The notes beneath the pieces are model-generated. The model did no database searches. It saw only the letters and a list, made by a program, of their open reading frames with translations, and was not told where the DNA came from. Shown in pieces: positions 1 through 40,490 of a DNA stretch of 40,490 bases. The position numbers were made by a program, and so were the translations under genes. Origin of the DNA: Lachnospiraceae bacterium. Lineage in GTDB: Bacteria; Bacillota; Clostridia; Lachnospirales; Lachnospiraceae. How positions within the stretch are numbered: the first letter of the stretch is position 1; each line of letters begins with the position of its first letter. The stretch spans positions 1-40,490 of the forward strand of contig JAFRKV010000061.1 of the NCBI GenBank assembly GCA_017431515.1, written 5' to 3'.

Positions 1-139
1 GCCGACTTTGGACTAATCTCTATGCTGGACTACTACACCGTAAGGTGTGTTACTTGTTAAGTTGATTGAACCGCCGTATACCGAACGGTACGTACGGTGG
101 TGTGAGAGGTCGGCGGTCATTGACCGCCTCCTACTCGAT
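1..139 (+). mobile_element. 3' end of a group II intron (domains V and VI)
   Basis: Bases 68-101 form a 34-nt hairpin of exactly domain V length: outer stem ACCGCC/GGTGGT-type pairing, an internal bulge and a GAAC-type loop. It is followed at 104-136 by a domain VI hairpin: GAGAGG (104-109) pairs with CCT and CTC (130-136), leaving A133 bulged, and GGCGGT (112-117) pairs with ACCGCC (123-128). A133 lies 7 nt from T139, where a bacterial group II branch-point adenosine is expected, and the intron would end in AT, matching the AY rule. The intron-encoded reverse transcriptase must lie to the left of the window. Bases 1-60 carry only an unassigned open stretch ending in TAA at 58-60. I recognise the domain V/VI sequence style from Clostridia introns. 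The exact class cannot be decided here. Confidence 0.88.
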
Positions 140-1454
140 TACAATGCCTCCACTCGGCGGTTCGTCCGATATTACGGAACAGGTGATGGGGGCACCAATC
201 TATATCTTCTATGTGGCGGACTTCCCGGAAGCAGCGTCTGTTCCGTCAGATACCTCTGCAGTATCTGCAGAGCAGGATCATGATAGTGTGTCCGGCGGTG
301 TCCGCTTTATGCTGATCGATGACAATACGATCAAGGCATCCATCAATGATCCGTATATGGTGCAAAAGGCCGCGGACCTCTCCCAGATCCAGCTGAAACT
401 GTTTCCAGATGATACGGCGAGGGAACAGCATAGAGGGGCATTTGCCTTTAAAATGGAGTTCCACGGGAAAGGTGCGGACGGCATTGCCTGCAGCGTATAT
501 CCGCAGATCTGCAGGATAGAGGAATTGGATGACAATCATACGGCAACCTATGAGGAAGAAATACCGGGACCGGACGGTGCTCCTCTGGTGGGACCCGGTG
601 CGGCAGATGATCAGTCGATCAGCTTTGTCGTTGCGTACAGAGGGATCGGCGACATCATCAGAAATAACCCGGTTTATGCATCGTACGTGGATTATGAAGA
701 GTTTACAAACGGAGAGACAGGGCTGATCGGACTTGAAACAGTGAAGCCGGATCTTTCAAAGACCTCCGTGGCGGATGCGATCGACCTCTCAAAGTTTACG
801 GATGTGTATCCGGAGTACGTCGTGATCGAAGAGGATTTTGACAAGTATATGTCCTACTCGAAGCATGGCTTTGCGCCCGGAGTCGGGAGGTATGAAGGAC
901 AGATATTATGGACACCCAGAGGGAACAGTGAGATCACAAAGAAAGCGGTGCTCGTGGGATCAGTGGATGAATTCGGCATGGCAAATTATCATATGGCGGT
1001 CGTTTACGATTCGCATGCGGATCTCATGAGAGATTATGTGGAAGATGGGGAAGTCAATCTGACGCTTGATTATGGTATGAATAATATGGAGGCTGCGGAA
1101 ATCAGAGACGATATGCTCACAGGATTTCTTCCGGAGGACGGTAAAGACTCGCAGGGGACATGGAACTACGAGGTGGATGATCATGTCCTCTATTGGCATT
1201 ATGTGCCAAACTTTGACACGCATTACAGATCGGAAGACGCCTTTAGTGTTCCGCGGATAACCTTTGAAAATGCCGGATTTGACAACAGCGAACTGAACGA
1301 GGAACTGGAAGAGATCATCAGGGAAGTGATCGATAAAGGGGAAGCAGAAGGGGAATACACATATGATTACACCTACGATGACATGAGTCAGGATGCGGTG
1401 AACAATACACCGGCGACCGGCTCCGTAAAGTATCAGGGGTATTATCATCAATAA
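140..1454 (+). pseudogene. 3' exon of an unrecognised gene interrupted by the group II intron
   Basis: A continuous reading frame of about 438 codons starts directly at the inferred intron boundary and ends at TAA 1452-1454. The frame can be read back into the intron, but those residues (about 25) are intron domain V/VI sequence and not protein. ATG 144 is in frame but has no ribosome site of its own, so the 5' exon is presumably left of the intron and the gene works only if the intron splices. The protein is acidic and rich in Asp, Glu and Tyr, with no membrane segment in the visible part. It contains repeated phrases such as YPEYVVIEEDFDKY and an acidic tail near the C terminus. I do not recognise a family. 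It may be extracytoplasmic, but the N terminus is missing. The interruption could be reversible (splicing) or could be a true disruption. Confidence 0.7.
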
Positions 1455-1510
1455 TCCTGTGTTCGCAAAGGGTGTTGTATCAGGAGAAGTGCAATGGGGG
1501 TGAACTCAGA

Positions 1511-2179
1511 ATGCAGACAAAACAACTGAAACAGATTTTGTGTTACGGAGATTCCAATACGTTTGGATTTGACGGGAGAGGAATGGCAGATGACGGTTTT
1601 GGAGGGCGATATGATAAAAACACCCGCTGGACCGGACTGCTTGATAGGATGCTGGGTGAGGACTATGAGATCATAGAAGAGGGCATGTGCGGACGGACGA
1701 CCATCTTTGAGGATCCGCTGGTTCCGGGAAGAAACGGCCTTACTTTTCTGAATGTTGCAGTGGCCAGCCACGATCCGCTGGACCTGGTGGTCGTCATGCT
1801 GGGAACCAATGATCTGCGGGATATTTTTCCGACAACGGAGCAGGTCTGCGCGGAAGCCATGACCCGTTTTGTCATGCGGTTAAAAGAGATTCTGGCTGCC
1901 TCCATGAACCCCTCCTGCAAGATCCTGATCGTTTCACCGGTTCATCCCACCAAAAATAAATATGGATCCTTTTGCTATGATTACAATGAAAAGGCCATCA
2001 ATCTGGGACCGAAGCTGGCATCGTTATATCAGAAGGTTGCAGAGCAGCAGGGATGCCATTTTGCGGATGCGGATCAATGGTGCGCCGTAGATGAAAATGA
2101 CGGCGTTCATCTCAATGCAGAGGGACACCGGGCGGTTGCGGAGAAACTGGCGGCGCTGATTCCGACAATCGTCGGTTGA
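1511..2179 (+). CDS. SGNH/GDSL-family esterase (arylesterase-like)
   Basis: A 222-residue cytoplasmic SGNH hydrolase that probably removes acyl or acetyl groups from small esters or sugars. Visible blocks: YGDSNTFG with nucleophile Ser15 (block I), GTNDL with oxyanion Asn100 (block III), and DGVHLNAEGH with Asp197 and His200 (block V). The Gly of block II is less clear, near EEGMCGRTT. ATG 1511 is preferred over an upstream in-frame ATG at 1472 because GGGGGTGAA at 1496-1504 is a ribosome site and the family motif then sits near the N terminus as usual. No signal peptide is seen, so it acts inside the cell. It lies 56 bp after the interrupted gene, on the same strand. The substrate cannot be read from the sequence. 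Confidence 0.85.
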   Translation: MQTKQLKQILCYGDSNTFGFDGRGMADDGFGGRYDKNTRWTGLLDRMLGEDYEIIEEGMCGRTTIFEDPLVPGRNGLTFLNVAVASHDPLDLVVVMLGTNDLRDIFPTTEQVCAEAMTRFVMRLKEILAASMNPSCKILIVSPVHPTKNKYGSFCYDYNEKAINLGPKLASLYQKVAEQQGCHFADADQWCAVDENDGVHLNAEGHRAVAEKLAALIPTIVG

Positions 2180-2283
2180 CGGATCAGAATCAGTGGAAGT
2201 CGGAAGGTGTCGATGTTCCGCTGATGCATGAAAAGCGTAACGGTTATGTCAGCTCCATGACCAAAGAGCAATGGAGACAATAG
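2176..2283 (+). pseudogene. possible C-terminal remnant of a lost gene
   Basis: The spacer between the SGNH hydrolase and nudC holds a 35-codon open stretch, frame-shifted relative to the hydrolase stop. It begins at a TTG at 2176 and ends at TAG 2281-2283. The peptide contains EGVDVPLMHEKRNGYVSSM followed by TKEQWRQ, which has the composition of a real protein C terminus and not of random spacer. No start with a ribosome site is visible and I do not recognise the family. It could equally be chance. Confidence 0.2.
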
Positions 2284-2322
2284 GCTCTCAAAGTATTTTT
2301 TTGAGCAATCCGGAGGAAATTG

Positions 2323-3162
2323 ATGATTCAGGATATTTTTCCAAGCAAACTGAAAAATGAATTCATCCATACGTCGATCTCGGACGGGGATTCGCTGTTT
2401 TTCTTTGATGCCGATGGGAAAGTCCTTCTGGGGAGCAGCGGGGGAACCGTTCTCTTTCCGGCGGGAAGCGACAGAGAAAACCGCGAGACGATCTATCTTT
2501 TCTCTCTGGATGAAAGAAAATTTTTCCTTGCATTCGGCCATGATGCGGTTCAAAAGGACGGCTTCCGGTATTACGGAATTCGTGAAGTCAGGGATTACCT
2601 TGAAGGCAAGGAAGTATTTGCGGTCTTTACCGCCTACCATTTATGGAAGTGGTATTCGGATCATGTATTCTGCGGAAAATGCGCAGAAAAGCTCATTCCT
2701 GACGAAAAGGAAAGAGCTCTGCGATGTCCGGCCTGCGGCAACGTGATCTATCCGAGGATCAACCCGGCTGTCATCATCGGCGTGATCAAAGGAGACTTCC
2801 TGCTGATCACCAGATACCGGACCGGCTACAGCAGGAATGCGTTGATCGCAGGCTTCACGGAAATCGGGGAGACACTGGAAGAAACGGTTGCCAGGGAAGT
2901 GATGGAAGAGACCGGCATCAAAGTCAGGAATATCCGTTATTACAAATCACAGCCCTGGGGCATGGCCCAAGACCTTCTGGTGGGATTCTACTGTGATGCA
3001 GACGGGGATGATCCGATCAAAATGGACGAGCAGGAACTCAAATATGCGGCATGGGTTCCCCGGGAAGAGATTGAGCTGCAGCCCAACAATCTGAGCCTGA
3101 CAAATGAGATGATGCGGATGTTCAAGGAAGGCCTGGAGCCCCGGGATGGTGTCGCCTCATGA
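2323..3162 (+). CDS. nudC: NAD(H) diphosphatase NudC
   Basis: NudC hydrolyses NADH/NAD+ to NMN(H) plus AMP and can remove NAD caps from RNA. The 279-residue protein shows the full family layout: an N-terminal domain, a zinc ribbon with Cys117, Cys120, Cys135 and Cys138, and a perfect Nudix box from Gly177 to Ile199 (Glu183, Arg191-Glu192, Glu195-Glu196, Gly198). The SQPW motif follows and is diagnostic of NudC among Nudix enzymes. The start is ATG 2323, 6 nt after CGGAGG (2311-2316); the TTG at 2320 directly before it is less likely. The next gene begins 23 bp downstream, so the two are probably cotranscribed. Confidence 0.93.
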   Translation: MIQDIFPSKLKNEFIHTSISDGDSLFFFDADGKVLLGSSGGTVLFPAGSDRENRETIYLFSLDERKFFLAFGHDAVQKDGFRYYGIREVRDYLEGKEVFAVFTAYHLWKWYSDHVFCGKCAEKLIPDEKERALRCPACGNVIYPRINPAVIIGVIKGDFLLITRYRTGYSRNALIAGFTEIGETLEETVAREVMEETGIKVRNIRYYKSQPWGMAQDLLVGFYCDADGDDPIKMDEQELKYAAWVPREEIELQPNNLSLTNEMMRMFKEGLEPRDGVAS

Positions 3163-3185
3163 CCAAGTTGGAGGATTTAAGAAAG

Positions 3186-4154
3186 ATGAAAGCAATCTAT
3201 TATGACGGCAGCAAGGCATGCTACAGGGAGGATCTGCCGATCCCGCAGTGTACAGAAGGACACAGCCTGATCCGGATTATGGCTGCGAACATCTGCAATA
3301 CGGATCGGGAGATCATGAAAGGTTACACCCCGGGATTCTGCGGCGTCATGGGCCATGAGTTTGTCGGTGAAGTGACGGAAAGCTCGGATGAGAGTCTCGT
3401 CGGAAAGCTGGTGGTGGGTGAGCTGAATGAAGGGTGCGGAGACTGTGTCTATTGCCGGACGGGGCGTGAGAAGCACTGTCTTTCGGCGAAGGCGATCGGT
3501 ATCTCAAAGGACGGCTGCTTTGCGGAATACATGACCCAGGCGACCCATCTGCTGCACAAGATTCCAAAGGGGCTTTCGGTGGAGCAGGCCATTTTTACGG
3601 AGCCTTTGGCTGCCGCGCTTCAGATCAGCAAGCAGGTACACATCGACCCCTCCCTGAATGCGGCCGTAATCGGCGACGGGAGACTGGCGTTTATGATCGC
3701 ACAGGTCCTTGCATTGAACGGGATCTCCATGACCGTGATTGGGAAGCATCCGGAAAAGCTGGCGTTGTTTCAGGACTTCGCGGACACGGTGCTTTATCAG
3801 GATTACTTTGAAGCAGGAAAGATGCGCAGCCTGACAGGTGACGAATGCTTTGAATATGTCATAGAGGCTTCCGGCAATCCCACCGGCATCCATCTGGCGC
3901 TCTGCCTTGTCCGTAGAGCGGGGACCATCATTTTAAAGAGCACCTATACAGAGCAGACCACGCTGGATCTGAGCCAGATCGCGGTAAATGAGATTACCGT
4001 CGTCGGGAGCCGCTGCGGCCCGTTTGAGCCGGCATTGAAACTGCTGAAAGAGGGCAGAGTCAGATTCCCGGATGTGGAATGGCACGAGTTGAAGGATTTT
4101 GAGAAGGCGTTTGCCTCACCGGCCTTTAAAGCGGGATTCCGGATCGGGATTTGA
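3186..4154 (+). CDS. zinc-dependent alcohol dehydrogenase-like protein (MDR family)
   Basis: A medium-chain dehydrogenase/reductase of 322 residues, probably oxidising or reducing an alcohol or polyol with NAD(P). The catalytic zinc ligands are seen in NICNTD (Cys) and GHEF (His-Glu), with a further Glu in FTEPLAAAL. The four-cysteine structural zinc loop is seen in GCGDCVYCRTGREKHC. The Rossmann region has VIGDGRLAFMIAQ, a degenerate GxGxxG. The family commonly starts as MKAxxYxG, which fits ATG 3186 behind GGAGG at 3170-3174; an ATG at 3159 overlapping the nudC stop is an alternative without a good ribosome site. It is somewhat short for the family (about 340-350 is usual). The substrate is unknown. 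Confidence 0.85.
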   Translation: MKAIYYDGSKACYREDLPIPQCTEGHSLIRIMAANICNTDREIMKGYTPGFCGVMGHEFVGEVTESSDESLVGKLVVGELNEGCGDCVYCRTGREKHCLSAKAIGISKDGCFAEYMTQATHLLHKIPKGLSVEQAIFTEPLAAALQISKQVHIDPSLNAAVIGDGRLAFMIAQVLALNGISMTVIGKHPEKLALFQDFADTVLYQDYFEAGKMRSLTGDECFEYVIEASGNPTGIHLALCLVRRAGTIILKSTYTEQTTLDLSQIAVNEITVVGSRCGPFEPALKLLKEGRVRFPDVEWHELKDFEKAFASPAFKAGFRIGI

Positions 4155-4161
4155 AAAGTCC

Positions 4162-4189
4162 TTGAAAAAATAATTAAAACGTGGATAAT
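4162..4189 (+). promoter_or_regulatory. sigma-A-type promoter for the lipoprotein gene
   Basis: TTGAAA (4162-4167) and GATAAT (4184-4189) are separated by 16 bp in an A/T-rich stretch just after the dehydrogenase stop and 40 bp before the lipoprotein start. The gene therefore probably has its own transcript. Confidence 0.5.
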
Positions 4190-4229
4190 ACATTCTAAAA
4201 ATATGGAAACAAGTAATAGGAGGATCATT

Positions 4230-5336
4230 ATGAAAAAAAGACTTGCATATATATTGACAGGAGCGCTGGCACTGTCTGCTTTTGCAGGCTGCGGCACACA
4301 GAATGCAGCTCCCGCGGCTGCAGCAACGGAGACCAACCAGGAGACGACAGAGGCGTCTGTACAGGCAGCGGAGCCGGAAACGGAAACGGAGAAGCCCTCT
4401 GCATTTGAGGCGAACCTGGACAGCTATGAGTCGCTGATCTTATCCGCACCGGTGGATGCGTACTATGCCTTTGCGGATCTTGCGGAGATGAGTGATGCCA
4501 TGATCATTGCGCCCGGAGACCTGACTTTTGATAACGGAGACGGCACTACGGCAGCTACCGGCGGCACGATCTATGCATTGGGACCGGACGGAAACATCAT
4601 GGAATACGGTTATGTGGAAGGCGGCGGTACGGCGACACCGCTTGCGACCGGCGAGGGCTATGTGCTGTTCTACGGTGGACGCGATTATATGAATAAGGTG
4701 ACGCTGGATACGGATGCCGGAAAGTTGAATATCGATGAAGGCGAGTATTTTGACGAGTATGAAGATGCGATCACGCTGGCGTTTATGCCGGTGGCGACCT
4801 ACGGCAATTCCGATGAGGACTGTGACGGTCCCAGCGACTTTGTGCAGGAGCAGTCCGGCAAGCTGGAGTTTGCAGACTATGATGAGATCATCAGCTTCCT
4901 CAAACCGGGTCAGGGATATGCGACGATCCAGATCGGCGATGATGGAAACGTGCTGGCTGTCGCAGAAGAGGTCAACAAAGAGGATCATACCGCAACGAGT
5001 GCTTCCTGCTATGTTATGAAGGACGGCAAGCCGGTGGAGGTCGGCTATGTGATTGCGAACCAGATTCCGCTGCGTGCGGCTGACGGTGTTGTTTACGGTG
5101 GTGACGAGAAGAATACCTATGAGGCGAATTTCCTGAATCCGGAAGGGAATGGCATCATGGCAAAGGCTTATATTTACAAGACGGAAGAAAACGGCAAAAC
5201 AGAGTTCGGCGGATTCATGAGGGAGACCAATACCTTTGATCAGGATCAGGATTTTACCGGCGGAGAAGAGGAGTTTGACGCGCTGATCGCAGAGCGTGAC
5301 AAGGTGCCGGTCATTGAGTTTACCATTGTGGAATAA
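4230..5336 (+). CDS. lipoprotein of unknown function
   Basis: A 368-residue surface lipoprotein. The N terminus has Lys-Lys-Arg, a hydrophobic core and a lipobox ending AFAGC, so Cys21 would be lipidated by Lgt and exposed by Lsp. An Ala/Glu/Thr-rich linker follows (about residues 22-60), then a soluble domain with many Gly-Asp turns and no membrane segments, containing FDNGDGTTAATGGTIYALG and GYVLFYGGRDYMNK. The start at 4230 follows AGGAGG (4218-4223), and an upstream in-frame ATG at 4203 is rejected because it would bury the signal peptide. I do not recognise the mature domain. No transporter subunits adjoin it, so a binding-protein role has no support from context. Confidence 0.8.
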   Translation: MKKRLAYILTGALALSAFAGCGTQNAAPAAAATETNQETTEASVQAAEPETETEKPSAFEANLDSYESLILSAPVDAYYAFADLAEMSDAMIIAPGDLTFDNGDGTTAATGGTIYALGPDGNIMEYGYVEGGGTATPLATGEGYVLFYGGRDYMNKVTLDTDAGKLNIDEGEYFDEYEDAITLAFMPVATYGNSDEDCDGPSDFVQEQSGKLEFADYDEIISFLKPGQGYATIQIGDDGNVLAVAEEVNKEDHTATSASCYVMKDGKPVEVGYVIANQIPLRAADGVVYGGDEKNTYEANFLNPEGNGIMAKAYIYKTEENGKTEFGGFMRETNTFDQDQDFTGGEEEFDALIAERDKVPVIEFTIVE

Positions 5337-5401
5337 ACAGATAAAAAAGGCTTGTGATGACGACACAAAGATGGAATTTGTAAAAAGCGGGGAAGGATCA
5401 T

Positions 5402-5947
5402 TTGCAGTATCAGGAAACCGTTCTTTTGAAAAACCAAAGAGAAGCGTTGCTTCGAAATGCATCCGGATCGGACGGAGAGATGGTCTATGACATCTTTCAA
5501 AGGACCCATGAAGAGACAGACTATCTCCTGTCCTATCCGGATGAAAACAGCTACACGATCGAAGAGGAAGGCGCCTTTCTGCAGGAAAAAGCGGACAGTG
5601 AGAATGAAATTGAGATTCTCGCGTTTGTGGATGGCGTGCTTGCCGGAACGGCAGGGATCGAAGCGGTGGGAACCAAATATAAAGTACAGCACCGCGCGGA
5701 TTTCGGGATCAGTGTACTGAAAGAATACTGGGGAATGGGCATCGGCGATGCCCTCACAAAAGCCTGCATCCGATGTGCAAAGGATGCGGGCTTTGCTCAG
5801 CTGGAACTGAATGTGGTCGCGGAGAATGCACCCGCGATCGCCCTTTATGAAAAGCATGGATTCAGGGAATTCGGTCGAAATCCCAAAGGCTTCCGGTCCA
5901 GAATCAGCGGCGATCAGGAAGTCATCTATATGCGGCTGGAACTGTAG
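5402..5947 (+). CDS. GNAT-family N-acetyltransferase
   Basis: A 181-residue acetyl-CoA-dependent acyltransferase of the RimI/GNAT type. Motif A, the acetyl-CoA pyrophosphate loop, is visible as YWGMGIGDAL after the beta-strand FGISVLK. Motif B follows as NAPAIALYEKHGFREFG, typical of family members that act on amines or protein N termini. The proposed start is TTG 5402 behind GGAAGGA (5391-5397); an ATG at 5480 would cut into the first helix of the fold. It stands alone between the lipoprotein gene and the sensor gene. The acceptor substrate cannot be inferred. Confidence 0.83.
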   Translation: MQYQETVLLKNQREALLRNASGSDGEMVYDIFQRTHEETDYLLSYPDENSYTIEEEGAFLQEKADSENEIEILAFVDGVLAGTAGIEAVGTKYKVQHRADFGISVLKEYWGMGIGDALTKACIRCAKDAGFAQLELNVVAENAPAIALYEKHGFREFGRNPKGFRSRISGDQEVIYMRLEL

Positions 5948-5967
5948 GACGCATCTCGCTCTCCTTT

Positions 5968-5998
5968 TTGACGGCGGTTGATTAAACAGGCATATAAT
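5968..5998 (+). promoter_or_regulatory. candidate promoter for the 7TM HD-GYP gene
   Basis: TTGACG (5968-5973) and TATAAT (5993-5998) are spaced 19 bp apart, slightly long. A GATAAT at 6004-6009 is an alternative -10. The spacer between the acetyltransferase and the sensor gene has no other obvious promoter. Confidence 0.4.
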
Positions 5999-6054
5999 GC
6001 TAAGATAATAGCGTATGTGAAAAAGACGGAAGTCAAAAAGGAAGAAGATCAACT

Positions 6055-7773
6055 TTGATACCAATCATTTACGGCAGCATCTTTACGGCGTCGTTGCTGT
6101 GCACCGCAATTTATGTGTTTATTTGGCATAAGCACTTCAATGTAAATATCAGCCTGATCTTTGCATTTGTGCCGATTGTCTGCCTCGGACATTATCTCTA
6201 CAGCATCGCTGGGGATCTGGGGGAGGCGTTGACGGCGCAGAAGCTCATCTATCTCGGCTCCAGCTTCCTGCAGATGTTTATTCTGTTCAGCATCACCAAT
6301 CTCTGCCAAATCGAGATCAAAAATTGGATCCGGACACTGCTGTTTTTTCTCTGCACCGTGGTCTTTACCGGCGCGCTCACCATCGGTCACAGCGACCTTT
6401 TTTATACAAACATCTCTTTTTCTGTGCGGAATGGGACTGTGTTTTTGATTCGGGAATACGGCCCCATGCACACCTTGTATTATGTGGTGGTGGTCGCTTT
6501 TTTTGCCATCGGGTTTGCGGCGATCTGTTATTCCTGGGCCAAGAAAAAGCAGGTGCCGCGGACGATCATTATTCTCCTTGTGATCCCTTATGTCATCGTT
6601 TTGGGCAGTTATTTCATCGGCAAAGAATTCGGCCGGGGGATTGACGTTATGACACTGGGATATCTCCTGGCGCAGATCATGTATCTCGTGATCGCCGCCC
6701 GGATGAATCTTTACGATGTGGCAGACACGGCCATCGATTCCATGGTGAGAGAGCGTGCCATCGGTTATATTTCCTTTGATTTCAGATATCGATATCTCGG
6801 GAGCAATGAGACTGCACGGCTTCTTGTGCCGGATCTCAATCGGCTTGCGGTGGATGAGGTTCTCGGAAATGGCGCGTCGGGAAAAAAGATCCGGCATTTC
6901 CTGGACAGCTTCCGGCATGACGAGAAATACAATCAGTTCATCTATACGTTTCACAGCGAAGGAAGTTCTGCTGACGAGGAAAAGATCTACAATGTGAACG
7001 TGAATTATCTGTATGAGGGCAGTTGGAAGCGGGGCTATATCGTCACCTTTACGGACGATACCGCAAACAGGAAATACATCCGGCTGTTGGACAACTATAA
7101 TGAAAAGCTGCAGACGGAAGTGGATCAGAAGACGCAGCACATCGTCGAGATGCATAACAACCTCATCATGAGCCTGGCGGTCATGGTGGAAAGCAGGGAC
7201 AATTCCACCGGCGGCCATATCAAACGGACCAGCACCGGGGTGCGGATCCTGATTGATGAGATCAAAAAAGAAGGCACCCATGACCTGACTCCGGAGTTCT
7301 GCCGGGACATCGTCAAAGCCGCGCCGATGCATGACCTCGGAAAGATTGCCGTGGATGACGCGATCCTGCGAAAGCCCGGAAGATTTACAGAGGAGGAGTT
7401 CGCGATCATGAAGCAGCATGCGGCGGAGGGCGCCCGTGTGATCCATGAGATCCTGCGCAACACGGATGATGAATCCTTTAAAGTCGTGGCGGAAAATGTG
7501 GCGCATTACCATCATGAACGGTGGGACGGATCCGGCTATCCGGAGGGGCTTTCCGGCGAGCAGATTCCCTTTGAAGCGAGGGTTATGGCCATTGCGGATG
7601 TCTACGATGCACTGGTGAGCAAGCGTGTGTATAAAGAAGCCTTCAGTTATGAAAAAGCAAATCAAATCATCATGGAAGGCATGGGGACGCAGTTTGATCC
7701 GGGGCTGAAAACAGTCTATGAACATGCGAAGCCAAGATTGGAAGCCTATTACGGAGGGCTTGAGGAAGGATAA
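6055..7773 (+). CDS. 7TM-sensor HD-GYP phosphodiesterase
   Basis: A membrane protein that probably degrades cyclic di-GMP in response to a signal sensed in the membrane. Residues 1-220 are hydrophobic with about seven membrane segments, of the kind found at the N terminus of some Firmicutes histidine kinases. A PAS-like region (about 230-340) and a helical linker follow. The HD-GYP domain holds His388 (GHIKRTS), the HD pair His426-Asp427 (PMHDLGK), and HHERWDGSGYPEG at 486-498, which includes the GYP motif. The start is TTG 6055 behind AAGGAAG (6038-6044); no better start precedes the first membrane helix. The following ABC transporter genes begin only 18 bp downstream, so they likely share a transcript. 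Its sensor domain resembles that of the hybrid kinase at 10203. Confidence 0.88.
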   Translation: MIPIIYGSIFTASLLCTAIYVFIWHKHFNVNISLIFAFVPIVCLGHYLYSIAGDLGEALTAQKLIYLGSSFLQMFILFSITNLCQIEIKNWIRTLLFFLCTVVFTGALTIGHSDLFYTNISFSVRNGTVFLIREYGPMHTLYYVVVVAFFAIGFAAICYSWAKKKQVPRTIIILLVIPYVIVLGSYFIGKEFGRGIDVMTLGYLLAQIMYLVIAARMNLYDVADTAIDSMVRERAIGYISFDFRYRYLGSNETARLLVPDLNRLAVDEVLGNGASGKKIRHFLDSFRHDEKYNQFIYTFHSEGSSADEEKIYNVNVNYLYEGSWKRGYIVTFTDDTANRKYIRLLDNYNEKLQTEVDQKTQHIVEMHNNLIMSLAVMVESRDNSTGGHIKRTSTGVRILIDEIKKEGTHDLTPEFCRDIVKAAPMHDLGKIAVDDAILRKPGRFTEEEFAIMKQHAAEGARVIHEILRNTDDESFKVVAENVAHYHHERWDGSGYPEGLSGEQIPFEARVMAIADVYDALVSKRVYKEAFSYEKANQIIMEGMGTQFDPGLKTVYEHAKPRLEAYYGGLEEG

Positions 7774-7791
7774 AGAAAAGAGGTCTGAAAG

Positions 7792-8517
7792 ATGAACGTG
7801 TTGGAGATCAACAACTATACCAAGATTTACGGGAAGGAGAAAAAGGCCTGTGACAATGTCAGCCTGACCGTGGAGAGCGGAGACATTTTCGGCTTCATCG
7901 GCCACAACGGCGCCGGGAAAAGCACGACGATCCGCGCGGTTGTGGGTGTGCTGGATTATGAGACCGGCGAGATCAAGATCGACGGGCACGATGTCAAAAC
8001 CGAGCCCATGGAATGCAAAAAGATCACAGCCTACATTCCGGACAATCCGGATCTGTACGAAAACCTGACCGGGCTGCAGTATTTGAACTTTGTGGCGGAT
8101 GTCTATGATGTGAGTGAGGAAGACCGGAAGAAACGGATTGAGGATTACGCGAAGCGCTTTGAGATCACGGATGCGCTGACGGATACCATCGGTTCCTATT
8201 CCCACGGGATGAAGCAGAAGGTGGCGATCATCTCCGCGCTGATCCACGAGCCGAAGCTGCTCGTGCTGGATGAGCCCTTCGTGGGACTGGATCCGCAGGC
8301 GTCCTTTATCCTGAAGGAGCTGATGCATGAGATGTGTCAAAAGGGGAGCGCGGTCTTTTTTTCCACCCATGTGCTGGAAGTGGCGGAGAAGCTTTGCAAC
8401 AAGATCGCGATCATCAAGCGGGGCTCCATTATCGCGAACGGCACCATCAAAGAACTGCTGGGAGACAAGCAGTCTCTGGAAGAGGTCTTTTTGGAGGCGG
8501 TAAAAGATGAAGCATAA
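7792..8517 (+). CDS. ABC-2-type exporter, ATP-binding subunit
   Basis: A 241-residue ATPase that would power the membrane protein encoded next. It has Walker A GHNGAGKST, a degenerate signature SYSHGMKQK in place of LSGGQ (common in ABC-2 exporters), Walker B LLVLDEPFVGLDP and the switch histidine in STHVLE. The start follows an AAGAGG-type site. The gene overlaps its partner by 11 bp, so translation is coupled. The subfamily resembles ATPases of antibiotic, lipid or Na+ efflux systems; the cargo is not evident. Its place between two sensor genes suggests export or resistance linked to signalling, which is inference only. Confidence 0.92.
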   Translation: MNVLEINNYTKIYGKEKKACDNVSLTVESGDIFGFIGHNGAGKSTTIRAVVGVLDYETGEIKIDGHDVKTEPMECKKITAYIPDNPDLYENLTGLQYLNFVADVYDVSEEDRKKRIEDYAKRFEITDALTDTIGSYSHGMKQKVAIISALIHEPKLLVLDEPFVGLDPQASFILKELMHEMCQKGSAVFFSTHVLEVAEKLCNKIAIIKRGSIIANGTIKELLGDKQSLEEVFLEAVKDEA

Positions 8518-10108
8518 AAGTATCCTCCTGCTCCGGACGATGATGGAAGCCACGAGCAACCTGCATATCGTGAAGTATTCCAAGGATCCTTCGGCGGTCA
8601 AAAACGCCCGGGGTGCCCTCATCGGAAACGTGATCCTTGGTGTGCTGCTGGCGGGACTGGTGGGAGCCTTTTCCTATGGGATGGCGTTTTTCGGATTCGG
8701 CGCCATGGTGCCCATGCTGGTGGCCACGGTCATCTCGTTTCTCTCGCTGGTGCTGCCGATCTTCAAATCCAACGGATATCTGTATGAGTATCCGGAATAT
8801 GACTCCTTGATGTCCATGCCGTTTTCCGTCAGGACCGTCGTCGCGGACCGGTTTCTGCTCATGTATTTAAAGGACCTTCCGTGGAATATGCTGTTCTCGC
8901 TTTCGGCGCTGGTGGGGTGTTGCATTGCCTCGATGCCCGGAGCGGTGACCATTATTTCCTGGATCATTCTGACGCCGTTCATTTCTCTTTTGCCGACAGT
9001 GATCGTATCCCTTCTGGGGGCTTTTATCACAGGCATCGGATCCAATTTTCGCCATAAAAAACTGATCCAGACCATCTTGACCTTTGTGCTCATGATCCCG
9101 TTGATCTTCAGCCGGTTTATCATCGACTATCTGATCCGGGATCAAAAGATCGCAGCGGTGATGACACGGTCCTCCGAGGCACTGTCCGGCATTTCCAAGG
9201 TGGTGCCGACGGTGGGATGGTTTGCGAAGGCAACGTATGAGGCGGACCCTCTTTCTTGTGTTTTGATGGTGGTGGTGTCGCTGGGCCTGTATCTTGGCGT
9301 GGTCTGGCTCATCAGCATCAATTACAGAAAGATCAATTCCAGACTGACCAGTCATGCGACGAGGCGGAAAGGAAAAAAGACTGCCAGAGGCTATCAGAAA
9401 AAGACGGCTGAACGCAGTATTCTCTTTAAGGACTGGAAGCGGATCACAGGCTCCACCCTCTGCGCTACGAATCTCGGCATGGGTGCTGTGATTTCCATCG
9501 TGGCGGCAGTGATCCTGCCTTTTGTCAGGATCGAGTCCATTGCCTCGATGATGGCGAACGGGCATCCGGTGGATCTTTCGGGGTATCATATGGTATGGCC
9601 GGCCATCGTGTATTTCTTTGCGGGGATGATGCCCACCACCGTTGCCAGCCCTTCGCTGGAGGGAAAAAATGACTGGATCTTAAAGAGCATGCCGGTCACG
9701 AAAAAGACGATATGCAAAGGAAAGATCGGGTTGAATCTGCTGCTGAATCTCCTGCCGGCGCTGCTTGCCGTCCTCGGGGGAATGATTTCCATGAGGGCAA
9801 CCGCCGTGGAATATGTGATCGGATTTTTGATGATGATCGCGATGTGCCTGTTTTCCAGCATCTATGGCATGCAGTGCGGACTGAAGTACTGCAGGGTGGA
9901 CTGGAAAAACGAGGTTGAGGTGGTGAAGCAGGGCAGAGCCGTGACGTTCTATATGCTGCCGAATCTGTTTGCAACCATGGGACTGGTGATCCTGATGATC
10001 TTTTTTGGCGCAACCATCGGCAGTGTGGCAGGCGGCCTGACAATCACCGTGGTCTATTTCCTCCTGGCGCTGCTCAGCTACCAGAGTTTGAGGCGTCTGA
10101 CACGCTAG
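8507..10108 (+). CDS. ABC-2-type exporter, membrane subunit
   Basis: A 533-residue polytopic protein with about 12 hydrophobic segments in two halves, separated by a basic cytoplasmic loop near residues 283-305 (RRKGKKTARGYQKKTAERS). It starts with ATG 8507 inside the end of the ATPase gene. It resembles large ABC-2 permeases of Firmicutes that pair with stand-alone ATPases. The last codons (RRLTR and stop) lie within the palindromic element copy at 10090-10171: the TAG at 10106-10108 is part of the apex palindrome GACACGCTAGCGTGTC. The original C terminus may therefore have been altered by arrival of that element. Confidence 0.88.
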   Translation: MKHKSILLLRTMMEATSNLHIVKYSKDPSAVKNARGALIGNVILGVLLAGLVGAFSYGMAFFGFGAMVPMLVATVISFLSLVLPIFKSNGYLYEYPEYDSLMSMPFSVRTVVADRFLLMYLKDLPWNMLFSLSALVGCCIASMPGAVTIISWIILTPFISLLPTVIVSLLGAFITGIGSNFRHKKLIQTILTFVLMIPLIFSRFIIDYLIRDQKIAAVMTRSSEALSGISKVVPTVGWFAKATYEADPLSCVLMVVVSLGLYLGVVWLISINYRKINSRLTSHATRRKGKKTARGYQKKTAERSILFKDWKRITGSTLCATNLGMGAVISIVAAVILPFVRIESIASMMANGHPVDLSGYHMVWPAIVYFFAGMMPTTVASPSLEGKNDWILKSMPVTKKTICKGKIGLNLLLNLLPALLAVLGGMISMRATAVEYVIGFLMMIAMCLFSSIYGMQCGLKYCRVDWKNEVEVVKQGRAVTFYMLPNLFATMGLVILMIFFGATIGSVAGGLTITVVYFLLALLSYQSLRRLTR

Positions 10109-10171
10109 CGTGTCGAGGCGCCTCTTCACGCAAAGTGCACATGCATGTTCCACGCATGGCACTTTTGCCCT
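10090..10171 (+). repeat. palindromic element, partial copy A (apex and right arm)
   Basis: This stretch shares with the complete copy at 34788-34922 the 17-nt run CGCCTCTTCACGCAAAG (10119-10135) and the end ACTTTTGCCCT (10161-10171). It has the apex palindrome GACACGCTAGCGTGTC (10099-10114) inside GAGGCG/CGCCTC (10090-10095/10119-10124). The right hairpin (10131-10147 with 10151-10167, loop TTC) matches the left hairpin of copy B in inverse orientation: 10127-10144 equals the reverse complement of 34817-34834, and 10154-10170 that of 34791-34807. The left arm is absent. It overlaps the permease stop codon and ends about 30 bp before the hybrid-kinase start, so it would lie in the intercistronic RNA. 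Confidence 0.85.
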
Positions 10172-10202
10172 TAACACCTTAACATCATCCAACAAAACCA
10201 TA

Positions 10203-13064
10203 ATGAACCCATACAAGATTTTCATGATAATTCAATACTGCTGTTCCGTCGGGCTTTTCATCGAGAGCTGGATCATCATCCGTAAATGGAAGGACAAGGT
10301 GCATGTCTATCTCTTCCTGAACTGCATGGCGACCTTGATCAGCAACGTGGGCTACCTCGCCGAGATGAAATCCGCCACGCAAGAGGCCTATTATGTGGCG
10401 CTGAAGTTTTCGTACGCAGGCCGGGTCTGGGTGGCATTCACCATGTTCCTTTTCGTTGCCGAACTGTGCAGGATCAAGCTGCCGAAGCTTCTGACAAACG
10501 GATTGGTTCTGGTGCATCTTTTCACCTATATCCTGGTGTTTACCGTACAAAAACATGATCTGTACTACGTGAATCCGGTGTTCACCTATGTGGCACAGGG
10601 GATCTTTCCCAAGATTTTCAAGACCAACGGGATCTGGTACAACATCCACATGGTGATCCAGATCGCTTATATTGTCTGCGGCCTGATCTGGATCATCCGC
10701 GCATACCGGAAGGAAAAACATAAGGTGGGCAGGAAACGGCTTCAGATGGTTCTTTGCGCCATCATTGCGGAAAGCTTCTGCTACATCCTCATGATGTGCA
10801 GCATCCCGGGCTTCACCACGATCTACGACACGACCATGATCGGATACTTCATCGGGACCATTTTCATGCTCATTGCCATCTTTTCCTATGACCTCCTCGG
10901 TACCAGAGAGATCGCGCGGGAATTCGTGATCGACCGGATCTCGGAAGGGATCATCGCGGCGGATAATGACGGCGTGATCCAGTATTATAACGAGCCGGCG
11001 GAGCGCCTGTATCCGGAGATCAGGCGGGCTGAGGCGGCGGTTCCGCCTGCCATGCTGCAGGCGGTGCAAGAAGAAGAGAATCTCACCCTGGATGGCCGCA
11101 TTTACAGGCCGGAGGAAAATGACCTCCTATACGAGGGGAAGAGCTACGGCAAACTGTATGCGCTGGTGGACGAGACCGAGCATTTCCGGTATATGGAGGA
11201 GCTGAAGGAGCAGCGCAGCATCGCGGACCGCGCCAACAAAGCGAAGTCCACGTTCCTTGCGAATATGTCCCATGAGATCCGCACGCCTATCAACGCCGTG
11301 CTGGGAATGGATGAAATGATCCTGCGGGAAACGAAGGAAGACCAGACTTATTCCTATGCGCAGGATATCCAAACTGCCGGCAGCACCCTCCTCTCTCTGA
11401 TCAATGACATCCTGGATTTTTCCAAGATCGAGGAAGGCAAAATGGAGATCCTGCCCATGCAGTATGAGCTGTCTTCCGCGGTGGGGGATCTTATCAATAT
11501 GATCCACAGCCGGGCGGAGAAAAAAGGATTGGCGTTTCGGGTGGATGTGGATCCGGAGATCCCGCATCTGCTTTACGGGGATGAGATCCGCGTGAAACAG
11601 ATCGTCTTGAACCTCCTGACGAACGCGGTGAAATATACGAAAGAGGGGGAGATCTCGCTTGCGGTCACGTCCCGTCCGGCTTCCGACGAAGAGATCCTGC
11701 TGGGTTTTCGGGTGAGTGACACCGGCATCGGGATGAAGGAAGAGGATCTGGAGAAACTCTTTGCACCCTTTACAAGGATCGAGGAAAAGAGGAACCGCTC
11801 CATCGAAGGAACGGGACTTGGCATGAGCATCGTGCAGCAGCTCCTTTCGCTGATGGACAGCCATCTGGAGGTGGAAAGCGAGTACGGCAAGGGCTCTGCG
11901 TTTTCCTTTGAGATCCGGCAGCAGGTCATCAAGTGGGATCCCATCGGAGATTTTGCAAGCAGACTGAAAACACAGTCCGCTCAGAATGAGGGGTATCGGG
12001 AACTGTTCCATGCGCCGGATGCCAGAATCCTTGTGGTGGATGATACCGAGGTTAATCTCACGGTCATTCAGAACCTCCTGAAGCAGACAAAGCTGCGGGT
12101 CGACACGGCGGGATCAGGCAGGGAGGCGCTTTCTGACGCAAAGGAAACCCGTTACGACATGATCTTCATCGATCATATGATGCCGGATATGGACGGCATC
12201 GAGACGCTGCAGCGCTTAAAGGAGGAGGTCACGGAGCTTCCGCCCTGTATTGCCCTGACAGCCAACGCTGTTTCCGGCGCAAGAGAGGAATATCTGGCGG
12301 CAGGATTTTCGGATTATCTGTCGAAGCCGGTGAACGGGAGACGGCTGGAAGAAATGCTGAAAGCCTGGCTGCCACCGGAGAAACTCCTGGAACCGGAGCC
12401 GGAAACGGGCGCACCAGGGACGGATGTGACGATAGAGTCGGCCGGAACAGGGACGCCGGGGGAGGAGCAGGGGGAGGCCGGATTGCCTTCGTGGCTCTGC
12501 CGGATTCCGGAGATCGATGCCATGGAAGGGCTGGCAAACTGCGGCGGAAAAGAAAGCTATCTGACCGTGCTCGCCACTTTCCACAGGACCGCTGCCGCCA
12601 AGGCGGACGAGATCGAGCAGTACTGTCTGGCGGGGGAGATGGAGAACTATACGATCAAAGTGCATGCGCTAAAGAGCGCGGCGAGGATCATCGGCGCCAA
12701 AACTTTATCAGGACTGGCGCGGGAACTGGAAGACGCCGGGAACGCCGGGGATACGGAAAAGATCGGGAAAGAGACGGGAGAACTGCTTGCGCAGTACCGC
12801 ACTCTGGATGAAAAACTGTCCGCAATGGAAGAAAAGAAGGCGCCGCAGAAGGAATTCTCGGATGCCATGCGAAAAGATGCCTTCCGCACCATCACGGAGA
12901 TCGCGGAATGCATGGATTTCGGCATGATGGAAGAGGTGCTGGGAGAGGTAAAAAAATACCGTCTTTCTGAGGAAGATCAAAAGACGGTAAAGGAAATGGA
13001 AACGCTTCTCTTAAAACTGGATTGGGAAGGGATCGGCGCGCTGGCGGCGAAAGCGCTGCAATAG
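10203..13064 (+). CDS. 7TM hybrid histidine kinase with REC and HPt domains
   Basis: A 953-residue membrane sensor kinase carrying most of a phosphorelay in one chain. In order: 7TM sensor (about 1-225), PAS-like segment (about 240-340), HisKA with His357 in NMSHEIRTPINAVLG, HATPase with N box NLLTNAVKYT and G boxes DTGIGM and GTGLGM, receiver domain with phospho-acceptor Asp657 (FIDHMMPDMDG) and LSKPVN, an acidic linker, and an HPt domain with His821 (KVHALKSAARIIGA). A charged helical tail of about 80 residues ends it. ATG 10203 is chosen because the first membrane helix begins there. The frame is open back to GTG 10110, but those 31 codons are palindromic-element sequence. Neither start has a clear Shine-Dalgarno site. 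The downstream response regulator is not adjacent. Confidence 0.9.
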   Translation: MNPYKIFMIIQYCCSVGLFIESWIIIRKWKDKVHVYLFLNCMATLISNVGYLAEMKSATQEAYYVALKFSYAGRVWVAFTMFLFVAELCRIKLPKLLTNGLVLVHLFTYILVFTVQKHDLYYVNPVFTYVAQGIFPKIFKTNGIWYNIHMVIQIAYIVCGLIWIIRAYRKEKHKVGRKRLQMVLCAIIAESFCYILMMCSIPGFTTIYDTTMIGYFIGTIFMLIAIFSYDLLGTREIAREFVIDRISEGIIAADNDGVIQYYNEPAERLYPEIRRAEAAVPPAMLQAVQEEENLTLDGRIYRPEENDLLYEGKSYGKLYALVDETEHFRYMEELKEQRSIADRANKAKSTFLANMSHEIRTPINAVLGMDEMILRETKEDQTYSYAQDIQTAGSTLLSLINDILDFSKIEEGKMEILPMQYELSSAVGDLINMIHSRAEKKGLAFRVDVDPEIPHLLYGDEIRVKQIVLNLLTNAVKYTKEGEISLAVTSRPASDEEILLGFRVSDTGIGMKEEDLEKLFAPFTRIEEKRNRSIEGTGLGMSIVQQLLSLMDSHLEVESEYGKGSAFSFEIRQQVIKWDPIGDFASRLKTQSAQNEGYRELFHAPDARILVVDDTEVNLTVIQNLLKQTKLRVDTAGSGREALSDAKETRYDMIFIDHMMPDMDGIETLQRLKEEVTELPPCIALTANAVSGAREEYLAAGFSDYLSKPVNGRRLEEMLKAWLPPEKLLEPEPETGAPGTDVTIESAGTGTPGEEQGEAGLPSWLCRIPEIDAMEGLANCGGKESYLTVLATFHRTAAAKADEIEQYCLAGEMENYTIKVHALKSAARIIGAKTLSGLARELEDAGNAGDTEKIGKETGELLAQYRTLDEKLSAMEEKKAPQKEFSDAMRKDAFRTITEIAECMDFGMMEEVLGEVKKYRLSEEDQKTVKEMETLLLKLDWEGIGALAAKALQ

Positions 13065-13106
13065 AGCGCCGGAGCACCGGCCTGGATACCGCGCCTGATT
13101 CCGGGA

Positions 13107-13508
13107 TTATAAGAGGTCACTCAGTTTTTTGCCATAGAAAAAATCATGCACCATCTGGTCGTACTCGATCCACATGGGCAGCGTGTGGCAGGAATTCTTT
13201 TTGGGACAGGTATTTGTCTCATCGGCGAGGCAGGCAACGGAGTTCATGCTTCCTTCCATGAGATCCAGAATCTCGCCCACGGTGTATTCCTCGGGACGAC
13301 GGCAGAGCTTGTAGCCGCCGCCTTTTCCGCTGGCGCCGATGAGCAGTCCTCCGGTCACCATATCCTTGACGATGATCTCCAGGTATTTTTTGGAAATGTC
13401 CTGTCTGGCGGCAATCTCCTTCAGCGGAATATAACCGCCTTCCGGATCCTCGTTCTGCGCCAGATCGATCATGACGCGAATGGCATAGCGCCCTCTGGTT
13501 GAAATCAT
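13107..13508 (-). CDS. Rrf2-family iron-sulfur transcription regulator
   Basis: A 133-residue regulator of the IscR/NsrR group. The N-terminal winged helix-turn-helix is seen in STRGRYAIRVMIDLA and ISKKYLEIIVKDM. A glycine-rich wing (GASGKGGGYKL) follows. Three cysteines, Cys93, Cys101 and Cys107 (spacing X7, X5), lie where IscR-type proteins bind a [2Fe-2S] or [4Fe-4S] cluster. The ribosome site AAGGAGG lies about 8 nt before the start. It is divergent from hydE, which needs iron-sulfur clusters, and a palindrome covers its own promoter, so autoregulation and control of hydE in response to cluster supply or oxidants is likely. Whether it is a true IscR equivalent is not shown. Confidence 0.9.
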   Translation of the reverse strand: MISTRGRYAIRVMIDLAQNEDPEGGYIPLKEIAARQDISKKYLEIIVKDMVTGGLLIGASGKGGGYKLCRRPEEYTVGEILDLMEGSMNSVACLADETNTCPKKNSCHTLPMWIEYDQMVHDFFYGKKLSDLL

Positions 13509-13534
13509 CGATTCGACCTCCTTACTTTAAGCTA

Positions 13535-13570
13535 TTACCTATTATACCGCAAGGTGAATAGGTAAATCAA
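13535..13570 (-). promoter_or_regulatory. rrf2 promoter overlapped by a palindromic operator
   Basis: TTACCTATT (13535-13543) and AATAGGTAA (13557-13565) form a perfect 9-bp inverted repeat, with a nested ACC/GGT pair around GCAA. On the minus strand TTGATT (13570-13565) and TATAAT (13546-13541) with an 18-bp spacer make a promoter for the rrf2 gene, entirely covered by the repeat. The site sits 38 bp upstream of hydE on the other strand, so one bound dimer could control both genes. Confidence 0.65.
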
Positions 13571-13602
13571 GAGAAACCGAAAAAAACGGGAAAGAAAAAG
13601 AC

Positions 13603-14661
13603 ATGGAAGACCTGTATGAACGTATTGTCGCGGATCTGAAACAGAAACAGACCATCTCCCCGGAAGACCTGAAGACGCTCCTTGCCGACCGGGAGGAGAC
13701 CCATGAGTCGCGGCTTTTTGCGGCTGCGCGGGAGAGGGCGGTACAGACCTTCGGAAAACAGATCTACCTGCGGGGGCTGATCGAATTCACCAACTACTGC
13801 AAAAATGACTGCTATTACTGCGGGATCCGCGCCGGCAATGCCCGGGCGAAGCGGTACCGCCTTTCGGAGGAGGAGATCCTCGCATGCTGCAACAGGGGCG
13901 AGACTCTTGGATTCCGGACCTTTGTTCTGCAGGGAGGCGAGGATCCCTTCTATTCTGATGATGACATTTGCGGGATCATAGAGAAGATCAAAAAGAAACA
14001 CCCGGATTGCGCGGTGACCCTTTCCATCGGGGAAAGATCCCGTGAAGCATATCGCCGTTTTTTTGAAAGCGGTGCGGAGCGCTACCTCCTGCGGCAGGAG
14101 ACTGCAAATGAGGCGCATTACAGCATGCTGCATCCGCCGGCGATGTCTGCGGAAAACAGGAAACGATGCCTTTGGGATCTGAAAGAGATCGGGTATCAGG
14201 TGGGATGCGGGTTTCTGGTGGGAACGCCCGGACAGGGCGTATCGGAGATCTATGAGGATCTGATCTTTATGCAGGAACTGCAGCCGCAGATGATCGGGAT
14301 CGGACCTTATCTTGCCCATCAGGATACGCCCTGGCGCGACAAACCGGACGGGAACGTGACGGACACGCTACGCCTGCTTTCTGTGCTGCGGCTTCTTTTT
14401 CCGAAAGCCCTGCTGCCTGCCACGACGGCGCTGGGGACTGCGGATCCGAAAGGACGCGAGAAAGGAATCCTGGCGGGGGCGAATGTGTTGATGCCCAATC
14501 TTTCTCCGGCAGCAGTCCGTGAAAAATACCTTCTGTACGATGGCAAGATCTGCACCGGAGAAGAAGCGGCGGAGTGCGTGAAATGCTTATCCGACAGGAT
14601 CGAACAGATCGGTTATACCGTCGCGGAGAGCAGAGGAGACCACCCGGATTTTTGTCAATAG
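13603..14661 (+). CDS. hydE: [FeFe]-hydrogenase maturase HydE (radical SAM)
   Basis: HydE is a radical S-adenosylmethionine enzyme that helps build the di-iron organometallic subcluster of [FeFe]-hydrogenase. The 352-residue length fits. The SAM-cluster motif is Cys66-X3-Cys70-X2-Cys73 (NYCKNDCYYC). Family-typical stretches follow: FRTFVLQGGEDP, ERYLLRQETAN, GYQVGCGFLVGTPGQ, IGIGPYLAHQDTPW and LPATTALGT. HydF, HydG and the hydrogenase itself are not in the window, so the maturation genes are dispersed. The 3' end overlaps that of the convergent DUF2804 gene by 7 bp. An Rrf2 regulator is divergent from it. Confidence 0.93.
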   Translation: MEDLYERIVADLKQKQTISPEDLKTLLADREETHESRLFAAARERAVQTFGKQIYLRGLIEFTNYCKNDCYYCGIRAGNARAKRYRLSEEEILACCNRGETLGFRTFVLQGGEDPFYSDDDICGIIEKIKKKHPDCAVTLSIGERSREAYRRFFESGAERYLLRQETANEAHYSMLHPPAMSAENRKRCLWDLKEIGYQVGCGFLVGTPGQGVSEIYEDLIFMQELQPQMIGIGPYLAHQDTPWRDKPDGNVTDTLRLLSVLRLLFPKALLPATTALGTADPKGREKGILAGANVLMPNLSPAAVREKYLLYDGKICTGEEAAECVKCLSDRIEQIGYTVAESRGDHPDFCQ

Positions 14662-15728
14662 CGGTTGTGCACTTTTTCCGCGAAGCAGAGGAGATCCGTA
14701 AGCTCCAGGGTATTGCCGTCGTCCAAAACGGCCTTGCCGCTCAGCCTTCCGAAGACCTGATGTTGGTCGGAAACGATCAGTTTTAAGTCCATTTTGGCGG
14801 CGCGGTCCAGGATCGGACAAAACTCCATTTCAAACCGTTGATCGGAAGAAGTGATATGCCACGGCTTCTTATAATCCGGCGCATCCATGTCTTTCGGCGC
14901 GCGGTCATTTGGGATCCCGAAATCCACATCCGCCAGTTTATGCGCAACCCCGTCAAAGAACAGGATGTTTTCACTGGCTGCGCTGGTGTCACCGAAACCG
15001 TAGCCGATATTAAAGCCGAAGCGGTGACCGGCGATCGTCGCGTTGCCATTCCCCCAGTACCAGGTATTGTCATAGGTCCAGACGCCGCGTCCCCAATCCA
15101 GCGTCCCGTAGTCATTTGCAGGATCAAACCGGTAGGTTTTGCCATCGTAGCATACCTCGCCGGAGGCTGCAAGCGTATTGATCTTCTGGTTGTAGTAGAA
15201 ATGACCGCGCTTCTCGAAGGGCGTCGCGATCACCATGGAATCGGACGCCTCCTGCTGCAGCGTGATGTCCGCCGTGAGCTTCTTTTCATTCCAGAAACGG
15301 TCAAAGGAGCAGGTGATCCGGCGGATCTGATCCGTTTTCCGAAACGCCATCTGCAAACGTTTGTCCTGATAAACGGCATCGCCTGCGTCAGAGGACGCAG
15401 GGAGCTTCAGCTTTCCCATGGGAAAGGCATTCAGAACCGTTTCCGTATGTTCCATCGGCATCGGGTCATCCAGCAGCAGGAGCGACACAGACTGCAGCCC
15501 CACGTACCCGTCATCCGAGATTGTAAACGCTGCCGCGAAGCTCTCGCTGCCGTCCTTTTTCCCGTCATGGATCACAATGTAGTAATCCCACTCCTTGATA
15601 CGGAATTTCGGCGCGCGGATCGCTTCCCTCCGATAAGTGAAAAACTGCGTTCTTGCCCAGCCGGGCTCTGTCAGATCGCCGTTTTCATTCAGCAGCGGCA
15701 TCTGCGTTGTAACCTCGTGATTTCTCAT
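14655..15728 (-). CDS. DUF2804 family protein
   Basis: A 357-residue soluble protein of the DUF2804 family, whose function is not established to my knowledge. The family hallmark is seen as DPANDYGTLDWGRGVWTYDNTWYW followed by FGFNIGYGFGDTSAASEN, in a beta-rich protein without signal peptide or membrane segment. The start is ATG 15728 behind AGGAAGGG; an in-frame ATG 36 bp upstream (15764) lacks a site and is less likely. It stands alone on the minus strand, convergent with hydE and divergent from degV. A lipocalin-like or hydrolase-like role would be speculation. Confidence 0.82.
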   Translation of the reverse strand: MRNHEVTTQMPLLNENGDLTEPGWARTQFFTYRREAIRAPKFRIKEWDYYIVIHDGKKDGSESFAAAFTISDDGYVGLQSVSLLLLDDPMPMEHTETVLNAFPMGKLKLPASSDAGDAVYQDKRLQMAFRKTDQIRRITCSFDRFWNEKKLTADITLQQEASDSMVIATPFEKRGHFYYNQKINTLAASGEVCYDGKTYRFDPANDYGTLDWGRGVWTYDNTWYWGNGNATIAGHRFGFNIGYGFGDTSAASENILFFDGVAHKLADVDFGIPNDRAPKDMDAPDYKKPWHITSSDQRFEMEFCPILDRAAKMDLKLIVSDQHQVFGRLSGKAVLDDGNTLELTDLLCFAEKVHNRY

Positions 15729-15774
15729 ACCGGATTCCCTTCCTTTCATGGCGCTCCCGCCCATATCTGCCTAC

Positions 15775-15780
15775 ATTATA
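15775..15780 (-). promoter_or_regulatory. extended -10 for the DUF2804 gene
   Basis: The minus strand reads TGATATAAT, a consensus extended -10 element, about 47 bp before the start codon. No good -35 is visible. The 14-mer GTTAAACTGCCGTT (minus strand, 15806-15793) lies just upstream and recurs at 40336-40323. Confidence 0.4.
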
Positions 15781-15823
15781 TCACATACCACAAACGGCAG
15801 TTTAACGGGGGTGACGAATTGTT

Positions 15824-15851
15824 TTGAAAAAAAGGGGAGATATGATACTAT
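15824..15851 (+). promoter_or_regulatory. candidate promoter for degV-phoH
   Basis: TTGAAA (15824-15829) and TACTAT (15846-15851) with a 16-bp spacer precede the degV gene by about 55 bp. GATACT two bases earlier is an alternative -10. Confidence 0.4.
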
Positions 15852-15906
15852 AAAAAAGTAGGATTCACGAGAACTTCCAGATTCTGACAGCAGAGAGGAG
15901 AGACCC

Positions 15907-16749
15907 ATGGGAGTAAGGATTATCACGGATTCCTCCAGCGATGTTTCGCAGGAAAGAGCAAAGGAATGGGGCGTGACGGTGATTCCGCTCAAAATCCGTT
16001 TCAGAGAGGAAGAGTACGAGGACGGCGTGACCCTCAGCAACCGCGCGTTTTACGAGAAACTGGTGGAGACGGACGAGATTCCGAAGAGCAGCCAGATTCC
16101 GCCGTATGAATATGAAAGCCGGTTTCGCGAGGCCGTGGATGCGGGAGAGGAAGTGGTATGCCTCTGCCTGTCCTCCGGCGTTTCCGGAAGCTATCAGAGC
16201 GCGCAGATCGCGGCAGAAGAGTTCGGGGGAAACGTGCATGTGGTGGATACCAGACAGTTTTGCATTGCCCTTTACCTGCTCGTGCAGCGCGCCGTGCAGG
16301 AGCGTGACGCGGGGAAGGGTGCAGCGGAGATCGTGGAGATCATCGAAGCGGAAAAAGAGAAGGTGCATCTGATTTCGCTGTTCAACACGCTGGAGTATCT
16401 GAAGATGGGCGGCCGGATCTCCAATGCCGCGTATATGGCGGGCAGCATGCTTTCCATCAAGCCGGTCATCAGCATCGAGGACGGGCTGGTGAAGGTACTT
16501 GGTAAAGCCAGAGGCTCCAAAAACGGCAACAACATGCTCAAGGAATATGTCAAGCAATGCGGCGGCATCAACTTTGAAAAACCGCTGTGTCTTGCTTACA
16601 CCGGCTTTTCCGATGAGACGCTGCAGAAGTATATTGCGGACAGCAAAGAGCTTTATGAGGGTCATGAGGACAGCCTGCCGATCGTGACGGTGGGTGCCAC
16701 CATCGGGACTTATGCAGGACCGGGCGCCATCGCACTGGCGTTTTTCTAA
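15907..16749 (+). CDS. DegV family fatty-acid-binding protein (FakB-like)
   Basis: DegV/FakB proteins hold a single fatty acid and present it to the kinase FakA for incorporation into phospholipid. The 280-residue protein has the N-terminal signature IITDSSSDVS, the central SSGVSGSYQSA that contacts the carboxylate in the family, and VDTRQFCIAL, followed by the C-terminal SIKPVISIEDG. GAGAGGAGAG lies just before ATG 15907. No FakA gene is nearby, and Firmicutes usually carry several DegV paralogues. The next gene starts 25 bp downstream and is probably cotranscribed. Confidence 0.9.
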   Translation: MGVRIITDSSSDVSQERAKEWGVTVIPLKIRFREEEYEDGVTLSNRAFYEKLVETDEIPKSSQIPPYEYESRFREAVDAGEEVVCLCLSSGVSGSYQSAQIAAEEFGGNVHVVDTRQFCIALYLLVQRAVQERDAGKGAAEIVEIIEAEKEKVHLISLFNTLEYLKMGGRISNAAYMAGSMLSIKPVISIEDGLVKVLGKARGSKNGNNMLKEYVKQCGGINFEKPLCLAYTGFSDETLQKYIADSKELYEGHEDSLPIVTVGATIGTYAGPGAIALAFF

Positions 16750-16774
16750 GCAGAGCGGGAGAAAGGGGAATCAC

Positions 16775-18169
16775 ATGAAAAAAACCTATGTGCTGGACAC
16801 CAACATTCTGATCGACAGTGCGGGCACTGCGATTTACGGCTTTGATGACAACGATGTGATCATCACGAGCACGACCATCACAGAGCTCAATAAACACAAG
16901 GGAGACGAAGGAGAACGTGGGTACAACGTGCGTGAGACTTCCCGGATCCTGCGGGAGCTGCGGGCAGAGCAGGGAGATCTTTACCAGGGGGTTTCGATCA
17001 ATACGAACGGCACCTTCCGGATCGAGAAAAACGGCTACGAGCATCCGCTGCCGGAATGGCTGCGGAGCGATAAGAGCGCGGAAAATGACAACCGGATCCT
17101 GGCGACGGTCTTGTCTTTGATGGATCAAAACCCCGGGACAAAGGTGGCGCTGATCACGAATGATTTCCTGATGTCGCTGGATGCCCAGGCACTGGGGATC
17201 GAGACGCAGGAATATCGGAATGACAAGATCGAGAGCGAAGAGATGTACGCCGGGCGCAGGACGGTGGAACTTTCCGCGGATGCCATCAGCAGGCTGTACC
17301 GCGACCACAGCATCCCTGTGGACGACGAGGCGTTTCTGGAGATCGAAAATCTCATGCCCAACGAGTTTCTGGAGATGCATTCCGGCACCTCCTCGGCCCT
17401 TGGCTGGGTGCGCAACGGCGAGGTGACGCTTCTGCCGGAGGAGATCGTAAACGGCACCTATTTCGGGCTGACCGCGCGGAATGCGGGACAGCGTTTTGCC
17501 ATCGCGGCGCTGCAGGCGCCGGCGGAGGAGATTCCCCTTGTGATCATCAAAGGACCGGCAGGCTGCGGCAAGACGCTTTTGGCAGAGTCTGTGGGGCTGG
17601 ACAAGACTTATATCGGACGGGAATTTCACCGGGGCAAGGAACGGCCGGAGGAGGAATACCGCAATCTCTACATTACCCGTTCCAATACCCTGCCGGAATC
17701 GGAGAACCTGGGATTCCTGAAAGGAGATCTGGAAGAAAAAATGGGGCCGCTCCTGGCGCCGTTTTATGACAACATGGAGACTCTGATGCGCATCGGCGGG
17801 GAGACGGATCCCCAGCAGATCCAGTATCAGGTGGATTATCTCATCGACGACGGCGGTCCGGTGAAGATCGTGTCCCTTGCTTATATCCGCGGGAGGTCGC
17901 TGGATAAGAGCCTCATCATCGTGGACGAGGCGCAGAACATCACCCCGAAGCAGGCGAAGACCCTTGCCACCCGCGTGGGCGAAGGCAGCAAACTGATCCT
18001 TTTGGGAGATCCGGAGCAGATCGACAGCCCGCGGCTGACCGCCAGAAGCAACGGTCTCGTCTATGCCGCGGAAAAAATGAAGGATGACGATCTGTGCGCG
18101 GTCATCACCATGTATGAGCGGGAATGCGTGCGTTCGGAGCTTTCGAAGCGCGCGGCAAAGAAGATGTGA
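16775..18169 (+). CDS. PhoH2-type protein: PIN nuclease fused to PhoH ATPase
   Basis: A 464-residue fusion. The N-terminal PIN domain (about 1-150) has the acidic residues of the nuclease site in YVLDTNILID, TTITELNKHK and ITNDFLMSLDA. The C-terminal PhoH helicase-like ATPase has Walker A GPAGCGKT, Walker B LIIVDEAQN and LGDPEQID. Characterised PhoH2 proteins unwind and cleave RNA. ATG 16775 follows GAAAGGGGA (16761-16769); an in-frame ATG at 16694 lies inside degV and would add non-homologous residues. No antitoxin-like small gene adjoins it. Confidence 0.92.
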   Translation: MKKTYVLDTNILIDSAGTAIYGFDDNDVIITSTTITELNKHKGDEGERGYNVRETSRILRELRAEQGDLYQGVSINTNGTFRIEKNGYEHPLPEWLRSDKSAENDNRILATVLSLMDQNPGTKVALITNDFLMSLDAQALGIETQEYRNDKIESEEMYAGRRTVELSADAISRLYRDHSIPVDDEAFLEIENLMPNEFLEMHSGTSSALGWVRNGEVTLLPEEIVNGTYFGLTARNAGQRFAIAALQAPAEEIPLVIIKGPAGCGKTLLAESVGLDKTYIGREFHRGKERPEEEYRNLYITRSNTLPESENLGFLKGDLEEKMGPLLAPFYDNMETLMRIGGETDPQQIQYQVDYLIDDGGPVKIVSLAYIRGRSLDKSLIIVDEAQNITPKQAKTLATRVGEGSKLILLGDPEQIDSPRLTARSNGLVYAAEKMKDDDLCAVITMYERECVRSELSKRAAKKM

Positions 18170-18220
18170 CAGGAGCGCGGGAAGCAGCACAGCGATACGG
18201 GACAGAAAGGAGGAGAGACC

Positions 18221-19624
18221 TTGAAAGCAGCATTACTGAATGATTCGTTTCCGCCGATCATCGACGGCGTCGCAAATGTGGTCTTAAACTATGCCAAGAT
18301 CCTGACGGAGAAGCTGGACACAGAGGTGATCGTCGGGACGCCGCGTTATCCCAAGGCGGAGTACACAGGATATCCCTATCCCGTGGTGGCGTATCCCAGC
18401 GTGGATACCACGAAGCTTGTGGCAGGGTATCGCGCCGGCTATGTGATGCATTGGCCGGAAGCGCAGGCGCTGATTGATTTTCAGCCGGACATCATCCATA
18501 CCCATTGTCCGGCAGCATCCACGCTGATGGCGCGCATCATCCAGAATCATACCGGGGCGCCGATTGTTTTTACCTATCATACCAAATTTGATGTGGATAT
18601 CGAGCGGGCGCTGGGCGACGGCCTGATGAAGAAACAGATCATCAAGATGATGGTGGACAATATCTCCGGCTGCGACGAGGTCTGGGTGGTTTCCAAAGGC
18701 GCCGGCGAGAATTTAAAATCCCTCGGCTATCAGGGGGAGTGCCGCGTGGTGGATAACGGCGTGGATTTCGCGAAGGGTCGCGCGGAGGACACACTGGTGC
18801 GGGAAGTGACAGGGCAGTATGACCTGCCGGAAGAGGTGCCGGTGTTTTTGTTTGTCGGCCGCATGATGAAATACAAGGGCCTGCCTGTCATTGTGGATGC
18901 GCTTGGGGCTCTGTCGGAAAAAGGCGTGGATTATCGGATGGTCTTTGTGGGCGGCGGCGCAGATGCCAAGGAAATGCAGGAGAAAGTAAAGTCTCTTGGG
19001 ATCACCCTTGATGTCGTCAATGAGGACGGAACAGTCACGCATACGGATGGCGTGGACGGCAAGACAGGGCGGGTGCTCTTTGCAGGGGCGGAGCATGACC
19101 GTGACCGGCTCCGGGCGTGGAATACGAGAGCGGATCTGTTTCTGTTCCCGTCGGTGTATGATACCAATGGCATCGTGGTGCGGGAGGCGGCGGCCTGCGG
19201 ACTGGCCAGCGTGCTGATCAAGGACTCCTGCGCGGCGGAGGGCATCACGGACGGCAGGAACGGCTATCTCATTGAGGAAAATGCTTCCTCCATGGCGGCG
19301 ATGCTGACAGATCTGGCCACAGATCTGGAGAAACTTCATACAGCGGGCCAGCATGCCATGGATGAGATCTATATTTCCTGGGAGGACAGCGTCAGGGCGG
19401 CGCACGCGCGCTACGAGGAGATCCTGCTGCAAAAACGGGAAGGGACGCTGCCGCAGAGAAAGAAACAGAGTCTGGATTATCTGATCAAAGGGGCCGCCGG
19501 CATTTCCAAGGGCACGGATAAACTGCTGACCCTGCCGCGCACGTTTTATGAGACCATGAGCGACAATTTCCGGGAATGGAAAGAGGGGCTGCCCTCCTGG
19601 GGGAATACGAATGAGCCGGAATAA
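18221..19624 (+). CDS. GT4-family glycosyltransferase
   Basis: A 467-residue retaining GT-B glycosyltransferase, likely cytoplasmic and membrane-associated, that transfers a sugar from a nucleotide donor to a lipid or polysaccharide acceptor. The N-terminal domain has SFPPIIDGVANVV and HTHCPAAS. The donor-site domain has LFVGRMMKYKGL and PSVYDTNGIVVREAAACG, in which the first acidic residue of the usual E-X7-E is Asp. The start is TTG 18221 behind AAAGGAGGAG, the strongest site nearby. The gene overlaps the GH13 gene by 14 bp, indicating coupled translation and a shared carbohydrate role such as glycolipid or storage glucan. The acceptor is unknown. Confidence 0.87.
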   Translation: MKAALLNDSFPPIIDGVANVVLNYAKILTEKLDTEVIVGTPRYPKAEYTGYPYPVVAYPSVDTTKLVAGYRAGYVMHWPEAQALIDFQPDIIHTHCPAASTLMARIIQNHTGAPIVFTYHTKFDVDIERALGDGLMKKQIIKMMVDNISGCDEVWVVSKGAGENLKSLGYQGECRVVDNGVDFAKGRAEDTLVREVTGQYDLPEEVPVFLFVGRMMKYKGLPVIVDALGALSEKGVDYRMVFVGGGADAKEMQEKVKSLGITLDVVNEDGTVTHTDGVDGKTGRVLFAGAEHDRDRLRAWNTRADLFLFPSVYDTNGIVVREAAACGLASVLIKDSCAAEGITDGRNGYLIEENASSMAAMLTDLATDLEKLHTAGQHAMDEIYISWEDSVRAAHARYEEILLQKREGTLPQRKKQSLDYLIKGAAGISKGTDKLLTLPRTFYETMSDNFREWKEGLPSWGNTNEPE

Positions 19625-21269
19625 AAAAGACTGGTACCGCCGGATGAGTTTTTACCAGATCTGGATCAGGAGCTTTTACGACGGCAACGGGGACGGCATC
19701 GGGGATCTCTACGGGGTCTATGAGAAGCTTGATTATATCAGGTCGCTGGGGGTGGACGGCATCTGGTTTTCGCCGATCTATCCGTCGCCCAACGCGGATT
19801 TCGGGTACGACATCTCGGACTACAAAAACATCCACCCGGACTACGGGGATCTGGCCCAGTTTCAAAAGGTGCTGGACAAAGCCCATGCCATCGGTCTGAA
19901 GGTGATCATGGATCTGGTGGTCAATCATACCTCGGATGAGCACCCGTGGTTTCTGGAAAGCAGGAAGGGCAAAGACAATCCCTACAGCGATTATTATATC
20001 TGGCGGGATGCACCCAATAACTGGAACAGTCTCTTTGAGGGAAAAGCCTGGGAATACGATCCTGTCCGGAAGCAGTATTATCTTCACCTGTTCGCGAAGA
20101 AACAGCCGGATCTCAATATGGACAATCCGAAAGTCCGGGAAGAGGTGAAGGGGATCCTCCGTTTCTGGCTGGATCTGGGGGTGGACGGCTTCCGGGAGGA
20201 CGTCATCAATTTCATATCCAAAAAAGAGGGATTGCCGGACGGGATCCCTTTTTTGCCAGCCGCCAACGGCCTGCCGTATTACAAGGACGGACCGCATATT
20301 CATGAGTATCTGGCGGAGTTTCGGAAGGTCTGTGAGGAATACGACTGTTTTCAGGTGGGAGAGGGTCCGTTCACCAGCGTGAAATCGGCGCTGAAGTATC
20401 TGTCCGGACCGACGAAATCGCTGGATATGATGATCTCCTTTGATCATATGATGGCGGATTGTTTTCTCAGCGAATACATCCCCCGGCCTTTTTCTCTGCG
20501 GAAACTGAAGAAGGCGTTTTCCAAATGGCAGTACACCCTGGCGGGAAAGGCGTGGAACGCCCTGTACCTTGAGAACCATGATCATCCCCGGGTGATCAGC
20601 CGTTACGGGAGCGAGCATCTCTATTGGAAAGAGAGCGGCAAGATGCTGGCGGTTTCCTATCTGTTCCAACAGGGCACGCCCTTTGTCTATCAGGGGCAGG
20701 AGATCGGCATGACCAATATCCGCCTCTCCTCCATCGATCAGTACGTGGATGTCGTGTCCATCTATAATTACCATGCCTTTCATCAAAAGGATCCGGAGAA
20801 AAAACGGATGCACCGGATCCACCTGGCCAGCCGCGATTCCGCGCGGACGCCGGTGCAGTGGGATGACAGCAGGTATGCGGGCTTTTCGGAGCACAAGCCC
20901 TGGTTTGCGGTGAATCCGAATTACAAAAAGATCAATGTGGCGGCGGAGGAAGCGGATCCGGACAGCATCCTTGCGTTTTACCGAAAATGCCTCGCTCTCC
21001 GGAAGCACTCCAAAACCCTGCTGTACGGCACCTACCGGGAATACTTCCCGAAACATGACAAACTTTATGTTTACGAGCGCGCTTACGGGGAGATCCGCTA
21101 TCTCATCATCTGCGTTTTTTCACACTTCCCGGTAAAGCTGCAGCTGCCCACAGTGTATGCGGGGAAAAAGGGGCAGCTTTTGCTCTGCAATTACCCCGAT
21201 CCGGAGGGGTCGGAGAATGGTATGATGCGGCCTTACGAAGCGCGGGTATACCGGTTCCGGGTGAAATGA
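19611..21269 (+). CDS. GH13-family alpha-glucosidase/oligo-1,6-glucosidase-like enzyme
   Basis: A 552-residue cytoplasmic alpha-amylase-superfamily enzyme. The (beta/alpha)8 barrel motifs are in order: DLVVNHTSDEHPWF (region I), DGFREDVINF with the nucleophile Asp (region II, Glu in place of the more usual Met), a Glu in FQVGEGPFTS (acid/base, region III) and LENHDHPR (region IV). This pattern fits the oligo-1,6-glucosidase, trehalose-6-phosphate hydrolase and alpha-glucosidase group, at the usual length. No signal peptide is present. It starts within the end of the GT4 gene. The specificity cannot be decided from sequence alone. Confidence 0.9.
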   Translation: MSRNKKDWYRRMSFYQIWIRSFYDGNGDGIGDLYGVYEKLDYIRSLGVDGIWFSPIYPSPNADFGYDISDYKNIHPDYGDLAQFQKVLDKAHAIGLKVIMDLVVNHTSDEHPWFLESRKGKDNPYSDYYIWRDAPNNWNSLFEGKAWEYDPVRKQYYLHLFAKKQPDLNMDNPKVREEVKGILRFWLDLGVDGFREDVINFISKKEGLPDGIPFLPAANGLPYYKDGPHIHEYLAEFRKVCEEYDCFQVGEGPFTSVKSALKYLSGPTKSLDMMISFDHMMADCFLSEYIPRPFSLRKLKKAFSKWQYTLAGKAWNALYLENHDHPRVISRYGSEHLYWKESGKMLAVSYLFQQGTPFVYQGQEIGMTNIRLSSIDQYVDVVSIYNYHAFHQKDPEKKRMHRIHLASRDSARTPVQWDDSRYAGFSEHKPWFAVNPNYKKINVAAEEADPDSILAFYRKCLALRKHSKTLLYGTYREYFPKHDKLYVYERAYGEIRYLIICVFSHFPVKLQLPTVYAGKKGQLLLCNYPDPEGSENGMMRPYEARVYRFRVK

Positions 21270-21276
21270 CCGCGGT

Positions 21277-21305
21277 TTTACACGAGGAAGGATGTTTGGT
21301 AAAAT
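21277..21305 (+). promoter_or_regulatory. promoter for the carboxyspermidine genes
   Basis: TTTACA (21277-21282) and TAAAAT (21300-21305) with a 17-bp spacer lie just after the GH13 stop and 47 bp before the dehydrogenase start. Confidence 0.5.
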
Positions 21306-21351
21306 AGACAGAAGCGACAGGCGGAAACGAGCCTGACAGAAAGGGAAAATC

Positions 21352-22554
21352 ATGGGAAGAGCAATGATCATCGGATGCGGCGGCGTGGCAAGCGTCGCGA
21401 TCCATAAATGCTGTCAGAACAGCGAAGTGTTTGAGGAGATCATGATCGCAAGCCGGACAAAGGCGAAGTGCGATGCATTGAAAGAAAAACTGCAGGGGCA
21501 GACCAAGACAAAGATCACCACGGCACAGATCGATGCGGATGACGTGGCGGCATTGACGGCGCTGATCGAATCCTACCGGCCGCAGGTGGTGCTGAACTTA
21601 GCGCTCCCTTATCAGGATCTGCACATCATGGAGGCCTGCCTGGCTGCGAAGGTGCCTTATGTGGATACGGCAAATTACGAGCCGGAGGACACAGCGCACT
21701 TTGAATACAGCTGGCAGTGGGCGTACCGCGAACGGTTTGAAAAGGCCGGGATCACGGCGCTCCTGGGCAGCGGCTTCGATCCGGGCGTCACGGGCGTGTT
21801 CAGCGCCTATGCGTTAAAACACCAGTTTGACGAGATCAATGAGATCGATATTTTGGACTGCAACGCCGGAGATCACGGCTATCCCTTTGCGACGAATTTT
21901 AACCCGGAGATCAATATCCGTGAGGTGTCCGCAAAGGGCAGCTACTGGGAGGACGGACACTGGGTAGAGACGGAGCCCATGGAGATCAAGCGCGTCTACG
22001 ATTTCCCGGAGGTGGGGGAAAAGGATATGTATCTTCTGCATCATGAGGAGATCGAAAGCCTTGCCCTGAATATCCCCGGCATCCGCAGGATCCGTTTCTT
22101 TATGACCTTCGGCCAGAGCTATCTGACCCATCTGAAGTGCCTGGAAAACGTGGGCATGACCAGCATTGAGCCGATCCTGTTTGAGGGAAAGGAGATCGTG
22201 CCGCTGCAGTTTCTGAAGGCGGTGCTGCCGGATCCGGCGTCCCTTGGGCCGAGGACGAAAGGAAAGACCAACATCGGCTGCATTTTCAAAGGAAAAAAAG
22301 ACGGGGAAGAAAAACATTATTACCTGTACAATGTCTGCGATCATGAGAAATGCTACGCGGAGGTCGGATCCCAGGCGGTGGCCTATACCACCGGCGTGCC
22401 GGCCATGATCGGCGCCATGCTGGTGATGAACGGGACGTGGAAAAAGCCGGGTGTGCATAACGTCGAAGAGTTTGATCCGGATCCGTTTATGGAGGCGCTG
22501 AACAAATGGGGCCTTCCGTGGCAGGAAAGCTTTGATCCGGCAATGGTGGAGTAA
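21352..22554 (+). CDS. carboxy(nor)spermidine dehydrogenase (saccharopine dehydrogenase family)
   Basis: The enzyme condenses putrescine (or diaminopropane) with aspartate semialdehyde and reduces the product with NADPH to carboxyspermidine (or carboxynorspermidine). The 400-residue protein begins with the nucleotide-binding loop MIIGCGGVASVAIHKC, then has NLALPYQDLHIMEACL, YVDTANYEPED and GSGFDPGVTGVFSAY, typical of this branch of the saccharopine dehydrogenase family and not of lysine-pathway members. The decarboxylase that completes the pathway follows 39 bp downstream, which settles the assignment. This is the alternative spermidine route found in many gut bacteria lacking SpeD/SpeE. Confidence 0.92.
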   Translation: MGRAMIIGCGGVASVAIHKCCQNSEVFEEIMIASRTKAKCDALKEKLQGQTKTKITTAQIDADDVAALTALIESYRPQVVLNLALPYQDLHIMEACLAAKVPYVDTANYEPEDTAHFEYSWQWAYRERFEKAGITALLGSGFDPGVTGVFSAYALKHQFDEINEIDILDCNAGDHGYPFATNFNPEINIREVSAKGSYWEDGHWVETEPMEIKRVYDFPEVGEKDMYLLHHEEIESLALNIPGIRRIRFFMTFGQSYLTHLKCLENVGMTSIEPILFEGKEIVPLQFLKAVLPDPASLGPRTKGKTNIGCIFKGKKDGEEKHYYLYNVCDHEKCYAEVGSQAVAYTTGVPAMIGAMLVMNGTWKKPGVHNVEEFDPDPFMEALNKWGLPWQESFDPAMVE

Positions 22555-22593
22555 ACGGCTGTCAAGACGTTTCGGAAAAGACTGGAGAACAAT

Positions 22594-23739
22594 ATGGAAC
22601 GAGAAAAACTGCCAACCCCCTGCTACATCATAGACGAAGAGAAACTGAAGAAGAATCTGAAGATTTTATCCGACGTGGAGAAGAAGACCGGTGCCCGGGT
22701 ACTGCTGGCGCAGAAGGCCTTTGCCTGTTATCCGTTGTATCCGCTGATCGGGAAATTCATTTCCGGCACGGAGGCATCAGGGCTGTTTGAAGCGCGTCTC
22801 GGGAAAGAACAGATGGGAAAGGAATGCCATGTTTTTTCCGCGGCATACCGCGAGGACGAATTTGACGAGCTGCTCAAGTATGCGGACCATATCATCTTCA
22901 ATTCCTTTGCCCAGCTGAAAAAATTCGGAAAAAAAGCGAGAGCCGCGGGGAAAAGTCTGGGGCTTCGCGTGAATCCGGAGTATTCCACCCAGTCCAATGC
23001 GCTTTATGATCCCTGCGCGGCAGGCAGCCGTCTGGGGGTAACCCTCTCTGCATGGGAGAAGGAAGCCGACGCCGGCCTGGTGGGGCTTCTGGACGGGATT
23101 CATTTTCATACCCTGTGCGAGCAGAATTCGGATGACCTGGTAAAGACCCTGGCCGTGGTGCAAAAGCGATTCGGCAATATTCTGCCTTATATGAGCTGGA
23201 TCAATTTCGGCGGCGGACATCATATCACGCGTCCGGACTATGATCTGAAGCTTCTGTACGGCATGATCTGGGAAATGCAGGAGACCTATCACCTGACGGT
23301 GTATCTGGAGCCGGGGGAAGCGGTGGCGCTGGATGCCGGGATGCTGGATACGACGATCCTTGATATCGTAGACAACGGGAAAAAGACGGCGATCCTGGAT
23401 GCCTCCGCGGCATGCCATATGCCGGATGTGCTGGAAATGCCCTATACGCCGCCCCTTGCCGGCGCGGCCAAACCGGGGGAGAAGGCGTATGCCTATACCC
23501 TTGCGGGACCGACCTGCCTTGCGGGAGACATCATCGGGAGTTATTCCTTTGACACAGCGTTGTCCGTAGGAGAACGGCTTACGTTTTCCGACATGGCGAT
23601 CTATACCATGGTGAAAAATAACATGTTCAACGGGATCAATCTTCCGTCCATCGCCATCCGGGAATGGAAGGACGGGGAAGAAAATTACCGCCTCTTAAAA
23701 TCCTTCGGTTACGAGGATTTCAAGAAGCGGTTGGGGTAA
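22594..23739 (+). CDS. nspC: carboxynorspermidine/carboxyspermidine decarboxylase
   Basis: A PLP enzyme of the alanine-racemase-fold decarboxylases that removes CO2 from carboxy(nor)spermidine to give (nor)spermidine. The 381-residue protein opens with PTPCYIIDEEKL and has the PLP lysine in LLAQKAFACYPLYP. GIHFHTLCEQN, INFGGGHHITRPDY and LEPGEAVALDAG follow. The C-terminal active-site cysteine region is TLAGPTCLAGDIIG. It is cotranscribed with the preceding dehydrogenase. Confidence 0.94.
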   Translation: MEREKLPTPCYIIDEEKLKKNLKILSDVEKKTGARVLLAQKAFACYPLYPLIGKFISGTEASGLFEARLGKEQMGKECHVFSAAYREDEFDELLKYADHIIFNSFAQLKKFGKKARAAGKSLGLRVNPEYSTQSNALYDPCAAGSRLGVTLSAWEKEADAGLVGLLDGIHFHTLCEQNSDDLVKTLAVVQKRFGNILPYMSWINFGGGHHITRPDYDLKLLYGMIWEMQETYHLTVYLEPGEAVALDAGMLDTTILDIVDNGKKTAILDASAACHMPDVLEMPYTPPLAGAAKPGEKAYAYTLAGPTCLAGDIIGSYSFDTALSVGERLTFSDMAIYTMVKNNMFNGINLPSIAIREWKDGEENYRLLKSFGYEDFKKRLG

Positions 23740-23749
23740 GGCTTAAGCG

Positions 23750-23796
23750 GTGTGCTTTGCGTCCTGCGTTTATGCAGTGTGTTTTGCGTCCTGCGT
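23750..23796 (-). repeat. 27-bp tandem duplication of a C-terminal tail with its stop
   Basis: Two 20-nt units, 23750-23769 and 23777-23796, differ at one base and repeat with a 27-bp period. Read on the minus strand, both encode TQDAKHTA followed by TAA in the same frame. The S-component gene ends in the first copy reached and the second copy is untranslated. Confidence 0.85.
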
Positions 23797-24360
23797 CTGC
23801 TCCCGACGCTTGAGAAACGGCACCTTCATCAGGATCGGCAGCAGCAGCACGGACAGGACGATTCCAGTGACGCCCTGCACCAGATTGAACGGGATGGACG
23901 CAGCACTGGAAACAAGCCCTGCGGAAAGCGCCTGGGTGGAAAACCCGCCATTGCCGAATGCCGCCAGTAATGTTTCAAATACAAAATAACCGCCGACCAT
24001 GACGGATTCGCCGAGGATTCCGCCGAGGATCAAAGAAAGCGGTCGTTTGCCGTTTCCGGAAAACTTCTGTGCCGCGCGCTGGTACAGGAGACCTGCCAGC
24101 AATGCGGTCAGCGCCTTGATGACAAAGGTCGCCGGCACATAGATCAGATATCCGGAAAAGAGGTCTGCCAGCGCCGAGCCGATGCCGGCGGCAAGGGCGC
24201 CCACGCCGGGGCCGAGGATCACGCCGCAGAGGAGAACCATACAGTCGCCCACATGGATATAGCCGAAGGTCGGGGTGGGAAACTTGATCAGCATCGTCGC
24301 CACACAGGTGAAGGCGATAAAGAGGGCTGATAGTACGAGTCGCTGCAAAGATGCTTTCAT
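23770..24360 (-). CDS. ECF transporter S-component (vitamin-type substrate unknown)
   Basis: A 196-residue membrane protein with about five or six hydrophobic segments, the substrate-binding S subunit of an energy-coupling-factor transporter. Features: a short N terminus, TMLIKFPTPTFGYIHVGDCMVLL with the conserved GYIHxGD turn of this S-component family, then GPGVGALAAGIGSALADL and KALTALLAGLLY. ATG 24360 is preceded by GAGGAGG with 8-nt spacing; a start at 24384 is less likely. No EcfA/EcfT genes are present, so it would share a general energising module. The tail TQDAKHTA is tandemly duplicated past the stop. The substrate is not clear; the leader may bind the ligand or a related compound. 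Confidence 0.85.
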   Translation of the reverse strand: MKASLQRLVLSALFIAFTCVATMLIKFPTPTFGYIHVGDCMVLLCGVILGPGVGALAAGIGSALADLFSGYLIYVPATFVIKALTALLAGLLYQRAAQKFSGNGKRPLSLILGGILGESVMVGGYFVFETLLAAFGNGGFSTQALSAGLVSSAASIPFNLVQGVTGIVLSVLLLPILMKVPFLKRREQTQDAKHTA

Positions 24361-24368
24361 AATTGATT

Positions 24369-24424
24369 CCTCCTCTTTGGGCATGAGGTGGCACCAACAC
24401 AGCTGGTGACGGAGTCCTGATGCC
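24369..24424 (-). promoter_or_regulatory. structured leader of the S-component gene, possible riboswitch
   Basis: The minus-strand leader folds into a hairpin. GGCAU/AUGCC closes it (plus-strand 24420-24424/24380-24384), AGG faces CCU, and CACCA/UGGUG forms an inner stem (24404-24408/24392-24396). CCUC in its 3' side (24388-24385) is complementary to GAGG of the ribosome site (24375-24372), so the same bases could either close the hairpin or mask the site. I do not recognise it as a known riboswitch class. Confidence 0.35.
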
Positions 24425-24451
24425 GTATTTGCTTATTTGTATATAGACAGT

Positions 24452-24479
24452 ATTATAGGCAGCAAAAATCAAAAGTCAA
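24452..24479 (-). promoter_or_regulatory. strong promoter of the S-component gene
   Basis: On the minus strand TTGACT (24479-24474) and TATAAT (24457-24452) are separated by 16 bp. Transcription would start near 24445, giving an 85-nt leader. Confidence 0.7.
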
Positions 24480-24524
24480 CAAAAACCTATCAATTTGATA
24501 GGAGAAAAGGAAAAACAACCGGAT

Positions 24525-25754
24525 ATGCAGCCGGACAGAAGGCGTAAAAAGCGCAGAAAACGCGCGAAAGATAGAAGGAGCGCAAAATACACTCTTCGGA
24601 TTCTTAGAGTGGTTCTTTTGGCGCTCCTCGTGACCCTGGCCGTGCTGCTTGTCCTTTTTTTTGCGCAGAAAAAGAAGGAAGCCAAAGCGGCAGAGGAAGC
24701 CCAGCGTCTTGCCAGAGAAGAGGCAGCGAGAAAACAGCAGGAAACGGAATTTAAGATCCCGGACAATCCGCCGGAAGAGACGGAAGCCCTGATGCCGGAA
24801 ACCGAAGAGACCGTGCAGGCTACCACGATGATCTTCACGGGAGATGTGCTTTTGCATCAGACCACCCTCGGTCGCTATCAATCTTCGGGACTTCCCGGCA
24901 TTCTCTCGGAGGATCTGATTGAGACTTTCCAAAACGCGGATATTCTGATGATCAATGAGGAGTTTCCTTTCGGGCTGACGGGAGAACCGTGGCCTGACAA
25001 GCAGTATACCTTCCGGACCGATCCGCAGTATGTCACGGCGTTTCAGGACATGGGGGTGGACCTCGTGGGATTGGCGAATAACCATGTGCTGGATTACGGA
25101 GAGTCCGCGCTCCTTGAGACCTTTCAGACACTTGACGGTGCCGGGATTCCGTATGCCGGAGCAGGCGCCGACCTTGCCCGCGCGTCGCAGCTGCAGGTAT
25201 TTGAAGTAAACGGGAAAAAGTTCGGATTTCTCGCTGCCTCCCGTGTCTGGCCCTCCGGTTCCTGGGCGGCGGGGCCGGAGCATCCCGGGTGTTTCGGCAC
25301 CTATGATCCGGAGAGACTTCTGGCGGCGATCCGCGCCGCAAAAGAGGAACAGGGATGTGACTTCGTGACGGTCTTTGTCCACTGGGGCGTGGAGCGAAAC
25401 ACGATGCCGGAGGATTATCAGAAGAGCCTGGCAAAGCAATACGCGGAGGCCGGGGCGGACCTCGTGATCGGCATGCATCCTCATGTGCTGCAGGGCATCG
25501 AATACTTCGGGGACACACCGGCGTTTTACAGCCTCGGCAATTTCATCTTCGGCGGCAATTCCTATCAAACGGCAGCCGTTGCCGTGACGGTCTATCCGGA
25601 CGATTCGAAAGAGGTGAACGTGATCCCCTGCATCGCCGGCGGCGGCTTTACGCGCAGGGCGGAAGGGAGCGAGGCGCAGGGCGTTTTTGACACGCTCAAT
25701 GCCCTCTCCTTCGGTGCAGGCGTGGACGCCGGCGGGGCTTGCAATCCCCTGTGA
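24525..25754 (+). CDS. CapA/PgsA-like membrane-anchored metallophosphatase-fold protein
   Basis: A 409-residue protein with a very basic N terminus (RRRKKRRKR), one membrane helix at about 27-47, an Ala/Glu-rich helical stalk to about 95, and a CapA-type domain outside the cell. Domain hallmarks: MIFTGDVLLHQ, NEEFPF, GLANNHVLDYG, VFVHWGVE and GMHPHVLQGIEYF followed by FYSLGNFIF. CapA proteins take part in poly-gamma-glutamate synthesis, but stand-alone homologues without capB/capC, as here, are common and of uncertain role. ATG 24525 lies 14 nt after GGAGAAAAGG. An in-frame TTG at 24495 precedes the ribosome site and is rejected. Confidence 0.85.
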   Translation: MQPDRRRKKRRKRAKDRRSAKYTLRILRVVLLALLVTLAVLLVLFFAQKKKEAKAAEEAQRLAREEAARKQQETEFKIPDNPPEETEALMPETEETVQATTMIFTGDVLLHQTTLGRYQSSGLPGILSEDLIETFQNADILMINEEFPFGLTGEPWPDKQYTFRTDPQYVTAFQDMGVDLVGLANNHVLDYGESALLETFQTLDGAGIPYAGAGADLARASQLQVFEVNGKKFGFLAASRVWPSGSWAAGPEHPGCFGTYDPERLLAAIRAAKEEQGCDFVTVFVHWGVERNTMPEDYQKSLAKQYAEAGADLVIGMHPHVLQGIEYFGDTPAFYSLGNFIFGGNSYQTAAVAVTVYPDDSKEVNVIPCIAGGGFTRRAEGSEAQGVFDTLNALSFGAGVDAGGACNPL

Positions 25755-25767
25755 CGGCAAGTATAAT
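25739..25767 (+). promoter_or_regulatory. promoter of the TAXI-gltS pair
   Basis: TTGCAA (25739-25744) and TATAAT (25762-25767) with an ideal 17-bp spacer straddle the stop of the CapA-like gene, about 50 bp before the TAXI gene. Confidence 0.6.
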
Positions 25768-25818
25768 GGAAAAAATTGTTGTAATCAGTGAGACTCCTGA
25801 GAAAGAATGGACAGAATC

Positions 25819-26760
25819 ATGAAAAAAACATGGAAACGAAAAGGAATCGCAGCGTTGCTTGCTGCGGCAACAGCGGTTTGCCTTTGCGCCTGCAACGGCG
25901 GGACTTTGAAGATGGCCTCCGCGGATCAAAACGGCGAATATTATAAGATCGCGAATGAGTTTGCCGGATATCTGAAAGAAGACGTGCAGCAGGATGTGGA
26001 GGTACTGGAGACCACCGGATCGGCCGGGAATTTGCGTCTTCTTTCCGGCGGATATGTGCAGATGGCCGTGGTACAGTCGGATGTGGCGGCGCATGCATAC
26101 AATATCGCGGCGGATTCCGAAAAAGGATACAGCGCTGTCGGCGGGATCTATACCGAGGTCTGCCATATCATCGTCAGGGCGGACTCGGATATCCATTCCG
26201 TGGCGGATCTGCAGGGGAAAGAGATCAGCATCGGATCACAGGAATCGGGCACTGAGAGCAGCGCCAAGGAGATCCTGCTGGCCTACGGAATCACGGAAGA
26301 CAATGCGAAGCTGCAGAATCTGAACTATTCCAACGCGGCAGCGGCGCTGACGTATGGAGAGATTGACGCGCTTTTCTGCACGGGAAATGTGGGAATGACC
26401 GTCATCAAGACCCTTTCGGAGCAGACGGATATCCGGCTGATCCCTGTCACGGCGGGGGATCTGGACAAGATGAACCAGACCATGGATGTCTATCATATCA
26501 GCCTGATCCCGGCCGGCACCTACCAGGGCCAGACGGAGGATATACCGGCCATCAGCGTGGAGGCAATGCTTGTGGTCAGCGACTCCCTCGACAAGAACAC
26601 GGTAAGGAAGGTGACGGATACGCTGGTCAACAGAAGAAAAAGCTTCGTGCAGACCACCTATCTCGATGAGGATCAGGCGGAGTCCTTTGTGATCTCCAAT
26701 ATCCCGATCCCGTTCCACCCCGGCGCAGTGGAGTGTTATCAGGAGAAGGGACTTTATTAA
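25819..26760 (+). CDS. TAXI-family solute-binding lipoprotein
   Basis: A TAXI (TRAP-associated extracytoplasmic immunogenic) substrate-binding protein of about 313 residues. The signal peptide KRKGIAALLAAATAVCLCAC ends in a lipobox-like LCAC, so Cys25 is a likely lipid anchor. Family features follow: YYKIANEFAGYL, LRLLSGGYVQMAVVQSDVA, GGIYTEVCHIIV, GSQESGTESSAKEILLAYG and DALFCTGNVGMTVIKTL. Two starts are possible, ATG 25807 and ATG 25819; the second puts Lys-Lys at the N terminus but neither has a strong ribosome site. TAXI proteins normally serve TRAP transporters. Here no DctQ/DctM gene exists, and the stop codon overlaps the start of a GltS symporter gene. Characterised TAXI proteins include glutamate binders, which fits. 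Confidence 0.88.
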   Translation: MKKTWKRKGIAALLAAATAVCLCACNGGTLKMASADQNGEYYKIANEFAGYLKEDVQQDVEVLETTGSAGNLRLLSGGYVQMAVVQSDVAAHAYNIAADSEKGYSAVGGIYTEVCHIIVRADSDIHSVADLQGKEISIGSQESGTESSAKEILLAYGITEDNAKLQNLNYSNAAAALTYGEIDALFCTGNVGMTVIKTLSEQTDIRLIPVTAGDLDKMNQTMDVYHISLIPAGTYQGQTEDIPAISVEAMLVVSDSLDKNTVRKVTDTLVNRRKSFVQTTYLDEDQAESFVISNIPIPFHPGAVECYQEKGLY

Positions 26761-27944
26761 TGCGGACGTTTACTTTTGATATGTACCAGACTCTGATGAT
26801 TGCAGTGCTGGCATTGTTACTCGGGAGATTGATCAGAAAGAAGTTTCCGGTTTTCAAAAAGTTCTGCATCCCGGCGCCTGTCATCGGCGGACTGATTGTA
26901 TCGGTTATCACATGCATCTTTTATGCGACAGGGATTCTGACGATCGCGTTTGACGATTCCTTTCGCGAGATTTGCATGATCTTTTTCTTCACTTCTGTGG
27001 GATTTCAGGCCAATCTGAAGGCGTTAAAAGCAGGCGGGAAAGGGATCGTCATCCTGCTGGTTTTACTGGTCGGCTTGATCACCTCCCAGAACCTGATCGC
27101 CATCGGATTGTCAAAGCCTCTCGGCATCTCGCCCCTGACGGCTTTTTGCACGGGCTCCATTCCCATGGTCGGCGGCCACGGCACAGCAGGCGCCTTCGGA
27201 CCGGTGCTGGAGGACTTCGGCGTGACGGGCGCTTCCACGATCTGCACGGCGGCGGCCACTTACGGATTGATTGTCGGATCTTTGATCGGCGGACCCCTTG
27301 CCGACCGGCTGATTCGAAAACGCGATCTGATCAAAACGGCGGTGTCTCCGGAAGAGGGCGGGACGGAAGAAAAGAGCGTAAAAAAACTGGCCGGCGGCTA
27401 TGCAGGCGCGGTGTTTATCCTTGTGATCGCGGTGGGACTCGGAACCGTGGTGACGATGCTGCTGCGGCAGACAGGGTTGACCTTTCCGGTCTATATCGGC
27501 GCGATGATCATTGCGGCGGTGATCCGCAACATCGGAGAATACACAGGCAAGATCCCGCTGTTCAAGGATAAGGTGCAGGACATCGGTTCCATCATGCTTT
27601 CGTTGTTCCTCGGAGTCGCCATGATCACTCTGCGGATCTGGGAACTGGCGAGCCTCGCCCTTCCCATGATCATCCTCCTGCTGGCGCAGACGTTCTGGAT
27701 GCTTTTCTATGCAGGGATCATTGTTTTCCGCGCCATGGGAAAGAATTATGATTCGGCCGTGATCACAGCGGGTTTCTGCGGATTCGGCATGGGTGCCACG
27801 CCGAACGCCATGGCAAATATGCAGGCGGTCACCGCAAGATATGTGCCCAGCGCCAAGGCATTTCTGCTGATCCCCATTGTGGGCAGCCTGTTTTCTGATT
27901 TCCTCAACAGCATCATCATCACGTTTTTCCTGAACGTGGCCTGA
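26760..27944 (+). CDS. gltS: GltS-type sodium/glutamate symporter
   Basis: A 394-residue membrane protein with about ten hydrophobic segments in two inverted halves. Each half has a Gly-rich pore loop: GSIPMVGGHGTAGAFGPVLE in the first and AGFCGFGMGATPNAMANMQAV in the second, the hallmarks of the ESS/GltS family. GltS imports glutamate with Na+. ATG 26760 overlaps the TAA of the TAXI gene (TAATG) and follows AGGAGAAGGG, so the two proteins should be made in linked amounts. That coupling suggests the binding protein delivers substrate to this symporter. A terminator follows at 27971-28019. Confidence 0.9.
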   Translation: MRTFTFDMYQTLMIAVLALLLGRLIRKKFPVFKKFCIPAPVIGGLIVSVITCIFYATGILTIAFDDSFREICMIFFFTSVGFQANLKALKAGGKGIVILLVLLVGLITSQNLIAIGLSKPLGISPLTAFCTGSIPMVGGHGTAGAFGPVLEDFGVTGASTICTAAATYGLIVGSLIGGPLADRLIRKRDLIKTAVSPEEGGTEEKSVKKLAGGYAGAVFILVIAVGLGTVVTMLLRQTGLTFPVYIGAMIIAAVIRNIGEYTGKIPLFKDKVQDIGSIMLSLFLGVAMITLRIWELASLALPMIILLLAQTFWMLFYAGIIVFRAMGKNYDSAVITAGFCGFGMGATPNAMANMQAVTARYVPSAKAFLLIPIVGSLFSDFLNSIIITFFLNVA

Positions 27945-27970
27945 GAGAGGATTTTATTACGGGAAGTGTG

Positions 27971-28019
27971 ACAGCACCCTTTGAAGTTCCCTGCGGAGCT
28001 CAGAACGGGTGCTGTTTTT
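27971..28019 (+). terminator. terminator after gltS
   Basis: ACAGCACCC (27971-27979) pairs with GGGTGCTGT (28007-28015), followed by TTTTT. The hairpin overlaps the last codons of the convergent AraC gene, with a long 27-nt loop. Confidence 0.6.
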
Positions 28020-28944
28020 CGTCCAGCAGGCGAAACTGCGACGGGGTATAACCGGTGCTTTTGCGAAAGGTCCTTGTGAATGCCGTGCTGCTGGCAAATC
28101 CCGCCTGATAGGCGATATCCGTGATGGAGAGCGTGGGGTTGGACAGCAGCGTCTGGGCAAAGAGGATCCGCCGCTGCTGTAAATACTGATAAAAGGTTTT
28201 CCCGGTGTATTCGTTAAAGATGCGCGCAAAATGATATTTGCTGAAGCCCGCAAAGGCTGCGATGTCTTCCAGAGTGATCTCTTCCGTGAAGTGCTCCGAC
28301 AGATAGGCGCAGACATTGCTCAGTGCGATCCGGTTCCGGGGACTCGCGGTCTGGCCGGGCTGGGTGGTCTGCTGGATCTGCGCCAGGTTTTTCCCGGCCA
28401 GCGCGACAAAACGCATCAGAATCGAATAGATCTCCACCGCTCCGAAGGGTTGCAGTTCCGTAAACAGCACCAGCGTATCCACGTCCTGTTCTTCACTCAT
28501 TTCCACCGGCGGGGCGGATCCGAAATAAATCTGCTGAATATCACGAATATAATCGCATAACGTGTGATAGACGTCCGGAGGGCAGCTGGCGGCGTGAATG
28601 TGCAGGGCCGGCGCCATGTCGTGAAAGGCCGTTTCGATCTCCGGCAGGGAGATGGCCCTCGACAGATCAGCCTGGATGTAGATCCTGGTGCCCGTCGGCG
28701 CTGTGGTAAAGATCTCATGGATCGTGGCCGGACAGATGAGCAGGATATCCCCTTCCTCCAGAAGGTAGGACCTGGTTCTGCAGTTCACACGGTAGGTGCC
28801 TTCCGTCGGGTAGATGATCTCGATATCAGTATGCCAATGCGGTGGGAAGTTGGCATCGATCTTGTTGATATACATCCGGATGTTGGTATTAAACCGGTGA
28901 GGAACGCTCTCCCGCGCAGTGGATTCCTCGATTTCCATTTTCAT
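28000..28944 (-). CDS. AraC-family regulator of the xylo-oligosaccharide locus
   Basis: A 314-residue transcription factor. The N-terminal cupin-like sensor has FPPHWHTDIEIIYPTEGTYRV and EGDILLICPATIHEI. The C-terminal double helix-turn-helix has ITLEDIAAFAGFSKYHFARI and SITDIAYQAGFASSTAFTRT, then the FRKSTGYTPSQFR signature. ATG 28944 follows AAAGGAGAA by 10 nt; the frame is open to 29067, but that part is palindromic intergenic DNA. It is divergent from the sugar ABC importer and GH120 genes, so it probably activates them when xylo-oligosaccharide or xylose is present. The ligand is inferred from the neighbours. Confidence 0.88.
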   Translation of the reverse strand: MKMEIEESTARESVPHRFNTNIRMYINKIDANFPPHWHTDIEIIYPTEGTYRVNCRTRSYLLEEGDILLICPATIHEIFTTAPTGTRIYIQADLSRAISLPEIETAFHDMAPALHIHAASCPPDVYHTLCDYIRDIQQIYFGSAPPVEMSEEQDVDTLVLFTELQPFGAVEIYSILMRFVALAGKNLAQIQQTTQPGQTASPRNRIALSNVCAYLSEHFTEEITLEDIAAFAGFSKYHFARIFNEYTGKTFYQYLQQRRILFAQTLLSNPTLSITDIAYQAGFASSTAFTRTFRKSTGYTPSQFRLLDEKQHPF

Positions 28945-29297
28945 AGAAGGTGTTCTCCTTTCGGGGGGATGAAAGTATTCGTCGCAGTAGTCACATGGCA
29001 CGTACGTGCCATGTGGAATTTGCACATAAGTTCGGCCGGACGTGCTAGCACATCCGCAATCTTTCATACATCACTAATCCACAATAATTGCTCGCCGTTT
29101 TCGCGATAATCACCGGAAAAACGGTCATTCTACACATGACAGGCCGCAATTTTTAAACCAAATCTGTGATTATGCACATAATATTAGCAACATTGGTATA
29201 AGAAATAGCAATTTTTGGTGAGCAAAATTCTTGCGTTCATTATAACATAATTATCGGAGTTTTTACATTTCAACCATTTCAACAAAGGAGGATTGGT
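28945..29297. other. 353-bp divergent regulatory region with several dyads
   Basis: No gene is seen here. The region holds a perfect 24-bp dyad (28992-29015), the apex-like GGACGTGCTAGCACATCC (29038-29055), and a wider inverted repeat CCGTTTT (29095-29101) with AAAACGG (29118-29124). A weak plus-strand promoter, TTGGTG (29215-29220) and CATTAT (29238-29243) at 17 bp, precedes the binding-protein gene. The dyads are candidate sites for the AraC regulator or remains of the palindromic element. Confidence 0.5.
28992..29055 (+). repeat. possible degenerate copy C of the palindromic element
   Basis: A perfect dyad (28992-29015, half-site CACATGGCACGT) is followed after GGAA by TTTGC, then 15 nt, then GACGTGCTAGCAC. 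In complete copy B the left hairpin is likewise followed by TTTGC, exactly 15 nt and GACGTGCTAGCAC (34847 on). The intervening bases and the right arm do not match, so homology is suggestive only. Confidence 0.4.
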
Positions 29298-30758
29298 ATG
29301 AAAAAGAAGTTATTGGGTACCATCTTGGCGGCAGCAGTAACTGCATCCATGTTTGCAGGGTGCGGCGGCACAGCAGCTCCGGCGGCAGCGGATACGTCCG
29401 GCGGCGCAGCAGCGACCGAGGCACCGGCAGCGGACACGGCAGCGGCTGACACCACAGCAGCAGCAGACACCACAGCAGCATCTACCGGCGCGAAGCAGAC
29501 AGACGGCAAGAACCTGCCTGAGCTGACCACAGAGCCGATGGAGATCACGCTTTGGGACATCGCGACAGAAGAGCCGGGCAGACCGATTCAGGAAGCGGCA
29601 GTGGCGCGTTTCATGGCAGACTATCCGAACATCAAGGTGAATCAGGTTCACCAGCAGAACGATAACTACAAGCAGCAGCTGGTTGTGGCAATGAGTTCCG
29701 GCCAGTGCCCGGATATGTACATTTCCTGGGGCGGCGGTCCTATGGCTGAGTACTACAAGTCCGGTTTTGCAGATGACATCACAGACATGTACAACAAATA
29801 TGATCACCCGGATTTCATCGATGCGGCAATCGCACAGGGCTCTTATCAGGGCAAGATCCTGGGGATCCCCTTCGGAAGCCTTTCCGGATGCGACATCTTC
29901 TACAACAAGACCATCTTCAAAGATCTTGGGCTGGAAGTGCCGGAGACCCTGGATGACCTCGAGAAAGTATGCGCGACTCTGAAAGAGAACGGCATCACTC
30001 CTTTTGCACTGGCGAACGCACCGAAGTGGACCGGCTCCATGTACTATATGTATCTGGTGGCTCGTCATTCCGGCAATGAGGAATTCGACGCAGCATACAC
30101 CCAGGAAGGCTCCTTTGGTTCCGAGGCATTCCTCTTCGCAAGCGACAAGATTCAGGATTGGGTAAGAAAAGGCTACTTCCCGGACGGCGTTAACTCTCTG
30201 TCTCCGGATGATGGCCAGGACAAGCAGCTCCTCTACGACGGAAGCGCAGCGATGATGCTTCACGGTTCCTGGATGGCAGGCAGCATGTCTTCCGATAATG
30301 ATGAGTGGTACAAAGAGAACATCGGCGTCTTCCGTTTCCCGATCGATACCGAGGCAGAGGCAAAGGGTGTGCCGCAGAACGTTGAGATCGGTACCGCAAT
30401 CGGTAACTGCTTCAACTTCAACAGCCAGGGAGACCAGGCGAAACTCGATGCAATGTACGTGCTGGCAACCCAGTATTACAATGACGATACTTACAATCAG
30501 CAGCAGATGGACAGCTTCCAGACACCTTCCATCAAGGGTTATGAGGAGCAGGTCACGGATCCGATCATGAAGTACATCACCGATGTATTCTTCAACGCTT
30601 CCAACGTTCAGCTCTGGTATGATCAGTATCTGCCGGCATCCGTTACGGAAGTTCATAAGAACAGCATGTCCGCTCTGTTCGGCCTGGAGAAAGACGGCAA
30701 ACAGATCGGCGAGGATCAGGATGCAGCAATGAAGGCTGCAATTGCTGAGGAACAATAA
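29298..30758 (+). CDS. sugar ABC transporter substrate-binding lipoprotein
   Basis: A 486-residue extracellular binding protein of the family-1 (MalE/UgpB-like) type, anchored by Cys22 of the lipobox FAGC and tethered by an Ala/Thr-rich linker (about 25-65). The mature domain starts EPMEITLWDIATEEPGRPIQ and has VAMSSGQCPDMYISWGG, GIPFGSLSGCDIFYNKTIF and the family-typical DGSAAMMLHGSWMAG. AAAGGAGG precedes ATG 29298. Two permeases and a beta-xylosidase follow, so xylo-oligosaccharides are the likely ligand (inferred). The hairpin after this gene should leave it in excess over the permeases. The ATPase is not encoded here and a shared MsmK-type ATPase is expected. Confidence 0.9.
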   Translation: MKKKLLGTILAAAVTASMFAGCGGTAAPAAADTSGGAAATEAPAADTAAADTTAAADTTAASTGAKQTDGKNLPELTTEPMEITLWDIATEEPGRPIQEAAVARFMADYPNIKVNQVHQQNDNYKQQLVVAMSSGQCPDMYISWGGGPMAEYYKSGFADDITDMYNKYDHPDFIDAAIAQGSYQGKILGIPFGSLSGCDIFYNKTIFKDLGLEVPETLDDLEKVCATLKENGITPFALANAPKWTGSMYYMYLVARHSGNEEFDAAYTQEGSFGSEAFLFASDKIQDWVRKGYFPDGVNSLSPDDGQDKQLLYDGSAAMMLHGSWMAGSMSSDNDEWYKENIGVFRFPIDTEAEAKGVPQNVEIGTAIGNCFNFNSQGDQAKLDAMYVLATQYYNDDTYNQQQMDSFQTPSIKGYEEQVTDPIMKYITDVFFNASNVQLWYDQYLPASVTEVHKNSMSALFGLEKDGKQIGEDQDAAMKAAIAEEQ

Positions 30759-30791
30759 CACACACTGCTTTGTGAGTCAGCAACCGATTGG

Positions 30792-30825
30792 CTGCCTGCC
30801 GGTCTTGTGCCGGCAGGCAGTTTTT
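30792..30825 (+). terminator. intra-operon hairpin terminator after the binding protein
   Basis: CTGCCTGCCGG (30792-30802) pairs perfectly with CCGGCAGGCAG (30810-30820) around a 7-nt loop and is followed by TTTTT. It lies between the binding-protein and permease genes, a position that usually gives high binding protein and lower permease expression by partial readthrough. Confidence 0.75.
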
Positions 30826-30842
30826 AAGATATAGGGGGATGT

Positions 30843-31760
30843 ATGACGCAGAAAACAATCAAAAACAGCAGTCTGGCAAAAGTCAGGAGCAAACGGATCG
30901 GTATCGCGGCGGCAGTTTTTTTGCTTCCTGCCCTGGCGTTGATTGCTGTTTACTTTATCTATCCGATCATTGATACGTTTGTGATCAGCGCGTATAAGTG
31001 GAACGGCATCTCAGCCGACCGCACCTTTATCGGGATTGAGAACTGGGTGACGCTGTTTCATGACAAGCTTTTCTGGGAAGCCTTCGGACACAACATCATC
31101 ATCATGGTGTTCTCCATCGTCCTGCAGATTCCCATCGGCATGCTTCTCGCAACCTTCCTGGACGCGGGAGGCAAAAAGTTCAACTTTTTCAAAGTGGTAT
31201 GGTTTCTGCCTTACCTCATGAGTTCCGTCGCGATCGCATTCCTTTTTACGTACGCCTTGGCAACCAATGGTGGTATCTTCTCTTCATTGGCGACCCTTTT
31301 TGCAGGCAAGAGAGTGACGGTGGACCTTCTTGGCAGATCGCCCCAGGCGCTGTTTGCAGTCATCGGCGTGATGGCATGGCAGTATACGCCTTTTTATATG
31401 GTCTACTTTATCGCGGGCTACGGCAATATCGACACCTCTCTTTATGAAGCGGCCATCATTGACGGCGCAACCCGCGGGCAGTACGTGAGACAGATCGCGA
31501 TCCCCATGCTGGGACCCATCTTCAAAACGGCCTGCACCATGTCGCTCATCGGGTCCCTCAAGTACTTCGATCTGATCTGGAATATGACGCAGGGTGGTCC
31601 GGTGAATTCCACGGAGTTGATGGCTACCTACATGTATAAGTTGTCCTTCCAGCAGTTTAACATGGGCTACGGTTCCTGTGTGGCGGCCGCGATGTTCATC
31701 CTGATCACGGTGATCGCGCTGCTGTTCCAGAAGGTCTTTGTGGTAAAGGAGGATTACTGA
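30843..31760 (+). CDS. sugar ABC transporter permease (MalF/UgpA type)
   Basis: A 305-residue inner-membrane subunit with six hydrophobic segments. The N-terminal stretch AAVFLLPALALIAVYFIYPI is typical. The EAA loop that docks with the ATPase is seen as YEAAIIDGATRGQYVRQIAIP. TQGGPVNSTELMATYMYK near the C terminus is also characteristic. GGGG at 30836-30839 lies just before ATG 30843. It forms a heterodimer with the next gene product, whose start follows by 1 bp. Confidence 0.93.
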   Translation: MTQKTIKNSSLAKVRSKRIGIAAAVFLLPALALIAVYFIYPIIDTFVISAYKWNGISADRTFIGIENWVTLFHDKLFWEAFGHNIIIMVFSIVLQIPIGMLLATFLDAGGKKFNFFKVVWFLPYLMSSVAIAFLFTYALATNGGIFSSLATLFAGKRVTVDLLGRSPQALFAVIGVMAWQYTPFYMVYFIAGYGNIDTSLYEAAIIDGATRGQYVRQIAIPMLGPIFKTACTMSLIGSLKYFDLIWNMTQGGPVNSTELMATYMYKLSFQQFNMGYGSCVAAAMFILITVIALLFQKVFVVKEDY

Positions 31761-31761
31761 T

Positions 31762-32622
31762 ATGCGCACGAAACAGATTGATTACAGGAAAGAAAAAAGA
31801 AAGTCTGTGGCTGCGTGGACCCTCGCGACCATTCTGGCTCTCATATGGCTGGTGTTGACCCTGACGCCCTTTGCGTTCATGGTGCTCAACTCTTTCCGCA
31901 AACAGTTTGATATGCTGCAGCAGGGCGTCTTTCATCTGCCGGATCCCTGGTATTTCGGAAATTATACGGAGGTGGTCACCCATGGCTTCTTTGGCTATTT
32001 CTTCCGAAGCGTGATCCTGGTGGCGGTGTCTCTGGTGCTGATGCTGATTATTTCCGCCTTTGCGGCTTATCCGCTGTCAAGAATGAAATTCCGCAGCCGC
32101 GGTCTGATCTATGCCGGCATCGTGGCCATGATGTCCGTGCCGATGCATGTTACGCTGATTCCGATCTTTAAGATGACCACCAATATGGGACTCTATGATA
32201 AACTGGCGTCACTGATCGGACCCTATGTGGCATTCGCACTGCCCATGTCGGTCTTCATTCTGACGGCTTTTATGAAAACGATTCCAAGAGAGATCGAGGA
32301 GTCGGCGGAGATCGATGGATGCGGCCGGTTCAAAAACTTTTTCTCAATCATACTGCCGCTGTCCAAATCGGGACTGTCAACCCTGGCCATCTACAACGGC
32401 GTGGCCATGTGGAACGAATTTGCGTTTGCAAATACCCTGCTCCAGTCTCCTGCGAAGAAGACCCTTCCGTTGGCGCTGGGTCAGTTTAAAGGAGAGCATG
32501 CCCTGGATATCCCGATCATTCTGGCAGTTCTGACACTCTCAGTGCTTCCGGTGATCATCCTGTTCATCATCTTCCAGGATAAGCTGGTGAAAGGCATGAT
32601 GGCAGGCGCGGTAAAAGGCTGA
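31762..32622 (+). CDS. sugar ABC transporter permease (MalG/UgpE type)
   Basis: A 286-residue partner permease with six membrane segments. Family stretches include FMVLNSFRKQFDM, YPLSRMKFRSRGLIYAGIV and the EAA loop EESAEIDGCGRFKNFFSIILP. ATG 31762 follows AAAGGAGG in the end of the preceding gene and is translationally coupled to it. Confidence 0.93.
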   Translation: MRTKQIDYRKEKRKSVAAWTLATILALIWLVLTLTPFAFMVLNSFRKQFDMLQQGVFHLPDPWYFGNYTEVVTHGFFGYFFRSVILVAVSLVLMLIISAFAAYPLSRMKFRSRGLIYAGIVAMMSVPMHVTLIPIFKMTTNMGLYDKLASLIGPYVAFALPMSVFILTAFMKTIPREIEESAEIDGCGRFKNFFSIILPLSKSGLSTLAIYNGVAMWNEFAFANTLLQSPAKKTLPLALGQFKGEHALDIPIILAVLTLSVLPVIILFIIFQDKLVKGMMAGAVKG

Positions 32623-32661
32623 TACTGATAAGAGAGACAAACAAGTATATCCGGAGGATGG

Positions 32662-34662
32662 ATGAAAATGAATATTTATGTAAATGTGAATGCCGCATTT
32701 GACGGCGACGGTACCAAGGAGCGTCCCTACAGACGGATCAATGAGGCAGCGAAGAGGGCGCTTCCCGGAGACGAGGTCATCGTGGCACCTGGTGTCTATC
32801 GGGAAAATGTCAACCCGATCCACGCAGGATGCGAGGATGCACGGATCGTTTACCGGAGTGAAAAGCCGCTGGGCGCGGTCATCACCGGGGGAGAAGCGGT
32901 GACTGACTGGAAACCCTACAAGGGAAATGTGTATGTGACAAGGATCAAAAACGGGATCTTCGGCGGATACAATCCTTATACGACGCTGGTTTACGGCGAC
33001 TGGTATTTTGCAACACCGAATAAACACACGGGTTGTGTGTGGCTCAATGACCAGGCCCTTTACGAAGACGTGACGCTGGAAGAATGCGAAAAGGGTGAAG
33101 TTTACGAGTGTTCCTGGGATCCCGAGGCATCCAAAAAGAAATGGTATGCCGAGCAGGATGAGGAGACGGATGAAACCGTGCTTTATGCGAATTTCGGCGG
33201 CGCGGATCCGACGAAGGAAAATGTGGAGATCACCGTGCGGCGGCAGTGCTTCATGCCCCAGGAAGAGGGCATCGGCTACATCACCGTCAGCGGGTTCAAT
33301 ATCAATAAGGCGGCGACGACATGGGCGCCCCCGGCGGCATATCAGGACGGCATGATCAGCCCGCATTGGAGCAAAGGCTGGATCATCGAGGACTGCGAGA
33401 TCTGGGGCAGCAAGTGCGCCGGGATTTGCATTGGCCGTTACTATGATCCGGAGAACGATCATTTTTACACGACGCAGCATGTCAAGAGCCCGACCCAGAT
33501 GGAACGGGATTCGGTATGCCGCGGACAGTACTATGGCTGGTTAAAAGAAAAGATCGGCAGCCATCTCATCCGCCGCAACAATATCCATCATTGCGAGCAG
33601 GGCGGGATCATCGGCCGCATGGGCGGCGTCTTCAGCGTGATCGAGGATAATCATATCCATCATATCAACAATATGATGGAGCTTGGCGGCGCGGAGATCG
33701 CCGGGATCAAGATGCATGCTGCCATCGATGTCGTGATGAGGCGCAATCATATCCATCATTGCACCATGGGCATCTGGACTGACTGGGAAGCGCAGGGCAC
33801 GAGGATCTCGCAGAACCTCCTGCATGACAATGAGCGTCCGGACTTTGCAAAGCAGCTGATGGGCGGCATGACCTGCCAGGATATTTTTGTTGAGGTAGGG
33901 CACGGGCCGACGCTGATCGACAACAACATCCTGCTCTCAGATGTGTCCCTTCGCATTGCGACCCAGGGTGTGGCGATGGTGCATAACCTTTGCGCAGGTT
34001 CCTTTACCTTTGTGGGCGGGGGAACGTCCTGGAGATACACGCCGTATCATATGCCGCACCGGACAGAAGTGATGGGCTTTATGACGATCCTCCACGGCGA
34101 TGACCGCTTCTACAACAATATCTTTATCCAGAAGTGGCCCTCAGAGGATTTGATCCTGTCAAATGATTCGGATCCGTCTGAGTACCAGAAAGAAAACCGC
34201 CAGGTCGGCACCTATTGCTGGGATGAATATCCCACCTATGAGGAATGGATCAAGCAGTTTGATATGGAGGAGCCCTATCCGGATATGCGCAAGCATGAGG
34301 AAGCACACTTCTCGCATCTGCCGGTTTGGATCGACGGAAATGCTTATTTCCAGGGAGCGAAGGCGTATCAAAAGGAAAAGCGCAACTTTATCGACGATTC
34401 CGGAAATGTCCACGTGGATGTGGTGGAAAAAGAGGACGGCTGGTATCTGGACACCAATATCTACGAGGTAATGAAGGACTTCAAGGTGGACATGATCTGC
34501 ACCGACACGCTGGGGAAGGCGTTTGAACCCCAGCAGAAATTTGAGGATCCGGACGGATCGCCGATCACTTTTGACACGGACTACCGCGGCAACCACCGCG
34601 GGACGGACATCATCCCGGGACCGCTTGCGGACGGAGCGGAGATCGCGAAGAAAGTTTATTGA
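32662..34662 (+). CDS. GH120-family beta-xylosidase (parallel beta-helix)
   Basis: A 666-residue cytoplasmic glycosidase that would cut imported xylo-oligosaccharides to xylose. The sequence follows the GH120 beta-xylosidase XylC of Thermoanaerobacterium closely as I recall it, for example FGGYNPYTTLVYGDWYF, YANFGGADPTKENVEITVRR, HWSKGWIIEDCEI and GAEIAGIKMHAAIDV. The family catalytic pair corresponds to Asp374 (GIWTDWEAQGTR) and Glu411 (IFVEVGHGP), counted from ATG 32662. A roughly 14-residue insertion (PDFAKQLMGGMTCQ) lies between them compared with XylC. There is no signal peptide. CGGAGG at 32652-32657 could serve ATG 32662 or ATG 32668. It is the last gene of the importer operon and a terminator follows. 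Confidence 0.87.
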   Translation: MKMNIYVNVNAAFDGDGTKERPYRRINEAAKRALPGDEVIVAPGVYRENVNPIHAGCEDARIVYRSEKPLGAVITGGEAVTDWKPYKGNVYVTRIKNGIFGGYNPYTTLVYGDWYFATPNKHTGCVWLNDQALYEDVTLEECEKGEVYECSWDPEASKKKWYAEQDEETDETVLYANFGGADPTKENVEITVRRQCFMPQEEGIGYITVSGFNINKAATTWAPPAAYQDGMISPHWSKGWIIEDCEIWGSKCAGICIGRYYDPENDHFYTTQHVKSPTQMERDSVCRGQYYGWLKEKIGSHLIRRNNIHHCEQGGIIGRMGGVFSVIEDNHIHHINNMMELGGAEIAGIKMHAAIDVVMRRNHIHHCTMGIWTDWEAQGTRISQNLLHDNERPDFAKQLMGGMTCQDIFVEVGHGPTLIDNNILLSDVSLRIATQGVAMVHNLCAGSFTFVGGGTSWRYTPYHMPHRTEVMGFMTILHGDDRFYNNIFIQKWPSEDLILSNDSDPSEYQKENRQVGTYCWDEYPTYEEWIKQFDMEEPYPDMRKHEEAHFSHLPVWIDGNAYFQGAKAYQKEKRNFIDDSGNVHVDVVEKEDGWYLDTNIYEVMKDFKVDMICTDTLGKAFEPQQKFEDPDGSPITFDTDYRGNHRGTDIIPGPLADGAEIAKKVY

Positions 34663-34691
34663 TCCACGCAGCGGCGAGGACTGAAAAGAGC

Positions 34692-34734
34692 AAAGCGTCA
34701 TGGAGCATCACCTCTGTGGCGCTTTCTTTTTTTT
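34692..34734 (+). terminator. terminator of the xylo-oligosaccharide operon
   Basis: AAAGCGTCA (34692-34700) pairs with TGGCGCTTT (34717-34725), with one G-T pair, and a run of eight T follows after a C. Confidence 0.7.
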
Positions 34735-34760
34735 GAGTGGATTTTTTTGCCGGAGATTTG

Positions 34761-34766
34761 TATAAT
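34761..34766 (+). promoter_or_regulatory. -10 element upstream of the palindromic element
   Basis: TATAAT at 34761-34766 lies 22 bp before the palindromic element. No -35 of good spacing is visible. A start near 34773 would place the whole element in the 5' leader of the HD-GYP response-regulator mRNA. Confidence 0.35.
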
Positions 34767-34787
34767 AGAGAATAGATTAGTGTGAGT

Positions 34788-34922
34788 TCAGGGCAAAAGT
34801 GCCATGCGATGAAATCGCATGTGCACTTTGCGTGGAAAGGCGTCTTGACGTGCTAGCACGTCAGAACGCCTCTTCACGCAAAGGTCACAATGTCACTTCG
34901 TGACATGTGACTTTTGCCCTGA
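34788..34922 (+). repeat. palindromic element, complete copy B (cloverleaf-forming)
   Basis: A 135-bp element bounded by a perfect 13-bp inverted repeat, TCAGGGCAAAAGT (34788-34800) and ACTTTTGCCCTGA (34910-34922). Inside are a left hairpin (34804-34810 with 34814-34820, loop GAA), a central stem (CTTTGCGTG 34826-34834 with CACGCAAAG 34875-34883; AGGCGT 34838-34843 with ACGCCT 34866-34871; apex GACGTGCTAGCACGTC 34847-34862), and a right hairpin (34890-34896 with 34900-34906, loop TTC). The CAAA/TTTG segments also allow a second fold into three successive hairpins. It ends 27 bp before the response-regulator gene. No target duplication is evident. Confidence 0.85.
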
Positions 34923-34949
34923 CCCCTATAGTTCCGGAAAGGACCTTTT

Positions 34950-35990
34950 ATGAGAGACAAAATCTTGGTCATTGATGACAGTTCGGAGGATCGCAAGAGC
35001 ATCGTAGACGCCATCGGCGGGAAATATCTGGTCTACGAAGCGGGTGATGGAAAGCGCGGGATCGAGATCCTGGTCAAACGCGAAGAAGAGATTGCCTGTA
35101 TCGTGCTGGATATCGGCATGCCTGTGGTGGACGGTTTTCAGGTGCTGGCAGCGCTGCATTCCAGAAAGCTTCTGAACCGGATCGCGGTGATCATCGTGAC
35201 GGGTGACACGTCTTTGGAGACAGAGGTGCGCTGCTATGCCTATCCGATCGCGGACTTTATCCGGAAGCCGATCAAACCTCCCGTCTTTTTCATGCGGCTG
35301 CGGTCTGCACTGCGTTTTTCCGGCATGATCGATCAGCAGGATGAGTTCAGTGCGAATGTGCTGGATATGTTCGGTGATATCGTGGAAGGCCGGGATATAG
35401 GCGGGGCGCTGCACATTGAGCATATCAAAGAGATGACCCGTGCGCTGGCCGTCAGCCTGATGAATTCTTATCCCGAATATGAACTGACCAAGCTCCGCGT
35501 CAATGAGATCGTGGAAGCGAGCGCGCTGCATGACATCGGAAAGGTCGCGATCCCGGATCATGTTCTGAACAAACCCGGCAAGCTTACCGCGGAAGAGTTC
35601 GACCTGATGAAGAGCCACACCACCAAGGGCGGCGAAATGATCGACAGGATGGCTTCGGTGCTTGCGATCGTACATCCGAATGATGCGGAGAATTTTGTCA
35701 AGATCGCTCACGATATCTGTCGCCATCATCATGAACGCTATGACGGAAGAGGCTATCCGGACCGCCTGCAGGGGGATGATATCCCGCTGGCGGCGCAGAT
35801 CGTGTCCATCGCGGATACCCTCGACGGCATGACGGGGCGCACCGTGTACAAGCGTGCGATTGAAAAAGAAAAAGCATTTCAGATGATTTCCACCGGCGAG
35901 GCAGGCATCTTCCCGCCGAAACTGTTGGAATGCTTTAAAGAGACGAAGGATCGTCTCATGGATATCATCGGCAATCAGAACCTTGATTAA
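34950..35990 (+). CDS. HD-GYP response regulator
   Basis: A 346-residue cytoplasmic two-component output protein, probably a cyclic-di-GMP phosphodiesterase switched by phosphorylation. The receiver domain (1-120) has acidic residues Asp9-Asp10, phospho-acceptor Asp54 (VLDIGMP), Thr84 and Lys106 (RKPIKP). The HD-GYP domain has His158, the HD pair His194-Asp195 (ALHDIGK) and HHHERYDGRGYPDR (259-272). GGAAAGGA precedes ATG 34950. No cognate kinase is adjacent. The next gene begins 20 bp downstream, so a functional link with the FapA-like protein is likely. Confidence 0.93.
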   Translation: MRDKILVIDDSSEDRKSIVDAIGGKYLVYEAGDGKRGIEILVKREEEIACIVLDIGMPVVDGFQVLAALHSRKLLNRIAVIIVTGDTSLETEVRCYAYPIADFIRKPIKPPVFFMRLRSALRFSGMIDQQDEFSANVLDMFGDIVEGRDIGGALHIEHIKEMTRALAVSLMNSYPEYELTKLRVNEIVEASALHDIGKVAIPDHVLNKPGKLTAEEFDLMKSHTTKGGEMIDRMASVLAIVHPNDAENFVKIAHDICRHHHERYDGRGYPDRLQGDDIPLAAQIVSIADTLDGMTGRTVYKRAIEKEKAFQMISTGEAGIFPPKLLECFKETKDRLMDIIGNQNLD

Positions 35991-36010
35991 CTATGCGGGA
36001 GAGCTGAAAA

Positions 36011-38206
36011 ATGGATGAACCGGTGACACTGGAAGGCGTCTCCGACGCTCCTGTTTTTACGAGCGATCAGATCCGCGAAATTGAAGAAGGAAAGAATGCC
36101 GGGCTTGACGTATCTGTTTACGCGAAGCCTTATTTTCTTGCGGTCCACATGCGCTGCATCCGCCTCGGCATGGAGGAGGGGCTGGATGTGTCCCGCTATG
36201 CAAAGCCGGAGTATGACTGGTTCCAGATGGAGGAGATCCGGCTCGGGATGTCTCAGGGGATTGATGTGGGCATCTATGCGGATCCCAGGATCGCCTATGA
36301 TAAAATGCGGATCATCCGCGAGGGCCTGCTGGAAGGCATTTACCTGAAGACCTATACCAAGTATTTCGGCAGTGTCATGCGCCAGGTCTTCCTTGCCAAG
36401 AAATCCGGCGTGGATCTGGATCCATTTCTGGACAAAGGCTATCGGGAAGCGGAGCTGGAAGCGATCCGGGTGGCGCTGGAAAAGGGACTGGACATTGAAC
36501 GGTATATTTCTCCGGAGTTCAACGGCGAATCCATCAAGGAGATCGCCAGAGGTCTGGAGAACGGCATAGAAGTCGAAGAGTACGCTTTCCCGGAATACAA
36601 CTGGGAGCAGATGCATGAGATCCGCCTCGGGCTTCTCAGCCGTGTGGACATCAGCCGTTACAAATCGCCTTATTATCACGCCGGACAGATGAAGGAGATC
36701 CGCGTCGGCATGGAGAACGGACTGGATGTGTCCTCCTATGCGACGCTGATGTATACCGAGAACGATATGCGGAGGATCCGGCGGCAGCTGGAGGACGAGC
36801 TTGCGAATCGCGACCGGGATCTGGCGGGCGCGGAGGACATCACCTCCCAGTTTGACGATTACACCATCAATATCAGCCGCGACGAAATGACGGCGACGGT
36901 GACGCTTTATAAGAAACAGAAGGTGCTGGACCGGCAAAGGCTGATCCGGGAAATGCAGATGGCCGGCGTCATTTATGGGATCGATCAGGAGATGCTGGAC
37001 CGGATCTCAGACGGTCATTTTGCCGGTACGGATGCCGTGATCGCCCGGGGCAAGGCGCCCATCGACGGGAAAGACGGCTATTACGAATATTTCTTTGAAC
37101 TGAAGCAGGAAAGCAGACCAAAGATCCGCGCGGACGGCTCCGTAGATCACATGGATCTTCGTGATTATCACATGGTGAAAAAAGGCGATCACATCGCCTA
37201 CTACCATGAAGCGGAAATGGGCAAGCACGGCTCCACCGTTACGGGGAAATTCCTTCCGGCGAAAAACGGAAAGGAAAAGGGGCTGCTCGTTGGCAAAGGC
37301 TTCATTGTCGATGAGGATCAGAAAACCTATATCTCGCTCTTAAACGGCCGCATCGAGATGAAGGGCGGCAAGATCACCATTACAAATGTGCTGGAGCTTC
37401 GCGAAGTGACGAAGATCACGGGGAACGTGATCTATGACGGCGACCTCCATGTGCAGGGCGATGTGGGATCCGGCTCCGTGATTAAGGTGACCGGAGATGT
37501 GTCCATCGACGGCACGGTGGAAGCCGCTACCATCGAAAGCGGCAGGAATATCCAGATCCAGCGCGGTGTGACGGCCGGGATGAACGGGGTACTCAAGGCG
37601 GAAGGGACGGTGCAGGCGAAGTTTCTGGAGTCTGCAAATATCGAAGCCGGAGGCGACGTCACCGCCGGCTACAGCGTCAACAGCAAGATCTATACGAGAG
37701 GCCGCATGCTGATCACGGCGCGGGAAGGCGCGCTGTCCGGCGGAACGACGGTGGCCGAGCAGGGGGTCGAGGTCGAAAATCTCGGCAATAAAATGGGCGT
37801 TGCCACCCGTGTGGAGATCGGGGGGAATGAGCGCCTGAAAAAGATCCGCCAGGAGATGGAAAAAGAGATTAACGAGATTAAGAAAGAGCTGCAGATCCTT
37901 TATAATGCCAAGAATGAAGTGTACGGCAAGTATACCGCGGAAGAGCGGAATGAAATGGACATCATGATCAAGATCGAAAACGCGATCTACACGAAGGAAC
38001 TGGAGCTGCGGGAAAAGGAGAAGAGCCAGAAGGAAGTGCAGGAGCACGAAAAAGCGATCCGGGATTCCGAGGCGATCGTGCACGGCAGGATTTATGACAA
38101 TGTCAAGATGAGCGTTGCGGGAGTTTATCTCCAGAGACCGGAGAACTATCAGGGCGTGACAATCCGTCTGCTGGGCGAAACGGTGGAAGTGACGCCGATC
38201 CATTAG
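36011..38206 (+). CDS. FapA/DUF342 protein with N-terminal repeat array
   Basis: A 731-residue protein in two parts. Residues about 19-265 form roughly ten repeats of 24-26 residues with the pattern QM-x-x-IR-x-G-x-x-x-GLDVS-x-YA-x-P-x-Y, each probably two short helices. The rest is a FapA (DUF342) polymerisation-type domain: VTGKFLPAKNGKEKGLLVGKG, a glycine/valine-rich beta-helix (GNVIYDGDLHVQGDVGSGS, GDVSIDGTVEAATIES), then a coiled coil (about 610-690, rich in Lys/Glu) and a short C-terminal beta segment. There is no membrane segment. Such proteins are widespread and poorly understood, and some relatives affect polarity or cell envelope. It is paired with an HD-GYP regulator. Confidence 0.85.
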   Translation: MDEPVTLEGVSDAPVFTSDQIREIEEGKNAGLDVSVYAKPYFLAVHMRCIRLGMEEGLDVSRYAKPEYDWFQMEEIRLGMSQGIDVGIYADPRIAYDKMRIIREGLLEGIYLKTYTKYFGSVMRQVFLAKKSGVDLDPFLDKGYREAELEAIRVALEKGLDIERYISPEFNGESIKEIARGLENGIEVEEYAFPEYNWEQMHEIRLGLLSRVDISRYKSPYYHAGQMKEIRVGMENGLDVSSYATLMYTENDMRRIRRQLEDELANRDRDLAGAEDITSQFDDYTINISRDEMTATVTLYKKQKVLDRQRLIREMQMAGVIYGIDQEMLDRISDGHFAGTDAVIARGKAPIDGKDGYYEYFFELKQESRPKIRADGSVDHMDLRDYHMVKKGDHIAYYHEAEMGKHGSTVTGKFLPAKNGKEKGLLVGKGFIVDEDQKTYISLLNGRIEMKGGKITITNVLELREVTKITGNVIYDGDLHVQGDVGSGSVIKVTGDVSIDGTVEAATIESGRNIQIQRGVTAGMNGVLKAEGTVQAKFLESANIEAGGDVTAGYSVNSKIYTRGRMLITAREGALSGGTTVAEQGVEVENLGNKMGVATRVEIGGNERLKKIRQEMEKEINEIKKELQILYNAKNEVYGKYTAEERNEMDIMIKIENAIYTKELELREKEKSQKEVQEHEKAIRDSEAIVHGRIYDNVKMSVAGVYLQRPENYQGVTIRLLGETVEVTPIH

Positions 38207-38233
38207 AGAAGCATCCGGGAATCAGATGCGCTT
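38207..38233. terminator. weak bidirectional hairpin between convergent genes
   Basis: GCATC (38211-38215) pairs with GATGC (38225-38229), extended by AGAA and TTTCT. It lies between the FapA-like stop and the BioY stop. The flanking T and A runs are short. Confidence 0.3.
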
Positions 38234-38809
38234 TCTGATGGCGGGGCCGAGGAGTGCGGCAAGGATATTTTTCACAAGATCGATGGGGAGAAAGGGCAGC
38301 ACCGTGACACTGAGCGCGGCGAGGAAGTCCGTTCCCGACTGGAACTGATACCAGATCGTGCCGAACAGATACAATACGCAGGTACAGGCAAAGATAACGA
38401 TGATGCGAAGGAGCATGCGCCAAAAGGTGAGATGCTCCTTTTGCGTATGGTCAAGGAACAGGCCGATGAGAAGCGCCATGGGAAGATAGCCGATCAGAAA
38501 GCCGCCGGTGGGACCGAAAAGCTTCTGCGGACCGCCGGTGAAATTGGAAAACACCGGGATGCCAAGCAGTCCGATCAAAAGGTAGATCAGGACGGAGAGT
38601 GTGCCCAGCTTTGCTCCCAGCAAATACATGGTCAGATAGATCGCAAACAGGGAAAAGGAGACCGGGATCGGTCCGATGTTAAGGGACCAGGGGCTGACGA
38701 TGCAAAGCACTGCCGCCATCAACGCGGTCAACACCAGATCTTTGGTCCGGAGCTTCGGTGCTGCAGTATGGCATTCGGTTTGGCTGTGACGATCTGAGCC
38801 TTGGTTCAT
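38222..38809 (-). CDS. bioY: BioY-family biotin transporter S-component
   Basis: A 195-residue membrane protein with about six segments that binds biotin outside the cell as the S subunit of an ECF transporter. Typical stretches: ALMAAVLCIVSPWSLNIGPIPVSFSLFAIYL, the GAKLGTLSVLIYLLIGLLGIPVF region and GPTGGFLIGYLPMA. ATG 38809 follows GAGGAG by 6 nt, so longer open starts at 38836 and 38899 are not preferred. No biotin-synthesis genes or BirA site are seen nearby, which suggests the organism imports biotin (inference). Confidence 0.92.
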   Translation of the reverse strand: MNQGSDRHSQTECHTAAPKLRTKDLVLTALMAAVLCIVSPWSLNIGPIPVSFSLFAIYLTMYLLGAKLGTLSVLIYLLIGLLGIPVFSNFTGGPQKLFGPTGGFLIGYLPMALLIGLFLDHTQKEHLTFWRMLLRIIVIFACTCVLYLFGTIWYQFQSGTDFLAALSVTVLPFLPIDLVKNILAALLGPAIRKRI

Positions 38810-38880
38810 GCGGTTCTCCTCGCTTTTCTCAAACATGCATTCATCATAATACCGCGAAAGGAAACCTGTCAACAAGGTTC

Positions 38881-38910
38881 TTGCAACGGAGGCATGCAAC
38901 GTGCTATAAT
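38881..38910 (+). promoter_or_regulatory. promoter of the phosphofructokinase gene
   Basis: TTGCAA (38881-38886) and TATAAT (38905-38910) with an 18-bp spacer lie about 60 bp upstream of the start codon, between divergent bioY and the kinase gene. Confidence 0.6.
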
Positions 38911-38971
38911 ATGTGCGTTCGAGCGTTTGAAGCTCTAAGAGAGAGAACAGAAAAAAAGGAGGTCTTTTGGG

Positions 38972-40231
38972 ATGAAAGGAAAAGAAAAAAGAAATGTCAT
39001 CGTCGGTCAGTCCGGCGGCCCGACCGCGGCGATCAACTCGTCACTGGCCGGTGTGTATCGGACGGCGATCGACAGAGGATATAAGAAGGTCTATGGAATG
39101 CTGCACGGCATTCAGGGCTTGGTGGACGGCAGATATGTGGATCTGTCCGAGCATATCAGAACCGGTCTGGATGCGGAGCTTTTGAAGAGAACGCCCTCTG
39201 CGTACCTTGGCTCCTGCCGGTTTAAGCTCCCCGAGATTCATGACAATCAGGCACTGTATGACAAAATCTTCGAGATTCTGGACAGGCTGGAGATCGACTG
39301 CTTCATCTATATCGGCGGCAATGACTCCATGGATACCATCAAGAAGCTTTCCGATTACGCCATTGTTTCCGGTTCCGACATCCGCTTTGTCGGCTGCCCG
39401 AAGACCATTGACAACGACCTTGCGCTGACGGATCATACGCCGGGATACGGCTCCGCTGCGAAGTACATCGGCACTTCCGTCAAAGAGATCATTCGTGACG
39501 GCTGGTCACTGGAGACTGAGCATGGTCAGGTCATCATCATCGAGATCATGGGTCGTGACGCAGGCTGGCTCACCGGTGCGGCTGCGCTGGCCCGCAGCGA
39601 GGACTGCGACGGTCCGGATGCGATCTATTTGCCGGAGGTGGACTTCGACATGGATGCCTTCATCAAGAACTGCAAGGAATTGCTGAAGAAGAAAGCTTCC
39701 ATCGTGATCGCGGTTTCGGAAGGAATCCATTCCAAAGATGGCAAGTATGTCAGCGAGATGGATAACGGCGTGGAATATGTGGATGCGTTCGGTCACAAGC
39801 AGCTGACCGGTACGGCGCGTTACCTCAGCACGGTGCTTTCCCAGGAGATCGGCTGCAAGACTCGTGCGGTAGAGCTTTCCACCCTGCAGAGAGCGGCAAG
39901 CCACTGTGCTTCCCGTGTGGATATCCTCGAGGCTTTCGAGGTCGGCGGTGCGGCGATGAAGGCTGCAGACGAAGGCGATACCGGTAAGATGGTTGTCTTT
40001 GTCCGGACATCGGATGATCCGTATCAGGCGGGCACCGAGGTGAAGGATGTGCATAAGATCGCAAACGATGTGCGTCTCGTGCCGCGTGAGTGGATCACCA
40101 AGGACGGCACCTATGTGACCAGCGAGTTCATTACTTACGTGCGTCCGCTGATCCAGGGCGATGTCGGCTCCATCATGGTGGACGGCATTCCGCGTCACCT
40201 TTGGGTACCGGGCTTCCAGGATCTGCTTTAA
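38972..40231 (+). CDS. pfp: 6-phosphofructokinase, probably diphosphate-dependent
   Basis: Phosphorylates fructose 6-phosphate in glycolysis. The 419-residue protein has GQSGGPTAAINSSL at the N terminus, IGGNDSMDT at 114-122 and PKTIDNDL at 143-150. ATP-dependent enzymes have GGDGS and PGTIDND; the Asp at position 118 and the Lys in KTIDND are the residues that mark PPi-dependent members, so diphosphate is the likely donor. MGRDAGWLTGAAAL is the fructose-6-phosphate site. AAAGGAGG lies upstream of ATG 38972. It has its own promoter and terminator. Confidence 0.88.
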   Translation: MKGKEKRNVIVGQSGGPTAAINSSLAGVYRTAIDRGYKKVYGMLHGIQGLVDGRYVDLSEHIRTGLDAELLKRTPSAYLGSCRFKLPEIHDNQALYDKIFEILDRLEIDCFIYIGGNDSMDTIKKLSDYAIVSGSDIRFVGCPKTIDNDLALTDHTPGYGSAAKYIGTSVKEIIRDGWSLETEHGQVIIIEIMGRDAGWLTGAAALARSEDCDGPDAIYLPEVDFDMDAFIKNCKELLKKKASIVIAVSEGIHSKDGKYVSEMDNGVEYVDAFGHKQLTGTARYLSTVLSQEIGCKTRAVELSTLQRAASHCASRVDILEAFEVGGAAMKAADEGDTGKMVVFVRTSDDPYQAGTEVKDVHKIANDVRLVPREWITKDGTYVTSEFITYVRPLIQGDVGSIMVDGIPRHLWVPGFQDLL

Positions 40232-40262
40232 CTTCAAACCTGCGGTTCAAAAGTGTTTTTAG

Positions 40263-40303
40263 AACCGGCGCTTACATTGTTCGGATGCAAGCGCCGGTTT
40301 TTT
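40263..40303 (+). terminator. terminator after phosphofructokinase
   Basis: AACCGGCGCTT (40263-40273) pairs perfectly with AAGCGCCGGTT (40289-40299), followed by a T run to 40303. The loop is 15 nt. Confidence 0.85.
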
Positions 40304-40490
40304 CATAATCACTAAGATGCATAACGGCAGTTTAACAGCATCGACCCCTGGACGGTCGTCCTTCCGGATATCGCAAGCACAACGGTCTGCAAATGCTCGC
40401 TCGATGTGCTTCTAACCAGATTTGCCAATGTACTGGCCTCGCCGCAACCGCTCGCAATACGCTTCCATGCGTATGCTCGCTCTCGCGTAC
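40304..40490. other. right-edge noncoding stretch with repeated GCTCGC hairpins
   Basis: No credible gene is visible. GCTCGC recurs three times (two flanking a small hairpin with stem ATACGC/GCGTAT near 40457-40475), and the 14-mer AACGGCAGTTTAAC at 40323-40336 also occurs at 15793-15806. The structure is cut off by the window end, so it could be the start of a larger repeat or structured RNA. Confidence 0.3.

Follow-up and report, generated by a model that had tools for sequence, protein, structure and literature searches.

The 135-bp cloverleaf-forming unit in the window (i.e., the whole 40,490-nucleotide stretch of Lachnospiraceae DNA analyzed here) is probably a MITE-like mobile element that does not move autonomously, has a three-armed DNA palindrome as its body and, after its insertion by a transposase, was reworked by processes at the DNA level. 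We assign this reading a probability of roughly two in three. A MITE-like mobile element was among the options listed in an earlier note on this DNA, and this option is supported because the element occurs as many dispersed copies, because sites in a sister species are free of it and because its relatives in another genus, found in the genome G204, are flanked by target duplications and share their ends with an insertion sequence (IS). Strong compensatory change is routinely read as proof of a functional RNA, and the strong covariation of this cloverleaf family looks DNA-made.

The architecture described in the earlier note, in which a perfect 13-bp inverted repeat closes a unit with two side hairpins and a long central stem carrying a 16-bp palindrome, was confirmed by the sequence and by computed folding (Table 1). 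Folded as RNA, the unit had a minimum free energy of −84.7 kcal/mol (z −12.1), and none of 200 shuffled sequences was equally stable. Folding as DNA together with the flanks gave −52.9 (z −10.2), again with 0 of 200 shuffles equally stable, and the reverse strand (−84.4) was nearly as stable as the forward strand. It was also proposed that the same strand could form three consecutive hairpins. Such a fold is possible, with a value of −75.8 when the pairing span was limited to 64 nt, but the cloverleaf is favored. The ends of the unit are GATG/CATC-like. Beyond the conserved core, each copy has largely locus-specific arms, which are nevertheless inverted repeats.

Table 1. Features of the cloverleaf unit, its surroundings and the second copy in the window.
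Feature	Position	Strand	Basis or remark
Whole cloverleaf unit, 135 bp	34788..34922	+	Fold and sequence
Left terminal inverted repeat, perfect, 13 bp, closing stem; TCAGGGCAAAAGT	34788..34800	+	
Right terminal inverted repeat, perfect, 13 bp, closing stem; ACTTTTGCCCTGA	34910..34922	+	
Conserved core CAAAAG...CTTTTG, common to the family	34794..34916	+	123 bp
Arm 1 hairpin	34798..34827	+	Computed fold, coordinates counted by hand
Arm 2, long central stem	34828..34881	+	Computed fold, coordinates counted by hand
16-bp perfect palindrome GACGTGCTAGCACGTC, tip of arm 2	34847..34862	+	
Arm 3 hairpin	34883..34912	+	Computed fold, coordinates counted by hand
TATAAT, candidate −10 box for the gene downstream	34761..34766	+	Seen by eye; no hit in the promoter scan
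GGAAAGGA, candidate ribosome-binding site for the HD-GYP gene	34936..34943	+	By eye
Response regulator with HD domain of HD-GYP type, downstream of the element	34950..35990	+	Response_reg, HD_5 and HD matches
Copy B, a truncated copy that retains one end, arm 1 and a portion of arm 2	10090..10171	-	

Between the end of the unit and the ATG of the HD-GYP open reading frame (ORF) lie 27 nt. This position agrees with the earlier placement of the unit in the likely 5' leader of the HD-GYP gene, but the promoter was recognized by eye only, and the promoter scan gave no sigma-70-type match. The ORF upstream of the element (32662-34662) gave matches to a right-handed beta helix and to the insertion domain of glycoside hydrolase 120. 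Copy B, named in the earlier note, is genuine yet truncated; its broken edge enters the ORF at 8507-10108, and its central stem supplies the last codons and the stop of this ORF.

In G000, the window's own genome (82% complete), a BLAST search with the element gave 59 rows that correspond to 40 places. A covariance model built from 36 copies gave 96 rows that correspond to at least 52 places, approximately 10 of them partial; this count is a lower bound, as 150 of 819 candidates were scored and more places may exist. The element was found in three of the four genomes of the genus, that is, in G000, in the sister species G001 (at least 28 near-full places plus a partial one) and in G003 (one place), while no copy was found in the fourth, G002, in this search. 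Eight of 397 genomes matched in a family-wide search, G000 and G001 among them. Good relatives of the element were identified in G204, G268 and G084 and a weaker one in G388, all of which belong to other genera of the family. The weak matches in G134 and G236 (E 2e-4 and 3e-4) had folds unlike that of the element and were not counted. Plasmids, phages and two viral-contig patterns gave no match to the element. Covariance-model searching of relatives, as suggested in the earlier note, recovered many dispersed copies and many paired substitutions, a result that does not by itself separate RNA causes from DNA causes. A description of this cloverleaf family was not found in the largely open-access literature searched.

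Variants of the unit were also noticed. Single-arm or armless versions that keep the outer ends (L022 3680-3732, L104, L106, L100 and L014 2829-2850) suggest modular loss, or building, of arms. Two copies (C15:101857 and C15:125329; L038 and L097) contain ~50 extra bases inside the central stem. In G388, two tandem cloverleaf-like units adjoin each other (C9:242005-242267; L187, L195), with long hairpins nearby. A fragment comprising arm 3 and one end is found in the Lachnospiraceae MAG RGIG5105 from roe-deer rumen (L168 ~6506-6610).

The clearest signs of transposition come from G204, in which the element is typically 193-194 bp long and has the ends TTGAGTTTCC/GGAAACTCAA. This end pattern occurred 58 + 57 times, compared to 2 + 1 for a backward control. 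Thirty loci were tried for target duplications. Both ends were located at 29 of them, and exact duplications of 7-12 bp flanked 22 of the 29 copies, compared to 15 of 812 mismatched flank pairs. Five 60-bp versions have the same ends and, by eye, duplications; a 110-bp and a 152-bp version are likewise bounded by these ends. The ends TTGAGTTTCC and GGAAACTCAA further delimit a 1.57-kb element of G204 (L257 535-2104) that encodes a DDE transposase of 417 amino acids with a DDE_Tnp_1 match above the cut-off. The Y(2)R(3)E(6)K motif, YFSRWKIEEYFRCKK, was read in this transposase by eye. Against NCBIfam, IS4 models matched it below their cut-offs, with IS701 models close behind. A second G204 transposase fragment, which scored below Pfam's cut-off, stops directly at such an end. 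The hallmarks of the IS4 family are a DDE transposase, the Y(2)R(3)E(6)K motif and duplications of ~10 bp (PMC2266710). By its motif, and by the duplications of 7-12 bp at the MITE copies, the 1.57-kb element agrees with the IS4 family, though below the NCBIfam cut-offs, and it is likely the partner of the G204 MITE.

In the window's own lineage, 43 G000 copies were compared with the available G001 sequence: 14 had an orthologous element, 10 had a counterpart site without the full element and 19 gave no clean two-sided match, although the ratio of 14 to 10 is not unbiased because the G001 regions were chosen partly around elements. The window copy is among the ten. Its counterpart HD-GYP leader in G001 contains no element; the right flank aligns closely (86%), and the left side was placed via a short match around TTTGTATAATA. 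In the favored reading, the window copy is a lineage-specific addition before the HD-GYP gene, and it may affect the expression of this gene by chance. Given that the G001 leader is without the element, any effect on the HD-GYP gene would be local to the window lineage. The comparison of occupied and empty sites proposed in the earlier note yielded G001 sites free of the element, but the window copy itself had no clean target duplication. Another of the ten sites, C51:118868, holds a full element in G000 (L015) and a 22-base remnant in G001 (L134 ~780-840), with a shared CATG at the junction; its left flanks are 99% identical and its right flanks 87%. The remnant looks like the product of a deletion that joined two short direct repeats.

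The ends of the element in the G000/G268 lineage are GATGTTGAGG-like, and the arms of 23 of 70 copies still resemble GATGTTGAGG. A target duplication score of at least 8 was obtained for 2 of the 23 G000/G001 copies with such recognizable ends (null, 0 of 2000), and 7-bp duplications were seen by eye in three (L184, L192 and L196) of the six G268 copies for which both ends were displayed. When direct repeats were sought around 70 copies with no ends defined, they were no more frequent than between mismatched flanks; the duplications emerge only once the ends of the element are defined beforehand. No convincing IS with GATGTTGAGG-like ends was found in 60 G001 stretches or at 19 transposase loci, and the end pairs with up to two mismatches per end around several loci were of chance quality. 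A follow-up bracketing check for such ends was crude, with the wrong frame at many loci, and carries little weight either way. The DDE_Tnp_1 search of the 82% complete G000 gave no hit.

At the 14 sites shared by G000 and G001, two of which (C53:117751 and C32:66) were matched via the left flank only, the core, with the flanks as reference, is inverted at 10 and colinear at 4, and direct alignment in both directions agrees with this count. In a test of the left arms only, 3.8 of 6 bases were conserved at shared sites, compared to 2.5 after permutation (0 of 20000), and orthologous cores were more alike than permuted pairs (0.823 versus 0.781, p 0.0009). The conserved left arms and the likeness of the cores indicate that many of the shared sites are old. 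The core signal sits in six pairs, which rank 1-4 of 25 and, in the other direction, 1-5 of 36. Three of these pairs are colinear (C36, C16:56160 and C32:66) and three inverted (C12, C51:211567 and C32:5540); the cores of C36, C16:56160 and C12 are reciprocal best matches, and that of C51:211567 is nearly so. In the remaining 8 of the 14 pairs, the orthologous core ranks 7-24 of 25. As judged from these alignments, in-place inversion is directly suggested at C12, C51:211567 and C32:5540. At the other seven inverted sites, the exchange of cores between loci or a fresh insertion at an old palindrome would explain the orientation equally well. We tentatively extend these observations to a more specific proposal that we regard as possible but still doubtful: the core may be an exchangeable DNA cassette that flips in place and swaps loci via its short, palindromic ends, whereas the co-evolving arms stay with their locus, so that a mobile palindrome kept by replication errors would imitate the covariation of a functional RNA.

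Paired change in the palindrome is pronounced. At the first five positions outside the core, the arms pair in 97, 92, 95, 86 and 81% (37 of 40 copies), compared to 46, 69, 41, 38 and 34% when the left flank of one copy is combined with the right flank of another. Both sides change in 32 of the 57 fold pairs. Cells changed on both sides numbered 244, compared to 72.6 after shuffling (0 of 500), and sliding the partners abolished the excess. For the count of pair types, ten of the 71 copies from the two species were dropped as incomplete, unanchored or insert-bearing; at the 52 well-paired positions, the remaining 61 copies gave 3083 Watson-Crick, 24 G-T, 31 A-C and 31 other cells; over all 57 positions, G-T and A-C cells numbered 76 and 68, respectively. 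On the transcribed strand of 41 codirectional copies, G-U and A-C numbered 22 and 17 at the 52 positions and 54 and 42 over all 57 pairs, the latter being a slight lean toward wobble pairs. In these counts the cells are not independent, since the copies are related. As a control, 17 tRNAs gave 31 G-U and no A-C, a ratio to be read with the tRNA finder in mind, whose own model probably disfavors A-C. With G-T no commoner than A-C, the covariation looks as if it was made at the DNA level, unlike that of a selected RNA.

The proposed course of events has two steps. A transposase would recognize the ends of the element, insert it and duplicate the target; the likely partner in G204 is the IS4-type insertion sequence with the same ends. 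This step is well supported in G204 and partly in G268, and would hold for the window by extension. The palindrome would then be reworked in place, most likely by polymerase template switching between the inverted-repeat arms at replication, as the patterns described above suggest. Changes copied from arm to arm would keep Watson-Crick pairing during sequence drift, template switching could invert the core between the arms, and slippage could remove whole arms. Template switching between inverted-repeat arms is described as leading to arm homogenization and spacer inversion (PMC8604942), and recombination between terminal inverted repeats has inverted IS elements at 9% of the loci in Wolbachia (PMC3004938). 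Arm correction and inversion are what template switching in a DNA palindrome predicts, and core replacement must be added: cores may also be swapped for those of other loci or be re-inserted at old sites. Together, template switching, IS-type inversion and arm-loss derivatives could account for the main features, with template switching as the cause that we infer.

It could also be argued that the copies at shared sites are independent insertions, in random orientation, into old palindromes or terminator hairpins, with parts of the target hairpin remaining as the locus-specific arms, in the manner of the EFAR repeats of enterococci. The arms are indeed locus-specific inverted repeats, the orientation at shared sites is mixed, and the cores are unrelated at 8 of the 14 sites. 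A perfect hairpin of at least 10 bp is present in the stretch around two of nine element-free G001 sites (C57:65690, 10 bp; C1:46488, 12 bp; each 0 of 200 shuffles). The other seven of these sites, however, have no stem longer than 7 bp (13-188 of 200 shuffles had one as long), and the tenth, C51:118868, holds a remnant of the element itself. The right half of the C1 hairpin persists 5' of the element in G000, so this hairpin lay beside the insertion and not under it. Also against such an origin are the arms that still resemble the family end in 23 of 70 copies, the target duplications and family-specific ends of the G204 copies, and the three reciprocal best core pairs, with C51:211567 nearly a fourth. 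Overall, we consider insertion into old hairpins rather unlikely.

A structured RNA with a regulatory role, for instance an attenuator or a two-state leader under selection on the transcript, would agree with the very stable fold, the strong covariation and the intergenic position of the copies. In a survey of 71 copies with gene calls from a simple purpose-made caller, none lay inside a called gene (copy B shares 18 bases with the end of a gene); 49 were between codirectional genes, 11 between convergent and 9 between divergent genes, and 2 at contig ends. Of the 49, however, 31 had the same orientation as transcription and 18 the opposite one, which argues against an orientation-specific RNA role. 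The window had no match in Rfam 15 at gathering thresholds, the counterpart leader in G001 is without the element, and there is no clear excess of G-U over A-C of the kind seen in the tRNAs, even with the probable bias of the finder. Based on the sister leader, the mixed orientations and the lack of a wobble-pair preference, the two-state regulatory RNA suggested in the earlier note appears highly improbable. Even less credible is a REP/BIME/REPIN-type repeat moved by the tyrosine transposase RAYT. Such repeats are likewise extragenic, palindromic and present in many copies, but the units found here are ~135-194 bp long with terminal inverted repeats, and the G204 relatives have target duplications and a DDE-type partner. 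A REP is a palindrome of 20-40 bp with a GTAG-type end (PMC3733652), from which the 135-bp unit with GATG/CATC-like ends differs, so the REP/BIME option of the earlier note is not supported.

The reading that we favor, a MITE-like element with covariation that looks DNA-made, bears on how such covariation is read. Three features are diagnostic here: G-T as rare as A-C, copies in both orientations and cores that differ in orientation. Studies aimed at RNA discovery could use the cloverleaf family as a negative control, and the family would provide a natural multi-locus record of the correction, flipping and trimming of palindromes in a bacterium.

Several known systems resemble the element in part. 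EFAR are modular palindromic repeats of enterococci, mostly ~170 bp long, that form stem-loops and whose ends keep parts of target stem-loops. The host of EFAR differs from that of the element, and the likeness lies in this general description. In PMC3733652, EFAR is listed as a MITE. The inversions of IS in Wolbachia are similar in that inversion occurs in place between terminal repeats; they affect 9% of loci, compared to 10 of 14 shared sites here, of which only three have a related core, and the inverted segment here is a 123-bp palindromic core (PMC3004938). Template switching shares with our proposal the derivation of arm homogenization and spacer inversion from one mechanism, but was described for yeast genes with spacer inversions of 2-5 bases, compared to a core of ~120 bp here, for which the mechanism is deduced from sequence patterns (PMC8604942). 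A word search of a 2024 review gave no mention of cloverleaf, hairpin, EFAR, IS4 or Lachnospir (PMC10969869). The closest resemblance is to bacterial MITEs such as NEMIS/Correia, RUP, ERIC and YPAL, which are described as short (~70-300 bp), non-coding and mostly intergenic, with terminal inverted repeats and stable folds (PMC2229807, PMC10969869). The G204 relatives of the element resemble these MITEs further in their target duplications and in the presence of an IS that bears their ends. The element differs from these MITEs in its three-armed cloverleaf body, in arms that change in matched pairs and in a core whose orientation differs at most shared sites. In sum, it is a MITE-like element with a cloverleaf body that is mobile in a related genus together with an IS4-type partner, and its core is frequently inverted or exchanged for another.
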